Source of the DNA: Cytophagales bacterium
GTDB lineage: Bacteria; Bacteroidota; Bacteroidia; Cytophagales; Bernardetiaceae
NCBI GenBank assembly: GCA_013299045.1
Contig: JAAFJX010000008.1
Coordinates: 62,001 to 126,000, forward strand
DNA: 64,000 bases
Direction: 5' to 3'
In this document: positions 1 through 64,000 of the stretch, piece by piece
Layout of the letters: every line of letters starts with the position of its first letter
How positions within the stretch are numbered: the stretch's first letter is position 1
The notes under the pieces: generated by a model
The model's database searches: none
What the model was told of the DNA's origin: nothing
The model's input: the letters and a program-made list of their open reading frames with translations, nothing else
Made by a program: the position numbers and the translations under genes

Positions 1-47
1 CCGCCTTTTGCCTGGATTTTCAGAAAACCTGTAATTTCCTTAGCCAT
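1..47 (-). CDS. rplK: 50S ribosomal protein L11, N-terminal fragment
   Basis: Only the first 15 codons lie inside the window. They read MAKEITGFLKIQAKG, the well known start of bacterial ribosomal protein L11, which forms the GTPase-associated centre of the large subunit with 23S rRNA. It lies 86 bases downstream of nusG on the same strand, the usual secE-nusG-rplK order, so it is probably the next gene of that operon. The rest runs off the left edge. Confidence 0.88.
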   Translation of the reverse strand, partial: MAKEITGFLKIQAKG

Positions 48-133
48 TTGATTGAATCATTTTAAAAAAAACAGACACTACTACGCGCAATGCCATATCT
101 TGAAGCCAGCGAACCAGCATAATTATTTAATGT

Positions 134-787
134 TTATTGTGCCTGGTCAAGTTTTTGTACTTGTGTGTAGTTCAACTCAATAGGCGCATTTCTGCCGAAA
201 ATAGTAACCATCACGTTTACTTTTTTCTTTTCATCAAAAACTTCTTCAATTTTGCCTGTGAAGCCAGAGAAAGGGCCGTCCATAACTTTGACAGACTCAC
301 CTACAAAATAGCGTGTTTCGTATTTAACCTCTTCCTGCGCCTCTTCTACCTTACCCAAAATGCGGTTTACCTCGCTTTCGCGCATGGGGCGCGGGCGTGG
401 CAAAGAACCTTGTTTGGGCACATCGGCAGGCGTTTTATCTGTAGCCTTTGTTTTTTTGGCTTTTGAAGGAGGCAAAACCTCTTCCATATCAAGGAAGCCA
501 ATAACACCAGGTGTGTCAGTTATACTGAATAGAATTTCGCCAAAATTAGGTACATCAAAGTCTGCATTCACGAGGATGTAGCCAGGCAGGTAGTTCTTTT
601 CAACTGCTATACGCTTGGTTTTACCGTCTTTGCTCTTACGCATTTGGTACACTTTTTCTGTTGGCGTAACTATCTGAGGCACGTGCGTTTTGAGTCCAGA
701 GTTAGTAAGCTCGCGCTCCATATAAACTTTGGCGTTTTTTTCTTGTCCGCTTACTACACGCAATATATACCACTTAAAGTTATCCAT
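134..787 (-). CDS. nusG: Transcription termination/antitermination factor NusG
   Basis: 217 residues. NusG binds the RNA polymerase clamp and couples transcription to Rho or to the ribosome. The N-terminal NGN domain (about residues 5-115) starts with WYILRVVSGQEKNAKVYMER and includes the YLPGYILV strand. A C-terminal KOW domain (about 160-217) carries VKVMDGPFSGFTGKIEEV. Between them lies a lysine-, proline- and alanine-rich linker of about 35 residues, longer than in E. coli (181 aa), as is common in Bacteroidota. It sits 39 bases after secE and before rplK, within the operon that starts at tRNA-Trp. The ATG at 787 opens directly into the NGN domain. Confidence 0.97.
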   Translation of the reverse strand: MDNFKWYILRVVSGQEKNAKVYMERELTNSGLKTHVPQIVTPTEKVYQMRKSKDGKTKRIAVEKNYLPGYILVNADFDVPNFGEILFSITDTPGVIGFLDMEEVLPPSKAKKTKATDKTPADVPKQGSLPRPRPMRESEVNRILGKVEEAQEEVKYETRYFVGESVKVMDGPFSGFTGKIEEVFDEKKKVNVMVTIFGRNAPIELNYTQVQKLDQAQ

Positions 788-826
788 TTTAGAAATGTAC
801 GTTTAGGTCGTTTTGTATTCAAAAGA

Positions 827-1021
827 CTATTGGAAAGATTCGTAAAGCGTTTTGAGGCCTACCTCAAAAACCCAATCCATTGCACCTATTACCAAGGCGA
901 ATATCATGGAGGCAACCAAAACAACAGTTGCAGTTGTTTGTAGCTCTATGTATTTCGTCCAAGTAACGTTTTCTTGCATTTCTTGGATAGAATCTTTTAT
1001 GAAAGTAATAAATTTGTTCAT
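827..1021 (-). CDS. secE: Preprotein translocase subunit SecE
   Basis: 64 residues, a short SecE with one membrane span, as usual outside the enterobacteria. SecE clamps the two halves of SecY in the inner-membrane Sec channel. The cytoplasmic amphipathic part (FITFIKDSIQEMQENVTW) is followed by a hydrophobic segment at about residues 30-50. The frame stays open upstream, but the extra residues would be encoded by the tRNA-Trp gene, so the ATG at 1021, just beyond the tRNA, is the start. It lies between tRNA-Trp and nusG, the conserved bacterial arrangement. Confidence 0.95.
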   Translation of the reverse strand: MNKFITFIKDSIQEMQENVTWTKYIELQTTATVVLVASMIFALVIGAMDWVFEVGLKTLYESFQ

Positions 1022-1038
1022 AAATTTGCTTAAAATAG

Positions 1039-1111
1039 CACGAGTGGAGAGGCTCGAACTCCCAGCCTGCGGTTTTGGAGACCGCTGCTCTACCAATTGA
1101 GCTACACTCGT
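1039..1111 (-). tRNA. tRNA-Trp (anticodon CCA)
   Basis: A 73-nt cloverleaf reads on the minus strand. The 7-bp acceptor stem ACGAGTG/CACTCGT is followed by discriminator G. The D arm is GCTCAATTGGTAGAGC. The anticodon loop CTCCAAA carries CCA inside the stem GCGGT/ACCGC, and the T loop contains TTCGAGC. The 3' CCA is not encoded. It is the first transcribed element after the promoter at 1129-1159 and ends 17 bases before secE, so it must be cut from a shared tRNA-secE-nusG transcript. Confidence 0.96.
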
Positions 1112-1128
1112 TTCCAGTAATTCGGGTG

Positions 1129-1159
1129 CAAAGGTAAAAACTTTTTAATTAATAACAAA
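1129..1159 (-). promoter_or_regulatory. Bacteroidota-type promoter of the tRNA-Trp-secE-nusG-rplK operon
   Basis: On the minus strand a TTTG (1159-1156), a 19-base spacer and TACCTTTG (1136-1129) match the Bacteroidota consensus TTTG-N19-TAnnTTTG. The predicted start is a few bases before the tRNA 5' end at 1111. Confidence 0.75.
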
Positions 1160-1370
1160 TCTTTTTATAAAAATAAGACAACTTGTTATAAAAAATATTG
1201 CCCAGATAGTCTATACCTGATTTAAGTATTTTACTTTTAGATACTTAACCCTTTATTTATGACAATTTATCCATACCATAAGAGTATTGAGAATTAACAG
1301 CAGTATGCTTTATGCTCCTAAAAAGGTTCAGTAGCCAAGTCGCTGTAGTCAAATTGGGCTGGTTCTTATT

Positions 1371-1400
1371 TTGCTTTTTGGCTAAGAATCCTTACTTTTG
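1371..1400 (+). promoter_or_regulatory. Bacteroidota-type promoter of mutS
   Basis: TTG at 1371-1373, preceded by Ts, then 19 bases, then TACTTTTG at 1393-1400. This fits the TTTG-N19-TAnnTTTG consensus and implies a leader of roughly 40 bases before the mutS ATG. Confidence 0.7.
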
Positions 1401-1444
1401 CAAACGTTTAAAAAGCCTTCATACGCCCAAAATAAATCAAAAAA

Positions 1445-4102
1445 ATGGCCAAGCAGACTAAAGAAAGCGATAAGCAAACACCGCTCATGAAGCAGTATGC
1501 TGTTATGAAAGGGCAGTACCCAGATGCCATTTTGCTATTTCGTGTGGGCGATTTTTATGAAATGTTTGGTCAAGATGCAGTTCAGGCCAGTAAGGTTTTG
1601 GATATAGTCCTGACACGGCGCGCCAATGGAGCAGCCTCTTTCGTAGAGCTGGCTGGTTTTCCATATCATGCTTTGGATAACTACCTCCCGCGCCTCGTGC
1701 GGGCGGGTCTGCGTGTGGCCATCTGCGAGCAGCTAGAAGACCCAAAATTGGCGCAAGGTATAGTCAAACGTGGTGTTACCGAACTCATTACACCAGGTCT
1801 TACTATTCACGACAACGTACTTGACACCCGTCAGAACAATTTTTTGGCGGCTCTTTTTTTTGAACCGAGCAGAGAGAGTACATCGCCCAAACGTGGTGGA
1901 GTTGCGTTTTTGGATTTGTCTACAGGCGAATTTTGTGTGTCAGAAGGCAGCATAGAGCAGTTGCTCAAGTTGATTCAGGGCTTTAAACCCTCTGAGTTGA
2001 TTTTTGCAAAAGGTCAGAAGAGTAATATAGAGGCTAATCTTAGTTCGGAGTATCATATTTTTGGCCTTGAGGACTGGTTTTTTACACGTCAGTTTGGATA
2101 TGAAAAGCTAACGACGCATTTCCAAACGCCCAATTTAAAAGGTTTTGGTGCAGAAACACTTCACGAAGGTTTGGCTGCTGCTGGTGCTATCTTACATTAT
2201 TTAGAAAGCACTGAACACAAGGAAATTAGCCATATTACTGGCCTTTCTTTGCTTCAGCAAGACGACTATCTTTGGCTGGACAAGTTCACAATTCGTAACC
2301 TAGAGTTGGTCAGTACACAACACGATAACGGTGTGCCGCTTATTAAGATATTAGACCAAACAGCAACGGCTATGGGTGCGCGTATGTTGCGGCAATGGCT
2401 TGTATTACCGCTTGCCAAACTTGAGCGTATTCAACACAGGCAGGCCGTGGTTGCTTATTTTTTGGCCAATGAGGCCAATCTAATGAATACCATTTCCTTT
2501 TTGAAAGGCATAGGCGACTTGGAACGCTTAGTTGGTAAAGTGGCAGTGGGCAGAATTAATCCACGCGAAATGCTGCGCCTCTGCAAATCTTTAGAAAATA
2601 CCAAACCCTTGCGTGAACTCCTTACCAATGAACAGAATCCTGAAACGATACAAAGCCTCGGCAAATTGCTAGACCCACTGCCAGAACTGCAAGATTATCT
2701 ACAAAATTTGCTCAAAGACGAAGTGCCGCTTGCTTACAATCAGGGCAATATCATTAGAGAGGGGTTTCATGCCGAACTAGATGAACTGAGGCAGCTTGCT
2801 AACGACGGCAAGGCTGTTTTAGACAAGATACTGGCCAGAGAAATACAAAATACAGGCATTACTAGCCTTAAAATTTCTTACAATAAGGTTTTTGGATACT
2901 ACATTGAGGTTACAAATGCACATAAGAACCGCGTTCCGACCAGTTGGATACGCAAACAGACACTTACTGGTGCAGAACGTTACATTACGGAAGAACTAAA
3001 AATCTACGAAGAGAAGATACTTACTGCCGAAGACCGCAGCACGCAAATAGAAACCCAGCTCTTCCAAGAGGCTTTGCGATTTGCGTTGAAGTTTGTGCCT
3101 CAGATTCAAACGAATGCACGTTGGCTAGCGCTCACGGACGTACTTGCGAGTTTTGCTATTCTGGCGCAAAAAAACAACTATACCCAGCCTCTTCTTAGCG
3201 AAGATTTTAACTTGAATATTTGGGCTGGCAGGCACCCTGTTATAGAACATCAGCTTCCGCCCAATACGCCTTACATACCTAATGATGTTATTTTAGATAC
3301 TGACAAACAGCAAATTATCATTATCACTGGCCCCAATATGGCGGGTAAGTCTGCCCTACTTAGGCAAACAGCATTGATTGTACTGATGGCGCAAATTGGT
3401 TGCTTTGTTCCGGCAGAAAGAGCCGAAATTGGCCTTGTGGACAAGATTTTTACAAGAGTGGGCGCAACCGATAACTTGGCTCAGGGAGAATCTACATTTA
3501 TGGTGGAAATGAGCGAAACGGCTGCTATTATGAACAATTTAAGCAGCAGGAGTCTTGTTTTGATGGACGAGATTGGGCGCGGAACCAGTACCTACGATGG
3601 CATTTCTATCGCATGGGCGCTTGTGGAGTTCTTGCACCAGCATAAGCACAAAGCAAAAACCCTCTTCGCTACGCATTACCACGAACTCAGCCAGTTAGCT
3701 GATAATTTTGAGCGCGTTAAAAACTTCAACGTGGCCGTTAAGGAAATTCAAGACAAAATCATTTTTCTAAGAAAATTGAAGGAAGGAAGTTGTGAGCATA
3801 GCTTTGGCATCAACGTTGCGCAAATTGCGGGAATGCCGCCCCTCATTATAGCCCGCGCTAAAGAGCTAATGACGCATTTTGAAAATAGTAAAATAAAAGA
3901 CGACAGGCTCAGTTTGCTAAAAAGTGTGCCCAAAAATACGCCAGTTCAGGCCAATCTGTTCGCACCCATTGACCTTAATTACAACCGCATCAAAGAAGTG
4001 TTGCGTCTTGTTGATATCAATGCAATTTCGCCTGTAGAAGCACTGTTGAAACTCAATGAGCTGAAGTTTTTGGCCGAAAAGAGCGACCAGCAACCTGTTT
4101 AG
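1445..4102 (+). CDS. mutS: DNA mismatch repair protein MutS
   Basis: 885 residues, normal length for MutS1. It recognises mismatches and small loops and recruits MutL through an ATP-driven clamp. The N-terminal mismatch-binding domain begins PLMKQYAVMKGQYPDAILLF and contains the Phe-x-Glu wedge in GDFYEMFG (about residues 36-43). Connector, lever and clamp domains follow. The C-terminal ABC ATPase has Walker A GPNMAGKSALLRQ (about 630-642) and Walker B LVLMDEIGRGTSTYDG (about 703-718), then the ATHYHEL switch. It is transcribed alone, away from the tRNA-Trp operon, and ends 37 bases before the convergent gldH. Confidence 0.98.
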   Translation: MAKQTKESDKQTPLMKQYAVMKGQYPDAILLFRVGDFYEMFGQDAVQASKVLDIVLTRRANGAASFVELAGFPYHALDNYLPRLVRAGLRVAICEQLEDPKLAQGIVKRGVTELITPGLTIHDNVLDTRQNNFLAALFFEPSRESTSPKRGGVAFLDLSTGEFCVSEGSIEQLLKLIQGFKPSELIFAKGQKSNIEANLSSEYHIFGLEDWFFTRQFGYEKLTTHFQTPNLKGFGAETLHEGLAAAGAILHYLESTEHKEISHITGLSLLQQDDYLWLDKFTIRNLELVSTQHDNGVPLIKILDQTATAMGARMLRQWLVLPLAKLERIQHRQAVVAYFLANEANLMNTISFLKGIGDLERLVGKVAVGRINPREMLRLCKSLENTKPLRELLTNEQNPETIQSLGKLLDPLPELQDYLQNLLKDEVPLAYNQGNIIREGFHAELDELRQLANDGKAVLDKILAREIQNTGITSLKISYNKVFGYYIEVTNAHKNRVPTSWIRKQTLTGAERYITEELKIYEEKILTAEDRSTQIETQLFQEALRFALKFVPQIQTNARWLALTDVLASFAILAQKNNYTQPLLSEDFNLNIWAGRHPVIEHQLPPNTPYIPNDVILDTDKQQIIIITGPNMAGKSALLRQTALIVLMAQIGCFVPAERAEIGLVDKIFTRVGATDNLAQGESTFMVEMSETAAIMNNLSSRSLVLMDEIGRGTSTYDGISIAWALVEFLHQHKHKAKTLFATHYHELSQLADNFERVKNFNVAVKEIQDKIIFLRKLKEGSCEHSFGINVAQIAGMPPLIIARAKELMTHFENSKIKDDRLSLLKSVPKNTPVQANLFAPIDLNYNRIKEVLRLVDINAISPVEALLKLNELKFLAEKSDQQPV

Positions 4103-4138
4103 CGGTTTAGTTGCTCTGCCAACTGTTTTGGCTTCAGT

Positions 4139-4633
4139 TTACTCTGCTTTTTCTAAGGTATAACCAACAGATACCACAGACTGTATGGTATCTGGCCGCA
4201 TATAGTGCTGCACCTCAAATACATAATCGCCCTTACTCGGAAATTTCTGCTCATTCAATAAGTAGAAATGGTTATCATATAAATTGTTGGAATAAGTCTT
4301 GAGCCAACCACCCTGCCCCAGCGGTTCGCCTGTTTTACAGTCTAAAAGCTCTAGCTCTTCGCGTTTTGTAAAAGCAGGTTTTTTATTGCCTTTTTGATAA
4401 ATATTGTAAACAATAAAAAGATTACAAAAACCAAATGACATATCGTGTCGCACATCAAAAAAGAAATTGTATGGCACGTTTTCATCAGTAATCTTGAAAT
4501 CAAAGCTATACTTGGTTTGAGCAGACCATTGCGCGTCGGGCAAGTCCTTTACCTCTGCGGACTCATAGGGGCTATCACAGGCCACCACCAGAATAAGAAG
4601 TATAAAGACCAAGCGAGCTTTTCTGAAAGACAT
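4139..4633 (-). CDS. gldH: Gliding motility lipoprotein GldH
   Basis: 164 residues from the chosen start. The signal peptide MSFRKARLVFILLILVVAC ends in a lipobox (VVAC), so it is a lipoprotein. The body matches GldH in pattern: an early W, FDFKITDENVPYNFFFDVRH, then SFGFCNLFIVYNIY. GldH is needed for gliding and stability of the motility machinery in Flavobacterium; its exact role is unknown. An in-frame start 36 bases upstream (4669) would add 12 residues and sit only 9 bases after the preceding gene's stop. The shorter form gives a more typical lipoprotein signal. It is the second gene of a pair with the DoxX-like gene. Confidence 0.85.
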   Translation of the reverse strand: MSFRKARLVFILLILVVACDSPYESAEVKDLPDAQWSAQTKYSFDFKITDENVPYNFFFDVRHDMSFGFCNLFIVYNIYQKGNKKPAFTKREELELLDCKTGEPLGQGGWLKTYSNNLYDNHFYLLNEQKFPSKGDYVFEVQHYMRPDTIQSVVSVGYTLEKAE

Positions 4634-4678
4634 AAATCCGCTTTTAGAAAGGGTTTTAATTGAGAACATAAAAAAAGA

Positions 4679-5830
4679 TTATTGCACAAGCCTAGTAAGT
4701 TCATTAGCCTCTGGTAACTTCCTGAAGCCCCATTTGCCTACAATAAGGCCATCTTTTAAAAGCATGAGACTTGGATTGGCGCGTGTCATCGTCTTTAGCA
4801 GCGTGCCATCTGCCAAAAAAAGTGGAGCAGCCAACTGTACTTCATGCCTAAAAGCTTCCAGTTCACCGCTACCGTCGTCCCATATCATAGCCATAGGTTT
4901 TATGCCATTTTTCTCTGCCTCTGTAACCAACCGATTAATGGCTTGAAATGCCTCTTTGTCCGCTTTTTGAAAATTCGGAATCAGCACAAGAAGTTGTTTG
5001 CCGCGAAGCGAGTCTGCCGAATAGTTCATGCTATCATTAAAAAAAGCAAAGTCCGTAATTTTGGGGGTGGACTCTTCCGGATTAACGGTTATCATTTCTT
5101 TAAATTTATAACTCTTATCCGTAGGATACTGGTCTAGCGTAATGTCTTTACCGTCCTTGGTCATAACGTATCTGAAAATTGGAGGTTTTTCAGGCTTAGA
5201 CTGCTTGATGATGCTTTTACCAACTGCGTAGGGCATTAAGTCAAAGTAAGGCATATACATAACAGCCAAAACAGCCAGAAGGACAGATAAGGCTAAGCCA
5301 CCCAAAGCTGTACTTTGCGTGAGTGGTGTGCTATCATTGCGCATTGTTTTGGGCTGAAATATGAGCACCAGAATCATAACGTCCAGCACAATATCTTTGT
5401 AGAAAGAGTGCCAGGGTTTCAGTTGAATGAGCGTACCAAAGCAGCCACAGTCGCGCACAGCGTCAGTGTAAGCAGAATAAAAAGTTAAAAAGGAAAAGAA
5501 AATCATGAGCAAAAGGAGTAGCCAAAGCACCAAATTGCGTCTATAATTAATCAATAAGGCCAAACCCAGAGCTACCTCAAAGACGCACATCGCTATTCCT
5601 ATAGCTAAAGCAAAAGGCACAAAACCATGAAAAGCAGGGCTTATTCTGTTTGCAAAGACCTCAAAATACTCCTCCATTTTTAGGGCTGTTCCTATTGGGT
5701 CATTAATTTTGACAAGCCCAGAAAACATCATAAAGAGGCTCAGAAGCGTAATGAGCAAATAATTTAAAATTTTTAAGCCTAGCGGTTTGCTGGGGCGGTC
5801 TAAGTCCGAATACAATTCTGCGTCCGTCAT
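4679..5830 (-). CDS. DoxX/MauE-like membrane protein with a C-terminal thioredoxin-like domain
   Basis: 383 residues. The N-terminal half has four or five membrane spans, opening with LITLLSLFMMFSGLVKINDP, which is typical of the BT_3928-type DoxX/MauE-related family of Bacteroidota. A CGCFG motif in the loop near residue 127 resembles the redox cysteine pair of that family. The C-terminal half (about 250-383) resembles a thioredoxin-fold domain, with KQLLVLIPNF and PSLMLLKDGLIVGKWGFRKL, but has no CxxC there. A thiol-redox role is inferred. A TACTTTTG element on the minus strand (5913-5906) may be its -7 box. It is upstream of gldH, probably in one operon. Confidence 0.8.
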   Translation of the reverse strand: MTDAELYSDLDRPSKPLGLKILNYLLITLLSLFMMFSGLVKINDPIGTALKMEEYFEVFANRISPAFHGFVPFALAIGIAMCVFEVALGLALLINYRRNLVLWLLLLLMIFFSFLTFYSAYTDAVRDCGCFGTLIQLKPWHSFYKDIVLDVMILVLIFQPKTMRNDSTPLTQSTALGGLALSVLLAVLAVMYMPYFDLMPYAVGKSIIKQSKPEKPPIFRYVMTKDGKDITLDQYPTDKSYKFKEMITVNPEESTPKITDFAFFNDSMNYSADSLRGKQLLVLIPNFQKADKEAFQAINRLVTEAEKNGIKPMAMIWDDGSGELEAFRHEVQLAAPLFLADGTLLKTMTRANPSLMLLKDGLIVGKWGFRKLPEANELTRLVQ

Positions 5831-6062
5831 GCGCTTGAATCAGTTTTTTTTAGTAAATGCTTGAGCAATAGCTTTAAAATAGCAACGATAGCGCTATATG
5901 TTTTGCAAAAGTAATTATTCAATCAATGAAAGCGAAAAAAAATTTGTCTTTTAACGACTTATTCGCTTTTTATTACGATTTAGTAAGAACCGCGCTTGAT
6001 AAACCAAGCACAATTCAATGCACAGGCCTGTTCATTTCTAGTCTAGTTATGCCCAGCAGGCT

Positions 6063-6854
6063 TTAGTGTGTGCCATAACTCTCTTCAAAACTCTGCCCAG
6101 CGCGCATAGCCTCTATAAATTTCAATAACCCTTGTTGCCCATTGCGTTCATACCATGTTCTGACCCACTCTCTGGCCAATAAATGATTGCGCAAACTGTT
6201 CGTCTGCGGGTTCGCATAAAAGTTAGTCCTGCTTGCTAAATCTTGTGGGCGTGGCTGCTCGCTTGTATAGGCTCTAAGCCACTTTTCTGATTCTGCATAC
6301 CGCTCATCAAGCAAAAGCGCCAAGCCTTCGTCAAACCATTGTGGCAACTGAGGCTGCCGCAAGCCTTTTCCTAATCTATCATAAAGTTCTGCATGACAAA
6401 GCTCATGGCTGGCAATGGCTGCCGATAGCTCATACATAGAAAAAACTATGAAAGACTGGCCAAAATAAAAGGTGCTGGCTATGCGCGTGGGAGCATTTGG
6501 CATAAAACGTTCTACATTATAAGGCTTATAGAGAAAAATACAGCGTGGTCGGCTTGTTAAAGAACCGTAGAGTTCATGGCAGCGCCCCTCTGCCACACGC
6601 ATACAAAGCATGATAAAGTCTTTTTCAGCTTCTGTAGGGGTTTGGTCTGCCCAATACTCTTTGCGCGTGTTCAAGCAAACAAAACCTTGGCTGGTGGGTG
6701 TGAGGCTGCGCAACACTTGAGGTATGGCCATGACGCAGACCATCAAGCTTAAAAGCAGTCCGGCAAGCCCCACCCAAAAGAAATGTGTACAAAATAAGTT
6801 CCAATTCTGAGCAGTGGAATCAACTAATTTCTTTGAGTTCGCTTCATGCCTCAT
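6063..6854 (-). CDS. Membrane-anchored HExxH peptidase-like protein
   Basis: 263 residues with one N-terminal transmembrane segment (about 27-48, FFWVGLAGLLLSLMVCVMAI). The catalytic-looking part has SHELCHAEL (about 148-156), an HExxH zinc motif, followed about 25 residues later by QWFDEGLALLL. The Glu there fits the third ligand of gluzincin peptidases of the peptidase MA type. No substrate can be named. Its ATG overlaps the stop of the upstream glycosyltransferase by 4 bases (ATGA), so the two are translationally coupled. This suggests work on a cell-surface glycan or glycoprotein, but that is inference. Confidence 0.72.
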   Translation of the reverse strand: MRHEANSKKLVDSTAQNWNLFCTHFFWVGLAGLLLSLMVCVMAIPQVLRSLTPTSQGFVCLNTRKEYWADQTPTEAEKDFIMLCMRVAEGRCHELYGSLTSRPRCIFLYKPYNVERFMPNAPTRIASTFYFGQSFIVFSMYELSAAIASHELCHAELYDRLGKGLRQPQLPQWFDEGLALLLDERYAESEKWLRAYTSEQPRPQDLASRTNFYANPQTNSLRNHLLAREWVRTWYERNGQQGLLKFIEAMRAGQSFEESYGTH

Positions 6855-7846
6855 AGACGTTTTTCAGTGGCTAGGCAAGCTAAAATACGATTCATGACCT
6901 CTTTGGGCTCTATACTACCAATACAAGCACAAGGTTTTCTGTCTTTCGCAATGCTAGCGCAAAGTCTGCACTCTTTTGATTGTGCCAGAAGTTGCACTTT
7001 ATAGCCCAAAGCACCCCAACGACCAATGTGCATGGGTTTTATAGAAGGATAAATGCCCAAAGTATGTATGCCGAGAGCTGCCGCAATATGCAAAGGCCCC
7101 GTGCTACAAGCAACTAAAACCTTGGTTTGAGCTATCAGCGCAATGAGTTCGCGCAAAGACAGCTGCCCTGTAAGGTTTTGAACATGAGGAAGTTTGAAAA
7201 TTTGAGGGCATTCTTGTCGAATTAAGTTTCCTTCTGTTTCTGTACCTGTAATAGCAATACGCAAATGGGGCAAACTTTCGGCAAGTTGGTAGTAGTGTGT
7301 CAGTGGCCACTCACGCGCACTCCCCTTGGACTTTGGGTGCAAAATGAGCGTAGGCTTCTGGTGCATAGAAACATCTGCTTGAGGTGCAGAAAAGCCGTAA
7401 TATTTGGGCAGGTCTGCAACCGTTACAAGCGTAGGTAAGCCCAAAGCGCCGAGTAATTGAATGTTGAGCTGCGCTTCATGGAGAGGCGAATCTCGCCTGC
7501 CCAAATTGATGCGCCTATTACAAGTAAGCCAATGCTGCAAACGGTGGCTCGTGCCTACACGCAATGGCACACGCTGTGAGTAGGCTATTTTGGCTACTTC
7601 ATAATCTGGCAATACGTGTATAAATGCCTGAATATCATGCTCTTTTAGCAAATAAGGTTGAGCCAATAGCGTGTCTCTGTCTAAAAAAAAATCTATGCAA
7701 TGACAACAATCTACAAGGGCTTTGGTGTAACTTTTACCCAAAAAAAAGATTTTTGACCTTGGCCACTGCGCTTTAAGCCAGCCCGCCATGGGCAAGGTAA
7801 GCATGACATCGCCAAGATTATCAGGCCGACTCAGCAAAATATTCAT
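6851..7846 (-). CDS. Family 9 glycosyltransferase (heptosyltransferase-like)
   Basis: 331 residues. The N-terminus MNILLSRPDNLGDVMLTLPM is the classic start of the GT9/ADP-heptose:LPS heptosyltransferase fold (GT-B). The C-terminal nucleotide-sugar site shows LVACSTGPLHIAAALGIHTL (about 246-265). GT9 enzymes add heptose or related sugars to lipopolysaccharide core from the cytoplasmic face. A cysteine-rich patch near the C-terminus (CRLCASIAKDRKPCAC) is often seen in this family. It is coupled to the HExxH peptidase by an ATGA overlap. The sugar and acceptor are unknown. Confidence 0.9.
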   Translation of the reverse strand: MNILLSRPDNLGDVMLTLPMAGWLKAQWPRSKIFFLGKSYTKALVDCCHCIDFFLDRDTLLAQPYLLKEHDIQAFIHVLPDYEVAKIAYSQRVPLRVGTSHRLQHWLTCNRRINLGRRDSPLHEAQLNIQLLGALGLPTLVTVADLPKYYGFSAPQADVSMHQKPTLILHPKSKGSAREWPLTHYYQLAESLPHLRIAITGTETEGNLIRQECPQIFKLPHVQNLTGQLSLRELIALIAQTKVLVACSTGPLHIAAALGIHTLGIYPSIKPMHIGRWGALGYKVQLLAQSKECRLCASIAKDRKPCACIGSIEPKEVMNRILACLATEKRL

Positions 7847-7861
7847 AGCTACGAATCAAAC

Positions 7862-8248
7862 TTAGTCCATGACCGTAAACTGACCAGGAGTTGAAAACTG
7901 AATAACTCCACCATAACTACACATGAGCTTGCAAGTATTGTTCACGGCAGGCATTTTGGCTATCAAAACCGTAGGCACGCCAGGCATCCAAGGTGCGGGA
8001 GTAGCAGGAACACAAGGCATAGGCGTAAGAACACCCAGAGCAGCCGCAGTGGCTGCTGCTACGGTAGGATTGGCAGGCGAATTGCACAAACCAAAAGGTA
8101 AAACATTTACCATTGGTTTGCTGTCCATGATATTGGCGGCAGGATTTCCACCAGCCATGACGCGGTTGGCGGGCAGAACTACCAAAGACGAGGGTGTAGC
8201 ACCAAATGAACAAGTCATCATAGCGCCCATACAAACTTGCTGTCCCAT
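7862..8248 (-). CDS. PAAR-like (DUF4280-type) spike protein
   Basis: 128 residues, rich in Ala, Pro, Val and Met, with short beta-forming repeats. It begins MGQQVCMGAMMTCSFGATPS and contains MAGGNPAANIMDSKPMVNV, the pattern of PAAR-like DUF4280 proteins. These cap the VgrG-type spike of type VI or extracellular contractile injection systems. Paired cysteines (in CMGAMMTC, FGLC, TPMPC, CKLMC) resemble the metal-binding residues of PAAR tips. No sheath, tube, baseplate or VgrG gene is nearby, so it is an orphan here. The ATG at 8248 is chosen because the family motif starts there; a longer frame to 8308 adds unrelated residues. It ends 15 bases before the GT9 start. Confidence 0.75.
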   Translation of the reverse strand: MGQQVCMGAMMTCSFGATPSSLVVLPANRVMAGGNPAANIMDSKPMVNVLPFGLCNSPANPTVAAATAAALGVLTPMPCVPATPAPWMPGVPTVLIAKMPAVNNTCKLMCSYGGVIQFSTPGQFTVMD

Positions 8249-8471
8249 AATTATAGCAATAAAAGGCGATTGAATAGTGTTTGGTTGTGCAAAAACAAGA
8301 AAATACACTTGACCGCGGGCTCGGGCAGCTCAAACTCTCACTGAATTAACCCTAGCTTGCCCGCAAATATACAGAAAGTTAGCGCTCCTACAAGGCTTTA
8401 TATGAAATACTGCACGAACTCTAGCTATGCCGTATAAGAACGCGCTTAACCAGCCCCAAAAGAACGCAAAC

Positions 8472-8786
8472 TCAAAGATACATTTCGTAAACTTTGTTTA
8501 AAAAACTATCAATGTTGCGCTCGTTCTTGCCCCAGTCTATAAACTGAGCAAAAACACAACGACTCTTAATTTCTAATTCTCGTTTGGAAACAAAACGCAC
8601 GGTAAAAATTTCGCCTAAAGGTGATGCAAGGCTTAGTGGGACTTTAGCGATTAGAAAATTACTGCTTTTTTCTGCTATTTCCCAGCCAAGCGCACGTATT
8701 ATGTCTTCTGAAGCGGTGGGAAGGTTAAGCCCTTGCACCGACAGAGCCACGCGCCGAACGGAATAGGCAGGAAATCCGACTGACAT
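8472..8786 (-). CDS. Conserved-looking hypothetical protein
   Basis: 104 residues, soluble, with no signal peptide or membrane span. The sequence has alternating hydrophobic strands followed by a C-terminal helix (NIDSFLNKVYEMYL), consistent with a small alpha/beta fold. I do not recognise the family. It lies between secG and the PAAR-like gene on the same strand, with a 223-base gap to the latter, so co-transcription is uncertain. Good base composition and a clean start support it as a real gene. Confidence 0.6.
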   Translation of the reverse strand: MSVGFPAYSVRRVALSVQGLNLPTASEDIIRALGWEIAEKSSNFLIAKVPLSLASPLGEIFTVRFVSKRELEIKSRCVFAQFIDWGKNERNIDSFLNKVYEMYL

Positions 8787-8906
8787 AGGAAATGACCGTT
8801 AAGTAGTTGAGGCCGCAAAAGGCTTTAATGCTTTGCTACGGTTTGCAAAATACCAAAATTTAGGCCAAAAATTAAAATATATTTGGAAAAAAATACGCAC
8901 AACCCC

Positions 8907-8940
8907 AAACGGCCAATTCTTAAGAAAGAACTAGCCGTTT
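8907..8940 (-). terminator. Terminator-like hairpin downstream of secG
   Basis: A 15-bp stem (8907-8921 with 8926-8940, one or two G-U or mismatched pairs) around a 4-base loop sits 26 bases beyond the secG stop. The minus-strand 3' flank is G-rich before a later T run, so it is a plausible but not ideal intrinsic terminator. Confidence 0.6.
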
Positions 8941-8965
8941 TGTATGATATTGGTGGCGTTTTTAA

Positions 8966-9370
8966 TTATTGACCAGAAGAAGTTGCGGCAGAGCCTGCTT
9001 CAGAGGTGGGAGCGGCTGAGGTAGCAGCGCCAGAAGTGGCAGTGCCTTGCCCACCTAAATTTTGCTGACCACCAGTGGCTGTACTCTTCTCGCTAGCAGC
9101 TTCCATGTTGGGGCTTTCTAAGCCACCATTGTTTTGTTTAACATCGGGCAGTGTGATATTGGCAACGAAGCAGAGAAGAAAAATAACGACTACTGTGCCC
9201 CAAGTCATTTTTTCAAGAACATCAACCGTGCGCTTAGTGCCCATGAGCTGGGTGGCCCCAGATGCACCAAACTGCGACGACAAGCCGCTGCCTTTGGGGC
9301 TTTGTGCCAAAACGACCAGCACCAACAGGATACTAGCCACGACTACTAAAATAATGATGAGCGTTGTCAT
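8966..9370 (-). CDS. secG: Preprotein translocase subunit SecG
   Basis: 134 residues with two membrane spans (about 3-22 and 53-72). The conserved SecG cytoplasmic loop between them reads QSPKGSGLSSQFGASGATQL, followed by GTKRTVDVLEKMTW. SecG assists SecYE during protein translocation. The C-terminal tail of about 50 residues is low-complexity (Ser, Ala, Thr, Gly, Gln), which is common in Bacteroidota SecG. The start at 9370 puts the first span directly after MTT; upstream in-frame codons extend toward the promoter and are unlikely to be translated. Confidence 0.95.
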   Translation of the reverse strand: MTTLIIILVVVASILLVLVVLAQSPKGSGLSSQFGASGATQLMGTKRTVDVLEKMTWGTVVVIFLLCFVANITLPDVKQNNGGLESPNMEAASEKSTATGGQQNLGGQGTATSGAATSAAPTSEAGSAATSSGQ

Positions 9371-9421
9371 CTTTTGCTTTTTTGGGGATACTTTAAGAAT
9401 AAATAGAACCGAATCAGACCG

Positions 9422-9454
9422 CAAAGATACGAAATAAATTTAAACAAGCCCAAA
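9422..9454 (-). promoter_or_regulatory. Probable secG promoter
   Basis: On the minus strand, TTTG (9454-9451), a 21-base spacer and TATCTTTG (9429-9422). The -7 element is a full match; the spacer is slightly long. The rest of the 340-base gap (9455-9710) has no gene or strong hairpin. Confidence 0.55.
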
Positions 9455-9710
9455 CTATCTCTTGCATTTTTAAGCCTTTCGTACCAAAAAAACCATCATA
9501 GCACCATTAAAATTATGTAATACTTTAATAATGAGTTGAATAAAAACATATTTTACTCCCAAAAACACATATAGCAAAGCTAAGCTCCATTTTGTTCGGC
9601 TAGCAGCGTTTTATGTATAATCAGGAGTTACCGAAGTGCAGGAAAAGGTGTTTTGAATGCTCGCGTTGCTAAAATACTTTTCGCTTGCAGAAAATCAAAG
9701 CATTTGATAG

Positions 9711-11000
9711 CTAGGCTTTTTCTACAGCGCTCATCTCCTCTTTGGCGGTTTTGAAAGGACTCCGCGGCTGCCATTCTTCTTTAGGCAGAATATAGTCTAA
9801 AGCCTTGCTAATAAGCTGATTAATAAGACTTCGCTTGTGTCTAACATAACAGTACATTTCATAAGCTTCAGCCCCTACGGAACTCTTAATTTCTAGGGCA
9901 GTTCTGGCAAAAATAATGCGCTGACACCCTTTATCAAGCCCTTCTTCAATATAGTCAAAAAGCATATTCAAATAAAGCTGATGAGGGTGATTGTGTATCG
10001 GCGAATACCCTACAAAATGCGCCTCTAATTGGCTCTTGTTCAGAATACTGCTGCGAAAAGCTACCAAATCATTGTTCAAAAAATAACCATGCACTGTAAA
10101 ATCATTGGGCAGTTCTGTTTTAAGTGCCCCAAAATAATATTTATGCAACTCTACAGCATTAAAGCCGGCCTTTTCGGATATGCCCTCATAAAGCGCATAA
10201 ATTTGCTCTTGATAGTCTGTCAGTTCTTCTAGCGATAAGATTCGGGTTTGGAGTACAGCCCCCTTTTTAAACGCGCTTTTGGCTCTTACACGATACTTAG
10301 ACTGCAAATCGCTCAGATAGTCTTCCATACAGCGCCAGTTCGGCTGCAAGTTCATAACCATATTGGGCTGGGCACAAAATTCGTGATAGCTGTTTTCTAA
10401 AAGCTTGGCTGTATTTTTTTTTGTGCCTTCATAAAATTCTTTGAAAAGATACATCTGGCACTTTATCCCACGTTCCTTTTCAAGTATTTTGCGGGCTTGC
10501 TTCATGGCGGCGCTCAGTAAGTCAAAAACGGCGCTTTCGGCTACTAGGCTGCGGTCAAAAAAATAACCATGTTCGCCTGTTAGCAGTAAGTTTCCACAAG
10601 TAAGTGTATAAAATTCCGCCTTCCGCGACACATACTTTTTAACCAAGTCGTGAATGCCTTGAAAAAAGCAAGGACTATCTAAACGCTCAGCCAGTTCGGC
10701 ATCGGGGCTCTTTTTTTGGTTCTTGAGGCTAGACCGCGCACTAAAATAATTTACCTGAAAATACGCCCCACCTATAAGCCGATGACTAGTATCATAAAAC
10801 TGTCCATACAAAAAGTGCATTCCTACAGGAGGTGCATTTTCTATGCCTTTTAGCAGAGCAGTAGAGAGTGTTTGGCTTGGTGCTAGCTTATCCCATTCGG
10901 CACTTACTTGGCTGATACTGTGGTGTAAAGAATAGCTCAAATTGAGCTTGGGATACTGAAAAAGCCCTTTAGTTGGTTCGGGCATTTTTTTTACAGGCAT
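9711..11000 (-). CDS. GNAT/FemAB-like acyltransferase
   Basis: 429 residues from MPVKKMPEP. No signal peptide. The C-terminal half has the look of an acyltransferase fold used by the peptidogalactan/FemAB-like GNAT group: ALYEGISEKAGFNAVELHKY, YFGALKTELPNDFTVHGYFL, then LVAFRSSILNKSQLEAHFVG and LYLNMLFDYIEEGLDKGCQR, where the last two resemble the substrate and cofactor parts. The function is otherwise unknown. The frame continues upstream to 11285, but those 95 residues are cysteine-rich with no domain and look non-coding. An ATG at 10985 is an alternative start. Confidence 0.65.
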   Translation of the reverse strand: MPVKKMPEPTKGLFQYPKLNLSYSLHHSISQVSAEWDKLAPSQTLSTALLKGIENAPPVGMHFLYGQFYDTSHRLIGGAYFQVNYFSARSSLKNQKKSPDAELAERLDSPCFFQGIHDLVKKYVSRKAEFYTLTCGNLLLTGEHGYFFDRSLVAESAVFDLLSAAMKQARKILEKERGIKCQMYLFKEFYEGTKKNTAKLLENSYHEFCAQPNMVMNLQPNWRCMEDYLSDLQSKYRVRAKSAFKKGAVLQTRILSLEELTDYQEQIYALYEGISEKAGFNAVELHKYYFGALKTELPNDFTVHGYFLNNDLVAFRSSILNKSQLEAHFVGYSPIHNHPHQLYLNMLFDYIEEGLDKGCQRIIFARTALEIKSSVGAEAYEMYCYVRHKRSLINQLISKALDYILPKEEWQPRSPFKTAKEEMSAVEKA

Positions 11001-11334
11001 ATTCTGAAAGTTCTTTGAAGCCAAAAACGATGGTATTAACCCAAATACGAAAAATAAATAAATTTGTTTTTGTAACAGGCCGAAATTTAGCACGAACAAT
11101 ATGAATTTACAAGACCAGAATATTTTTATAGTGTTTTTGCATCGGCAATGTCCTGAATTAGTTAGTGCTCTATGCTCTGCTATCTTCTGGGTTGCACCAA
11201 AACAGTCTTCCGTATAGTATCTGCAAGTGTTGAGAATGAAAAAACGTATTGGGGTTTCGGAAAAACGCTTTGACAGACACGACACCGTAGCAACAAAATC
11301 AACCCATTAAAAATTTTTGTTTTAAAACAATATA
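11001..11334. other. Non-coding stretch upstream of the acyltransferase gene
   Basis: About 330 bases between the acyltransferase start and the ctp terminator. An open minus-strand frame crosses it but shows no protein-like composition. I see no complete promoter or RNA gene. Confidence 0.5.
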
Positions 11335-11372
11335 CAAAAAAAAGAGCGCTTACTCTACATAAACGCTCTTTT
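11335..11372 (-). terminator. Intrinsic terminator of the ctp gene
   Basis: AAAAGAGCG (11340-11348) pairs perfectly with CGCTCTTTT (11364-11372). On the minus strand the stem is followed by a run of Ts. It lies just beyond the ctp stop at 11380 and could stop transcription in either direction. Confidence 0.8.
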
Positions 11373-11379
11373 CCTTTAT

Positions 11380-13026
11380 CTACTTGCCGCTCAGAATTTG
11401 CTGATAGCGCGCTGGGTCGTTAAGAATCTGAATGGCTGCTTTGAGGTCTGGGTCGTCATCTTGACCCGCCTCTATACTGCCTTTTTCAAGGTAGTAATGC
11501 GACGCAATTTCCTTTTCTAGTTCTTCCATGATTTCAGCCTTATAGGTTTGCATATCCGCGTTTTTGTTCTGAACAACGGCAGCTTTGAGAGCCTGTATCT
11601 GTTCCATGATTTTACTGTTATTTTTTTCTTTGGCCGCGGCTTCTTCAAGGTCTTTTATCATCTTGTCTAATTTAGAAGAGTAGGTAAAATTCTTGGTATC
11701 TAGCCACTTATCAAAGTCAGCGTAGTCCGCATCACTTATTTTGAAATCGCGTGCGGGTGCTATGGTTTCATGCTCATAACGGTACTTTACGGAATAGTCA
11801 AAGAACAAACCTTTGGCAAACAACTGCTGGGTGATGGGTGCATAAGTTTCGCGCTCTATCTCTGCATCAGGCTTTACACCGCCACCGTCCAGCACTTTAC
11901 GGCCATTTTTGGTTTTATAGGCCATTCTGAGCGAATCTGGTACTTTTCCTACACTTCCGTCTTCGTTGCGGTTCGAGTAGTCAATAGCCTGAATACAGCG
12001 GCCACTAGGTGTGTAATATTTGGCGACTGTAACCTTTAGTTTGGCGTTATAAGAAAGCGGTCTTGTAGCCTGTACAAGGCCTTTTCCATAGCTATTTTCG
12101 CCTACTATCACGCCACGGTCATAGTCCTGAATAACACCCGCCACAATCTCGGAAGCTGATGCGCTAGACCTGTTGACAATCACTACAAGGGGAATATCAG
12201 CATCAGTAGTAGGGTTTAAAGCAGAATATGTTTTATTCCATTCTTTCACTTTACCCTTTGTGCTGACAACGTCCAATCCTTTTGCAATAAATATATTGGC
12301 AATATTAACGGCTTCAGTAAGCAAACCACCCGGATTGCCTCTCAAATCCAATACTATTTTTTTTGCTCCTTGTTCTTTTAGGGCAATGAGGGCATCGCGC
12401 ACTTCGCGGCTGGCATCACGTGTAAAATCCGTGAGGTGAATCGTTCCTACATCATTAGAAACCATGCCGTAATAGGTAACATTGCTGATTTGAATTTTAT
12501 CACGTTTTATCTTAACTTCAAAAGGCTTTGGCATACCCATTCGTTTGATAACAACCACAACTTCTGTTCCTGCCTGCCCTCTAAGCATTTTGCTGACTTC
12601 GTCCGTATCCGCACCAGATGCTTCTTTGCCGTCTATGCTTAAAATTTCATCGCCAATGCGTAAACCTGCTTTGTAGGCTGGGAAGTCTTCATACGGCATT
12701 AGGACAGTGGTCTTGCCATTGCGTTTGCCAACAGATGCGCCCACACCACCATACTGGCCTGTGGTCATGCGCTGATAATCTTCTATCTGGTCTTCAGGAA
12801 TATAATTGGTATAGGGGTCTAGCGTACCGAGCATGGCGTTAATGCCTGACTCCATGAATTTGTTGGGGCTAACATCATCTACGTAGTACGTGTTTATCTC
12901 CTTGAAGAGGGTGGCAAAAATGTCGAGATTTTTTGCTATTTCAAAGTACTTGTCGGTATTATCAAAAGCGGATAGCGTCGTAAAAACCAACAAGCCGCCT
13001 AGTGTAATTCTCCAGCGCTTTTTCAT
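11380..13026 (-). CDS. S41 family C-terminal processing peptidase
   Basis: 548 residues. An N-terminal hydrophobic segment (about 5-20, WRITLGGLLVFTTLSAF) acts as signal or anchor, so it works in the periplasm. Then come a helical cap (TLDPYTNYIPEDQ), a PDZ domain (about 75-165, starting near GQYGGVGASVG) and the S41 core. The core has LDLRGNPGGLLTEAV, the catalytic Ser in SSASASE and the catalytic Lys in YGKGLVQ. Such enzymes degrade or trim envelope proteins at their C-termini. The C-terminal 130 residues are charged and helical. A TATATTTG -7-like element lies at 13127-13120. Transcribed alone, with its own terminator. Confidence 0.93.
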   Translation of the reverse strand: MKKRWRITLGGLLVFTTLSAFDNTDKYFEIAKNLDIFATLFKEINTYYVDDVSPNKFMESGINAMLGTLDPYTNYIPEDQIEDYQRMTTGQYGGVGASVGKRNGKTTVLMPYEDFPAYKAGLRIGDEILSIDGKEASGADTDEVSKMLRGQAGTEVVVVIKRMGMPKPFEVKIKRDKIQISNVTYYGMVSNDVGTIHLTDFTRDASREVRDALIALKEQGAKKIVLDLRGNPGGLLTEAVNIANIFIAKGLDVVSTKGKVKEWNKTYSALNPTTDADIPLVVIVNRSSASASEIVAGVIQDYDRGVIVGENSYGKGLVQATRPLSYNAKLKVTVAKYYTPSGRCIQAIDYSNRNEDGSVGKVPDSLRMAYKTKNGRKVLDGGGVKPDAEIERETYAPITQQLFAKGLFFDYSVKYRYEHETIAPARDFKISDADYADFDKWLDTKNFTYSSKLDKMIKDLEEAAAKEKNNSKIMEQIQALKAAVVQNKNADMQTYKAEIMEELEKEIASHYYLEKGSIEAGQDDDPDLKAAIQILNDPARYQQILSGK

Positions 13027-13249
13027 AATAATTTTTAAATTAGAGTGGTGTAAAATGGTGTTTATGGTGTGTATATAACTTTCCACAGAATTTTGTTAGG
13101 TAAAACTCTATGAACGCAACAAATATAAATCATTTTTTCTATGAAACGCAAAAAAATAGAATTAGATGCAAATTTATTCAAAATGCAGAATAGAATAGCA
13201 CTAACAGGGGCGGAAGCTGTGCTAAAGGCGTATAAAAAAGCTAGCGGGC

Positions 13250-13465
13250 TTAGCGCAAAAATAGTTTTTCTAAATCGCGCTCGATGTCTTTCAAGCGTGC
13301 CAATATAACTGGGTCGTCGGGAGTATCTGACTGGAATTTTTCGCGATGTATGCCACGTAAATAAAGTTTAGTAGCAATCAAACGCTCTACAAGCATATCG
13401 CCATTTGCAAAACTTTCCATGATTGCATCAATACAAAGTTTAATCTGCCCTTTCATAATACCCAT
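13250..13465 (-). CDS. Small hypothetical protein downstream of the THUMP methyltransferase
   Basis: 71 residues from the ATG at 13465 (another ATG lies at 13456). It is helical and highly charged at the C-terminus (LARLKDIERDLEKLF), and looks soluble. I do not recognise it. The reading frame extends to a TTG at 13567, only 5 bases after the methyltransferase stop, but those extra residues look non-coding. Same strand as the methyltransferase, so probably co-transcribed. Confidence 0.5.
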   Translation of the reverse strand: MGIMKGQIKLCIDAIMESFANGDMLVERLIATKLYLRGIHREKFQSDTPDDPVILARLKDIERDLEKLFLR

Positions 13466-13572
13466 AAACTCTTTTTGAGCTAATAACAACAAAACACGGA
13501 GCTTTACCAGCGATACCCCTTGGATAAGATTAACACTTATTGAATTAATTTTGTTTTGATACAGCAAAAAAA

Positions 13573-14781
13573 TTATTGGGTTTCTTCTTCTTCCTCTTTT
13601 GGGCTTTCAGGTTTTAGAAACTTGCCTTCATAGAGTTCATAGGACTGAAAGCGGCATTCCAATGCTCCATTAAAGAGCGGAATTTTTTGTTTGGGTTTTA
13701 GTCCAATGCTTTTGAAGGCCAATTCGTCAGAAGAAATTAGCCACACCGTATAGCCCTGAAAATATTTTTTGAAGCGGTCGCCAAGTGTTCTGAACAAATT
13801 TTCTACGCTGCTTGTGTGCATACGCTCACCATAAGGCGGATTCATTACACAAACACCAGGCTCGCCTTGAGGTGGCTCAAAATCGGCAATATCCTGACAC
13901 ATCAAGCTGACTTTACCAAGCAGGCCTGCTCTTTTGAGGTTTTGTCTTGAAATCTGAATATTTCTTTCTGAAATATCAGAGCCTAGAATATAATGCTCAA
14001 ACTCGTCTAGCTCCTCATTTTCAGACTCTTCTTTGGTTTTATCCCAAAGCGCTTGGTCAAAATTTGGCCATTGCATGAAGTCAAAGTCCAGCCGGGCATT
14101 CGCTGGCGCGATGCGGTGCGCATACATAGCAGCCTCAATGAGGATAGTACCAGAGCCGCACATGGCATCTACAAAATGGGAGTCCCGCTGCCAGCCAGAA
14201 AGCATGATTAAACCCGCAGCAAGTACTTCATTCATAGGTGCTTCATTGCTTTCTAAGCGATAGCCGCGTTTATGCAAAGACTCTCCGGTACTGTCTAAGC
14301 TAAGGGTACATTCATTCTTGAAAATATGCAAGTTGATACGTAAAGTAGGATTTTTAGTATCTACTGAGGGTCTGGTTTCGCGCTGTCTGCGAATCTGGTC
14401 TGCAATGGCATCTTTAGCCAAGTGCATGGCGTAATGCGAGTTCTTGATGAGGGGGCTGCTGCTGACAATATCAATGGCAAAGGTCTGCTCGTCAGTTAGT
14501 TGTTCATGCCAAGGCAGAGCCACTAACTCATCATAAATATCCTGTTCGTTACGGATTCGAAAGGTATAAAACGGCACAATAAGGCGCAGAGCTGTTCGCA
14601 GGTGTAAATTTGCTCTGTAGAGCAAACTAAGGTCTCCGTCAAAAATAACAGAGCGGTTGAGCACCTCAATATCCTTAGCTCCAAGTGCAAAAAGCTCTTT
14701 GGCTAGTACTTCCTCTAGGCCATAAAATGTTTTGGCTATGACACTAAAAGTGGCGGTTTTATCATTGAAAAATGGGAACAT
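13573..14781 (-). CDS. THUMP-domain class I SAM-dependent RNA methyltransferase (RlmL-type)
   Basis: 402 residues. An N-terminal ferredoxin-like/THUMP part (about 1-160) begins VIAKTFYGLEEVLAKELFAL. The Rossmann methyltransferase part has FVDAMCGSGTILIEAAMYAH (motif I, about 205-224) and the catalytic motif CVMNPPYGERM (about 315-325). Family members such as the N-terminal half of E. coli RlmL methylate N2 of guanine in 23S rRNA; the exact target here is inferred. It lacks the second RlmK-like domain, as is usual in Bacteroidota. The C-terminal tail is Glu-rich. A TACTTTTG element lies upstream (14815-14808). Confidence 0.88.
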   Translation of the reverse strand: MFPFFNDKTATFSVIAKTFYGLEEVLAKELFALGAKDIEVLNRSVIFDGDLSLLYRANLHLRTALRLIVPFYTFRIRNEQDIYDELVALPWHEQLTDEQTFAIDIVSSSPLIKNSHYAMHLAKDAIADQIRRQRETRPSVDTKNPTLRINLHIFKNECTLSLDSTGESLHKRGYRLESNEAPMNEVLAAGLIMLSGWQRDSHFVDAMCGSGTILIEAAMYAHRIAPANARLDFDFMQWPNFDQALWDKTKEESENEELDEFEHYILGSDISERNIQISRQNLKRAGLLGKVSLMCQDIADFEPPQGEPGVCVMNPPYGERMHTSSVENLFRTLGDRFKKYFQGYTVWLISSDELAFKSIGLKPKQKIPLFNGALECRFQSYELYEGKFLKPESPKEEEEETQ

Positions 14782-14982
14782 CGTTACTGCTTTTGGGTTT
14801 TATGACACAAAAGTAAAGAAAAAGCAAATAAAAGAGACTTCAGAGCCTACTATTTTGATAAAACACAACAAATAAGCGTTGTTTAGTGAAAAAAACAATA
14901 CTTGAATAACTTAGAACTAACTTGTTCAAAGAAGATATTAAGGGCTAAATGATGCTATCCACGGCGTTTGAACTTACAAGAT

Positions 14983-15013
14983 TTGCATAACAGAAAAAAA
15001 CAAGCCACTTTTG
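14983..15013 (+). promoter_or_regulatory. Possible porX promoter
   Basis: TTG at 14983-14985 (part of ATTTG), 20 bases, then CACTTTTG at 15006-15013. It differs from TAnnTTTG at the first base (C for T), so it is a weaker match. It would give a leader of about 40 bases. Confidence 0.45.
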
Positions 15014-15055
15014 CCAGTATAGCCAGAAGTTCTACACACCTAAAAAAACGCAAAA

Positions 15056-16618
15056 ATGCAAACAATACAAATCCTTTGGGCAGACGACGAGATAGACCAT
15101 CTGAAACCGCATATCCTTTTTTTGAATAAGAAGGGCTATGAGGTTACGCCAGTTTGCAGCGGCCTTGATGCGCTAGAACAATGTGAAAAACAATACTTTG
15201 ACCTTGTTTTTTTGGACGAGAATATGCCTGGCATGACTGGCCTAGAAACGCTCCAGCAAATAAAGCAGTTGAAACCCAACCTTCCGGTTATTATGATAAC
15301 CAAAAGCGAGGAAGAAAATATTATGGAAGAGGCCATTGCATCAAAGATTGCGGACTATCTTATCAAGCCCGTTAATCCCAACCAGATTTTGCTGGCTATT
15401 AAAAAGTGCTTGGACAAAAAGCGCCTTATTGCAGAGCATACTACACATAGCTACCAACAAGATTTTAGAAATATTGGCATGGCTTTCAATGAGGTTAATA
15501 ACTTCAGTGAATGGGTGGATATTTACAAAAAGTTGGTTTTTTGGGAGCTAGAAATGGATATGGCCGAAAGTAATCAGATGCGCGAAGTGCTTGTAAGCCA
15601 AAAAGAAGAAGCAAACGTCAATTTTGCAAAATTTGTCAGAGAGCAATATTTGGGTTGGCTGAATGCGCCTAAAGACCCACATACCCCTCTCATGTCGCAT
15701 AGGCTCATACCTGAGCGCGTGCTTCCACTGCTCAAGGACGACGAGCCTGTCTTTTTTATCCTGATTGATAATCTGCGCCTTGACCAATGGAAAATTCTTG
15801 AGCCGAGTATAGCGGAGTACTTCAAAGTAGTTGAGGACAGCGTTTATTGCTCTATTTTACCCACCGCTACAGCTTATGCCCGAAATGCTATTTTTGCAGG
15901 GCTTATGCCGCTAGAAATTTCGTATGACTATCCTACACTCTGGGCAGATGAGGAAGATGAGGGCACAAAGAATAACTTTGAAGACGAATTTTTAAGAAGG
16001 CTCATGCAGCGTCGTCATTTGAATAACATCAAAACCTCTTACCACAAGATACTGAACAACAAACAAGGTAAGGCATTGAACGATAGCCTCAAAACCCTTA
16101 TGGGCAATCATCTAAACGCCATTGTTTACAACTTCGTAGATATGCTTTCGCATGCCCGCACCGACATCAACGTTATCCGTGAACTTGCACCCGACGAGGC
16201 CGCCTATCGTGCTATTACGCACTCATGGTTTTTACACTCACCCTTGCTCGAGCTTTTGAAGTGGCTTGCCAGCCAAAAAGTTAAAGTAATCATTACCACT
16301 GACCATGGCACTATCCGTACCGAAAAACCCTTTAAAATTATTGGCGATAAGCATACAAACACCAATCTACGTTACAAACAAGGGAAAAACCTCAACTACC
16401 AAGGCAAAAATGTGGTGGTAACACGCAAACCAGAAGAATTTGGTTTGCCAAAACCTAATGTATCAACAAGTTATGTATTTGCTACTGAAGATTACTTCTT
16501 TGCCTATCCTAATAACTATAACCACTACGTCAAATACTATAAAGACACCTTTCAGCATGGTGGCGTGTCTTTAGAAGAAATGATAGTCCCTTTTGTAATT
16601 TTAGAGCCTAGAAATTAG
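15056..16618 (+). CDS. porX: T9SS response regulator PorX (receiver plus alkaline-phosphatase-like domain)
   Basis: 520 residues. The N-terminal CheY-like receiver (1-120) has the acidic pocket (ADDE, residues 9-12), the phospho-acceptor Asp54 in LVFLDENMPG and the conserved Lys in DYLIKPVNP. After a helical linker comes a PglZ/alkaline phosphatase superfamily domain (about 200-520), with FFILIDNLRLDQW, the hallmark VIITTDHGTIR and a C-terminal HGGVSLEEMIVPFV. PorX is the response regulator of the PorXY pair that controls type IX secretion genes in Porphyromonas and relatives, and its effector domain is a phosphodiesterase. The porY kinase is not in the window. tpiA follows after 95 bases. 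Confidence 0.95.
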   Translation: MQTIQILWADDEIDHLKPHILFLNKKGYEVTPVCSGLDALEQCEKQYFDLVFLDENMPGMTGLETLQQIKQLKPNLPVIMITKSEEENIMEEAIASKIADYLIKPVNPNQILLAIKKCLDKKRLIAEHTTHSYQQDFRNIGMAFNEVNNFSEWVDIYKKLVFWELEMDMAESNQMREVLVSQKEEANVNFAKFVREQYLGWLNAPKDPHTPLMSHRLIPERVLPLLKDDEPVFFILIDNLRLDQWKILEPSIAEYFKVVEDSVYCSILPTATAYARNAIFAGLMPLEISYDYPTLWADEEDEGTKNNFEDEFLRRLMQRRHLNNIKTSYHKILNNKQGKALNDSLKTLMGNHLNAIVYNFVDMLSHARTDINVIRELAPDEAAYRAITHSWFLHSPLLELLKWLASQKVKVIITTDHGTIRTEKPFKIIGDKHTNTNLRYKQGKNLNYQGKNVVVTRKPEEFGLPKPNVSTSYVFATEDYFFAYPNNYNHYVKYYKDTFQHGGVSLEEMIVPFVILEPRN

Positions 16619-16713
16619 AAATATACATCAATCTTAAAATTTGTCTTAAATTTGCGCTCGCGATTCACCAAAACTGGGTCAGGCGCACATTTATCTTTTT
16701 CCCCCTTTGTTTC

Positions 16714-17496
16714 ATGCGAACTAGCAGACAAAAAATAGTAGCCGCTAACTGGAAAATGCACTTGGATAGAGTAGAGGCACTTTCTTTAGCATCTGAAATC
16801 ATTGAAACCGCGCAGAGAGAAGGTTTAAGTGCCGCACAAATCATTTTGGCTGTGCCGCATATACACTTGCACGCTTGCGGAAGACTACTAGAAAGCGTAG
16901 GGAAGTTTCCGCTGTTTTTGGGCGCACAAAATTGCCACCATGAAGCGAAGGGAGCGTTTACAGGCGAAATAGCCGCAGCCATGCTAGCTTCCTACCAAGT
17001 TGCGTATGTGATTATAGGCCATAGCGAACGCCGACAATACGCCTTTGAAGACTCTAAGCAACTGATTGCTAAACTAAAAAGATGCTTTGAGAACAACTTA
17101 AAGGCTATTTTTTGTTGTGGTGAGCCGCTTGCCGTTCGTAACGCACAAGGTCATTTGGCTTATGTCCGGCTGCAAATAGAAGAAGTTTTGAGCACTTTGC
17201 AACCCGCCGAATTGATGAATATAGCCCTTGCTTATGAGCCAATTTGGGCTATCGGAACTGGGCTAACGGCCAACACCGCACAAATTGCCGAAATGCACGA
17301 CTCACTTCGTCAGTTATTGATGGAGCTTAGCCCAGCGCATGGCCAACAGATGCCTATTCTTTATGGAGGAAGTTGTAAGGCGAGCAATGCAGCTGACATT
17401 TTCGCTACGCCCAATGTGGACGGCGCGCTAGTGGGTGGGGCTGCCTTGGATACTCGCGAGTTTCTCAATATTGTCAAAGCCATACAAGACAAGTAA
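16714..17496 (+). CDS. tpiA: Triosephosphate isomerase
   Basis: 260 residues, full length. It interconverts dihydroxyacetone phosphate and glyceraldehyde 3-phosphate in glycolysis. All catalytic elements are present: Lys in IVAANWKMH (residue 14), the electrophilic His in YVIIGHSERRQ (about residue 104) and the catalytic Glu in LAYEPIWAIGTG (about residue 174). The phosphate-binding loop YGGSC and the final GALVGGAALD follow. A TAAATTTG element at 16647-16654 may be its -7 box; I could not find a matching TTTG upstream. Confidence 0.97.
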   Translation: MRTSRQKIVAANWKMHLDRVEALSLASEIIETAQREGLSAAQIILAVPHIHLHACGRLLESVGKFPLFLGAQNCHHEAKGAFTGEIAAAMLASYQVAYVIIGHSERRQYAFEDSKQLIAKLKRCFENNLKAIFCCGEPLAVRNAQGHLAYVRLQIEEVLSTLQPAELMNIALAYEPIWAIGTGLTANTAQIAEMHDSLRQLLMELSPAHGQQMPILYGGSCKASNAADIFATPNVDGALVGGAALDTREFLNIVKAIQDK

Positions 17497-17651
17497 GGGC
17501 ATTTGCAACATAAAAATAGCTTTTTCTTTCATAAAGAAAACACAACACTTGGCAAATTCTAATTCTGCTTATTTGAATATTGTTTAAGCATAGCTTTTTT
17601 TTGCATCAGTAGAACTTGTTAATCCAATTCAAAGTTTTAATCTAAGCAAAT

Positions 17652-18173
17652 ATGAAAAAGTATCTTTTAATGGCATTTTGCGCATTTTTTATGAGCTGCG
17701 GTGGAGCTGCCGTAACAACGAACTCAGCTGTAGATAGCGCCTCTGGCGAAGAAACTACCTCAGAGGCCAGTAGCGAGGCTGCTAGTGTTCCAAATGCAGA
17801 TTTTCGTACATTTTGGGGCAATCTTAAAAATGCAATCGCCAGCAACGACGTAGCTGCTCTTAAAGCACTTACCAAAGTTCCTGTAACAGTGCGTGGTACA
17901 CTAGACGATAGCCCTGAAACCGCTGTTGGAGATGAAAAAATAGACCTTGTGCTGGCAGAGTCCCTCAAGCAGCCCGTTGGAGACGACGGCGTAACGCCAA
18001 CGCACAAATTTGTGAAAAATTTGAAGGACGAAGAGAAGCAACTCAAAGAGGCTGAGAGCAGCAAGCGCTTTCTGGACTATGTGCTTGAACTATCGCCCGA
18101 CAAAGGCTGGCAGATTGTTTATATCTATTTGCAAGACGACAGCATGAAAGCTGCTGGTTTACCAAACGAGTAG
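17652..18173 (+). CDS. Putative lipoprotein of unknown function
   Basis: 173 residues. A short signal peptide MKKYLLMAFCAFFMSCGG ends in a lipobox-like FMSC, so it is probably lipid-anchored. After a Ser/Glu/Ala-rich linker, the mature part (about 50-170) starts FRTFWGNLKNAIASNDVAALKAL, reminiscent of small SnoaL- or DUF-type periplasmic domains, and ends KGWQIVYIYLQDDSM. I do not recognise a named family. It stands alone and is followed by an intrinsic terminator. Confidence 0.7.
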   Translation: MKKYLLMAFCAFFMSCGGAAVTTNSAVDSASGEETTSEASSEAASVPNADFRTFWGNLKNAIASNDVAALKALTKVPVTVRGTLDDSPETAVGDEKIDLVLAESLKQPVGDDGVTPTHKFVKNLKDEEKQLKEAESSKRFLDYVLELSPDKGWQIVYIYLQDDSMKAAGLPNE

Positions 18174-18201
18174 TTTTTAAAAGAGCTTTAAAATATTATG
18201 G

Positions 18202-18236
18202 AACGGCCTGTATTCAAACCGATTCAGGTCGTTTTT
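18202..18236 (+). terminator. Intrinsic terminator after the lipoprotein gene
   Basis: AACGGCCTG (18202-18210) pairs with CAGGTCGTT (18225-18233, with G-U pairs), followed by a T run. It lies 29 bases after the stop codon. Confidence 0.85.
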
Positions 18237-18371
18237 TGTTAAATTTTTCTTAAATCATTTGTGTTTATCGAAAACATAGGCTATCTTTGAAACAATGTTT
18301 GCTGTATGGCGTTACATCTATGCAATAAGCAGTTTAATTTGAAATAATTTCTCATTGACTAAACACACGAA

Positions 18372-18749
18372 ATGACCATTAAACGTTTACTCTTCGCTAT
18401 GATGTTTGTTGTGCTTGGGTTCGCACATAGTGCGTATGCACAGCAGCCGTCTTTTGGGAAAGCAAACACTGATGGTGCTTTTGAAAACGCGCAGATTCAA
18501 ATCAGCAGCGGTTTTCCGAACCCCGCATCACAGCACGTTACTTTCCATTACCGTCTTACGTCTGGTGTTCAAGACGCAAAGATTACTTTCTTTACAGTGT
18601 TAGGTTCAAAAATTTCGGAGGTCAAACTATCTGCCTACGACGAAACCATCACACTGCCCTTAGAGTCCTTCAAGGTAGGAGTATATCTCTATACCATAAG
18701 CGCTAATGGGCAAAACTTAGCCACACGCAAACTTGTCGTGAAGCGCTGA
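18372..18749 (+). CDS. Small secreted protein made almost only of a T9SS type A sorting domain
   Basis: 125 residues. A Sec signal peptide (MTIKRLLFAMMFVVLGFAHS, cleaved after about AYAQ, residue 24) is followed by only about 20 linker residues. Then comes a complete type A sorting domain: GFPNPASQHVTFHYRL, AKITFFTVLGSKISEVKL, LPLESFKVGVYLYTISANGQ and the terminal LATRKLVVKR. Such domains direct cargo through the T9SS and are cut off at the surface, yet here no folded cargo precedes it. It stands alone, with a strong terminator downstream. It could be a minimal cargo, a decoy or regulator of the T9SS, or a gene remnant; nothing shows which. Confidence 0.88.
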   Translation: MTIKRLLFAMMFVVLGFAHSAYAQQPSFGKANTDGAFENAQIQISSGFPNPASQHVTFHYRLTSGVQDAKITFFTVLGSKISEVKLSAYDETITLPLESFKVGVYLYTISANGQNLATRKLVVKR

Positions 18750-18842
18750 GTCTATACAATATTTGACTAAATGTTTTTGATTTATTTAACCATTAAACAG
18801 ATTGCAGAAAAATCTCTACACTTCTAATCAATTCTAAAGTAA

Positions 18843-18879
18843 AAAAAATAGCAAGTTCGCTCTAGGCTTGCTATTTTTT
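18843..18879 (+). terminator. Intrinsic terminator after the sorting-domain gene
   Basis: AAAAAATAGCAAG (18843-18855) pairs perfectly with CTTGCTATTTTTT (18867-18879), ending in a T run. It lies in the 310-base gap 18750-19059, which otherwise holds only AT-rich sequence. Confidence 0.88.
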
Positions 18880-19059
18880 ATGCCCAATTTCTTAATGGAA
18901 AACGACTTTTAAGAATATTATTTTTTATAAAAGCATAAAAAAATATAATTTTTGCTAGCAAGGGCGTTTTTTAGTTAAGGAAAAACAAGTATGCTGATTT
19001 TTGTTTTACCAAAATTATTTTATTCATTTATCTCCTTGTTCAATCTTTGTTCAATTAGT

Positions 19060-20409
19060 ATGCTTCACAAAAACTTTATTGCCAAAACAGTAGCGATTGC
19101 AGCGCTTATGATGTGCTTCTATATGCCCCAAGCATGGGCGCAAGAGGGTTTAGATGCCTTCGTAAAAGCAGAAAACTTTAGGCAGAACCGTGACTTTACG
19201 AATGCCATGCTTGAGTATGACAAGGCCATTCAAAAAGAGCCTAAAAGCATGAAGTATTTGTATAACAAATGCTTATGTTTTCACGAAATGCAGAAAAAGC
19301 CACAAGAAGCCATTGACTGCTTCCAAAAAGTGGTAGCAACGCAGAGCGAGTACAATCTAACTGCCTACGAGTTGATGGCTGAAAATTACGTGAAGCTAGA
19401 CAAAGTTGATGAAGCCATCAAGAACTATGATATTGCCTTCCAAAAGCGCGAAGATGTGTCATACAAATACTATATCCTGGACTTGCTTTTTAAAGAAGGC
19501 AGGGCTTCCGAGGCGCTCGCACACATAGAGTCAGCGCGTAAGCTCTCGCCTGAGGATTTTCAAATCATCTACTTTGAAGCGCGTTACAACAACATCATGG
19601 GCAAAAACGAAGAGGCACTTGCTGCTATGAAAAAAGTTTTTGAAATACTGGGCGGAGAGGTAGAAGGCGACGATTTTGCCAAATACTTTTACGAGCTGGG
19701 CTATGCCGAACATTTTTTGGGCAACTATGCCGCTGCAGATGCTGCCTTTTCAAAGGCACTCACTCATAATTATTTTGGCCTGAAAATCAAAGAATTAAGC
19801 TGGCAAAATTACCTTGCAGTAGCCAAGTCTTATGTAGATATTTTTGAGAATCAAACGGCCAGAGAGCTGCTCAATAAAGTGTTAGCCATACAACCAGACC
19901 AGCCCGAAGCAAAAGAAATGATAAGAAAAATGGAGGCTGCCGAAGCCGATGCGGCTACTGCCATTTCTTCTTTGGTTTCTAAAGTGAATGAGGGAAAAAA
20001 GAAGAATGTTTCGCCTATGCAATTAGCACCTTTGCAAAACGAATTAGCCATACGCTATTTTCAAGCCAATAACTTTGATGATGCCCTCAAATGCACAAAT
20101 GAGTATCTGGCCGTTAATCCGAATGACGTGCGCGTTCAGTTTTTAAGAGGTATGTGCGAGTTTCGTTTGGGCAACTCAGATGAGGCCGAGTATGTCTTTG
20201 AGAGTATTGGCAAAACACCTAAAATTGATTCTGAGGCGCGTGTAAAGTGCTTTTTTGCGATGGGCGTAGTACAAAGAAAAACCAAGCAGTATGATTTGGC
20301 ACGCAAAACCTTCAAAAAGTCTTTGGGCGGTTCATTTGTGCCGGCATCAAAATATGAAGTGGAGCTAATCAAAAGAACAATTCAACAAGAAAAGGGCGGT
20401 AATAAATAG
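19060..20409 (+). CDS. Secreted or periplasmic tetratricopeptide-repeat protein
   Basis: 449 residues from the ATG at 19060, which opens a clear signal peptide (MLHKNFIAKTVAIAALMMCF, cleavage after AWAQ). The whole mature part is helical TPR repeats, for example NAMLEYDKAIQKEPKSMKYL, EAIKNYDIAFQKREDVSYKY and QTARELLNKVLAIQPDQPEA, up to about eight units. A coiled, Lys-rich spacer lies near residue 310. TPR proteins serve as scaffolds in envelope complexes; the partner is unknown. An in-frame start at 18991 would put another hydrophobic stretch in front and is less likely. Confidence 0.85.
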   Translation: MLHKNFIAKTVAIAALMMCFYMPQAWAQEGLDAFVKAENFRQNRDFTNAMLEYDKAIQKEPKSMKYLYNKCLCFHEMQKKPQEAIDCFQKVVATQSEYNLTAYELMAENYVKLDKVDEAIKNYDIAFQKREDVSYKYYILDLLFKEGRASEALAHIESARKLSPEDFQIIYFEARYNNIMGKNEEALAAMKKVFEILGGEVEGDDFAKYFYELGYAEHFLGNYAAADAAFSKALTHNYFGLKIKELSWQNYLAVAKSYVDIFENQTARELLNKVLAIQPDQPEAKEMIRKMEAAEADAATAISSLVSKVNEGKKKNVSPMQLAPLQNELAIRYFQANNFDDALKCTNEYLAVNPNDVRVQFLRGMCEFRLGNSDEAEYVFESIGKTPKIDSEARVKCFFAMGVVQRKTKQYDLARKTFKKSLGGSFVPASKYEVELIKRTIQQEKGGNK

Positions 20410-20608
20410 TTGCGCTTAAACAGGTAGTAAGCTATTTATTATCAATGAGTTAATTAAATATTTTGTTTTCAAAATTTCTTAGGCTTTAGCTTATTTTGCT
20501 AAAAAATTGAGCGGTTTTTAATAACAAAATTCTTGTTAAATTCTCTGATAATGGAAATCTAAATACATAATCAGGGATAACCCACTAAGCCCGAAGGCAA
20601 TGGACATC

Positions 20609-20642
20609 AAAAAAAGGAAAAGTATTTTGCTTTTCCTTTTTT
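20609..20642 (-). terminator. Bidirectional terminator between the TPR gene and ileS
   Basis: AAAAAAAGGAAAAG (20609-20622) pairs with CTTTTCCTTTTTT (20630-20642) around a 7-base loop. It lies 22 bases beyond the ileS stop and has T runs on both strands, so it can end both convergent transcripts. Confidence 0.85.
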
Positions 20643-20663
20643 GATTTATAAACCCACAAGTTC

Positions 20664-23600
20664 TTATACCCATTTTTCAATCTGCACGGCCACTTCGTAG
20701 CCTTCCAACTCAAGCGGTGTAGGCGATGCCAGTTGTGCTTTGAATTCGAGTAGCAGCGCTTGAGTTTCTGCACAAATATAGGCTCTGTGTGCTTCAATGG
20801 CTTGCACTACGCCGTGTGAGGCATTGTCCACCACGAGTTGAATTTTGTCTTGTACCTCATAACCCAAATCTTTGCGCAGTTTTTGAATACGGTTCACGAA
20901 GTCGCGGGCCAGACCCTCAGCAGCCAATTCTGGTGAAATGTGAATGTCTAAGGCTACAACCAGCCCCTCCTCTTGCGCCACAAGCCAGCCCTCGATATCC
21001 GCCGATGTAATCTCTACGTCCGTATCAGTGATATCAATCCTTTGGCCGGCTACATCTAGAACCGCCTTTTTACTTTTTTCTAAAGCGCGAATGTCTTGCT
21101 GCGTAAAAGCATTGATAGCGGCCGTAATCTCTTTTAGAATGCGTCCATGACTCTGACCTAGCTTTTTAAAGTTGGGCTTAATCTTCTTTTTGAGAATATC
21201 CGTGTCATCGGCAATGAAGTCAATCTGCTTAACGTTGGTTTCGGCGCAAATAATGTGTTGAACATAGCGCACGTCTTCGCGGAGTTCCTCGTCTATAGCA
21301 GGGATAAGCATTTTATTAAGCGGCTGGCGCACTCTAATCTTCTGGCGTTTGCGCAAGGAGTGCGAAAGCGAGGAGATGCGCTGCGCCAAATCCATGCGTT
21401 TTTCAAGAACAAGGTCTATGCTTTCTTCATTGGCAGTAGGGAAAGGCGCTAGATGTACAGAAATCTTTGAATCTTCACTGGCTTTGTGCAAATCTCTGTA
21501 AATAACTTCTGAATAAAATGGCGCAACTGGTGCAGCCAAACGCACAATAACTTCCAAACATTCGGCAAGTGTCTGATAAGCAGCTCGTTTGTCATCATTG
21601 AACTCACCCTTCCAGAAGCGCTTTCTGTTTTGGCGCACATACCAATTAGAAAGGTCGTTGTTCAAAAAGTCGTTGATGGCGCGTGTGGCGCGTGTGGGGT
21701 CATAATTTTCATAAGCCGCATTTACGGTCTTAATCAAGGAGTTCATGCGCGAAAGCACCCAGCGGTCGCTCTCGTCGCGTTGTGCAAGCGGAAGCGTATT
21801 TTTTGCATCTATCTCAAAATCATCTAGGTTGGCATAGAGAGCAAAAAATGCGTAAGTATTCTGCAATGTGCCAAAAAACTTGCGCTGAACCTCCACGACC
21901 CCCTCCAAGTCAAATTTGAGGTTATCCCAGGGCGGCGCATTTTCTACCATGTACCAGCGCACGGGGTCTGCACCATATTTGGCCAATGCCTCAAAGGGAT
22001 TGATGACGTTGCCCAGGCGTTTAGACATTTTTTCGCCTTTTTTGTCCAGAACCAAGCCGTTGGAAATGACGTTTTTGAAGGCAACGCTATCTTCCAACAT
22101 AACGGCAAGGGCGTGTAGCGTAAAGAACCAACCACGAGTTTGGTCAACGCCCTCCGCTATAAAGTCTGCTGGGAAGTTTTGTTTAAAAATTTCTTGATTT
22201 TCAAAAGGATAATGCCATTGTGCATAAGGCATCGCGCCGCTGTCAAACCACACATCAATAAGGTCTGGTTCACGCTTGAGTACCTGCCTATTTGCGCTCA
22301 CAAGTGTTACATAATCCACGTATGGGCGGTGCAAATCGGCATCTGCTGTATTAAGCATGGCCAGAAATTGATTGTTAGCAGCAAGCTCTTCGGAGTTTAG
22401 AAGTGCAGAAGCATTGGCTTCCGATATTTTATTTTTTAAGTCTTCCACAGAACCTACACAAAGGCGTTCCTTGTCGTCTGTATCGCGCCATATTGGCAGG
22501 GGTGTGCCCCAAAATCTAGAGCGGGACAAGTTCCAATCTACCAGATTTTCAAGCCAGTTGCCAAAACGCCCCTCGCCTGTGCTGGCTGGTTTCCAGTTAA
22601 TGGTTCTGTTTAGCTCCACCATGCGTTCGCGTAGGGAGGTTGTTTTGATAAACCATGAAGAGAGCGGATAGTAGAGAATGGGCTTATCGGTTCGCCAGCA
22701 GTGTGGATAATTGTGTTCGTATTTTTCAATCTTGAAAGCCTTGTTTTCTGCTTTAAGTTTGAGTGCAATAAGCAAGTCTGTGGCTTTATAGTCAGCATTT
22801 TTCTGTGCTTCAGGACTTTCGTATTCGGCTTTGACAAACTGACCACTGAACTCGCCCATACCTTGCACAAAACGGCCTGTTTTATCTACCAGAGGGGCCT
22901 CTTTTCCGTTTTCATCTAGCACCGTTAGGGGCGGCACACCGTTCTGTTTGGCAACGCGAAAGTCATCGGCACCAAAAGTGGGAGCGCAATGCACAATGCC
23001 AGTACCGTCTTCGGTGGTTACGAAATCGCCTGCAATGACTCTAAAAGCCTTTTCTGCGGCATAGAGCGGTGTTTTATAAGGCAAAATCTGTTCATACTCC
23101 AAACCGAGCAGCGCCTCGCCTTTAAAGGTTTCTGTTACAGTAAAAGGTACTTTTACGCCATTATGCAGTTTTTCATCAAATTCTGCTTTGGCAATGAATT
23201 TATCTGCCGAAAAGATACTTGGAATCGTATTTTTAGCCAAAATGACGTTAATAGGCTGGCCTGTATAAATATTGTGCGTTTCTACTTTGGCATAGTCAAT
23301 TTGCTTACCCACAACGAGTGCCGTATTGGAGGGTAGAGTCCAAGGTGTGGTCGTCCAGGCCAAAAAGTAGTCGTTGAGCGTTCCTTTGACTTTAAATTGT
23401 GCCACAACAGTCGTGTCCTTCACCATTCGGTAGCAACCTGGCTGGTTCAGTTCATGCGAACTAAGGCCAGTTCCCGCAGCAGGCGAGTAAGGCTGAATGG
23501 TAAAGCCTTTATAGAGTAAGTCTCTGTCGTAGAGTTTTTTAAGAATAGCCCAAAGACTTTCAATATAGTTTTTTTCAAAAGTAATGTAAGGGTCTTTCAA

Positions 23601-24035
23601 ATCTACCCAGAAGCCCATTATCCGGGTCAGTTCGTCCCATTGGGCTTTGTAGCGCATGACGGCTTCACGGCATTTTTTGTTGTATTCTTCTATCGTAATT
23701 TTTTTGCCAATATCTTCTTTGGTAATGCCTAATTCTTTTTCAACTTGGAGTTCTACGGGCAGGCCGTGTGTGTCCCAGCCGCCTTTTCTTTTTACCAAAA
23801 AGCCCTTTTGTGTTTTAAAACGACAAAAAATATCTTTAACGGTTCTGCCCATCACATGGTGAATGCCGGGTGTACCATTAGCGGAAGGCGGCCCTTCATA
23901 GAAAGTAAAAGTAGGCATACCTTCACGCTGCCTCATGGACTCCTCAAAAATATTGTTACTGTCCCAAAATTGAAGGATTTGAGACGCTACTTGGGCGTAA
24001 TTAACCGTTTTATATTCTCTAAAACTCATAGCCAT
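20664..24035 (-). CDS. ileS: Isoleucyl-tRNA synthetase, type 2 (GxHH signature variant)
   Basis: 1123 residues, the long form typical of IleRS type 2 with a C-terminal DUF5915-like region. It charges tRNA-Ile and edits valine. The class I signature, normally HIGH, reads GIHH in PPSANGTPGIHHVMGRT (residues 57-60): positions 1 and 3 are exchanged. The second signature GEKMSKRLGN is normal. The editing domain is present (TTTPWTLPSNTALVVG, then DGTGIVHCAPTFG), as is WFDSGAMPYAQWHYP. Type 2 enzymes are naturally mupirocin-tolerant, and the GxHH variant has been tied to very high resistance in another species. A TAACTTTG element at 24114-24107 is a likely -7 box. Confidence 0.97.
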   Translation of the reverse strand: MAMSFREYKTVNYAQVASQILQFWDSNNIFEESMRQREGMPTFTFYEGPPSANGTPGIHHVMGRTVKDIFCRFKTQKGFLVKRKGGWDTHGLPVELQVEKELGITKEDIGKKITIEEYNKKCREAVMRYKAQWDELTRIMGFWVDLKDPYITFEKNYIESLWAILKKLYDRDLLYKGFTIQPYSPAAGTGLSSHELNQPGCYRMVKDTTVVAQFKVKGTLNDYFLAWTTTPWTLPSNTALVVGKQIDYAKVETHNIYTGQPINVILAKNTIPSIFSADKFIAKAEFDEKLHNGVKVPFTVTETFKGEALLGLEYEQILPYKTPLYAAEKAFRVIAGDFVTTEDGTGIVHCAPTFGADDFRVAKQNGVPPLTVLDENGKEAPLVDKTGRFVQGMGEFSGQFVKAEYESPEAQKNADYKATDLLIALKLKAENKAFKIEKYEHNYPHCWRTDKPILYYPLSSWFIKTTSLRERMVELNRTINWKPASTGEGRFGNWLENLVDWNLSRSRFWGTPLPIWRDTDDKERLCVGSVEDLKNKISEANASALLNSEELAANNQFLAMLNTADADLHRPYVDYVTLVSANRQVLKREPDLIDVWFDSGAMPYAQWHYPFENQEIFKQNFPADFIAEGVDQTRGWFFTLHALAVMLEDSVAFKNVISNGLVLDKKGEKMSKRLGNVINPFEALAKYGADPVRWYMVENAPPWDNLKFDLEGVVEVQRKFFGTLQNTYAFFALYANLDDFEIDAKNTLPLAQRDESDRWVLSRMNSLIKTVNAAYENYDPTRATRAINDFLNNDLSNWYVRQNRKRFWKGEFNDDKRAAYQTLAECLEVIVRLAAPVAPFYSEVIYRDLHKASEDSKISVHLAPFPTANEESIDLVLEKRMDLAQRISSLSHSLRKRQKIRVRQPLNKMLIPAIDEELREDVRYVQHIICAETNVKQIDFIADDTDILKKKIKPNFKKLGQSHGRILKEITAAINAFTQQDIRALEKSKKAVLDVAGQRIDITDTDVEITSADIEGWLVAQEEGLVVALDIHISPELAAEGLARDFVNRIQKLRKDLGYEVQDKIQLVVDNASHGVVQAIEAHRAYICAETQALLLEFKAQLASPTPLELEGYEVAVQIEKWV

Positions 24036-24592
24036 TTGGATTGTTTATGGGCAACTATGTGCAATTCAACGCGATGTTCTCTGTCATTACCACGCCAAAT
24101 AGGCTGCAAAGTTACACTTTTTTTACCGAGTTGTTCTGTTAGATTTATCTATTCTTTGCAAAAAAATAACCATATTGCACTCAATGGCTAAGCGCTCAGT
24201 TCTGAGCACTGTATGACAACTTCGCTCAGGTATAAACAGTTCTTCGCTGAGATACAACTGAGCCATACCTTGCTATAGAGTTGTGCTTTAAAATGCAAAT
24301 AAGTTATTAATTATCAAAAAATTAATTGATAATTTTATTTTTAAAATATCAAGAGTTTGTCGTGGTCTATCCAAATCCCGTCCGTCCAAAAGAAAAATAT
24401 AATCTATCTTATCTTTCGCTACGTCCTATCCGCACCAAATAACCTCTTTTGCCATAATAGATTTTATTGATTCTATTTGATAGCAAAATGACATATTATG
24501 ATTCATAAAAGTAAATTTTGTTTAATTTTTTTTATTTTTTTTTTGTGTTTTTATATATTCGTGCTTTTATTCGTTTAAACAACTTTGTTGCT
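24036..24592. other. AT-rich gap between ileS and the XRE regulator
   Basis: 557 bases without a credible gene. It holds the ileS -7 element (24107-24114), a near-direct repeat of CTTCGCTCAGGTATA-like sequence around 24210-24255, and an inverted repeat ATTATCAA/TTGATAAT at 24310-24333. Composition becomes strongly AT-rich toward the regulator gene. Confidence 0.6.
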
Positions 24593-24877
24593 ATGGTTGA
24601 TAAGTTTTATTTGGCTCAAAAAGTAAAAGAGCTTAGAAAAGAAAAAGGCTATACCCAAGAGTATCTTGCCAATAAACTAAATGCAGCACAAACCTATATC
24701 TCTAGTGTAGAAAAAATGAATATTAACATTAGTTTAGATAAATTTGATGAGATTTTTGAGGCTTTAGGCTCTTCTTTAGAGGCGCATCTAAATCAAGACG
24801 AAGTTAAAAAAGAAAAAATAAACGAGCTTATAGCCAAAATGGAAGCGCTTTTAATAGAAATGCGTCGCTTACTTTAG
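24593..24877 (+). CDS. Small XRE-family helix-turn-helix regulator
   Basis: 94 residues. The Cro/CI-type HTH occupies residues about 9-62: KVKELRKEKGYTQEYLANKL, then NAAQTYISSVEKMNINISL, followed by a fourth helix DKFDEIFEALG. The remaining 30 residues (EVKKEKINELIAKMEALLIE) form an amphipathic, probably dimerising helix. The ATG at 24593 is chosen because the family pattern starts there; a longer frame from 24518 adds only Phe-rich residues. It is not beside a toxin, phage or restriction gene, so its target is unknown. Base use is AT-rich relative to the core genes. Confidence 0.82.
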   Translation: MVDKFYLAQKVKELRKEKGYTQEYLANKLNAAQTYISSVEKMNINISLDKFDEIFEALGSSLEAHLNQDEVKKEKINELIAKMEALLIEMRRLL

Positions 24878-24934
24878 TGTTTTTCTTTGAGTGTTGTCTA
24901 TTGATTGCCCAGCCTTCTAAACAACAAAAAAAAC

Positions 24935-24957
24935 ATAAAGCAGCAAGGCCGCTTTAT
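24935..24957 (+). terminator. Hairpin after the XRE gene, possible terminator
   Basis: ATAAAGC (24935-24941) pairs with GCTTTAT (24951-24957). Only a weak T tract follows (CCTTTTG), so termination is tentative. Confidence 0.4.
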
Positions 24958-24985
24958 ACCTTTTGTCCTATTTTGCCTTAGCCAT

Positions 24986-25039
24986 AGGATAGCCGTATCA
25001 TAGCCGTATGATAGCCGTATCATAGCCGTAGTTGGCCGT
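24986..25039. repeat. 11-bp tandem repeat (about five units)
   Basis: Consecutive units AGGATAGCCGT, ATCATAGCCGT, ATGATAGCCGT, ATCATAGCCGT and a degenerate AGTTGGCCGT. Units 2 and 4 are identical. It sits in a 419-base non-coding gap (24878-25296) that shows no gene; whether it is a binding array or slipped-strand expansion is unknown. Confidence 0.85.
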
Positions 25040-25296
25040 ACTTTAAAAGTAAAGCCTCTATCTTAGAAAAGTACAATTATTCGCTTTCTAAAACTTACAT
25101 CTCTTAGAGAGGCTAATTAAGAGCTTATTTTTTTAACCCTTGAGCGGTCTAATGTTGAAGTAATTTGGGAAAATAAGGTTATGTTTGTCATCTGAATGCA
25201 ATGTTTTTTTATGCACCTCAAAGGCGAGCATTGAAGCCAAACACTCTTAAGCCTTCAGTATTTATTTAGGACAGGATTGATAGCAAACAATTATAA

Positions 25297-27036
25297 ATGA
25301 AATTCATGAAATTTGTATTTGTACTATTACTATTTTCAACTACCTTTTGTATTGCACAAGACATTGAACCTAGTGCAGATTTGCTGTATGAAAGCTTTAC
25401 AATAGCATACGACGAGTTAAGCGCAGAAAAACTTGCAAATCTCTACACGAATAATGCAGAAGTTTTGAATTTGTATGATAGAAGCAAACCAAATTCAATG
25501 AAAGGGCAAATAGAAGTAAAAAGTTATTATAATGATTTTTTTCAATCTATCAAGATAAATAACCAAGAACTATTGCTCACATTTAAAATTATTGACAGAA
25601 AAAAAAATGGTGGTAATATTTTAGACAATGGATTTTACCGACTTGAAATAATCACGCCAAACAAACCCTCAGACATTTCTTTTGGTAAATTCTCTACTGT
25701 TCTTGAACTACAAAATGGTGCTTGGAAATTTAAAACCGATGCCACAACAAATTGTGATTTTATTGAGTATGAAAATGCAGTTTCTAAAACAATTCCCGAA
25801 AGAGAGGAGTTGCTTTATTCGCCATTTTACGAAAATTTTTTAGGAAGTTATCTAACAACAGAAAATCAACTCATTGTCATTGGGTGCTCTCAAATAAAAT
25901 TGTATGCCTACTATGAAGATACGAATGAATATCGAGGTCTCAGTAAAGTAAATGCCACTACTTGGACAAAGGGCCGAACAATAAAATCCAATGAAGCCTT
26001 ACAAACATTCAAATTCCATCAGAATAAAATTGAAATATTTGAAAACGACAAGTTAGTAACGACTGCATCAAAGCAGCAATTTTATACGAATGAGAACATT
26101 ACTTACAAAAACACAAACGGTATAAAACTGGCTGGGACAATGTTTGTTCCTAAAAACCCAAATGGAAAAGCAATAGTTTTAGTTCACGGTTCAGGGCAAC
26201 AAGACCGAAATGGCTATGCTTCAATTATCAGGCTATTGGCGGATAATTTTGCAAGAGAAGGCATTACAGTTCTTACCTACGACAAGCAAGGGGTTGGGCA
26301 ATCGGAAGGCAATAGTAACTATGAAAGTTTTGCAGATTTAGCAGACGATGCCGTTTCTGGCATTGATTTCTTAAAAACAAGAAAAGATTTAAATTTATTA
26401 AAAATTGGGCTTGGAGGAAGTAGTCAGGCAGGTTGGATAATTGCAAAAGCAATAGAACAAAACCATGAAAAAATTGATTTTGCTCTGACCATTGGTGCAG
26501 CAGGTAGTGGTATCACTGTTATAGAACAAAATTTATACAACACAGCCATTTCAATGAAATGTGCAGGCATTTATTCAAAAACTCAAATTGATAATTCTAT
26601 TACCCAACAACGCTACTTTTTTGACTATTTGATAGACCAAACTCATGCCAAAAAATTAGATGACTACACAAAAAAAATTGCAAAAGATACACTCATAAGA
26701 GATTGGCTGTTTCCTATAAGTAGTCAAGTTGATTTGAAGAATAGAAATCAATGGTTTACAGCATTAGAGGTGAATCTTAACCCATTGCCTATCTGGAAAA
26801 ACTACAATAAGCCTGTTCTTATGCTTTTTGGTGAATTTGACGACTCCACACCAGCAAAAGAGGTGAAATTAAGAGTAGATAATTTAAAAAACGAAAATAT
26901 AAAAACAGTGCTTCTTGAAAACGGACAACATATAGGATTAGAAACTTATTCTGTTTGTAAGAATGACTTTTCGGACTTATCAAAATTTAACAAAGATTTT
27001 TTCAACACAATCAAAATTTGGTTAAAAAAGCTATAA
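25297..27036 (+). CDS. Secreted alpha/beta hydrolase with an N-terminal SnoaL-like domain
   Basis: 579 residues. A signal peptide (MKFVFVLLLFSTTFCIAQ) is followed by a SnoaL/DUF4440-like fold (about 20-150, DLLYESFTIAYDELSAEKLA). The C-terminal alpha/beta hydrolase starts at about 265 with GIKLAGTMFVPKNPNGKAIV, then LVHGSGQQDRNGY. The nucleophile elbow is GLGGSSQAGW (Ser at about 370). The acid is likely in GEFDDSTPAKEV and the His in LENGQHIGLETY. It is probably an esterase or peptidase of the dienelactone-hydrolase/S9-like group; the substrate is unknown. Base composition is lower in GC than in the flanking helicase, suggesting transfer or different selection. Confidence 0.82.
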   Translation: MKFMKFVFVLLLFSTTFCIAQDIEPSADLLYESFTIAYDELSAEKLANLYTNNAEVLNLYDRSKPNSMKGQIEVKSYYNDFFQSIKINNQELLLTFKIIDRKKNGGNILDNGFYRLEIITPNKPSDISFGKFSTVLELQNGAWKFKTDATTNCDFIEYENAVSKTIPEREELLYSPFYENFLGSYLTTENQLIVIGCSQIKLYAYYEDTNEYRGLSKVNATTWTKGRTIKSNEALQTFKFHQNKIEIFENDKLVTTASKQQFYTNENITYKNTNGIKLAGTMFVPKNPNGKAIVLVHGSGQQDRNGYASIIRLLADNFAREGITVLTYDKQGVGQSEGNSNYESFADLADDAVSGIDFLKTRKDLNLLKIGLGGSSQAGWIIAKAIEQNHEKIDFALTIGAAGSGITVIEQNLYNTAISMKCAGIYSKTQIDNSITQQRYFFDYLIDQTHAKKLDDYTKKIAKDTLIRDWLFPISSQVDLKNRNQWFTALEVNLNPLPIWKNYNKPVLMLFGEFDDSTPAKEVKLRVDNLKNENIKTVLLENGQHIGLETYSVCKNDFSDLSKFNKDFFNTIKIWLKKL

Positions 27037-27092
27037 AAGGAAGAACTTAGATTTAAAGTATAGGCATACAAAAAAATATAATTCTAAACTAT

Positions 27093-27123
27093 TTTGGAAC
27101 TTCAGTAAAAAGAGCTACCTTTG
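27093..27123 (+). promoter_or_regulatory. Bacteroidota-type promoter of the DEAD-box helicase
   Basis: TTTG at 27093-27096, a 19-base spacer and TACCTTTG at 27116-27123, a full consensus match. It implies an untranslated leader of about 125 bases before the ATG at 27255. Confidence 0.78.
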
Positions 27124-27254
27124 CAGCGCAAAAAATTAAGGGATTGATTTGCAGCCTATTCTCTCGCTTGACTTACAATGATTGTTTGGTTTTTTAGGGG
27201 GCAGGGCTTATATCCCTCTCAACGGTCATTTTACGTACTTTAAGCGAGCAAGTT

Positions 27255-28919
27255 ATGGAAGTTATGTCTTTCAACGACATCGTGCTGTCGGATTCTATCC
27301 GTATGGCCTTACAAGATTTGGGTTTTGAAAAACCCACCCCTATCCAAGCCGAGTCTATCCCAATAGCCCTAGAAGGCCGCGACATCATAGGACAAGCCCA
27401 AACAGGCACTGGCAAAACCTTTGCCTTCGGTATTCCTATTGTAGAACAAATTGATGCCGAACTCAAACAGCCACAGGCTATTGTGATATGCCCAACACGC
27501 GAGTTGGCCATGCAGATTACAGAGGAGTTCAAGAAATTGCTCAAACACCGCAAAGGCGTTCATGTGGTAGCGGTTTATGGCGGAGACTCCATCGTAGGAC
27601 AAATCAAAAACCTCAAAAAAGGGGTTCAAATTGTGGTAGGAACGCCTGGCCGTATCCTTGACCACCTTGGGCGTGGTACGCTACAGACTGGAAATATTCG
27701 TATGGCTGTTTTAGACGAGGCCGATGAAATGCTCAATATGGGCTTTTTGGAAGATATAGAAAGCATTTTGTCCGAACTGCCCGACGAACGCCAGACCTTG
27801 CTCTTTTCAGCCACAATGTCCGAGCAAATACTTTCTATTACACGCCGTTTTCAGCAGAAGCCTCACCATATCCGTATAGCCAAAAACGAAACTGCTCTGC
27901 TAATCAAGCAATTTTATTACACCATGAAACCTCAGCATAAAATGGAGGCTTTGTGTCGTTTATCAGAGTTTTATGAAGTAAAAATGGCCTTAGTTTTTTG
28001 TAACACCCGCCTCAAAGTAAACGAAGTGGTCGAAGATTTGCAAAGGCGCGGCCTTACTGCCGAGGGCTTGCATGGTGAAATGCGCCAAGCCGTGCGTTCT
28101 TCTGTGATGAACCGCTTTCGTACTGGTGCCATCATGTTCTTGGTGGCTACTGACGTGGCTGCACGTGGTATTGACGTAGACGGTGTGGACGCGGTGTTTA
28201 ACTTTGACGTACCCTTAGACCCTGAATATTACGTACACCGAATTGGCCGTACGGGGCGTGCAGGGCGCAGTGGTGTATCGCTTACCTTTGTGGTAGGCCG
28301 CGACAGCAATGCTCTCCGTGATATTGAGCGCTACACAAAGTCCAGCATAGAGCGCAGCAGGATACCTAAAAACGAAGAGATACAAGAGATTAGACAGAAA
28401 AATCTGGTCAATAAAGTGCTTGAGGAAGTAGCACGCGGCGATAACAGCTACTATGAAGGGCTGTTGGGTGAAATTGTAGCCGAGGGTGCAGACGTAACTA
28501 GTATTGCAGCAGTTTTGATGCGTATGCACTTTGGCGAACCTAAAAATTTTGGCCAGGAGTTTGAATTTGGCGACGATACACAGCAACGTGAGCGCGGTAG
28601 CTACGGCAGCAAGCAGCAAGCGCATAGCCAAGGCGGAAACGGCGGACGCTACCCAGCTACACAAGCCAATATGGTGCGTGTTTTTATTGATTTAGGTAAA
28701 AATCAGCGTGTAAGCAAGGGGGACATACTGGGTGCTTTTGCGGGCGAAACCAGTATGCCGGGTAAGGCTTTTGGCAGTATTGATATTTTTGCGAAGCACT
28801 CCTACATCGAAGTTCCGGAGAATGATGTTAAAAAAGTAATTAGAGCGATGTCTCGCAGCAAAATCAAAGGAAAGCGCTTTTCTGTACGTTTAGACCGCGA
28901 ACATGATTTAGAGTATTAG
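27255..28919 (+). CDS. DEAD-box ATP-dependent RNA helicase with DbpA-type RNA-binding domain
   Basis: 554 residues. All helicase motifs are present: Q motif FEKPTPIQAESIPI, Walker A AQTGTGKTF (motif I), PTRELAMQ (Ia), TPGRILDHL (Ib), LDEADEML (II), SATM (III), TDVAARGIDVDGV (V) and HRIGRTGRAGRSG (VI). After an acidic, Gly/Gln-rich linker the C-terminus (about 475-554) matches the DbpA RNA-recognition fold (VRVFIDLGKNQRVSKGDILG). Such CsdA/DeaD-like enzymes unwind structured RNA in ribosome assembly and cold adaptation. The long leader would fit temperature or autoregulation, which is inferred. An ATG 9 bases downstream is an alternative start. Confidence 0.96.
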   Translation: MEVMSFNDIVLSDSIRMALQDLGFEKPTPIQAESIPIALEGRDIIGQAQTGTGKTFAFGIPIVEQIDAELKQPQAIVICPTRELAMQITEEFKKLLKHRKGVHVVAVYGGDSIVGQIKNLKKGVQIVVGTPGRILDHLGRGTLQTGNIRMAVLDEADEMLNMGFLEDIESILSELPDERQTLLFSATMSEQILSITRRFQQKPHHIRIAKNETALLIKQFYYTMKPQHKMEALCRLSEFYEVKMALVFCNTRLKVNEVVEDLQRRGLTAEGLHGEMRQAVRSSVMNRFRTGAIMFLVATDVAARGIDVDGVDAVFNFDVPLDPEYYVHRIGRTGRAGRSGVSLTFVVGRDSNALRDIERYTKSSIERSRIPKNEEIQEIRQKNLVNKVLEEVARGDNSYYEGLLGEIVAEGADVTSIAAVLMRMHFGEPKNFGQEFEFGDDTQQRERGSYGSKQQAHSQGGNGGRYPATQANMVRVFIDLGKNQRVSKGDILGAFAGETSMPGKAFGSIDIFAKHSYIEVPENDVKKVIRAMSRSKIKGKRFSVRLDREHDLEY

Positions 28920-28938
28920 CCTCTCTGCATAAGCGGAT

Positions 28939-28980
28939 AAAAAAGTCGGGCTTGCGTTTATTCTCTTGTCCGGCTTTTTT
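28939..28980 (+). terminator. Intrinsic terminator of the helicase gene
   Basis: AAAAAAGTCGG pairs with CCGGCTTTTTT (28970-28980), 20 bases past the stop, ending in a T run. Confidence 0.85.
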
Positions 28981-29458
28981 ATGAGGTTTTATTGAGTCGT
29001 CCCTTAAAAAGTACATTCAATAGATGTAAGCTAAATTTAAGGAGGATAGTCTACCTATTTTGGGAACACCTTGACGGCCTTTGATAGACTTGTCTTCTCT
29101 ACTTTTTGCCTTAATGCAGAACTGAAGCGCGAGCTGAAAGTTCCGACCGTAGGGCGTAGCAAAAAAATCAAGCCTCGCAAAAGGCCAATTTAGATGAAAA
29201 AATAACCTTTTTCATCTAAAACAGCGAATGGCTTTTTCTTTGATTGGGTGCTTTTACAAAACATAGTTGCACAGAAACTCTCACCCTCTGACATTTGAGC
29301 CATTGCTTTTGTCTGATGCGAGGCAGTGCAGGCCGTAAGAAGCCCTTGAGATTTTGCTAGTTATTTGACAAAATAGGCCAAAAACTAAGAGATTTTGAAG
29401 ATGAAATGCTTGTTTAATTTTCTGAAAACAAACATCTTAGATATATTTTAAGGGAAGA
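28981..29458. other. Non-coding stretch with degenerate repeats
   Basis: No credible gene. It contains a perfect 13-bp inverted repeat (29189-29220), a 14-base match on the opposite strand to 31902-31915 (GCCTTTTGCGAGGC), and a second imperfect match near 29341 to sequence at 31923 (AAGCCCTTGA..ATTTTG). These look like eroded copies of one dispersed element. Confidence 0.55.
29189..29220. repeat. Perfect 13-bp inverted repeat
   Basis: TTTAGATGAAAAA (29189-29201) and TTTTTCATCTAAA (29208-29220) are exact complements around a 6-base loop. No T run follows on either strand outside the stem, so it is not a standard terminator. Confidence 0.8.
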
Positions 29459-30376
29459 CTATTGAGCAGTTTTTATTCCTTGTGGCCTATTCAATTCACC
29501 CATCGTTATGCCCACGGTTTCACACACATTTTGGCTAATGCTCTCACAAATAAGGTCAAGCGGCAGGTCGTTGATATCGCGCCCAAAAGGGTCTTCTATT
29601 TCTTCACCAATTTTTTTAAGGCCAGATAGCGCATAAAAAACTAAAGCATTGACCGGTATGCTCCAGTAGCCCATTTCGTGCAACATTGTAAAAGGCAAAG
29701 AGAACAGATATAGATATAAAAACTGCCTCAAATGTATGCTATAAGCAAGCGGTATTGGTGTTCTTTTGATGCGCTCGCAGCCGCCAATCACATCATAAAA
29801 GGCATTGACGTGCCCGTCAAAAACAAATAAGAGCGTTTCTCCAAAGCGGCCTTCATTTTTTAGATAATTGACGTACTGGTATAACTTTTTGGCCCAAAAG
29901 TTAAGCTGATGCTGTTTTTTTGCAAGCTCTTGGCGTTCATCATCTCTTAGAAAGGGCGTATGCTCACTCATGGACTCATCGCGTAGATAAGCACGAAAAC
30001 CTTGCACAAAGACGACCAGATGCCGTGCCAGCTCAGTTTGCTCGTCTTTTTTTGAACTCATGCTTGTCATGCGCAATGCGAGCGCACGTGCGTTGTTTGT
30101 CAATACGCCTAACAAACGCCTGCCTTCCCACCAGCGTTCATAAGCCGAGTTGGTGCGAAATACAAGAAGGAGACCCAAAGCTAGCCCTAATATTGAATAC
30201 ACCATGCCCGAAATCTTAAAATCTTTCATTTGCAAATCCACATGGAGGTATGACACCACAAAGTTATAAACCATGAAAAATAGCAAAGGAAAGGCGAGTT
30301 CTTTGGCAATATTAAAATCTAATAATTGCTTCCATGCACTCTTCTTTAGAGGACCAGCGGATACTATTTGACTCAT
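29459..30376 (-). CDS. Bestrophin-family ion channel
   Basis: 305 residues. It has the bacterial bestrophin (UPF0187/YneE) layout: an N-terminal helix pair with ELAFPLLFFMVYNFVVSYLH, then LGLALGLLLVFRTNSAYERW with the hallmark RTNSAYERWWEGR, a long cytoplasmic helical region, and a late membrane pair ending GYWSIPVNALVFYALSGLKKIGEEIEDPFG with the conserved acidic EDPFG motif. Such proteins form pentameric inner-membrane channels for monovalent ions; selectivity is not readable from sequence. Transcribed alone, opposite the helicase. Confidence 0.93.
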   Translation of the reverse strand: MSQIVSAGPLKKSAWKQLLDFNIAKELAFPLLFFMVYNFVVSYLHVDLQMKDFKISGMVYSILGLALGLLLVFRTNSAYERWWEGRRLLGVLTNNARALALRMTSMSSKKDEQTELARHLVVFVQGFRAYLRDESMSEHTPFLRDDERQELAKKQHQLNFWAKKLYQYVNYLKNEGRFGETLLFVFDGHVNAFYDVIGGCERIKRTPIPLAYSIHLRQFLYLYLFSLPFTMLHEMGYWSIPVNALVFYALSGLKKIGEEIEDPFGRDINDLPLDLICESISQNVCETVGITMGELNRPQGIKTAQ

Positions 30377-30528
30377 ATACTGTCATGTTTTTGGATTGCG
30401 TCAATTTTTATTCAAAGCGATGAGCGCTTTAGCATAAAGTATCCCTCAAAATCATTTCCATCACAAGCAGACACTGCCCTTTTTTAGCCGATTAAGTTCC
30501 TTTTATCGATAAAGTAATAAAAAAAAGA

Positions 30529-30555
30529 GACCTGCCATAGCAAATCTCTTTTTTG
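30529..30555 (-). terminator. Intrinsic terminator of the fasciclin gene
   Basis: AAAAAAGAGA (30531-30540) pairs perfectly with TCTCTTTTTT (30545-30554) only as the outer arms of a short loop; Ts follow on the minus strand. It lies 27 bases past the stop at 30581. Confidence 0.65.
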
Positions 30556-30580
30556 ATGTTGTGTAAGACAACAAATTATT

Positions 30581-31573
30581 TTATGGCAATAACACCGTAT
30601 CAATGACGTGTATAACACCATTTGTTGTGGTAATATCCGTTCCTGTAATCTTTGCTGCATTTGCATTACCTTTTCCTTTAACAGTTGCGCCACCAGTTAA
30701 GCCTATAGAAATTTCGCTCTTAGTGTTCAATGTAGCGGGTTTAGCGCCTTCTGTAAGGTCGGAAGAATAAACACGGGCACTGATTACGTGCAGTTGTAAA
30801 ATTTGCGCTATGGTTTCAGCACCGAGTGCATCCAGTTCAGCTACATCTACTTTACCATTTTTTGCGCTACGGTCTGCGCCATCTAGAGCTGCTACAAAAG
30901 CGGCATCAGTTGGTGCAAACACGGTGAATGGGCCAGCCCCACTTAACAATTTTGCAATACCTGCACCTAACTTTGTATCTACATAGGTGATAGCGGCAAC
31001 AAGCGCTGTAAACTTAGCTGCTACAGCAGTTTCTACAATATTGCCTGCTGGTGGAAGGATTACACGGCCTATAACGTGTATAACACCGTTCGTAGCGTCC
31101 ACATCTGGTGTAACGACCTTGATACCATTTACAAAAACACCACTGGCAGCGCTCGTTACAAATACGGCCTTACCGTTCAGCGTATTAACACTTGCATTAG
31201 GGCCTTTAGGGACAGCAGCGGCCTTTACTTCACTGCCCAATACATGGTAAAGCAAAATACTTTTGAGAACAGCGGGGTCAGCAGCTGTAACTGCCGCCGC
31301 ATCTGCAAAACCTGCAGCCTTAAAAGCAGCGTCGGTTGGCGCAAAAACAGTCAATTGCGCGTTGGCATCAGAGAGTTCTTTTGTAAGACCTGCACGGATA
31401 ACTGCAGCCTCTAACAAAGTAAAATCTGCACCATCTGTGGCTATCTGCAAAATGTTCTTACCTGTTGGTTCATTGCCGTCGTCATCACTGCCGCAAGCTG
31501 TCATGGAAAGGATAAGACCCGCTACGATGGCATAAGCGTAAAACGGACGTAAAATGGACATAAACTTTTTCAT
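30581..31573 (-). CDS. Lipoprotein with two fasciclin (FAS1) domains
   Basis: 330 residues. The signal peptide ends in the lipobox SMTACGSDD (Cys27), so it is lipid-anchored. Two FAS1 domains follow (about 42-175 and 180-330). Each has the H1 motif (LTVFAPTDAAFKAAG and FTVFAPTDAAFVAAL) and the H2 motif (TNGVIHVIGRVILPP and TNGVIHVIDTVLLP). FAS1 proteins mediate surface adhesion; the bacterial role is inferred. Ala and Val content is high. A TATCTTTG -7-like element lies at 31629-31622. No neighbouring gene suggests a specific pathway. Confidence 0.95.
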   Translation of the reverse strand: MKKFMSILRPFYAYAIVAGLILSMTACGSDDDGNEPTGKNILQIATDGADFTLLEAAVIRAGLTKELSDANAQLTVFAPTDAAFKAAGFADAAAVTAADPAVLKSILLYHVLGSEVKAAAVPKGPNASVNTLNGKAVFVTSAASGVFVNGIKVVTPDVDATNGVIHVIGRVILPPAGNIVETAVAAKFTALVAAITYVDTKLGAGIAKLLSGAGPFTVFAPTDAAFVAALDGADRSAKNGKVDVAELDALGAETIAQILQLHVISARVYSSDLTEGAKPATLNTKSEISIGLTGGATVKGKGNANAAKITGTDITTTNGVIHVIDTVLLP

Positions 31574-32113
31574 CTTTTTTTTGTGTTGTTATCGTGATAA
31601 AGATTTGACGTATGAAACATACAAAGATAAAACTAAGGAGCGTTCGTTTTTGTTTAATGATTGCGAATAAAAATCAAACAAAAATAATTAAATTTAAATC
31701 TATTTTCCTGATAATAAGTAAATTAACCTTTATGAAAATTTTATGAAAATACAATAAAAACAACCTCTTTGTCTAACTTATCTGTTGTTGGCTTAAACAT
31801 TAACAACGTCGCGCCTTTATAAGTCCAATCTATAGCCTTTGTAACTTCGCCCAGAAAACTCCATTGTTTGCTGCTTTTGTGCCATGAATGATTTAAAATT
31901 AGCCTTTTGCGAGGCGCAATAAGCCCTTGAAATTTTGTCAGTTAGCTACAGGCCGAAGCAGAACAAAAATGCGTACTGTGGAAGATGGGCGCATGACTGA
32001 TGATTGTGTAAGCCCTTGGATAGGCTATGCAGATGGGGTTTGTTTCGCATAACACCCAAGCGCCGAACAATTTTTTGATGCTTAAAAAGAAGTAAAAAAG
32101 TTTGTGGGCAGCT
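31574..32113. other. Non-coding stretch upstream of the fasciclin gene
   Basis: 540 bases. The right part of the fasciclin promoter region is AT-rich. From about 31894 lies sequence similar to 29172-29192 (opposite strand) and to the region near 29341, repeating AAGCCCTTG twice (31923 and 32011). An open minus-strand frame at 31942-32262 overlaps the next gene and looks non-coding. Confidence 0.5.
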
Positions 32114-33073
32114 CTAGCCCCAAAGCCAGTATAAAAAAGGCAAAAGCCAGGTGCAAGTCCATGCCCAAAAGGCTTTGTTTTTGTAAAAAATACTGGTGTT
32201 TGGGAACAAAGGAGCTTCGTAAAAATGCAAAACAAGTCCACCCAGTGCATCGATAAGCCCATAAGCCAAAGCTATGAAAAGAATGTAGCCAATGCTACCG
32301 TGTGCCTCTTGAAAACTGTCATGCAGGCAGTAATGCCCCTCTACGCCATAAAAGTAGCGTGTAAAAAAATATTTCCAAACATAGACGGAGCAGGCAGCAT
32401 AAAAACAGGCCATTAAAGCATAAAAAACAGGTTTAGAGCGTTTCAATGCAGCATCAATGCTTATAGCAAGCGCTAAAAAGAGCCAAATGAGCATGACTGT
32501 GCTTGTAAAACTTCCCGCTTCCAGAACGGCATCAAGGTTGCTTATTTTAACAAAGGCTGCACTACAACAAGCAGTCAGAACGTATGGTTCTATTTGGTTA
32601 AAAAACAGAAGACTAAGCCAAAAATCTATCCAAATGAACAGAACCAATGGAAGTAGCCACCAAAACTTGACTGGTGTGAAGGGGTTATGTACAAATTGTG
32701 TGTCAGCGTTTTGCAGGATTGAAAATGGAATAGCAGCTAAAAAAAAAGCTATTTTGGACCAAAGCACCCAGTCGCCATAGGCATTTGTGCCCAGTACCCC
32801 AGCGGCACACATGGCCCCTCGCACAAAGTCCACAAGGGAATGATTGATGAAAAAGATAAAACTCAGAACACTCAAAAACCCTATCCAGATGCCAAATTCT
32901 GCCAACAAAGCCACCAAGAAGGCTTGTCGCTCACGCATGAGTTGTTCAGGGTTGGCTTCGCCTTGCTGCCAATTTTTTAGTTTTAGAAGCGTTGAAACCA
33001 AAGCAGCAGTAAGTAGTAAGGCAGCCCCAAACTGTGTTAATAAAATCCCTAATGCCCGATAATCTGTGAGCAT
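32114..33073 (-). CDS. Polytopic membrane protein of unknown function
   Basis: 319 residues with about seven or eight membrane spans, the first at residues 8-29 (LLTQFGAALLLTAALVSTLL). Recognisable local features are AAGVLGTNAYGDWVLW, FVHNPFTPVKFWWLLPLVLF and QIEPYVLTACCSAAF, the last with a Cys pair inside a membrane-facing stretch. This could reflect a redox or metal role, but I do not recognise the family. It lies 5 bases downstream of the crotonase stop on the same strand, so it is probably co-transcribed. Confidence 0.7.
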   Translation of the reverse strand: MLTDYRALGILLTQFGAALLLTAALVSTLLKLKNWQQGEANPEQLMRERQAFLVALLAEFGIWIGFLSVLSFIFFINHSLVDFVRGAMCAAGVLGTNAYGDWVLWSKIAFFLAAIPFSILQNADTQFVHNPFTPVKFWWLLPLVLFIWIDFWLSLLFFNQIEPYVLTACCSAAFVKISNLDAVLEAGSFTSTVMLIWLFLALAISIDAALKRSKPVFYALMACFYAACSVYVWKYFFTRYFYGVEGHYCLHDSFQEAHGSIGYILFIALAYGLIDALGGLVLHFYEAPLFPNTSIFYKNKAFWAWTCTWLLPFLYWLWG

Positions 33074-33078
33074 TTTGC

Positions 33079-33864
33079 TTATTCGCCTTTGAAGGCTGGG
33101 CTTCGTTTTTCCAAAAAGGCTTTAACGCCCTCTTGATGGTCGTGCGTATAACCGGCCTCGCGTTGTAGCTTCTCTTCTAAGGCGAGCTGCGAAACCAAAT
33201 CATTGTCAAAAGCGGCATTAAGGGCTTTTTTGGTGAGACCAATGGCTCTGGTAGGCAGGGCGGCAAGGTCTTGCGCCAGTTTTTCGGCATACGGCATGAG
33301 GTCTTCGGGCTTGCAAACCTGATAAATCAGCCCCCATTCCAAGGCTTGGGCAGCGGTGAGTTTGTTGCCTAGCATGGTCAAGGCTGTGGCACGCGCCATA
33401 CCCAGAAGGCGCGGGAGTAGGTAAGTGCCGCCGCTATCGGGGATAAGGCCGATTTTGACAAAAGCCTGAATGAAAGAGGCATTCTCGGCTGCCAAAACAA
33501 AGTCGCAGGCCAAGGCCAAATTAGCGCCAGCACCAGCAGCAGTACCATTTACAGCGGCTATGAAGGGTTTTTCTATGCGTCTGATAGCGGCAATAATGGG
33601 GTTATACTGGTCTTTGACAATTTTTCCTAAATCTAGCTTGCTGCCATCGTTTGGGGGCATGGCTTCTGCCAAATCTTGTCCGGCGCAAAAGCCTCTTCCT
33701 TCACCAGTGAGCAGGCTTGCACGGATTTGGTTGTCGCTTTCTATGCGCTCCAGAACCGTTTGAAGTTCTTGTGCCATAGCGCGGTTAAAACTATTCAGTA
33801 CCTGAGGTCGGTTCAGCTTGATGATAGCTAAGCCGTTGTTAATCTTTAAGTTGATGAATTCCAT
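33079..33864 (-). CDS. Enoyl-CoA hydratase/isomerase family protein (PaaG-like)
   Basis: 261 residues from the ATG at 33864. The crotonase fold is complete: the first oxyanion segment is RGFCAGQDLAEA and the second is GTAAGAGANLALACDF. The acid position reads GLIPDSGGTYLLPRLLG, with Asp where PaaG isomerases have their catalytic Asp. The enzyme may therefore shift double bonds or ring-open an epoxide on a phenylacetyl-CoA derivative rather than hydrate short-chain enoyl-CoA. No other paa or beta-oxidation gene is nearby. Two upstream Met codons (33882, 33870) are possible starts but add residues outside the fold. Confidence 0.85.
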   Translation of the reverse strand: MEFINLKINNGLAIIKLNRPQVLNSFNRAMAQELQTVLERIESDNQIRASLLTGEGRGFCAGQDLAEAMPPNDGSKLDLGKIVKDQYNPIIAAIRRIEKPFIAAVNGTAAGAGANLALACDFVLAAENASFIQAFVKIGLIPDSGGTYLLPRLLGMARATALTMLGNKLTAAQALEWGLIYQVCKPEDLMPYAEKLAQDLAALPTRAIGLTKKALNAAFDNDLVSQLALEEKLQREAGYTHDHQEGVKAFLEKRSPAFKGE

Positions 33865-33945
33865 GACCATACTTTTTTGCAAATATACCGAGATTCAAGG
33901 GAATGATGGTGGATTGGGCTAGGAATATTCAGGATAATTCACTCC

Positions 33946-34914
33946 TTACCCAATTTGTTTGCCGCCGAAGAAGGAATCTACAAATTCTTGCTTGTTAAAT
34001 ATTTGCAAATCAGATACTTTCTCGCCTACGCCTATGTATTTAACAGGAATTTTGAATTGGTCGGAAATGCCAATAACCACGCCGCCCTTGGCTGTTCCGT
34101 CCAGTTTTGTAACAGCAATAGAGGTAACTTCGGTGGCCTTGGTAAACTCTTGGGCTTGAATGAAGGCATTTTGGCCTGTGCTACCATCTAGTACTAAAAG
34201 TACCTCGTGTGGCGCATCTGGAATGTGGCGCTGAATAACGCGATTCACCTTAGTCAGTTCGTTCATGAGGTTAATCTTGTTGTGCAAACGACCAGCAGTA
34301 TCAATAATGGCAATATCAGCACCTATCCTGATGGCCTCTTCTACGGTATCGAAGGCTACCGTAGCAGGATGTACGCCCATACCGCGCGATACGACAGGCA
34401 CTTGCACGCGCTCTCCCCACTGCTCTAGTTGCTGCACCGCTGCTGCTCTAAAAGTATCCGCTGCACCTAGAATCACGCTTTTTCCTGCTGCTTTGTACTG
34501 TGCGGCCAACTTGCCTATCGTGGTGGTCTTGCCCACGCCATTTACGCCCACCACCATCAGCACGTAAGGTTTTTTATCGGTTGGTAGCTCAAAGGATTCC
34601 CAATCGCGGGTATTGTTTTCGGCCAAAAGCGCGGCTATTTCTTCGCGAAGAATCTGATTTAATTCACTTGCATTCAAGAATTTATCTTTTGCAACGCGCT
34701 CTTCTATGCGTTTGATGACGCGGATAGTCGTTTGTGTGCCTACATCGCTAGCAATCAGAATATTCTCTAACTCGTCCAGAACTTCCTCATCAATTTTTGA
34801 CTTGCCCAAAACAGCCTTAGACAATTTATCAAAGAAGCCAGCTTTAGATTTCTCTAATCCTTGGTCAAGAGTTTCTTTTTTTTCAGCAGAAAAAATACGC
34901 TTAAAGAAGTTCAT
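33946..34914 (-). CDS. ftsY: Signal recognition particle receptor FtsY
   Basis: 322 residues, essentially the NG core with only a short N-terminal A region. The GTPase motifs are GVNGVGKTTTIGKLA (G1), ADTFRAAAVQQLEQW (G2/insertion box), IIDTAGRLHNK (G3), TKLDGTAKGG (G4) and a closing GVGEKVSDLQIFN. FtsY docks SRP-ribosome complexes at the membrane and hands them to SecYEG. The SRP RNA partner is at 63.28 kb in this window. Transcribed alone; a TATTTTTG element at 34968-34961 may be its -7 box. Confidence 0.97.
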   Translation of the reverse strand: MNFFKRIFSAEKKETLDQGLEKSKAGFFDKLSKAVLGKSKIDEEVLDELENILIASDVGTQTTIRVIKRIEERVAKDKFLNASELNQILREEIAALLAENNTRDWESFELPTDKKPYVLMVVGVNGVGKTTTIGKLAAQYKAAGKSVILGAADTFRAAAVQQLEQWGERVQVPVVSRGMGVHPATVAFDTVEEAIRIGADIAIIDTAGRLHNKINLMNELTKVNRVIQRHIPDAPHEVLLVLDGSTGQNAFIQAQEFTKATEVTSIAVTKLDGTAKGGVVIGISDQFKIPVKYIGVGEKVSDLQIFNKQEFVDSFFGGKQIG

Positions 34915-35397
34915 ATTATGCTTTTAGGGAATTAGGACAGTGGCGAATACCATTGCAACGCAAAAATAGCACTTTATTCACAAACAATAGAAGCATTGCG
35001 GTTTTATTCGCAAAATAATTGTGCATTATATGAAATGCCCTTTTTTTATGTCATTCCCAAAATATTTCTCTTCCTTTTGTAGGGTACTAGTTTCAATAAT
35101 TGTTTGCGCTTAGCTCTTCTATTAGGTATGCCTCAAAAATTTCAAAGGTAATGCGTGTGTAGCCATTCTAAGGGCGGCTAAATTCATGCACGGAGTCCTT
35201 AAAAGTATAGCTTTCGCATTCGCGAACTCTCTCAGGAGTGTTAGATTTTTTTTCTTCGAATAAGGCTTGGCGCAGGTGGGGCAATCAAGCACAAAAGCCC
35301 AAAATAAGTACAAATCCCCAGTTATATTCCAAAGTTCAATAAAGCACTTTTACCCCACTTTCCGCCAAGCCCAAGTTGCCTGCCGTTTTTTGTTGGC
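34915..35397. other. Gap between ftsY and the restriction island
   Basis: 483 bases with the ftsY -7 element (34961-34968) and no credible gene. A 63-codon minus-strand frame (35122-35313) lacks protein-like composition. This is the left border of the AT-rich accessory segment. Confidence 0.5.
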
Positions 35398-35836
35398 TTA
35401 GTTCCAGAAGTCTAACAAGTTTTTAATGGCTTCTTGAAATAGTTTTGGGGCTTTGATGCCTAAAATTAACTCGCCATTTTCGTTGAGTAGAAACCCAACT
35501 TCTATTTCAATAATTTCGTTTTCTGTACTTCCATATAACACAACAGTACGTAAAATTTTGAATTTTGGGTAGTATTTTAGGAATGTAGTTTTGTTCTATA
35601 AAATCGTAATTATTGAGTTCCGAAATGCCATCTTTGCGAAATTTATATTTTTTGCCTTCAATATTTATCACTTCATTTCGCCCAAAATCTATTAAAATTA
35701 AGTCGGGAATATGGATAATTTGGTCTTTGTCGCCACTTTTATACTTTGCTTTATCTTTATATTTCGCTAATGGAATTGTTTTGCCTTCTTTTGTAATAAA
35801 ATAACCTTTTTCACTTCCTATATTTGTAATTTGCAT
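35398..35836 (-). pseudogene. Truncated, frameshifted restriction endonuclease (PD-(D/E)XK type)
   Basis: From an ATG at 35836, inside the preceding methyltransferase, the frame encodes a C-terminal nuclease part with IIHIPDLILIDFGRNEVINI followed by EGKKYKF. The PD ... ExK spacing fits the PD-(D/E)XK catalytic core. After IPKI the frame ends in unrelated residues. Dropping one A from a four-A run (35575-35578) restores a continuous end: YYPKFKILRTVVLYGSTEN ... LILGIKAPKLFQEAIKNLLD, stopping at 35398. The N-terminal half is missing, so the gene is dead or at best a fragment. It belongs to the two-methyltransferase system directly upstream. Confidence 0.75.
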
Positions 35837-36698
35837 TTTTAGCAATTTTATACAACTCGGTTAGTCCTGTTTCTGTATTACAGAAATGCGATTTTTGATT
35901 TTCATAATTTCGCATACCTGATACACCTTTTATAATTGGGTTATCGTACTTGGCAATAGTTTCCAATAAATGATAATTTGGTGCATACTGTCGTTGATTA
36001 TAAGGTGGGTCTAAATACAAAATATCAGCCTGAATTTCTGAAATTAATTCAACAGAATTTTGATTAAAAACTTGATTGAGTTTATCATTTTTGATAATTT
36101 CAATAGGTCTTAAAACTAATTTTTTGACTGCTCTTGCATCCCAAATTTTCTGAAATGCTGCATAAACTCCCGAAATATTAGCATAAAAAGGTACAGTTTC
36201 TATCAAGCAAGCCAACAAAATATAATATTCGTTTTCTGTCAATAAACTTTCATCTTTCCACTTTTCAATTTGTATTCTTATAGCATCAATAATATTTCCG
36301 TTTTCATTACTAAAATACATTCTCGGAATTTCTAATTTTTCTGTTCCCTTTGGCGTATAGTTTTCAGAAATAAAACCTTCTTTCGTTTCTATTTTATTCA
36401 AATATTCAACAACTAAGTTTAAATGGTTTGCAAAAAGTGAATTACTTTTTATTTCTATATTTGACAAAAGTTTTTGAAAATTAGGAATTTCATTATTTTT
36501 AATATACGCCTTTTGTAAAACAAAAGAAAAATACAACAAATCAGATGAAAAAATTTGAAAATCTTTTTTCTTAAAAAACTGCCCTACATTACTTGTGCCT
36601 GCAAAAAAATCAAAAAAGGAATTGCCTATAATATTTTTTGATTGCAAAATTTGATAAATTTTTTCTACCAAATTTTCCTTATTTCCAATAAATCTCAT
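35811..36698 (-). CDS. Adenine-N6 DNA methyltransferase (D12 class), probably C-terminally truncated
   Basis: 295 residues. Motif X-like MRFIGNKENLVEKIY, motif I SFFDFFAGTSNVGQFF (about residues 27-42) and motif IV DILYLDPPYNQRQYAPNYHL (about 225-245) are intact. Relatives (FokI-like D12 enzymes) continue after the segment equivalent to KNANYKY with a conserved SYNNEG-type strand and about 80 more residues. Here the frame ends two codons after KNANYKY. It runs out of frame into the endonuclease fragment, so a deletion probably removed both ends. Activity is doubtful. Its ATG directly follows the TAA of the first methyltransferase. Strongly AT-rich. Confidence 0.85.
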   Translation of the reverse strand: MRFIGNKENLVEKIYQILQSKNIIGNSFFDFFAGTSNVGQFFKKKDFQIFSSDLLYFSFVLQKAYIKNNEIPNFQKLLSNIEIKSNSLFANHLNLVVEYLNKIETKEGFISENYTPKGTEKLEIPRMYFSNENGNIIDAIRIQIEKWKDESLLTENEYYILLACLIETVPFYANISGVYAAFQKIWDARAVKKLVLRPIEIIKNDKLNQVFNQNSVELISEIQADILYLDPPYNQRQYAPNYHLLETIAKYDNPIIKGVSGMRNYENQKSHFCNTETGLTELYKIAKNANYKYRK

Positions 36699-37619
36699 TT
36701 AATCAAATAAAGTTTTAGGTTTTTCAATTTCATAATTTGTTATCAAGACTTCCACACTTGCGTCTTTATTTCTCACAAGTGTTTGATAATTTGAATTTGC
36801 ATAGTTGGTTTGAATATAATTGACTTTCAAGTAATCATTTTTGTCTATCCAATTTTGCAAAACTTCATTTTCTTTCCCTTTGTGTGCTAATACATTTGAC
36901 AAAGCAAATTTTATTTTCTGTGAGTGCAAATTATCTAAAATTTTTAACAGTCTATATTCTTCTGTTTCATTCCAACCTGTAAAACCACGTTTTCCGTCAT
37001 TGTAAGTGCCTGTTGTAATCAAATATGGCGGGTCGCAATATACAAAATCATTTTCTGTTAAAAATGACAAATCAAATTTATGAAAATCAAAACAAGTAAA
37101 TTCAGTAATATTATTTTGAATTTTACGAACAAAATGAACTAAATTAGACTTCATTGTGTCATTAAAACTACTTCTTTCACGCCCAAAAGGATTGTTAAAT
37201 TCGTGGGAATTGTTAAAACGGATTTGATGATTAAAAGAGTAGGCAATTAACACAAATAAATCTAATGGGTTTTTATGCGTGTTGTAATGCTGACGAAATT
37301 CTTTGTAGCCTTCTTCATTTGTCAAAGACAATTCAAATACATTTATTTGATTTTCAATGTGTTGTAAAATTTCAATTAAATTATTTTGTTGAAATTGCTG
37401 GTACATTTCTACCAAAAACTTCAAATTATCATTACAAATTGTTCTTTCTGCTTTTACATTCAAGCCCACATTGCAACCACCTGCAAATAAATCAACAAAA
37501 GTGCTTATTTCTTTCGGAAATAAGGGCAAAAGTTGGTCTAATAATTTAGACTTTCCACCAATATAGTTTAAAGGGGATTTTACTGTTCTTAGGTTTTGTT
37601 TTTCTGCCAATGTCTGCAT
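36699..37619 (-). CDS. Adenine-N6 DNA methyltransferase (D12 class), intact
   Basis: 306 residues from the ATG at 37619. It shows KSPLNYIGGKSKLLDQLLPL (motif X), FVDLFAGGCNVGLNV (motif I, about 43-57) and FVYCDPPYLITTGTYNDGKR (motif IV, about 190-210). KFALSNVLAHKGKENEV and a full C-terminus follow. Two adjacent adenine methyltransferases with one endonuclease typically protect an asymmetric site, one strand each, as in type IIS systems; the site cannot be read from sequence. A TATCTTTG -7 element on the minus strand (37642-37635) sits just upstream, so the pair may have its own promoter. AT-rich, consistent with transfer. Confidence 0.92.
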   Translation of the reverse strand: MQTLAEKQNLRTVKSPLNYIGGKSKLLDQLLPLFPKEISTFVDLFAGGCNVGLNVKAERTICNDNLKFLVEMYQQFQQNNLIEILQHIENQINVFELSLTNEEGYKEFRQHYNTHKNPLDLFVLIAYSFNHQIRFNNSHEFNNPFGRERSSFNDTMKSNLVHFVRKIQNNITEFTCFDFHKFDLSFLTENDFVYCDPPYLITTGTYNDGKRGFTGWNETEEYRLLKILDNLHSQKIKFALSNVLAHKGKENEVLQNWIDKNDYLKVNYIQTNYANSNYQTLVRNKDASVEVLITNYEIEKPKTLFD

Positions 37620-37683
37620 TTTCTTTGTTTTTTGCAAAGATAAATATTTTTTACGACATAGTTTTATGATGTTTCGGTTTTTC

Positions 37684-37956
37684 TTAAAATGGCAGGCAAC
37701 GGTTGTATTTGCGCAATTTTTCTATCAAATCCATTTTAGAGATTTGAATAAAATCATCACAACTTACACTCACTCCGTTGTCAAACAGATATCGCCAAGT
37801 ATAGGTATCTGTTTCTGGATAGTAAGTAACTTCAAAGCCACCACGTGTGTATCCGCTCCACATACCACCTTCCCAGTCGTCATAATGGTCGCATTGGTGG
37901 TTTCTTGATGCGTCATGTAGAGCATCAAATATCCATTTTATTTCTTCTTCAGGCAT
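37684..37956 (-). CDS. Small hypothetical protein, paralog A of a tandem pair
   Basis: 90 residues, rich in aromatic and acidic residues, no signal peptide. It shares with the upstream gene the pattern EExIKWI at the start, W(E/G)GxM then GY, ExTYxPETxTYxW in the middle and a C-terminal (D/E)xIEKL. The two are tandem duplicates. It ends about 47 bases before the -7 element and start of the methyltransferase genes. Possible roles include an immunity or accessory protein for the restriction island, but nothing in the sequence proves a function. Confidence 0.7.
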   Translation of the reverse strand: MPEEEIKWIFDALHDASRNHQCDHYDDWEGGMWSGYTRGGFEVTYYPETDTYTWRYLFDNGVSVSCDDFIQISKMDLIEKLRKYNRCLPF

Positions 37957-37960
37957 AGTT

Positions 37961-38221
37961 TTAATCTTTTTTTATTGCCTGCAATTTTTCTATCACTTCT
38001 GCTTCTGTGAGTTGGAAAGATTCCACGCTTCTAAAACCAACACCCACGTCTTCGGTGTCGTCCCACCGATAAGTCCCTGTTTCGGGATTGTAGGTTATCT
38101 CATAACCCCAAGCCATAGAACCACCCCATGTATCAGCAGAGGAGTTTGTAGCCTCTCCGTATTGGTGTGAGGGGTATTTGTGGATTAATTCCAAAATCCA
38201 TTTTATTCGTTCTTCAGTCAT
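37961..38221 (-). CDS. Small hypothetical protein, paralog B of a tandem pair
   Basis: 86 residues. It aligns along its length with the downstream neighbour: TEERIKWILELIH, WGGSMAWGYEITYNPETGTY and TEAEVIEKLQ match the other's EEEIKWIFDALH, GYTRGGFEVTYYPETDTYTW and KMDLIEKLRK. The two genes are 4 bases apart and surely co-transcribed. No helix-turn-helix is present, so it is not a classical restriction control protein. Soluble; function unknown. Size and duplication resemble immunity-protein clusters. Confidence 0.7.
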   Translation of the reverse strand: MTEERIKWILELIHKYPSHQYGEATNSSADTWGGSMAWGYEITYNPETGTYRWDDTEDVGVGFRSVESFQLTEAEVIEKLQAIKKD

Positions 38222-38316
38222 TTCTTTAGTTGTTTTAGGTTAATTTTTTGGGGATTGCTAGTATTTGTATATTTGAGAATAGATTGTAAATTGGCTCTTC
38301 AAATCTAAAACAATTT

Positions 38317-38990
38317 ATGGAAACGTGCAAAAAATGTTCTTCAAAGGATACCCACAAATTCGGATTTGCTCGCGGCAAACAACGTTATAAATGCAGAAGT
38401 TGTGGTATCAGTTTTACGCTTGGTGATAGGCGAAATCTTCGTGCTAAACCTCTGCATATCAAGAATATTGCCATTCAGCTTTATCAATTAGGTTTAGGTT
38501 TTCGTGCCATTGGGAAGTTCCTGAACGTGAGCAATGTTTCCGTTTTGTACTGGGTAAGAAAAGCGGCTGAACAGATACCAACAATAGAAAATCCGCTTTC
38601 CATTCGTGTCATGGCAATAGATGAAATGTGGCATTATTGTCAAAAAAAAGAAAAGTATGGCTCTGGTTGCCAATTTGTCGTGATAACAAACGAATTCTTG
38701 TCTTTGAACTGTGATGCAGAGGTCTGAAAACAGCAAAAATTATGGGAAAAAATTAAAGATATTCCATGTAAACAGTACTGCACAGACCACTGAGAGGTGT
38801 ATCAAAAGTTTACCCCAGCCGACAAGCACAGGCGCTCAAAATCGCAAACATACACCATAGAGTCTTACAATACCCTTTTAGGCATTATCTGGTACGTTTC
38901 CATAGAAAAACTAAATGCTATTCTGAAAAAATAATCAGCACTTTGTCCGTCGGTATTTACATCGTTGATGTGCGGAACGGCCCAAAATAG
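38317..38990 (+). pseudogene. Decayed IS1-family transposase
   Basis: The first 136 codons are intact: a zinc ribbon (CKKCSSKDTHKFGFARGKQR then CRSC), an HTH (GFRAIGKFLNVSNVSVLYWV) and the DDE start VMAIDEMWHYC. At an eight-A run (38642-38649) the frame is lost; shifting by one base continues as VWLWLPICRDNKRILVFEL, then a stop. Later frames give QTYTIESYN and FRHYLVRFHRKTKCYSEK, the IS1 C-terminal signature, ending near 38990. At least three disruptions make it nonfunctional. Terminal inverted repeats are not evident. A TATATTTG with an upstream TTTG (38247-38275) may be its old promoter. Confidence 0.85.
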
Positions 38991-39040
38991 AGTATCTGCG
39001 CTTGAACGTGGAATAATCTATATTAATTTCATTATTAATC

Positions 39041-39077
39041 CTTTACAAAGTTATTCATGCTTTGTAAAGTTTTTTTT
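39041..39077 (+). terminator. Strong intrinsic terminator at the right border of the island
   Basis: CTTTACAAAG (39041-39050) pairs perfectly with CTTTGTAAAG (39060-39069), followed by eight Ts. It would insulate the next gene from transcription out of the transposon remnant. Confidence 0.9.
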
Positions 39078-39173
39078 GATGCGGAAACCCCACAGAATAA
39101 ACCAATAATTTTTTTTTTTCGTTTAAAATACATAACTTTCCGATGAGTTAATAAGTTTCACCACAAAAACTTG

Positions 39174-40115
39174 ATGATTATGACTTGGCGCGCTATTATT
39201 TTTGTTCTAACGATTTTGCCCTTTGTAGGAATTTCTTGTACCAAAGAGGTAGGTAGCGAAATGCCCGAAAACCCCTACCTTAAAATTGATTATTCAGACA
39301 CGCTCCCCATACCAGCGGAACTGCTTGACCCCAATACCATTGAGGGCTTACACCAGACGCTTTTCAAAAATCGTTGTGCCGTACCCGCCTGCCACGACGG
39401 TGCCTTTGAGCCAGACTTCCGCACCGTACAGAGCAGTTATAGCACATTGGTTTATCACCCAATTACCAAAAATAACACTGCCCAAGAATTTACTTTCAGA
39501 GTAGTTCCCTTCAGTACCCAAAAATCTGTTTTGCACGAACGACTTACCAACTGTTGCTTTGTGAATGAAAATGACCGTATGCCCCAAGATAATATTGGTA
39601 AACCGCTTGAAGACAAGTATATCAATGCAGTCAAGGCTTGGATTAACAAGGGCGCACCCGATATGTTTGGTAACGTTAATCTGTTTCCGAACCTGCAGCC
39701 TATTATGCGTTATCACTTCTGCGTTAATGAGGACTTTACAGGAAACCTGGGAGCAACAGAGAATCGTTTTGAAGATTACAAAGCCTTCAAACTGGAAGAT
39801 GATAAGCGTTATCGTCTTTTCTTTGTGGCTGATGATGATAGCAGCCAAGTGGCTGATTTTTCAAAGTGCCGCATTGAAGTATCCGAAGACGCACTCAACT
39901 TTGCCTCTGCGCGTAAAATTCCTTCGGAATATTTTAAATCAGGCGATTTTGAAGCATGGCAGAGCATCATTGATACGAGTGTTTTGCCTAAGGGGCGAGT
40001 GCTTTACTTCAGAATTTACATCAATGACGGCGACCACAAAGACGATACTGAATTGCCTAGTAAAAACAGCCCGTCCTATTTCTTTGATTACTACTCGTTC
40101 TATATTATGCCGTAA
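39174..40115 (+). CDS. Lipoprotein with a CxxxCH-like motif
   Basis: 313 residues from the ATG at 39174. The signal peptide ends in FVGISC, a lipobox. Near residue 70 the sequence KNRCAVPACHDGAFEPDF resembles the single-haem motif region of planctomycete-type cytochrome domains, though the spacing CAVPACH has four residues between the cysteines rather than two. RMPQDNIGKPL further on (MPxD-like) also fits such domains, where a Met could be a distal ligand. The second half (180-313) looks beta-rich and has no known motif. Haem binding is possible but unproven. It stands alone. Confidence 0.72.
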   Translation: MIMTWRAIIFVLTILPFVGISCTKEVGSEMPENPYLKIDYSDTLPIPAELLDPNTIEGLHQTLFKNRCAVPACHDGAFEPDFRTVQSSYSTLVYHPITKNNTAQEFTFRVVPFSTQKSVLHERLTNCCFVNENDRMPQDNIGKPLEDKYINAVKAWINKGAPDMFGNVNLFPNLQPIMRYHFCVNEDFTGNLGATENRFEDYKAFKLEDDKRYRLFFVADDDSSQVADFSKCRIEVSEDALNFASARKIPSEYFKSGDFEAWQSIIDTSVLPKGRVLYFRIYINDGDHKDDTELPSKNSPSYFFDYYSFYIMP

Positions 40116-40643
40116 ATGTATCTTTGCGCTGTTATTAACCTGCCCCTTGAAAAGACATCGCAGCATTAAAATAAGCTAAAAAATGGATTATTAAGAGATT
40201 AAATCAAATGCTTATTGGGTTAATGATAAGCATGATGAACTCAGCCATGTTTTTTTAATAGAAAACAAGAGGGCGGTTAAGCTATCCCTTTTTGCTAAAC
40301 TATGTTTTGTGAAATATAAAGTAATGTGCTAAAAAGAGACAAATAAAAAAAATAAAGTGTCTTTATTAGTTCGGCAGTCAGCTCGGAACTTAAAACGACT
40401 AGAATATTTTTCAGAATTTGACTATTGATACAGCTCAAGCACTCTGCCCAATCCACTTGCTGTTACAAGGCTCTCCTTCTATGCAATACAAACTAGACTT
40501 GTATTTTCCTTGTCAAGGATAGAAAATTGATAAGAGGTGATAACATAAAAGCGTAAGAGCCAGAATGAATCCAGTAAGTTAAAACTTCTGCACACAAACT
40601 GACTCTTACGCAAGGTATTAATTTCAAACGCAATATTAATTAA
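40116..40643. other. Non-coding stretch
   Basis: 528 AT-rich bases between two genes that converge on it. I see no reading frame, tRNA-like fold or strong terminator here. Confidence 0.5.
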
Positions 40644-41078
40644 CTAGCGACGGAAGCCTAAAACGGCTGCACCACAATAGCTTTTTGAATCTTTGAACGT
40701 AAAGCTCAAATAATAAATACCAGTAGCTGAACATTTGTACTGCCACCCTGGGAAGAACTTATCATTCAAAAAACTAGAAGCCTGCTGCTCACGCCTTGAG
40801 TCGTACAAAGTAACAATGAGACCTTGTTGGTTGCCGTCTTTGCCTGCCATGCGAATCATGTAGTTCGTATCTTTGCTAAATACACACGTGTATTCTATCT
40901 TCTTGCGCTCGCCATTTTTGCCGTCAATACGATAGCTTTTTACGAATGTGTAACCTGGTGCAAGCATTTTGAGCGCTAGGTTGTTGTAAAGCTCAGAATT
41001 GCAAGCAGTTTGGGCATTAGCAGAAAAAGATAACATTCCGCAAAACATCACGCAAACCAAAATAAGAATCTTCTTCAT
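40644..41078 (-). CDS. Small secreted protein of unknown function
   Basis: 144 residues. A signal peptide (MKKILILVCVMFCGMLSFSA, cleavage after NAQ) precedes a compact beta-rich domain with four cysteines: NAQTACNSE, EYTCVF, WQYKCSATG and SKSYCGAAVLG. These may form two disulfides. The phrases YNNLALKMLAPGYTFVKSY and GIYYLSFTFKDSKSYCGAAV suggest a jelly-roll fold. The family is not recognised and there is no T9SS sorting domain, so it probably remains in the periplasm or leaves through another route. Monocistronic. Confidence 0.68.
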   Translation of the reverse strand: MKKILILVCVMFCGMLSFSANAQTACNSELYNNLALKMLAPGYTFVKSYRIDGKNGERKKIEYTCVFSKDTNYMIRMAGKDGNQQGLIVTLYDSRREQQASSFLNDKFFPGWQYKCSATGIYYLSFTFKDSKSYCGAAVLGFRR

Positions 41079-41658
41079 AAACAGATGGGTCTGTGGTTCA
41101 AGAAATAATTAGTAAACATCAATGTATGCGCAAACTTAAAGCCTTTTGTTCTCAAAATCATGTCATTTAACTTTATTTAACAGACTTTAAGTATTTATTT
41201 AAGTTTGAGCATCTCTAAACGCCTTTGATATAGTCCAAACTAATATTTAGACTACTAGGAAACGAACAAAAAGCTCTTTTTCGCATACGCCATGCCTCAA
41301 AAAACGGAAAACTTTTCTAAAAAAGCAAATTCTTATTTAAATTATTGCAGCCCCAAAGCAATCATAATAATAATAGTGAGTCTTATAAACTTCATTTATA
41401 AGACTTTATGTTTATTCAGATTCATTTACCAAGTGAAGATAAAATAAAAAAAGATTGAGGGCTATACGCCTGTCTTATGCGGCTTAACTGAAAGGTTTTT
41501 TTTGTTTTTTTACAAAAAGCATTTATTTCAAAACAAAATTTTGCATATTTTTGTATTCTTATTCAAAGATTTGGCTAAAGTGTGCGTTTGGAAAATAATG
41601 GACGGTCTATCTCACTCTTTGTCTTCGCGTCTCACTCTCTCTTAAAGTTATCAATTTT
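41079..41658. other. Long AT-rich region upstream of the giant adhesin
   Basis: 580 bases without a gene. It holds the perfect hairpin at 41379-41405 and AT-rich sequence in front of the adhesin. TTTG-like elements occur near 41540-41580, but none forms a full consensus promoter that I trust. Confidence 0.5.
41379..41405. repeat. Perfect 11-bp inverted repeat (hairpin)
   Basis: AGTCTTATAAA (41379-41389) and TTTATAAGACT (41395-41405) are exact complements with a 5-base loop. A broken T tract follows on the plus strand. It may be an operator or a weak terminator between divergent genes. Confidence 0.7.
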
Positions 41659-44600
41659 ATGCTCAAAAAATGGTTTATAGCTGTTTGTACTGCATTTTGC
41701 TTTTTATTGAGCAGCCAGACTGCCTTTGCGCAAATAGACAAAGAATTTTGGTTTGTTGCGCCAGAAGTAGCCGTGGGGCATGGAGATTCACCAATTTACT
41801 TTAGGCTTTCTACTTTTTCTGCTGCCGCCACCGTAACGATAGAAATGCCAGCCAACCCTGCTTTTGTGCCCATCACCAACGTCATACCAGCTAATAGCAC
41901 ACAGACGGTAAACATGAGCGTACATTTGGCCACCATTGAGAATTTTCCGGCCAATACCGTCCTGAATAAAGGCATACGCATTACAAGTACGCAACGCATT
42001 ACGGCGTATTATGAAGTGGCAGCCCCAAACAATCCCGCTATTTATCCACTCAAAGGCAAAAATGCTCTAGGGAAAACCTTTTTTATTCCCACCCAGAACA
42101 CGTTTAACAATGTTTTTGGCAATGATGTTTTTGACATCGTAGCACTTGAAGATTTTACCTCAGTAACCATAACGCCCAAAAGAGACCTTATTGGCCGTGC
42201 TGCGGGCGTACCCTTCACAATTACCCTTAACAAAGGCGAAACATTTTCTTGCCGTGCTTTGGGGTTGGGAGGGCCAGACCACCTGAACGGTTCTAAGGTA
42301 GAAGCCAATAAATCCATTGCCATTACTCATTCGGACGATTCTATTACCAACGGCCCTGGTAGTGGTTTTGACTTAACGGGAGACCAGCTCATTCCTATTA
42401 CACTACTTGGAACAGAGTATATTGCTGTTAAAGGTTTTGCTATTACAGAAAATGCCTATATCATTGCTACGCAAGATGGTACTGATATCAGCATTGACGG
42501 CGCTTTCGCTACTAGCATTAATGCGGGTGATACCTATATGAAACCAATTAGTGGCTCGGTAGATTACATCACGACTAACAAACCCGTTTACATCTTACAT
42601 CTTTCGGGTAATGATGGTGAGGCAGGTGAGGCTCTTCTGCCACCTGTAGGATGCACGGGAGCCACTTCCATTAGTTTTGTGCGAGCAACAGCGCTCGCTT
42701 TTAATATGGTTATTCTGACCAGAGATGCTTACAAAGACAATTTTTTGGTCAATGGTTCTGCCGCCATTGTTACAGCTGCTTCTTTTACCCCAGTGCCTGG
42801 TTCCACCGATTGGGTCTTTGCACGCCTTACTATGACCACTGCTAGCATACCCGTTGGCACAAATAAAATTGAAAATACAGAAGGTAGATTTCATTTAGGC
42901 ATCATCAATAGGCTGGGCGGCAGTGCTGAATATGGTTTTTTCTCTGACTATGCCAGTTTGTACTTAGGCGAAGACTTGAACGCTTGCATAGGCGATGTGG
43001 TGGACTTAGATGCTGGTTCTGGTGCTTTGAGCTACCTTTGGAATACGGGCGATACAACCCAAACCATATCGGTTACAACAGGCGGAACATATCATGTGAG
43101 AGTGGACTTAGGACTTTGTGTTCTGAGCGACACCATTAAAGTTAATTTCAAGGCTAATCCCACTCCAAAATTAGGGGCAGACACGCTTGTGTGTGCAGGC
43201 GTAGGTGCTAGCATCAAGCTAGACCCTAAAATGCTGCCTGTTAATGCTTATCAGTACCTTTGGAGTAATTCAGCCATTACGCCCACCATCACAGTAACAA
43301 CAGATGGCCTCTATTGGGTGCAAGTAAAGGACACCCTGACGCGCTGCATAGAGAGAGACACCATTGTCGTAAACTTTGAGCTGCCTGATATTGCCCAAAT
43401 ACGATATTTGGGTGTTCCTAAAGACACCCTAGAGTTCTGCGATGGGCAAGGCGCACAAAATATCACTGCGCCACACCCCTCTCATGCAGGTAAGCCCATC
43501 ACCTATACCTGGCACAACCTAGGCGATTTAGTAACAGTTCTTGGCTCTGGACCAACTTTTTCGGTTAATAATTTCTCTAGCACCAAAAAATATGTATTGC
43601 GTGTACAAAATGCAACAACTGGCTGCGTCAGTCTGGATACCGTCATGGTTACCTTTTATAATGTCATAGCGAATATTACCTTTGGCGGTGCCTCCGTTGA
43701 TACCATACGTGCCTGCAATGGAGTTGGGCCGCGTTTGCTCAATGCCTTTAGAGTCCTCAATGGCTCAGTTACCTACGAGTGGCGGAATTTAACAGATGGT
43801 GGAGCTATCGTTGGCACGGGAAGCACTTATTCTGCCACCGACTACTCCGAAATGAATACTTATGAAGTTCGTTTAGAAAGCACTTTGGCTGATTGCGAAG
43901 ACCGCGACACCGTTACAGTCATTCTTACGCCAGATATGGTAGGCCTGCCAGATACTACGAGCATCTGCACGTATAGTACTGTTTTAAACCCACTAGCCAA
44001 CGCACCCTCTGTTACATGGACTGGGCCAGACGGCTTTATAGCAACCGCACCTACAGTAACAGTCTGGAAAGAAGGCTGGTACTATGCCACAGCAGCGGGT
44101 GGTAGCTTGCCCTGTAAATTCCGAGATTCTACTTATCTCAAAAAGAATACACCTCCTATTGCCGAAATCAAATTTGATACCACCAAACTCTGTGCAGGTT
44201 TGCCTGTGGTGTTAAGAGGCAAACATTTTACTCATCTAGGAAAACCAATAACTTACCTCTGGAGCACAGGCAGCACAACAGATAGTACTATTCTGATAGC
44301 CTCAGTACCGACCACTGTTACACTCCGTGTTCGGAATTTACTTACTGGCTGCGACAGCATCGTGTCTGTTTTGGTAAAAATAAACCCAAACCCTGTTATC
44401 AATATTCCTGAAGTGGTTACGATTTGTGCTCCCAAGGACAGCGTAGGCCGCACTTTGAGTACAGCTTATAGTTATTGGTGGCGTAGCGACGCTGGGGGCT
44501 TCGCCAGCGATTCTGTTCACCGAATTGTGGTTATTAAGAAAGAGGGCTTCTATACAGTTCATGCCTTGCAAACAAGCACGGGTTGCCAGTCTTTTAAGCG

Positions 44601-47148
44601 TATTTTTGTGCGCCTGAACGCCCCACCTGTTTTGGGCATTAAGGATACTACACTCTGTTTTTCCCAAAAACCATACATCTTGGTTGGCAAAGACCTCACG
44701 CACGGAGACAGCATGGGCTATCTTTGGTTCAATGCGCTTGCGCCTAGCATTGTTATTGGCAAAGCAAGCAATTTGAGCGTATCGAGTAATGGCACTTACA
44801 TTTTGCAAGTTTATGACAGCATTTCTGGTTGCATGAAGCGCGATACGGCCCGCATTGCGTTTAATCCTGACCCGCAGTTTGAAATAAAAGGCTACGGTGG
44901 TGCGCTTTGTGAAGGCTTGGATACACTCACGTTGCTCTCTAGTAATTTGGATTCCATGCAAATTGTTTGGGCGGGTAAGCCTATTCTTAAAATATTGAAT
45001 GGTGGCTTATCAGCAGTTGTATATACCAGCGGAACGGTTACTGTGGTAGTTACGGATACTTCCCGCTCTACACGCTGCCAAACAATCCGCACGCTGGAGG
45101 TCATTATCGGCGACAAGCCTGTTCTTCCTGTTCTTCCTGAAAGCATAAGTGTTTGTGAACTAAGCCCAACTACCCTCTCGGCCTTTGAGCCGCGCCAGCA
45201 CTTTACAGCCACCTATAGCTGGAAAAATCTTGAAGATGGCAGCTTACTTTCGGATTCCGCCACGCTGGTTTTAGGCGAAGCCTTGCTCAAAAAAATGGCT
45301 TATGCGCCTTTCCGTGTAGAAATACTGGTAACTCACCCGCTTTCTGGTTGCCAAAGCAGAGATACTGTTCTGGTGGAATTTTTGCGAAACAGCGGCGTAA
45401 CATTAGGAGCTTCGGCTACGCGAATTTGCTTGGGCGATTCAGTCCGTTTGACTGCCCAAGGCGGTTGGCAGTATATTTGGGGTACAGGTGATACCACCAA
45501 AAGTATTTGGGCAAGGCCCAAAACAGCTGGTCTGCACCTTTTTAGTGTGAGGTCTATCCCTGAACTCAATCCAACAGGCCCATGTAAACCATCTATGGCC
45601 ACTATTTGGTTAGAAGTCATTGCGCCGCCCATTATCAAAATACCTGAAGAGGTTATTTTGTGCGAAAATAAGACTTTGATTATCAACGGTTTTGACTTTT
45701 CGCATAACAAAAAAACAAGTTACGCTTGGGAAAGGCTACCTGATTCGGCCAATCCATTAGAAGTCGTTTCAAATGAGGCCAATCTGATTGTAGATTTCGA
45801 AAACATAGGCAAGGGCAGTTATGATGTTTTCCGTTTGCGCTTGCGTGTTCAGGATAGTTTGAGCGGTTGCAGCAGCCAAGATACTGTTCTGGTGCGTTTT
45901 GAGCGTGAAAACAGCATACGTATTCTGCCACACAAAGAACAAATTTGTTTAGGCGATTCTCTCGGAATTTTTGCTGAAGGCGGCACTTATTGGGAGTGGC
46001 AAGACGGTCAAAAAACAGCCTCTATTCTCTTTAAAGCACAAAAAATAGGGCTACAGCGCTTCATTGTGCGGAGTGGCTACCCCAACGGCTGCCGTGTAGT
46101 GGCAGACACTACCTACCTCATGGTGAACCCTCTGCCAAAAATTAAAGCACATTCGCTCCCGGTTGTGAATATTTGTGCAGACGATTCTATTACCCTTTTT
46201 CCAAGCGGCGGCGTGCGTTATGAATGGCTGCATGACCCGCTTCTGCGCGATACGATTACGCTTAAACCGAAAGTGTCTAAAACCTATATCGTTCTTGGCA
46301 TAGATAAAAATGGCTGCTCTGGCCTCGACTCGGTGCGCGTGAATGTAACGCCTACTATTGATCTGCCACCGAATTTGGCAATATGCTCAGACGATTTTGT
46401 TACGATTGGTGCAGAAAGCCCCGTACCTGCCCAATACTTCTGGACTCCTGGCGGGGATACAACTGCCCTAATTCGCGTAAACGAAAGTGGGCTTTATACT
46501 GTACGTGTGCGTGTGGCAGACTGCGAATACATACGGCAAACAAACTTGGTTATCAGACCTTTACCAAGGTTAGAATGGCTCAAAGATACTACTTTCTGTT
46601 TTGAACTCGGCGAAGAGAAAGGCTTTGAGCGCAGTCAGAAACACATATTGCGGGCTGGTTTGACAAACCTAGACCCAGAAGCTGAATACATTTATAGCTG
46701 GCGCGACACTACGGATAGCCTGCGCTCATCAGCAGATAGTTTGGTTATCAGTGAACCTGGCCGCTATCGCTTAACGGTGGCTGCTATGTATCCTAGCCAC
46801 ACGTGCAGTAGTGCAGATAGTGCGCTGATACGTGAGGGCTGCGGGCCGCGTTGGTTTGTACCTACAGCCTTTACGCCCAACAGCGACGACCTCAATGAGC
46901 GTTTCCATATTTTTGGCAAATACATTGGTGAGTTTCAGATGCGAATTTTTGACCGCTGGGGCGAGCTGATTTACCAACTAAATACGGATAACTTTGATGC
47001 ACTGCCCGAATCCGCGTGGTGGGACGGTACTTTCAAAGGACAACCTATGCCTGCCGGAGTTTATGCGTATAGCCTCAACATCAACTTAGGCGAACCTGGT
47101 CGGGTAGAATGGACAACTTATACAGGCAGCTTAACGCTATTGAGATAG
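41659..47148 (+). CDS. Giant T9SS-secreted adhesin (IgGFc-binding N-terminus, about 16 Ig/PKD-like modules, type B sorting domain)
   Basis: 1829 residues. The signal peptide ends about AFAQ (residue 25). Residues about 110-400 match the IgGFc-binding-protein N-terminal domain (GIRITSTQRITAYYEV, GNDVFDIVALEDFTSVTITP, GDQLIPITLLGTEYIAVKGF). From about 435 to 1720 there are some 16 repeats of about 80 residues, each with a central Trp (YLWNTGDTT, YLWSTGST, YIWGTGDTT, EWQDGQKT) and a closing Cys plus DTVxVxF. The end VPTAFTPNSDDLNERFHIFG ... FDRWGELIY ... WWDGTFKGQPMPAGVYAY is a type B (gliding-associated) sorting domain. It is probably surface-bound and adhesive, SprB-like in export. Transcribed alone. 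Confidence 0.93.
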   Translation: MLKKWFIAVCTAFCFLLSSQTAFAQIDKEFWFVAPEVAVGHGDSPIYFRLSTFSAAATVTIEMPANPAFVPITNVIPANSTQTVNMSVHLATIENFPANTVLNKGIRITSTQRITAYYEVAAPNNPAIYPLKGKNALGKTFFIPTQNTFNNVFGNDVFDIVALEDFTSVTITPKRDLIGRAAGVPFTITLNKGETFSCRALGLGGPDHLNGSKVEANKSIAITHSDDSITNGPGSGFDLTGDQLIPITLLGTEYIAVKGFAITENAYIIATQDGTDISIDGAFATSINAGDTYMKPISGSVDYITTNKPVYILHLSGNDGEAGEALLPPVGCTGATSISFVRATALAFNMVILTRDAYKDNFLVNGSAAIVTAASFTPVPGSTDWVFARLTMTTASIPVGTNKIENTEGRFHLGIINRLGGSAEYGFFSDYASLYLGEDLNACIGDVVDLDAGSGALSYLWNTGDTTQTISVTTGGTYHVRVDLGLCVLSDTIKVNFKANPTPKLGADTLVCAGVGASIKLDPKMLPVNAYQYLWSNSAITPTITVTTDGLYWVQVKDTLTRCIERDTIVVNFELPDIAQIRYLGVPKDTLEFCDGQGAQNITAPHPSHAGKPITYTWHNLGDLVTVLGSGPTFSVNNFSSTKKYVLRVQNATTGCVSLDTVMVTFYNVIANITFGGASVDTIRACNGVGPRLLNAFRVLNGSVTYEWRNLTDGGAIVGTGSTYSATDYSEMNTYEVRLESTLADCEDRDTVTVILTPDMVGLPDTTSICTYSTVLNPLANAPSVTWTGPDGFIATAPTVTVWKEGWYYATAAGGSLPCKFRDSTYLKKNTPPIAEIKFDTTKLCAGLPVVLRGKHFTHLGKPITYLWSTGSTTDSTILIASVPTTVTLRVRNLLTGCDSIVSVLVKINPNPVINIPEVVTICAPKDSVGRTLSTAYSYWWRSDAGGFASDSVHRIVVIKKEGFYTVHALQTSTGCQSFKRIFVRLNAPPVLGIKDTTLCFSQKPYILVGKDLTHGDSMGYLWFNALAPSIVIGKASNLSVSSNGTYILQVYDSISGCMKRDTARIAFNPDPQFEIKGYGGALCEGLDTLTLLSSNLDSMQIVWAGKPILKILNGGLSAVVYTSGTVTVVVTDTSRSTRCQTIRTLEVIIGDKPVLPVLPESISVCELSPTTLSAFEPRQHFTATYSWKNLEDGSLLSDSATLVLGEALLKKMAYAPFRVEILVTHPLSGCQSRDTVLVEFLRNSGVTLGASATRICLGDSVRLTAQGGWQYIWGTGDTTKSIWARPKTAGLHLFSVRSIPELNPTGPCKPSMATIWLEVIAPPIIKIPEEVILCENKTLIINGFDFSHNKKTSYAWERLPDSANPLEVVSNEANLIVDFENIGKGSYDVFRLRLRVQDSLSGCSSQDTVLVRFERENSIRILPHKEQICLGDSLGIFAEGGTYWEWQDGQKTASILFKAQKIGLQRFIVRSGYPNGCRVVADTTYLMVNPLPKIKAHSLPVVNICADDSITLFPSGGVRYEWLHDPLLRDTITLKPKVSKTYIVLGIDKNGCSGLDSVRVNVTPTIDLPPNLAICSDDFVTIGAESPVPAQYFWTPGGDTTALIRVNESGLYTVRVRVADCEYIRQTNLVIRPLPRLEWLKDTTFCFELGEEKGFERSQKHILRAGLTNLDPEAEYIYSWRDTTDSLRSSADSLVISEPGRYRLTVAAMYPSHTCSSADSALIREGCGPRWFVPTAFTPNSDDLNERFHIFGKYIGEFQMRIFDRWGELIYQLNTDNFDALPESAWWDGTFKGQPMPAGVYAYSLNINLGEPGRVEWTTYTGSLTLLR

Positions 47149-47195
47149 TTGCGGTGGGTACAACTAATTAAATTTTAAGAACAAAATATTTAGTT

Positions 47196-48053
47196 ATGAT
47201 TACTAAATTAAAAATAAGAATTTCTATATTCTTAATTGGTGCATTTACTTTTTTTAATTGTTCTGATAAAGAAAACAAAGAAAATAGTGTAGAAAGTAAT
47301 TTAGTAGCTGAAATTTCAGAAAATAAACTTTATTTATCTGAAATTAAAAACATTATGCCTAAAAATATATCAAAACAAGACAGTATAAGTTTTGTTAATC
47401 AATATATAAATGAATGGATAAAAAAAATAGTTTTGTATAAAAAAGCAGAAGAAGATGACCTTTTAAATGATGAAATAATTGAAGCCAAAATAGAGAAATA
47501 TAAACAAGAACTCTTTATCTATGAACTTGAAAAAAGATATGTTCTTAAAAATTTAGATACTGCTCTGAATGAAGATGATATAAATAAATATTATCAAGAG
47601 AATATAAATGAATTTACTTTAAAACAAGATATATTAAAGTGTTTTTATTTAAAGTTAGCTAAGAATGCACCTAATATTGATTTAGCTCAAAAATTAATGC
47701 AAGCAAAAAGTCAAGAAGAAATAGATAATTTAAAATCTTATGCTTATACATATTCAAAACAATATAGTTTTGCAGAAACTTATGAGCCAGTACAATCATT
47801 TATAGATAGTAGTCCTTTAGATAAAAATAGCTTGCAGTATAATAAAAATATTATTCGCAAAGATGATAATGAATTTACATATTTTATAAAGGTAATAGAT
47901 TATCAAATAGGCAACAAACCAGCTCCTTTAGTATTTGTTCGGAATCAAATAATGAATATCATTTTAAATAAACGAAAGGTAGATTTGATAAAAAAATTTG
48001 AAGATGATTTATTTGAAGAGGCTAAAAAAGGTGGGTCATACAAGATATATTAA
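47196..48053 (+). CDS. SurA-N-like lipoprotein (peptidyl-prolyl isomerase relative)
   Basis: 285 residues, encoded by very AT-rich DNA. The signal ends in TFFNCSDK, a lipobox. The mature start EISENKLYLSEIKNIMPKNI and the helical part (INEWIKKIVLYKKAEEDDLL, EDDINKYYQENINEFTLKQD) match the chaperone N-terminal and linker helices of SurA/PrsA proteins. No complete parvulin domain can be seen in the rest, so it may be a chaperone without isomerase activity. It lies 6 bases before the convergent tamL end. AT content is far above the adhesin next to it. Confidence 0.7.
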   Translation: MITKLKIRISIFLIGAFTFFNCSDKENKENSVESNLVAEISENKLYLSEIKNIMPKNISKQDSISFVNQYINEWIKKIVLYKKAEEDDLLNDEIIEAKIEKYKQELFIYELEKRYVLKNLDTALNEDDINKYYQENINEFTLKQDILKCFYLKLAKNAPNIDLAQKLMQAKSQEEIDNLKSYAYTYSKQYSFAETYEPVQSFIDSSPLDKNSLQYNKNIIRKDDNEFTYFIKVIDYQIGNKPAPLVFVRNQIMNIILNKRKVDLIKKFEDDLFEEAKKGGSYKIY

Positions 48054-48059
48054 AACAAC

Positions 48060-50546
48060 TTAGAATGGATAGCCAATGGCGATATGCCAAATGCTTTGCT
48101 GACCATTAAAAAGCCTGCCCCAGGTCATGTTGTCCAGCACGATGCGCTGCCCAAGCGGGCGAGCTGGCTCATAGGCTTTAATGCCCACGTCGGTTCGTAT
48201 GATAAGAAACTCAAAGTCTAGCCGCAAACCAGCTCCTACCCCCAGTGCAATTTCGCGCCAAAAGTATTTGCTGATTTGCGCTCCTTTTCGGTTGTCTTTG
48301 GTGAGCATCCAAGTGTTGCCTGCATCAACAAAAAGAGCGCCTTCAACAAAGGAGACTAATTTTTTACGAAGTTCTAAACTCGCCTCCAGTATAATTTCGC
48401 CTGGTTGTTCGAGCTGATAACTAGGTGACGCTGTTTCTAGGGTGTCTGCCTGATTGTAGCTACCTGGACCCAAACGTCGCGCATTAAATGCTCTGACACT
48501 GTTACTGCCGCCAATAAAAAAATATTTTTCATAGGGTAGAACAAGTCCTGACGATTGCGAAGGGCGCGCAATGCCAGTGTTCAAACGCATAGCCAAAATA
48601 GCGCCTCGTTTTGTTGGAAATGTTAGGCGTAAATCTGATGAGGCACGGAAAAAGCTAAAAAACACTAAGCTATCATTCTTGAAAACACGTTGAATCTGAT
48701 TGCCGAGCAGCCCCTGACCAAGCAAGCTACCCAGCCGACTACCACCGCTCTCTAAAACAGACTGCCAATAAGTACCCACTTTTTTTAGTCCCTGCGCATT
48801 GTTGTTGTAAGAAATTGCAGCCGACGAGCTAACCACCGCTGAGCTTCTAAAGCTCTGTAAGAGAGCATCATTCCCCGTAATTTTTCGCAATGCTTTTTTG
48901 AAGTCGTCGCTGATGCTATCTGTAATGATAAGGTTTAAATCATACAAATTAATGCTATAAGTTGTATTTCGGTTGTTGTAAAGGCTGTATTTGAGATAAC
49001 TCAGTAGGTTTGAACGGCTATACTCAATGCGCCTGGCTAACTGATAGCCCGTTTGTATGCGTGTTTGCGGATTGTATTTTCCCAAAATTCTTCGCAATTC
49101 AAAAGGAGTTGGCAGTAGGAGTTTTGGCACTGTTAAGGAAATATTAAAGTTTGCTTCACGGGCTTGGCGGCGCAATAGCACATTGTTTGTGAAATTTGTT
49201 TGCGTTTCTACTAATCCACGCCCATTAAACTGCCAAATTTCGCAGGCGCGTAATAAGTTGCGCATAGAAAACGATGTACTAAAGAAAGGGCCAGGTATAG
49301 ACTGCGTTACGCTAACACCAGCTTCAAAAGATAAATTATATTTGGGATAAGAATTAACGTAAATATTTGCAGTACACTCTGTTCCTATGGTATCATAACG
49401 AATATTGACAAATTTGAATAAATCTACTGCACCAAGTGCGCGTTGCGTTACAATAGCAGCATCGTTATCGTATAAGTCGCCCGAACGAATTTTTATTTTT
49501 TTATCCAATATTTTTCTTGAATAATATTTTCCATGATAAATATAATTAACATTTTGATAAAAACTTTGCTTTTGATGCAAAATGCCTTTATCATAGTCTG
49601 CAATAAAATTTACCTGACTTATTCTAAAAATTTTATGTTGCAAATTTTTAAACGAATTATCAATAATAGTTTTTATTCCAAGATGATGAGTTTCTATAAA
49701 GTTTGTGTCAATAGAAAAATGGATGTATTCTTTAGAAAAATCAAGATAACCATTATTTTTAAATAAAGCAAATAATCTGTCTCGTTCTATTGACAAAGAA
49801 GTTTCGTTAAAAATATCATTTATTTGTAAATAAGATTTTGAAGTATTGTTCAAAACTAATTTTAAAATATTTGTATCTGCTATATTATACTCTAGTTTTT
49901 TTATATACTGAGGTAAATTTTCTTTTACAAAATAAGTTACTACTACCTTTTTCTGTGCTTTGTCTTTTATTTTAATTGTATAAGTTACTCTGCTATCAAA
50001 AAAACCTTGTTGTTTTAGATAAAGATTCATTTGGCTAGTTGTTTGTTTTGTTAAACTACTATCATAAATAGATGGTTTTTCGCCAACAGAACGCATTAGC
50101 CAGTTGCCTTCGTTAATTTTCGTTTGCAAATTTTTAATTTTTTTATCTCGTTTCCGTATTAATTTTTGTTTTTTTTCTAAATCGCTTTCAGTAGAATCTT
50201 TTATTGCAATAAGACGTAAATCAAAACTAGCCTGAACATCTTTAATTTGTTGTTCATATCGTTTTTTTTGTTTTGGAAAAGATTTAAGCCCCATATAATA
50301 AGCATATACGTAAGGCATAGCTGGAAAATAAAAGATTTTTCTGTTTGGTTTTTGACGAAAAAATTGTTCTAAGTTTTCAACAGGAATTTTTTTGCTTCCA
50401 ATTATTGTTTGCTCGTATAAAAGTGTTTCATTTTGTTGTAATTTTTTTGTTGGAATGCAAGCAGTAATAAAAAAAAAGCTCGTGCAAATTGCTAAAAATG
50501 AAAAGTAGCTGAAAAATTCTATTGTTTTTTTAATTTTTTGCGTCAT
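48060..50546 (-). CDS. tamL: BamA/TamA-family outer membrane protein TamL
   Basis: 828 residues from the ATG at 50546. The signal peptide ends TACIPTKKL, so the Cys makes it an outer-membrane lipoprotein, the mark of Bacteroidota TamL. CIPTKKLQQNETLLYEQTII is its typical mature start. About 300 residues of POTRA-like domains follow, then the Omp85 barrel with SNSVRAFNARRLGPGSYNQ (the conserved lid-lock motif variant) and a C-terminal beta signal ending IAIGYPF. It helps insert outer-membrane proteins, with TamB as partner elsewhere. The 5' half (about 49500-50546) is much more AT-rich than the barrel half. A longer frame to 50648 is not a credible start. Confidence 0.9.
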   Translation of the reverse strand: MTQKIKKTIEFFSYFSFLAICTSFFFITACIPTKKLQQNETLLYEQTIIGSKKIPVENLEQFFRQKPNRKIFYFPAMPYVYAYYMGLKSFPKQKKRYEQQIKDVQASFDLRLIAIKDSTESDLEKKQKLIRKRDKKIKNLQTKINEGNWLMRSVGEKPSIYDSSLTKQTTSQMNLYLKQQGFFDSRVTYTIKIKDKAQKKVVVTYFVKENLPQYIKKLEYNIADTNILKLVLNNTSKSYLQINDIFNETSLSIERDRLFALFKNNGYLDFSKEYIHFSIDTNFIETHHLGIKTIIDNSFKNLQHKIFRISQVNFIADYDKGILHQKQSFYQNVNYIYHGKYYSRKILDKKIKIRSGDLYDNDAAIVTQRALGAVDLFKFVNIRYDTIGTECTANIYVNSYPKYNLSFEAGVSVTQSIPGPFFSTSFSMRNLLRACEIWQFNGRGLVETQTNFTNNVLLRRQAREANFNISLTVPKLLLPTPFELRRILGKYNPQTRIQTGYQLARRIEYSRSNLLSYLKYSLYNNRNTTYSINLYDLNLIITDSISDDFKKALRKITGNDALLQSFRSSAVVSSSAAISYNNNAQGLKKVGTYWQSVLESGGSRLGSLLGQGLLGNQIQRVFKNDSLVFFSFFRASSDLRLTFPTKRGAILAMRLNTGIARPSQSSGLVLPYEKYFFIGGSNSVRAFNARRLGPGSYNQADTLETASPSYQLEQPGEIILEASLELRKKLVSFVEGALFVDAGNTWMLTKDNRKGAQISKYFWREIALGVGAGLRLDFEFLIIRTDVGIKAYEPARPLGQRIVLDNMTWGRLFNGQQSIWHIAIGYPF

Positions 50547-50741
50547 TTTTTTATCTACACAATAAAAGTGAAACTTAATACTATTACGGGAATAAATTTT
50601 TATTGCAGAGCAAACAATAGGATTGACTGGCACTAACCAGATAAGCAAAAGTACATGGCTTTTCTGAAAAGTCCAAATCTGACTGATTCTAGGTGCTAAT
50701 ATCTTTTGAGAAGTTTAAATATAAACATCTAGTAATCAGAA

Positions 50742-51092
50742 TCATAAACTCTGACCAAAAGTAATCAAATTGGCATCAGGGTCTAGCAAAGAAAACTCCC
50801 GTTGCCCCCAAGGTTTGTCTGCTAAAGGTGCAGCGGGGTGTATTTTTACGTCCTTATTGCATAAACTTTGATAGAACGCATCAATAGCATCAGTCCTAAT
50901 ATAAACTTGGCCATAATTATCCTTGGGGTTCAGTTCTTTGAACTCAAAAAAATGAATTTCTATATTGCCCTTGAAGAGAATCAAATAGTCGTCATAGTCT
51001 GCGCCCTCTTCAAAGCTGAGTTGTTCAAGATAGTACAGCTTGGTAGCTGCTTTGTTGCGCATAGGCAGTTTGGGGCAAATTTCTGTCAGCAT
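50742..51092 (-). CDS. VOC-family (glyoxalase/bleomycin-resistance) protein
   Basis: 116 residues, one VOC domain of two beta-alpha-beta-beta-beta halves. Typical features are CPKLPMRNKAATKLYYLEQL, DYDDYLILFKGNIEIHFFEF, VYIRTDAIDAFYQSL and the end QREFSLLDPDANLITFGQSL (the usual DPDGN-like turn). His and Glu positions in EIHFF and REFSLLD could hold a metal. Members range from glyoxalases to drug-binding resistance proteins, and the ligand cannot be predicted. The ATG at 51092 is used; the frame extends to a TTG with no family sequence. Confidence 0.85.
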   Translation of the reverse strand: MLTEICPKLPMRNKAATKLYYLEQLSFEEGADYDDYLILFKGNIEIHFFEFKELNPKDNYGQVYIRTDAIDAFYQSLCNKDVKIHPAAPLADKPWGQREFSLLDPDANLITFGQSL

Positions 51093-51119
51093 GGCTAAGG
51101 AGTAGTTGTTATTTATCAA

Positions 51120-51472
51120 AGAAAACGGTGAATTGAAGAATGAATTGTGAAGTTATCTTTTTTATTGAAGCGCTTTGATGATGCGAACAGGCCCTTATCC
51201 TATATGCTATTTGAATGATGTTAAAGTTTTTATTTTAAATATTTTATGCTTTTCCGGTACGACCTTTAAGGCTCTTTTGGCTAGTTGGTTCTCTGAGCAA
51301 TGGCAAGATAATTGATAGTAGTGAATGTTTTAGGAAAAAGATATGAATGCTTGGTTTTCAAATATATGCAAAACTCATATAAAAGTTTGGCCTAAACAGT
51401 TTACTCAATATTTGGCATAAAGCATTTTTTGGGTTACTTTTATGCCGAAAAATAGACAAAATATCAAAAGCT
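51120..51472. other. Intergenic region upstream of the universal stress gene
   Basis: About 350 bases. It holds the promoter at 51411-51442 and nothing else that I can recognise. Confidence 0.55.
51411..51442 (+). promoter_or_regulatory. Probable promoter of the universal stress gene
   Basis: TTTG at 51411-51414, 20 bases, then TACTTTTA at 51435-51442, which departs from consensus only at the last base. The leader would be about 25 bases. Confidence 0.5.
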
Positions 51473-52327
51473 ATGCTAACTATCTTGATTCCAACAGATT
51501 TTTCTGATGCGGCTGAAAAAGCAGCAGAGTTTGCCATCCACTTGGCAGACCAGAATAGAATTAATTTGGTGTTTTTTCATGAATATCATAGCAAAAGACC
51601 TCCTGCTACTGGCCAGAGTGAGCAACAGCAACTGCTTAAAGAGGTAAAAGAAGAGCATACAGAACGACTAGTTAATCATGTAAAAGCGCTGTTTATTCGC
51701 TTAAACAAAGAGTATCGCTCCGACAGGGTGGATTTTTACCTCTCGGAGGGCTTTAATCTGCCCGAAAATATCGTAGAGGCTGCTCAGCATTACAGCGTGG
51801 ATTTGATTATGACAGGAACAACTGGTGCGAACTCTTTGGGCAAAAAATTGTTTGGCAGTAATACGTCCAATTTGATGACTATTTCTCGTTTTCCTGTACT
51901 GAGTATTCCGCCATCGTTTACCGTTAAAAGTTTAGACCGCTTAGCGCTTGCCACTACGCTCACGCACATCAACAGCGAACTGATAAGGATTATGGATATT
52001 GTCAAGATTCTTAATGTGGGGCTTGATGTGTTCTTTGTGTATCCCAACTTCCCCGAACACGTCAATCTTGATGATTATACACCGCGCGACCTCGAAGTTA
52101 CTTGGAGGCAGAAGTTTGGGCACGAAGATGTAAGGTTTTATTTTGTCCATACCAGCGATACCAACGACACACGCGCTGGCATTGAGGAGTTCATTCACCT
52201 CTATAAGCCATGCGTCTTGGCAATGTTCATGCGTGAGCGTTCTCTTTTTGATAAGGTACTGAATGCCAGCCTCACCGCCAATGTTGTCAATTATTTAAAG
52301 CTACCAGTCCTCTCTATCAAAGACTAA
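51473..52327 (+). CDS. Universal stress protein with two UspA-like halves
   Basis: 284 residues. The first UspA domain (1-145) starts LTILIPTDFSDAAEKAAEFA and ends DLIMTGTTGANSLGKKLFGS then FPVLSIPP. The Gly-rich stretch matches the G-x2-G-x9-G(S/T) ATP-binding loop. The second half (about 150-284) is more divergent (LDRLALATTLTHINSELIRI, VLAMFMRERSLFDKVL) and lacks a clear ATP loop. Tandem Usp proteins help survival under stress in ways still poorly defined. folD follows after 51 bases on the same strand. Confidence 0.9.
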   Translation: MLTILIPTDFSDAAEKAAEFAIHLADQNRINLVFFHEYHSKRPPATGQSEQQQLLKEVKEEHTERLVNHVKALFIRLNKEYRSDRVDFYLSEGFNLPENIVEAAQHYSVDLIMTGTTGANSLGKKLFGSNTSNLMTISRFPVLSIPPSFTVKSLDRLALATTLTHINSELIRIMDIVKILNVGLDVFFVYPNFPEHVNLDDYTPRDLEVTWRQKFGHEDVRFYFVHTSDTNDTRAGIEEFIHLYKPCVLAMFMRERSLFDKVLNASLTANVVNYLKLPVLSIKD

Positions 52328-52378
52328 AGTCATCAACTATTTCACAAACACTATTATTACAATTTTACAGACAGCACA

Positions 52379-53263
52379 ATGGTATTATTGGACGGCAAAA
52401 AAATAGCAGAGGACATTAAAATTGAACTCAGGCAGGCCCTTGCGCAAATACAAGATGCGGGTGAAAAAGTCCCACATTTAGCCACTATTCTTGTAGGAGA
52501 TATGGCCGCCAGCCAAACTTATGTCCGAAACAAAATGAAAGCCTGTGAGGAAGTAGGCATCAAAGCCTCTCTGTTTCACTTCCCCGCCACCATTACCGCC
52601 GAAGAGCTTGTTCAAAAAGTTGAAAAGCTGAACCAGAATCCCGAAATAGACGGGTTTTTTGTACAACTGCCTCTTCCTGCGCACCTGAATGCCGAAATGA
52701 TTACACTGGCCATAGACCCACGAAAAGATGTAGACGGCTTTCACCCCGAGAATTTGGGTAAGATGATGCTAGATTTACCCTGCTTCTTGCCCGCCACGCC
52801 TTTTGGCATCACAGAAATTCTGCGCCGCTACAACATTGAAACTTCGGGCAAAAACTGTGTTGTTATAGGCAGAAGCCACATAGTGGGTATGCCTATGGGG
52901 CTGCTTATGTCGCGTAATCATCCACAGGGGAACTGCACTGTAACCGTGGCACATAGCCGAACCAAGAATCTCAAAGAAGTTACACGAAACGCAGACATTT
53001 TGATTGTTGCTATCGGCAAAGCAGATTTTGTAACGGCAGATATGGTCAAGGAGGGGGCTGTCATCATTGATGTAGGAATTAATCGGGTTCAAACGACTGA
53101 TGGCAAATCAAAAATTAAGGGCGATGTTCATTTTGAAAGCGTAGCGCCTAAATGCGCTTACATTTCGCCTGTTCCGGGTGGTGTAGGCAGCACTACAGTT
53201 ATTGCCTTGCTCATGAATACCTTTAGAGCAGCCAAAGGCAAAAAAGAACTGACTACTAGTTAA
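52379..53263 (+). CDS. folD: Bifunctional methylenetetrahydrofolate dehydrogenase/cyclohydrolase
   Basis: 294 residues, standard length. It interconverts 5,10-methylene-, methenyl- and 10-formyl-tetrahydrofolate with NADP. Signature segments are SQTYVRNKMKACEEVGI (catalytic Lys in the YVxxK motif), DGFFVQLPLPAHLN, DPRKDVDGFHPENLG, the nucleotide loop VIGRSHIVGMPMGLL and the closing SPVPGGVGSTTVIALL. It is the first of three tightly packed genes, folD, rhomboid and ligA. Confidence 0.97.
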   Translation: MVLLDGKKIAEDIKIELRQALAQIQDAGEKVPHLATILVGDMAASQTYVRNKMKACEEVGIKASLFHFPATITAEELVQKVEKLNQNPEIDGFFVQLPLPAHLNAEMITLAIDPRKDVDGFHPENLGKMMLDLPCFLPATPFGITEILRRYNIETSGKNCVVIGRSHIVGMPMGLLMSRNHPQGNCTVTVAHSRTKNLKEVTRNADILIVAIGKADFVTADMVKEGAVIIDVGINRVQTTDGKSKIKGDVHFESVAPKCAYISPVPGGVGSTTVIALLMNTFRAAKGKKELTTS

Positions 53264-53288
53264 TTTTATTCTAATTCGCCTTGTTCAA

Positions 53289-53939
53289 ATGTCTATTTTT
53301 AAATCGTTGCGCTGGCCTATCCTTTTTGCTGTGCTGATATGGCTCATTGAGTTCGCTGATGCAGTTTTCAGGCTTGATTTGGAGCACTATGGTGTTTTTC
53401 CGCGCCGTCTGGAAGGAGCTTGGGGTATTTTGCTTAGCCCACTTTTGCATGACGATTGGGCGCACCTTATTTCCAACACAATCCCTCTTCTGGTACTTTC
53501 TGCTGGTATTGCCCTTTTTTATCCTGCTTTGGTATGGCGAATTTGGAGCTTTATTTATGTAGTATCGGGTATGCTGGTATGGTTTTTTGCGCGCTCTTCC
53601 TATCATGTAGGCGCAAGCAGCCTTATTTATGGTTTTGCTGCTTTTCTATTTGCTAGTGGCCTTTTTCGTAATGATTTCAAAGCGGTTGGTATAGCGGCAG
53701 CAGTTGCAATGCTTTATGGCGGTATGATTGCTGGTGTATTTCCTACCCAGCCCAATATGTCCTGGGAAGGCCACTTGTTTGGTGGTGTAGCGGGCGTTGC
53801 GATAGCTTATTTGTTACGTAAAAAAAACAGTGGACTACAAGAACCTCATGAGCAGTCTGTTTATCCTAATATAGACCACCGAGAAGGTTACACCAATATT
53901 GAAAACAAGAAATTCAAATACAATTTCAAACAAAAATGA
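53289..53939 (+). CDS. Rhomboid family intramembrane serine protease
   Basis: 216 residues with six membrane spans. The catalytic set is present: WAHLISNTIPLLVLS (the HxxxN oxyanion part in the second span), YHVGASSLIYGFAAF (catalytic Ser in GxSx, about residue 119) and SWEGHLFGGVAGV (catalytic His, about 168). It cleaves membrane proteins within the bilayer; the substrate is unknown. The last 35 residues are hydrophilic. Its stop overlaps the ligA start by 4 bases (ATGA), indicating translational coupling. Confidence 0.92.
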   Translation: MSIFKSLRWPILFAVLIWLIEFADAVFRLDLEHYGVFPRRLEGAWGILLSPLLHDDWAHLISNTIPLLVLSAGIALFYPALVWRIWSFIYVVSGMLVWFFARSSYHVGASSLIYGFAAFLFASGLFRNDFKAVGIAAAVAMLYGGMIAGVFPTQPNMSWEGHLFGGVAGVAIAYLLRKKNSGLQEPHEQSVYPNIDHREGYTNIENKKFKYNFKQK

Positions 53940-55978
53940 GTTTGGAAAGCATAAAAGCCGAAATAGTAGAGCTCACTCAGCGCCTGAACCGCTATAATCA
54001 TTTCTACTACCAAGAACATATTTCAAAAATATCTGACTTTGAGTTTGATAGCCTTTTGAAGCGCCTAACGGATTTGGAATTAGCCTATCCGTTATTCAAA
54101 CAACCAGACTCTCCTACCCAGCGCGTAGGCGGCAGCATCAACAAAGCCTTTGAAACTGTTAGGCACAGATACCCCATGCTTTCTCTATCAAATACTTATA
54201 GCGATGAAGATTTGCAAGATTTTGATGAGCGTATTCAAAAAGATAGCGTGGGCGCATATCAATTTGTAACCGAACTGAAATTTGACGGTGTGGCTATTTC
54301 CTTAGTCTACGAGAATGGGTTACTCGTACAGGCCATCACACGCGGCGATGGTGAGCAGGGCGACGATGTAACGGCTAATATCAAAACTATTCGTACTATT
54401 CCGCTCCGCATTCAGCCTTCATCAATGCCCGCACCTGCCTATTTTGTGGTACGGGGCGAAGTTTTTATGCCAAAATCAGAGTTTGAGCGTATCAATTTGG
54501 AAATTGCACAAGACAATCTTGAACGCGAACGCTTAGGCAAAAAGCCCAATAATCTGCTCGCTAATCCGCGCAATGCGGCATCAGGAACACTCAAGAACCA
54601 AGATGCTAGCGCGGTAGCAAAACGCCGTTTGGACTGCTATATCTATGATGTTTTAGGCGACTATTTGAGTTTTGATACACATTTTGACGCACTCAAAGCA
54701 CTCAAAAGCTGGGGTTTTCAGGTCTCAGATAACTACGCACTTTGTGCCAATATTGAGGAGGTGAAGGCTTACATCAATGAATGGGAGCAAAAGCGCTTCA
54801 ACTTGCCATTGGACACGGACGGCATCGTTGTTAAAATCAACAACTATACACAGCGCATGGATTTGGGCTTTACGTCCAAGTCGCCGCGCTGGGCTATTGC
54901 CTACAAATACAAGGCTGAATCTGCTCGTACAGTGGTCAGAACAGTGGATTTTCAGGTGGGTAGAACAGGAAAAGTTACACCAGTGGCCAATTTGAAGCCC
55001 GTGCTTTTGGCCGGAACGACCGTCAAACGCGCCACCCTGCACAATGCCAACGAAATTGAGCGGCTGGGCTTAAACATAGGCGACACAGTTTTTTTGGAAA
55101 AAGGCGGCGAAATTATCCCAAAGATTACAGGCGTAGATACCAGCCAAAAACGCGGAGCAGATACCCTGCTATTTCCTACGCATTGTCCTGAATGCCAGAC
55201 TATTTTAGAAAGACGTGAGGGCGAGGTGGATTTCTTCTGCCCCAATGACCGCGCTTGCCCTCCGCAAATGCTGGGTGCATTACAGCACTTTGTGCATCGT
55301 AAAGCCTTGAACATTGAGAGCTTAGGCGAAAAAACATTAGAGCTTTTTTATAAGAAGGGGCTCGTTCGCAATGTGGCCGATTTGTACGACCTCAAGGCAG
55401 ACCAAATCTTGGCGCTGGAAGGCTTCAAGGAACAATCTACAAAAAACATTCTCCAGAGCCTAGAAAACGCAAAAAAGCAACCGTTCAGCAAGGTTCTGTT
55501 TGCGCTTGGTATCCGCTTTGTGGGCGAAAGCGTAGCCGAAAAACTGGCCGTTTATTTTGGCAGCTTGGCCAATTTGCGTGCTGCTAGCCTTGAGAGCCTT
55601 GTGGAAGTGCCAGAAATAGGTGAGCGTATTGCTAAGAGTATCTTGGCGTACTTCAATGAATCCGAAAATGACCTGACCGTCCGTAGATTAGAAAGTCATG
55701 GTCTTTGTTTTATGCACACACAGGAGGCGGTACAGCAGCGCGGTAATGCGCTTGAGGGCAAGACTTACTTAGTTACAGGCTCTTTTGAGGGTTATAGCCG
55801 TGAGGATATGGACAGAGTAGTGCGTGAAAACGGAGGAAAACTGGCTTCAGGCGTATCAGCCAAGCTAGACGTTCTGGTGGTGGGCGAAAAAGCAGGCGCT
55901 TCAAAACTCAAAAAAGCAGAGCAGCTTGGTGTGCGAATGATGTATGCTGATGAATTTTGGGATTTACTAAAAGTCTGA
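53936..55978 (+). CDS. ligA: NAD-dependent DNA ligase LigA
   Basis: 680 residues, complete. Domains in order are Ia (NAD capture), adenylation with the active Lys115 in ELKFDGVAISL, and OB fold (VGRTGKVTPVANLKPVLLAG). A four-Cys zinc finger follows (CPECQTI and CPNDRACPP), then helix-hairpin-helix repeats (ALGIRFVGESVAEKL) and a C-terminal BRCT domain (GKTYLVTGSFEGYSREDMDR). It seals nicks in replication and repair and is normally essential. It is the last gene of the folD cluster. Confidence 0.98.
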   Translation: MSLESIKAEIVELTQRLNRYNHFYYQEHISKISDFEFDSLLKRLTDLELAYPLFKQPDSPTQRVGGSINKAFETVRHRYPMLSLSNTYSDEDLQDFDERIQKDSVGAYQFVTELKFDGVAISLVYENGLLVQAITRGDGEQGDDVTANIKTIRTIPLRIQPSSMPAPAYFVVRGEVFMPKSEFERINLEIAQDNLERERLGKKPNNLLANPRNAASGTLKNQDASAVAKRRLDCYIYDVLGDYLSFDTHFDALKALKSWGFQVSDNYALCANIEEVKAYINEWEQKRFNLPLDTDGIVVKINNYTQRMDLGFTSKSPRWAIAYKYKAESARTVVRTVDFQVGRTGKVTPVANLKPVLLAGTTVKRATLHNANEIERLGLNIGDTVFLEKGGEIIPKITGVDTSQKRGADTLLFPTHCPECQTILERREGEVDFFCPNDRACPPQMLGALQHFVHRKALNIESLGEKTLELFYKKGLVRNVADLYDLKADQILALEGFKEQSTKNILQSLENAKKQPFSKVLFALGIRFVGESVAEKLAVYFGSLANLRAASLESLVEVPEIGERIAKSILAYFNESENDLTVRRLESHGLCFMHTQEAVQQRGNALEGKTYLVTGSFEGYSREDMDRVVRENGGKLASGVSAKLDVLVVGEKAGASKLKKAEQLGVRMMYADEFWDLLKV

Positions 55979-55997
55979 TGATGTCATGCACTAACTC

Positions 55998-56036
55998 GTT
56001 GCTCTCAAAGCAGTCTATGAGTACTTTGTGAGCAAC
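55998..56036. repeat. Long imperfect hairpin downstream of ligA
   Basis: GTTGCTCTCAAAG (55998-56010) pairs with CTTTGTGAGCAAC (56024-56036) with one mismatch. There is no T tract after it, so I do not call it a terminator, though it may protect the ligA 3' end. Confidence 0.55.
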
Positions 56037-56181
56037 AACAAGAATTAATCTGCTTGATGCACCTCAAAAAATTGCCTAATTTATGACTGAAACAAGAGCT
56101 GTTGTAGTTATTGATTGAAGTTACCTTATGTGTTAGAACACACAAGCAAATCGCCTTTTTGGCTCTTACCTAAACGTTGCA

Positions 56182-56751
56182 TTATCTGTTGAGTTTAAGT
56201 TTTGGTGTTTGGGAAGAATCTTTTTCAAACTCAAGTGAGGCAGAATTAATGCAATAGCGCAAGCCACCTTTGTCGCGGGGGCCGTCCTCAAAAACATGGC
56301 CTAAGTGTGCGCCACATTTGCTGCACATCACCTCTACACGCACCATACCATAAGATAAATCTTTTTCCTCTTTAATAATTTCATCATTGGCCGGTGCATA
56401 AAAACTAGGCCAGCCGCAACCCGAGTCATACTTGGTGGTAGAAGTAAAAAGCTCCTCGCCACAGCAAACGCACTTGTAGCTCCCTTTTTCTTTATTGTTC
56501 CAATATTGGCCTGTAAAAGCTCGTTCCGTGCCTTTTTTACGGGTTACTTCATACTGTTCGGGGCTGAGTTGTTTTTTCCATTCAGCGTCAGTTTTTTCTA
56601 CAAACGAATCGTTAGGTTTCATGGGTGTATCTAATGAACTTAGAGTGGATTGTGTTGAATTATAGGCTTTTATAGCAGCGCTTTGCTGTTTCTGGGCGCA
56701 ACCAAAAGTACAAAAAAGAAACAATATTACTATAAAACTACGATAGCGCAT
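56182..56751 (-). CDS. msrB: Lipoprotein methionine-R-sulfoxide reductase MsrB
   Basis: 189 residues from the ATG at 56751. The signal peptide ends in LFCTFGCAQ, a lipobox, so the enzyme is membrane-anchored and extracytoplasmic. The MsrB domain (about 60-180) has the zinc cysteines CVCCGEELF and [16 protein letters not shown]. It also has [13 protein letters not shown] and the catalytic Cys in [14 protein letters not shown]. It repairs oxidised methionine in envelope proteins using a thiol reductant. An in-frame start 30 bases upstream is possible. No msrA or redox partner lies beside it. Confidence 0.95.
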
Positions 56752-56991
56752 GGTTGTTTTGACATTTAGCATCTTAATCATTACACAGAAGTATCATTGA
56801 GGCGGTTTGTCCATTGCACTTTGATAGTTGGTTTTTCAATGATGCTATCATAAAAAGCAAGGCAATCTCTGAATCTAATAGTTTTCAGATGAACAAAAAT
56901 ATGGAATATGAGTCAGAACGCAAAACTATACTATTAATAATCAAAAATTTAATAAAAAAACGCTATGACATAACAAACTGTGCTCTTACCT

Positions 56992-57021
56992 TTTGCATTG
57001 CGCAAAAAACTATTAAATTTG
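56992..57021 (+). promoter_or_regulatory. Bacteroidota-type promoter of the glycosyltransferase
   Basis: TTTG at 56992-56995, 18 bases and TAAATTTG at 57014-57021. The transcript would begin near 57028, so the GTG at 57023 lies outside it and the ATG at 57044 must be the start. Confidence 0.68.
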
Positions 57022-57043
57022 CGTGTTGGAAATCAATGACGGC

Positions 57044-57916
57044 ATGAAAATCAGTGGTTTTACTTTTGTCCGTAATGCCCTCAAGTTGGACTATCCTATT
57101 CTTGAGGCCATTCATTCAGTTTTGCCAATATGCAACGAGTTCATTGTGAGTGTGGGTAACTCGGAAGATGGAACTTTAGAGTTGATTCAGGCTATCAATG
57201 ACCCTAAAATTAAAATTGTTGAAACCGTTTGGGACGATAGTCTCCGTACAGGAGGGCGTGTTTTGGCTTTAGAAACCGATAAGGCTATGAGTGCTATTGC
57301 CAAAGACTCCGACTGGGCTGTTTATGTTCAGGCTGATGAAGTTCTGCATGAGCAATACCTCCCTGTTCTTAAAAATGCTATGCAGCAACATTTTGATAAT
57401 AAGCATATTGAAGGATTATTATTGAACTATAAGCATTTTTATGGTACTTATGACTACTTAGGCGACTCCCGACGGTGGTATAGGCAAGAGGTGCGTGTGG
57501 TGCGCCCTCATCTGGGCATACGCTCCTACAAAGACGCGCAGGGTTTCCGGCTCAACGACCGTAAATTGCGTGTAGCGCATAGCCAGGCTACTATGTTTCA
57601 TTATGGCTGGGTGAAGCACCCCAAACAACAGCAAGAAAAGCTCCGCGAAGCAAATAGGTATTGGCACAGCGACGAGTGGATTGACACACAGTTTAAAGCA
57701 GAAGATGTTTTTAATTACGAGGATTTTGACGCACTAGCACGTTTTGAGGGCACACACCCCAGCGTCATGACGGCGCGTATAGCCAAAGCAAATTGGAAGG
57801 TAGATATAAAGCTCAACGTCAAACGACTTTCCGTCAAAGAACGTGTTTTGAGGTTTTTGGAAAAACTGATAGGGTATCGCCTTTTTGAATATAAAAACTT
57901 TAAATTGATTAAATAA
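57044..57916 (+). CDS. Family 2-like glycosyltransferase
   Basis: 290 residues. It starts MKISGFTFVRNALKLDYPIL, then SVLPICNEFIVSVGNSEDGT, the nucleotide-binding pattern of GT-A/GT2 enzymes. DWAVYVQADEVLHEQ carries the acidic motif that would hold the metal. The C-terminal part includes KLRVAHSQATMFHYGWVKHP, common in this group of hypothetical glycosyltransferases. No membrane anchor. The sugar and acceptor are unknown. It lies 111 bases before the HlyD-TolC pair on the same strand and may belong to the same unit. Confidence 0.82.
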   Translation: MKISGFTFVRNALKLDYPILEAIHSVLPICNEFIVSVGNSEDGTLELIQAINDPKIKIVETVWDDSLRTGGRVLALETDKAMSAIAKDSDWAVYVQADEVLHEQYLPVLKNAMQQHFDNKHIEGLLLNYKHFYGTYDYLGDSRRWYRQEVRVVRPHLGIRSYKDAQGFRLNDRKLRVAHSQATMFHYGWVKHPKQQQEKLREANRYWHSDEWIDTQFKAEDVFNYEDFDALARFEGTHPSVMTARIAKANWKVDIKLNVKRLSVKERVLRFLEKLIGYRLFEYKNFKLIK

Positions 57917-58027
57917 TGCAGCTAGTGCGCCTATCTAAAAACTTTTTAGTCATAAAACAGTTATTCAAAAGCAGGTTCTACGACAATTAGCCTACGCTCA
58001 ATTCTTTTAAGCCCAACTCTTGTAGTA

Positions 58028-59437
58028 ATGCTAAACATTTCGCCTAATAAAATATTTATTGCCGAAGATTCTGAGAGTTTATATGTTTTTAAATTACTAA
58101 GAACCCCTCCCTCTGGCCGTAAAGTAGCTAAATGGATGCTTGGAATTATTCTTTTGTTTGTTCTGGCTATGTTTTTGCCCTGGCAACAAAGCATAAAGGG
58201 CTATGGCGCACTTTCCGCTCTTACACCCGAAGACCGTCCGCAAAAAGTTTACCCTGTTGTTCCTGGCCAAATCGTTGAATGGTATGTAGAAGAAGGTCAG
58301 CAAGTTAAGAAAGGCGACCCGCTCGTCAAACTCTCGGAAGTTAAAGACTATTTCTTTGACCCCCAGTTACTAACGCGGCTTAATGAGCAATATACTGCCC
58401 AAACAGATGGCATAAAGGATTTGGGCAGCAAAGCTAACGCACTTGGCAGACAGGCCGACGCACTCAGCGAAGGTATGCGCCTTAGCATCATGCAAGCAGA
58501 GAACAAAGTTAAGCAGTTGGCCTTCAAAGTCTTGATTGATAGCGCCGACCTAGAAGCCGCCAAAGTAGCGCAGCAGAATGCCGCCATGCAATATGAACGA
58601 GAAAAAGAGCTTTTTACTAAAGGACTGACCCCCAAAATTGAGCTTGAAAACAAAACGCTCAAATCCCAAGAAACCTCTGCCAAACTTAATTCTGCTGAAA
58701 ACAAACTGGCAACTACCAAAAATGAATATATCAATACTTTGCTTGACATTAGTGCCAAAAAAGCCGAGTATTTGGATAAAATTGCAAAGTCAGAATCAGA
58801 ACTCGGTTCTACGAGAGCTTACATCAATGAAAATAAAACAAAAGCCTACAAAATGCAGACAGAAATTGCTAATTTGGAGGCCAGACAAGACTTTTATGTC
58901 ATTAGAGCACCCCAAGACGGCATAGTGGTCAGGTCTATGAAAGCGGGCTTAGGCGAAGTCATCAAGGAGGGTGAGGTACTCTTGACGGTCATGCCTACCA
59001 ATCCGCGCCTAGCTGTTGAACTTTATGTACAAGCCATTGATTTGCCTTTACTTCAAAAGGGAACGCCTGTCCGTTTGCAGTTTGACGGCTGGCCTGCTTT
59101 GGTGTTTTCGGGCTGGTCTGGTGCATCTTTGGGCACTTTTGCTGGCCGAATTGAGGTTATTGATAGAGTTAATAGCTATGAAAACAAGTACCGCGTATTG
59201 GTGGTGGAAGACAAACACACCGAAACTGATGTAAGCTGGCCAAAACAACTTCGCATTGGTTCGGGGGTGTATGGCTGGGCTATGCTGAATGAGGTTTCGG
59301 TTTGGTTTGAGCTTTGGCGACAACTCAACGCCTTTCCGCCGCTTATGGAAAATTTAGGTCTTGACAAAGAGGGCAACAAAAAATATGGGGATTCTAACAA
59401 AGATGCGAACGAAAGCAAAAAATCAAAAAAAGAGTAA
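58028..59437 (+). CDS. HlyD-type membrane fusion protein
   Basis: 469 residues. A single N-terminal membrane span (about 37-58, LGIILLFVLAMFLPWQQSIK) anchors it in the inner membrane. A biotinyl-lipoyl-like part (PGQIVEWYVEEGQQVKKGDP) flanks a long coiled-coil hairpin (about 115-265), then the second half-motif (VIRAPQDGIVVRSMKAGLGE) and a beta-barrel follow. It is the periplasmic adaptor of a type I or ABC-type exporter. No ABC transporter gene is adjacent here, so the energising component must be elsewhere. The TolC-like gene starts inside its 3' end. Confidence 0.9.
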   Translation: MLNISPNKIFIAEDSESLYVFKLLRTPPSGRKVAKWMLGIILLFVLAMFLPWQQSIKGYGALSALTPEDRPQKVYPVVPGQIVEWYVEEGQQVKKGDPLVKLSEVKDYFFDPQLLTRLNEQYTAQTDGIKDLGSKANALGRQADALSEGMRLSIMQAENKVKQLAFKVLIDSADLEAAKVAQQNAAMQYEREKELFTKGLTPKIELENKTLKSQETSAKLNSAENKLATTKNEYINTLLDISAKKAEYLDKIAKSESELGSTRAYINENKTKAYKMQTEIANLEARQDFYVIRAPQDGIVVRSMKAGLGEVIKEGEVLLTVMPTNPRLAVELYVQAIDLPLLQKGTPVRLQFDGWPALVFSGWSGASLGTFAGRIEVIDRVNSYENKYRVLVVEDKHTETDVSWPKQLRIGSGVYGWAMLNEVSVWFELWRQLNAFPPLMENLGLDKEGNKKYGDSNKDANESKKSKKE

Positions 59438-60836
59438 ATCTGTATTTTTGTTTGGTAAGTTAAAATGCAGCCTTGTTATTGTTTTGGGGCTTCTGTGGGT
59501 ACAGTCAGCTTGTGCACAAGATACGCTCACACTCAAGCAAGTACTGGGGCAGGTGCTGAGCAGCCACCCAGTAGCCAAGCAAGCCAGTTTGATTCCTGAA
59601 CTTGCCGAAACGGATTTAAGGCTAGCACGTGGCGCATTTGACCCCAAAATTTCGGCAAGCCTGAACGAAAAAAACTTCAAGGATAAACAGTATTATAGGC
59701 ACTGGGACACCGAGATAAAAGTGCCAACACGTGCTGGTCTAGACCTCAAAGCGGGGCACGAGGACAACATGGGCGCATTCATTGACGAGGACGAGCGCCT
59801 GCCTGAGGGTGGTCTTTTTTATGTTGGTATCAGTATTCCGCTCCTCAAAAATCTGGTGTTTGACGAAAGGCGCGCCGAGCTTCAAGAAGCTAAAGTTTTT
59901 GTGCAACTCTCACTTGCAGAGCAACGTAAGGCTCTTAATAAACTCTTTTTTGAAGCCTCCAAAGCCTATTGGTACTGGTGGGCAACGCATGAAAAACTAC
60001 TCATCAATCAAAAAGGGCTTCAGGTAGCACAAGACCGCTTCACTTACGTCAAGGGCGCACACTTTTTAGGCAAATATGCCGCTATAGACACCACCGAAGC
60101 CGAAATGGAACTTCAGCGCCGCCGTGTAGAGTTGGCTTACAGCCAGTTAGAATACAATCAGGCCAAATTGGAACTTTCAAGGCATATTTGGGATAGTAAC
60201 GGCGAACCTCTTATGCTTACCGACAAATTAAAACCATCGCCTGAAGGGATTGAGTTGCAGCTAATTAGTATTGAGCCACTTTTGGAATTTGCTCTGACCC
60301 AGCACCCCGAGATTCAGAAGGCTACGCTCAAGCAAGATGCTTTAGAGATTCAAAGACGCTTATACCGTTGGTCTTTGCTTCCCCAATTTGATGTTGAATA
60401 CAAGCCGCTTTTAGCTGGCGGAGGCCAGAACAGCCTCATGCTAACCGAAAATTACAAATGGGGTTTTACTTTTGCCGCACCAATTTTTATGCGTAAGGAG
60501 CGTGCCAAACTGGCTGCTAACAGAATCAAAATAGTACAACAAAGCGCTGAAGTAGATTTTATAACGCGACACACACAGGTACTCCTCCGACAGTCTTACG
60601 CAGCTTTTGAGCAATATGCGCAAATTCTGAATGCGCAAACTATCAACACTCAGAACGCCTTGCAACTGCGCGATGCAGAACAAATGCGCTTTGAGTTGGG
60701 AAGCAGCAATGTTTTTTTTATCAACTACCGCGACCGTTACTATCTTGATAATTTATTGAAACTCACAGAGCTAAAAGCCAAATATGCCATAGCCAAGGCT
60801 GAAGTTTATTGGGCTAGCGGGCAGGTGCAACCTTAA
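59403..60836 (+). CDS. TolC-family outer membrane efflux protein
   Basis: 477 residues from the ATG at 59403, which overlaps the HlyD gene by 35 bases. The signal segment is LKCSLVIVLGLLWVQSACAQ, and the mature part starts DTLTLKQVLGQVLSSHP. Two outer membrane efflux repeats of coiled-coil helices are visible (LRLARGAFDPKISASLNEKN, EAKVFVQLSLAEQRKALNKL and the second-half QIVKQSAEV-like helices). It forms the outer tunnel for the upstream HlyD protein. An ATG at 59361 would lengthen the overlap to 77 bases and add an unlikely N-terminus. It ends before convergent lhgO. Confidence 0.92.
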   Translation: MRTKAKNQKKSKSVFLFGKLKCSLVIVLGLLWVQSACAQDTLTLKQVLGQVLSSHPVAKQASLIPELAETDLRLARGAFDPKISASLNEKNFKDKQYYRHWDTEIKVPTRAGLDLKAGHEDNMGAFIDEDERLPEGGLFYVGISIPLLKNLVFDERRAELQEAKVFVQLSLAEQRKALNKLFFEASKAYWYWWATHEKLLINQKGLQVAQDRFTYVKGAHFLGKYAAIDTTEAEMELQRRRVELAYSQLEYNQAKLELSRHIWDSNGEPLMLTDKLKPSPEGIELQLISIEPLLEFALTQHPEIQKATLKQDALEIQRRLYRWSLLPQFDVEYKPLLAGGGQNSLMLTENYKWGFTFAAPIFMRKERAKLAANRIKIVQQSAEVDFITRHTQVLLRQSYAAFEQYAQILNAQTINTQNALQLRDAEQMRFELGSSNVFFINYRDRYYLDNLLKLTELKAKYAIAKAEVYWASGQVQP

Positions 60837-60862
60837 AAGAAATTAGTGGCAAGTTTAAAGTT

Positions 60863-62062
60863 TTATCTTAACTGCTCCATAACTCTTTCGGTAATGTCCA
60901 AACCTATAGACAGTGCGGAGGTGGCAGCTGGTGAAGGCGCATTGCAGACATTGATAACACCCGCGCGCTCCAGGATAGCAAAGTCGTCTAGAAGGCCACC
61001 CCTGTCGTCGCAGGCTTGGGCGCGTACACCAGCACCGCCGTCCATGAGGTCGTCTTTTTGAATCTCAGGAATGAGCGCTTGCAGGGCTTTGGTAAAGGCA
61101 GACTTTGAATAAGAACGGTAAAGCTCACCCAAACCTGTTTCCCAGTAGCGTGAGGCCACTTTCTGAAAGCCTCGCCATGTAAGCGTCTCCCAGAGTTCAG
61201 CCAAATGTACATCTTTCTTGCGGTAGCCTTCACGCTTGTAAGCAAGCACCGCATTAGGGCCTGCCTCTACACCACCCCTAGCCATACGTGTAAAATGAAC
61301 GCCCAAAAACGGAAAGTCTGGATTAGGTACAGGATAAATAAGATTCTTGACCAAATATTCCTTTTCTGGCTTCAATTTATAGTATTCGCCACGAAAGGGG
61401 ACTATACGAAGCGGGAGTTTAGGAACAGTCAGGGCTGCAATTTTATCGGAATAAAGACCCGCGCAATTCACTACCAAACGGCCTCTATAAGCGGCATCTG
61501 CTGTATAAACATCAGCTCCGTGATGCACAAGTGTAATATCAGTTACTTTTTTGTTAAACAAAACCTGCCCGCCTTGCCGTTGTATAGAGCCTAGCAAAGC
61601 CTCGCTCACCAAACCGTAGTCCACAATGCCTGTTTGCGGAACAAAGATGCCTGCCAGCCCTTGAACATAAGGTTCATAGTGTTTAAGTTCTTCGGCAGCC
61701 AATCGTTTAAGCCCATTCAAACCATTGGCCTGCCCACGGACAAAAAGTGTGTTCAAAAGAGGGAGTTCGGCTTCCTGCGTCGCAACAATAATTTTGCCGC
61801 ACAGTTCAAAAGGGACTTGCTCATCGTAACAAAATTTGAGGAGCATATCATAGCCGCGAATACAGTTAAGTGCCTTTAAACTGCCTGTTTTGTAGTAGAT
61901 TCCTGAGTGAATAACACCGCTATTGTTACGGGTTTGGTGCATGGCCACTTGGCTCTCCTTTTCTAAAAGCAGCAGGCGCAAATGAGGTTTTTTGTTCAGT
62001 AAATTGTGGGCAGTGGCTAAACCAACTATGCCACCACCTACGATAATTACATCAAAATTCAT
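60863..62062 (-). CDS. lhgO: L-2-hydroxyglutarate oxidase/dehydrogenase
   Basis: 399 residues. The FAD-binding Rossmann start is DVIIVGGGIVGLATAHNLL (GxGxxG). HQTRNNSGVIHSGIYYKTGS and GKIIVATQEAELPLLNTLFV match LhgO-type DAO-fold oxidases, as does VRAQACDDRGGLLDDFAI near the C-terminus. The enzyme oxidises L-2-hydroxyglutarate, a side product of central dehydrogenases, back to 2-oxoglutarate, feeding electrons to quinone. It is followed on the same strand by nothing close; the acyltransferase upstream is 37 bases away and may be co-transcribed. Confidence 0.95.
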   Translation of the reverse strand: MNFDVIIVGGGIVGLATAHNLLNKKPHLRLLLLEKESQVAMHQTRNNSGVIHSGIYYKTGSLKALNCIRGYDMLLKFCYDEQVPFELCGKIIVATQEAELPLLNTLFVRGQANGLNGLKRLAAEELKHYEPYVQGLAGIFVPQTGIVDYGLVSEALLGSIQRQGGQVLFNKKVTDITLVHHGADVYTADAAYRGRLVVNCAGLYSDKIAALTVPKLPLRIVPFRGEYYKLKPEKEYLVKNLIYPVPNPDFPFLGVHFTRMARGGVEAGPNAVLAYKREGYRKKDVHLAELWETLTWRGFQKVASRYWETGLGELYRSYSKSAFTKALQALIPEIQKDDLMDGGAGVRAQACDDRGGLLDDFAILERAGVINVCNAPSPAATSALSIGLDITERVMEQLR

Positions 62063-62099
62063 GGATTAGACAACGTTTTTTAAGATTCTTAGCAAACTC

Positions 62100-63002
62100 T
62101 CAGATGGCCTCGCCGTCGTTTTGGGCATCATTTTCAGCCTCTTGCGCAGCTTCGGGCATAATATACTGCCTAATGACATTGTGAATTTCTTCAATGCCAG
62201 CCTCTTCATCAAACTGAATTGGCTCAAAAAATTCAAGCGCCATTTTTACACCTGTTTTTTTGAGGAATATCCCTTTTTTATCAAACGCATTTTTGAAGCC
62301 ATGTATGCGTACTGGCACCACAAGCGGCGAATAACTTTTTATCAAGTGTGCTGCACCTTTGCGAATGGGAGCGCCTTCTTTGGTTGTGCCTTGCGGAAAA
62401 GTAATAACCCAGCCATCTTCAAGTGCTTTTTTTATCTTGGCGGGGGCTTTTATATCCGAGTTGCCTTGAACGTCCGTACCGCCTTGCCGCCAGGAACGCC
62501 GCACTGTTATAGCCCCCGCATAAGAATAAAGTTTAGGAATAATTCCGCTCTTAACCATAGTCTCTTCGGCAGCTACGTAGTATGAATTGACACGTGGAAA
62601 CAAGGTGTAAATAGGAATATCTATATTCTTAAACTTCATACGAACGCTCCCAAAAACATGGAACATTGCAATAACGTCTGCATAATAGGTTTGATGGTTG
62701 GATATAAACAGCACATTGTTGTTGGGAAGTTTTAATAAATGCTCTGCCCCTATTACTTGCATTCGGTTAAAGATATTGAACTTATAGTAAGTAATAATCC
62801 CAAAAAAGCTCATTAAAGCTGATTTAAGAAACAAAAAGTTACCAAAAGGGTCTTTCTTGAAGAGCTTGATGCCAGTTTTGGGCAGTTTAATTTTTGTCAT
62901 TTGATTCAAACGTTTTAAAAACGTATTACCAAAAAAGCCACCACTACCAAACTTAGGTGCTTTGAATTTAGGTACATTTCTAAAACGAAACGGGCTTTTC
63001 AT
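62100..63002 (-). CDS. 1-acyl-glycerol-3-phosphate acyltransferase-like protein (PlsC family)
   Basis: 300 residues. The PlsC motifs are LFISNHQTYYADVIAMFHVF (NHxxxxD, about residues 95-115) and VITFPQGTTKEGAPIRKGAA (block III, FPEGT variant with Gln). VVPVRIHGFKNAF is the last conserved strand. The first 60 residues are Lys/Phe-rich and unusual, with a hydrophobic segment at about 60-75. It probably acylates lysophosphatidate or an aminolipid at the membrane; the exact substrate is inferred. A TAACTTTG -7-like element lies at 63059-63052. It precedes lhgO on the same strand. Confidence 0.85.
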   Translation of the reverse strand: MKSPFRFRNVPKFKAPKFGSGGFFGNTFLKRLNQMTKIKLPKTGIKLFKKDPFGNFLFLKSALMSFFGIITYYKFNIFNRMQVIGAEHLLKLPNNNVLFISNHQTYYADVIAMFHVFGSVRMKFKNIDIPIYTLFPRVNSYYVAAEETMVKSGIIPKLYSYAGAITVRRSWRQGGTDVQGNSDIKAPAKIKKALEDGWVITFPQGTTKEGAPIRKGAAHLIKSYSPLVVPVRIHGFKNAFDKKGIFLKKTGVKMALEFFEPIQFDEEAGIEEIHNVIRQYIMPEAAQEAENDAQNDGEAI

Positions 63003-63241
63003 GATTTTGTTATACTGCTGTTTGGTGCTTTGAATATAAAATTTCTTAACGCAAAGTTATTGAAAAATATTTGCAAAGAATAGCTGTCTGAAAATATCAT
63101 AAAGTTTTTTCAAGAGTCCACCAAAAATTTTATCCATTCCCAGCAGATACCGCCAACCAAAATGCTTTTATGTAGCATAAGATATAGGCAAAAGTAGATA
63201 TGGGTAGGCCCCACCTCTGCAAAAAATATTTCAATAAATAG

Positions 63242-63272
63242 TTTGCATCTATTAAAACTTATACTACTTTTG
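63242..63272 (+). promoter_or_regulatory. Promoter of the SRP RNA
   Basis: TTTG at 63242-63245, a 19-base spacer and TACTTTTG at 63265-63272, a full consensus match, ending 6 bases before the RNA stem. Confidence 0.78.
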
Positions 63273-63278
63273 CACCCG

Positions 63279-63363
63279 ATAAGTCGGTACAGCAGCTCCT
63301 GCTGAACTCCCCCAGGATTGGAAGATAGCAAGGGTAGGTGGTTGAGCGTTGGGACCGGCTTAT
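63279..63363 (+). ncRNA. ffs: Signal recognition particle RNA, small bacterial type
   Basis: The core GAACTCCCCCAGGATTGGAA followed by GATAGCAAGGGTAGGTGGTTG is the symmetric and asymmetric loop region of the 4.5S-type SRP RNA that binds Ffh. The ends close in a long stem: ATAAGTCGGT (63279-63288) with ACCGGCTTAT (63354-63363), and a seven-T run follows as terminator. It pairs with Ffh to target nascent membrane proteins to FtsY, whose gene is at 33.9 kb. Ends are set from the stem and could differ by a few bases. Confidence 0.93.
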
Positions 63364-63499
63364 TTTTTTGTTTATTTCCTTATGATTTTGATTGGATTTT
63401 TTGCTGTTTTTGAATCCGTAATTGCCTTTCCTATTTTTTCTATTATTTTTGAGGCCCAATACCCTTGTTCTGGATTCTTCCTACTTGCCTCAAAACGCC

Positions 63500-64000
63500 A
63501 TGCTGTCTTTCTTATACAAAATTTCTGTTCCTAAGCCTAATTTGCGCTATGTGCATTTTGACTTGCGCATCTCAGGCATTGAAAGCCAAGAACTAGCTCT
63601 CCAACTGCCTTCTTGGCGGCCTGGGCGCTACACGCTTCAGCACTTTGCTAAAAAAATGCAGGTCTTTGAGGTGTCTGATAACAAAGGTAATAATGTTCCT
63701 TTTTTGAAACAAACCAAGGATAAGTGGCTGATTTTGAATGGAGAAAATACCGAAATCACACTGCGTTATACATTCTACGCCAACCAATATGATGCGGGTG
63801 GCTGTTATGTCAGTGCAGACTTGCTGTATTTGAACCCAGTTTGCTGTTGTTTTTATGCCGAAAACCAGCTCAATGCTGCTTACACACTTTCTCTGGAGCT
63901 TCCACAAGACTTTGAGGTCAGTTGTGGTCTCGAGCAACCACAAAAGCACTTTCTGCTTGCCAAAGATTTCTATACCTTGGCAGATAGCCCTATAGTGGCC
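63500..64000 (+). CDS. M61 family metallopeptidase, N-terminal fragment
   Basis: 167 codons without a stop up to the right edge. From the ATG at 63500 it reads MLSFLYKISVPKPNLRYVHF, then ELALQLPSWRPGRYTLQHFA and FYANQYDAGGCYVSADLLYL. These match the N-terminal beta domain of M61 glycyl-aminopeptidase-like proteins, which precedes the HExxH catalytic domain. No signal peptide is seen, so it is likely cytoplasmic. It lies 136 bases after the SRP RNA on the same strand. The catalytic half is outside the window, so activity cannot be judged. Confidence 0.82.
   Translation, partial: MLSFLYKISVPKPNLRYVHFDLRISGIESQELALQLPSWRPGRYTLQHFAKKMQVFEVSDNKGNNVPFLKQTKDKWLILNGENTEITLRYTFYANQYDAGGCYVSADLLYLNPVCCCFYAENQLNAAYTLSLELPQDFEVSCGLEQPQKHFLLAKDFYTLADSPIVA

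Follow-up and report, generated by a model that had tools for sequence, protein, structure and literature searches.

The window (64,000 nucleotides of the Cytophagales bacterium, family Bernardetiaceae, assembly GCA_013299045.1, contig JAAFJX010000008.1, positions 62,001 to 126,000) carries on its minus strand, in transcription order, a first adenine methyltransferase (M1), a second one (M2), and a piece of a restriction endonuclease (R). Very probably, these are what is left of a recently decayed M1-M2-R operon of Type IIS/IIT, from which one deletion of about 1.15 kb has spared M1. The features of the locus are:

36699..37616, minus strand: M1, an intact D12-class N6-adenine DNA methyltransferase of 305 aa
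35811..36698, minus strand: M2, a D12-class adenine methyltransferase of 295 aa, cut at residue 293 (then RK and a stop)
35819..35820, unstranded: deletion junction; 1,155 bp of L001 are absent between these two bases
35398..35819, minus strand: R remnant, from residue ~322 to the end of a 462-aa endonuclease
35590 (approximate), minus strand: extra base in the R remnant, from the DNA alignment with L001, L002, L005, L006, and L060
37617..37645, minus strand: leader or promoter-like stretch 5' of M1, from by-eye comparison with L001

A search of genome contigs yields 21 loci with a relative of M2, mostly from Cytophagales and other Bacteroidota; 18 of them (L001-L018) also hold R sequence. In L001, the nearest relative of the window both by identity and in the M1 and M2 trees, M1, M2 (353 aa), and R (462 aa) stand side by side, each complete, and the genome G003 from the same family likewise has open frames, with 353 residues in M2 and 463 in R. 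Compared by blastn, the alignment breaks at window position 35820|35819 (query 1941/1942) in L001, L002, L004, L005, and L023, and one base off on the R side (query 1941/1943) in L006 and L009; since L023 is identical in sequence to L005, which is from Raineya orbicola, the breakpoint is supported by six distinct loci, whose unbroken M2-R stretches fix it to one base pair, plus or minus one. In more distant loci the break falls a few to some 20 bases from this point. From base 35819 downward, the window encodes R from residue 322 onward, in a frame other than that of M2. Between the two aligned blocks, the five distinct loci without cargo genes have 1,144-1,158 bp (1,155 in L001, 1,146 in L005 and L009, 1,144 in L006, 1,158 in L002); L004 (3,815 bp) and G003 (3,923 bp) carry a cargo gene in this interval, hence their larger distances. 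One pair of breakpoints, and thus one deletion, accounts for the truncation of both M2 and R. This is the single internal deletion across the M2-R junction that the first-pass annotation of this DNA had proposed, and the segments it expected intact loci to hold are present there and contiguous. Measured on L001, the event cost M2 its last ~60 codons and R its first ~321. Microhomology and short repeats flanking the deletion were looked for and rejected: no shared bases are seen across the junction, and no 7-mer repeats lie within 40 bp of the ends in L001, L002, and L005.

M2 matches the Pfam family PF02086 with 119.4 bits (cut-off 22), the match stopping at profile position 228 of 253; among the PADLOC profiles, it covers positions 1-278 of 646 in PDLC03287 and 13-283 of 343 in PDLC03257. 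It ends in AKNANYKY-RK-stop after 295 residues, its relatives after ~353. That M2 stops after KNANYKY, where relatives enter a SYNNEG-like strand, had already been noted, and the alignment bears this out: all 14 relatives in alignment A2 (14 of the 21 M2 loci, leaving out L007, L009, and L017-L021) run past the stop into xxSYNxEG and ~50 further residues. With ~60 C-terminal residues of its relatives absent, M2 does not have a complete catalytic domain. On a structure model of L001 M2 (pLDDT 77.0, pTM 0.79), the cut lies inside the strand formed by residues 290-299 and takes away the helix at 306-314 and the strands at 317-329 and 340-352; methyltransferase folds align to this model through residue 353, covering the removed part, and as modelled the truncated M2 should not fold.

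R has suffered more. Residues 1-321 of 462 (~70%) are missing and the last ~140 codons are kept, residues 322-410 being read in a different frame from those that follow: near 35590 the remnant has one base more than five of five aligned relatives (L001, L002, L005, L006, L060), which puts the last ~50 codons out of frame. This one-base insertion could have arisen before or after the deletion. The C-terminal PD...EGK site is retained (codons around 35707 and 35659), and the remnant matches the PADLOC profile REase_II PDLC03445 weakly (E 0.00045). R had been described as an endonuclease read in another frame and lacking its N-terminal half; the frame is as described, the loss is larger than half (321 of 462 residues). 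A second copy of R that might rescue the function was sought and rejected, no other piece of R being found in the bacterium's own genome, which is 99.8% complete. There is thus no full-length open endonuclease gene, and restriction by the window locus is excluded on sequence grounds.

Both lesions could in principle be artefacts of assembly or sequencing, hiding an intact operon in the strain, as the source assembly is a draft of 79 contigs that could hold a misjoin or a false indel, and one of the lesions is a single-base indel; this is very unlikely, however, because the junction is clean and lies within one contig, the genome is only 0.01% contaminated besides being nearly complete, and the missing R segment does not turn up elsewhere in it. 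Still harder to credit, and close to negligible, is the notion that M2 and R still function at their present short lengths, for example as a mini-methylase and as a one-domain nickase made from the 109-112 aa ORF at 35845/35836-35507. Although this ORF keeps the C-terminal PD...EGK site, it leaves the R frame near 35590 and so lacks the strands and helix that close the domain, M2 loses core strands, and no relative with such short M2 or R lengths is found: none of the 21 loci has M2 cut at this place (in L017 it is truncated elsewhere, at 195), and among 390 genomes of the order, an R of this short length occurs in none but the window's own. An intact homolog with equally short M2 and R, named in the first-pass annotation as the finding that would overturn it, is thus not among them.

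M1, described at the outset as intact, is indeed full length, conserved, and without lesion. It has a complete PF02086 catalytic domain (147.5 bits, cut-off 22, profile positions 1-250 of 253) and covers positions 347-642 of 646 in the PADLOC MTase_II profile PDLC03287. Its best start, by agreement with relatives, is the ATG at 37616, giving 305 aa; a 312-aa ORF begins at the TTG at 37637. Apart from one match barely above the cut-off (22.7 bits), their own genome holds no D12 methylase besides M1 and M2. M1 is probably still made, and solitary methylation of one strand of the former target is plausible.

The coding sequences that remain give no clear sign of relaxed selection on either M1 or the retained M2 codons. 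Compared with L001, M1 has a dN/dS of 0.18 and the retained M2 one of 0.16; comparison with the other relatives gives 0.08-0.14, and L001 compared with L005 gives 0.08 and 0.09, with dS above 1 and thus near saturation. As the values of the window against L001 are about twice those of L001 against L005, slight relaxation is possible. Invariant alignment columns are broken in 5 of 202 cases in M1 and 4 of 200 in M2, compared to 0-5 and 2-8 in four control rows. Since the remainder of M2 carries no sign of drift, the deletion looks recent on these sequences. For the same reason, conservation of M1 is by itself no proof of its use, the M2 remainder being just as conserved. This parity, in a remainder that presumably does not work (4 of 200 broken columns, against 5 of 202), speaks for the most serious alternative, namely that the whole locus is dead, that M1 is open only because decay is recent, and that no motif is methylated. 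We consider this a substantial possibility, if one that falls short of even chances; M1, however, has no lesion, keeps the leader it has in common with L001, and has an open frame in L003, L017, and L018, which are likewise broken.

The leader, at 37617-37645, is by eye near-identical in L001, and past it the two loci diverge; it is the probable left edge of the cassette and contains the motif TAnnTTTG, which may be part of a promoter. GC content is 0.23-0.29 in the M1-M2 region, compared to 0.35-0.53 in its neighbours (500-bp windows), which would fit an acquired cassette. Of the window's genes, only ftsY is matched in the 18 kb compared in the same-genus genome G001, so that no empty site can be defined, and no RNA elements reach gathering thresholds in 33000-40000. 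Upstream of the cassette, a broken IS1-family transposase lies at 38317-38727 (a 136-aa ORF that covers the N-terminal part and scores below the NCBIfam cut-off), and two adjoining ORFs of 90 and 86 aa at 37684-38221 resemble paralogs on visual inspection, neither matching a family above cut-off.

What R was before the deletion can be judged from its intact relatives. The intact copies searched reach no cut-off in Pfam or NCBIfam and match one PADLOC restriction-enzyme profile, PDLC03445; three plasmid records found label R as 'hypothetical protein'. The model of L001 R (pLDDT 81.8, pTM 0.85), however, has the two-domain overall fold of the BsmI/Mva1269I/BtsCI type: VIA-align superimposes residues 2-461 on BsmI (PDB 9f38) with a Z-score of 13.4 and an rmsd of 4.7 over 404 aligned residues, and the top four rows are all BsmI entries (the three further ones at Z 11.8-12.6), the first other protein following at 6.1. 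This offers a predicted BsmI-like fold for an endonuclease family whose searched copies have no Pfam or NCBIfam assignment. Foldseek by itself returns no match for the model at E <= 0.001, hmmsearch of alignment A1 against PDB sequences finds no similarity between R and BsmI at E <= 10, and neither R nor M2 has a meaningful link by sequence to a solved structure; the two-site mechanism therefore rests on the predicted fold and on one aligner. In the 12 rows of A1, D79, E100-E101, and K103 are conserved, as are P361-D362, E377, and K379, and these residues suggest two PD-(D/E)XK-like nuclease sites. Intact R would thus be, as we infer from the model, a single-chain endonuclease with two catalytic sites, each domain cutting one strand near an asymmetric site. 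Since the predicted fold matches BsmI over almost the whole length of R, the ancestral system was most likely of Type IIS/IIT, with one methylase specific to each strand.

Such an ancestor has several parallels. BsmI, which we take to be a Type IIS enzyme, resembles R in the fold of the L001 model, and PDB titles list BsmI mutants that nick the top or the bottom strand; it differs in its length of about 670 aa, against 462 for R, and in the lack of any sequence match. Compared with BsmI, Mva1269I, and BtsCI, the R copy of the window keeps the C-terminal domain only, and this frameshifted. For Mva1269I and BtsCI, passages of PMC4081073 and PMC6097692 describe two catalytic sites in one chain, and passages of the former, a review, state that Type IIS enzymes are usually accompanied by two methylases, one per strand and sometimes fused. 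An R accompanied by two adenine methylases, each serving one strand of an asymmetric site, is also described in passages on the SfaNI-like system of Caldicellulosiruptor (PMC9799307) and on MhoVII (PMC12898733); both are like the present system in this respect, and differ from it in that the endonuclease of the first is placed in the AlwI family and the methylases of the second are fused, one of them being of the YhdJ class. The ancestral layout seen in relatives, with two adjacent methylases beside an endonuclease, survives in the window as M1, a partial M2, and a remnant of R.

A single PADLOC profile of 646 positions, PDLC03287, spans both methylases, M2 fitting its first half and M1 its second. 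We presume this profile to be of the FokI type, in which D12 methylases are fused, though the profile itself carries no enzyme name; the window differs in having two separate genes in the order M1-M2 and an R whose predicted fold is BsmI-like. A Psychrobacter plasmid encodes a fused protein of 664 aa, M2-like and then M1-like (39% and 42% identity), beside an R of 59% identity, whereas a Bartonella plasmid has M1, M2, and R as three genes. The asymmetric, type IIS-like target that the first-pass annotation had conjectured from two neighbouring adenine methylases thus gains support from the two halves of the profile, the fused Psychrobacter protein, and the predicted fold of R. By resemblance to FokI and BtsCI, GGATG may be considered as a candidate target.

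In the ancestor, each methylase would have protected one strand. The deletion would have taken the whole N-terminal domain of R, with the first of the proposed nuclease sites, together with the last β-strands of M2, so that, by the models, neither protein should function. With R and M2 disabled at once, losing protection would have done no harm; joint loss of part of R and of one methylase avoids the danger of an unprotected target. M1 may go on to methylate one strand of the former target, leaving permanently hemimethylated sites without restriction, and if it is active, the strain would be a natural test bed for strand-asymmetric marking. Decay of restriction-modification systems, treated in passages of PMC6789123, is an ordinary kind of event, here clearly documented by intact relatives; the window offers an unusually clear and apparently recent case of a two-methylase system lost in one step.

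This system has decayed repeatedly within its order. Of 390 genomes from that order, 13 have a match to R at E 1e-8; seven of these have a full-length open R and six, the window's genome included, only a broken or partial one, counts that are not independent of the 21 loci, as at least seven loci (L042, L044, L045, L047, L048, L052, L059) are repeats. In 395 genomes spread over the phylum, matches at E 1e-6 are confined to the window's genome and one other. The broken ones among the 18 loci with R differ in their lesions: R residues 26-407 are missing in L003, with M2 intact; M2 is cut at 195 and R resumes from 431 in L017; L018 has a frameshift in M2 and a deletion in R; and L013 has a stop after 138 codons. 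In L004 and L007, R runs off the contig. To the first-pass annotation, which was right in its observation and largely right in its interpretation, the analysis adds the junction at base level, the second lesion of R, the BsmI-like predicted fold, and this recurrent decay.

In some loci, the interval between M2 and R holds a cargo gene:

L004:3083-5740 (T. ruber): 885 aa, resembling PIN and Mrr on visual inspection alone, without a family match
L060:4456-7212 (G003): 918 aa, weak TOPRIM matches
L018:5062-5598: 178 aa
L040:3533-4936 (Psychrobacter plasmid): R paralog

In L017, an AAA ATPase and a second gene (3574-5967) separate residue 195 of M2 from residue 431 of R; their best PADLOC matches are to PD-T4-4 A, a strong one, and to PD-T4-4 B, a weak one (E 0.0002), and another defence-like pair is thus placed in the middle of a broken system. 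Elsewhere, 3' tails of R occur without the head, each roughly 100 bp long:

L053:1504-1605: beside unrelated genes
L054:1585-1689: beside unrelated genes
L057:1498-1632: beside unrelated genes
L059:1501-1593: same as the L017 locus

With probes of 60-62 aa, the R head is matched in 9 and the R tail in 14 of 390 genomes. A tail without a head is found at seven places, the window included, and a head without a tail at none, head-only remnants being absent from the 390 genomes (7:0, two-sided 0.016); the headless copy G136:C259 is left out of this count, as a transposase-like ORF, identified by reading, precedes it. The pattern is a lead only, because the test is post hoc, G147:C548 and G185:C76 are weak, and G060 and G136 belong to one genus. 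It would accord with a modular island, in which the M2-R interval and the 3' end of R are recurrent recombination points, cargo being inserted or swapped at these points and the last ~100 bp of R tending to stay behind as a scar; the deletion in the window, leaving a lone strand-specific methylase, would then be one instance. We regard this broader scheme as speculative and rather improbable.

By eye, the R tail of L053 directly follows what appear to be the closing codons of M1 and the opening codons of M2. A relative of R with 45% identity (L041:3998-5389) occurs in the Streptococcus phages Javan102, Javan105, Javan108, and Javan112; in Javan105, it adjoins a gene annotated as RloC, with methylases on the other strand.
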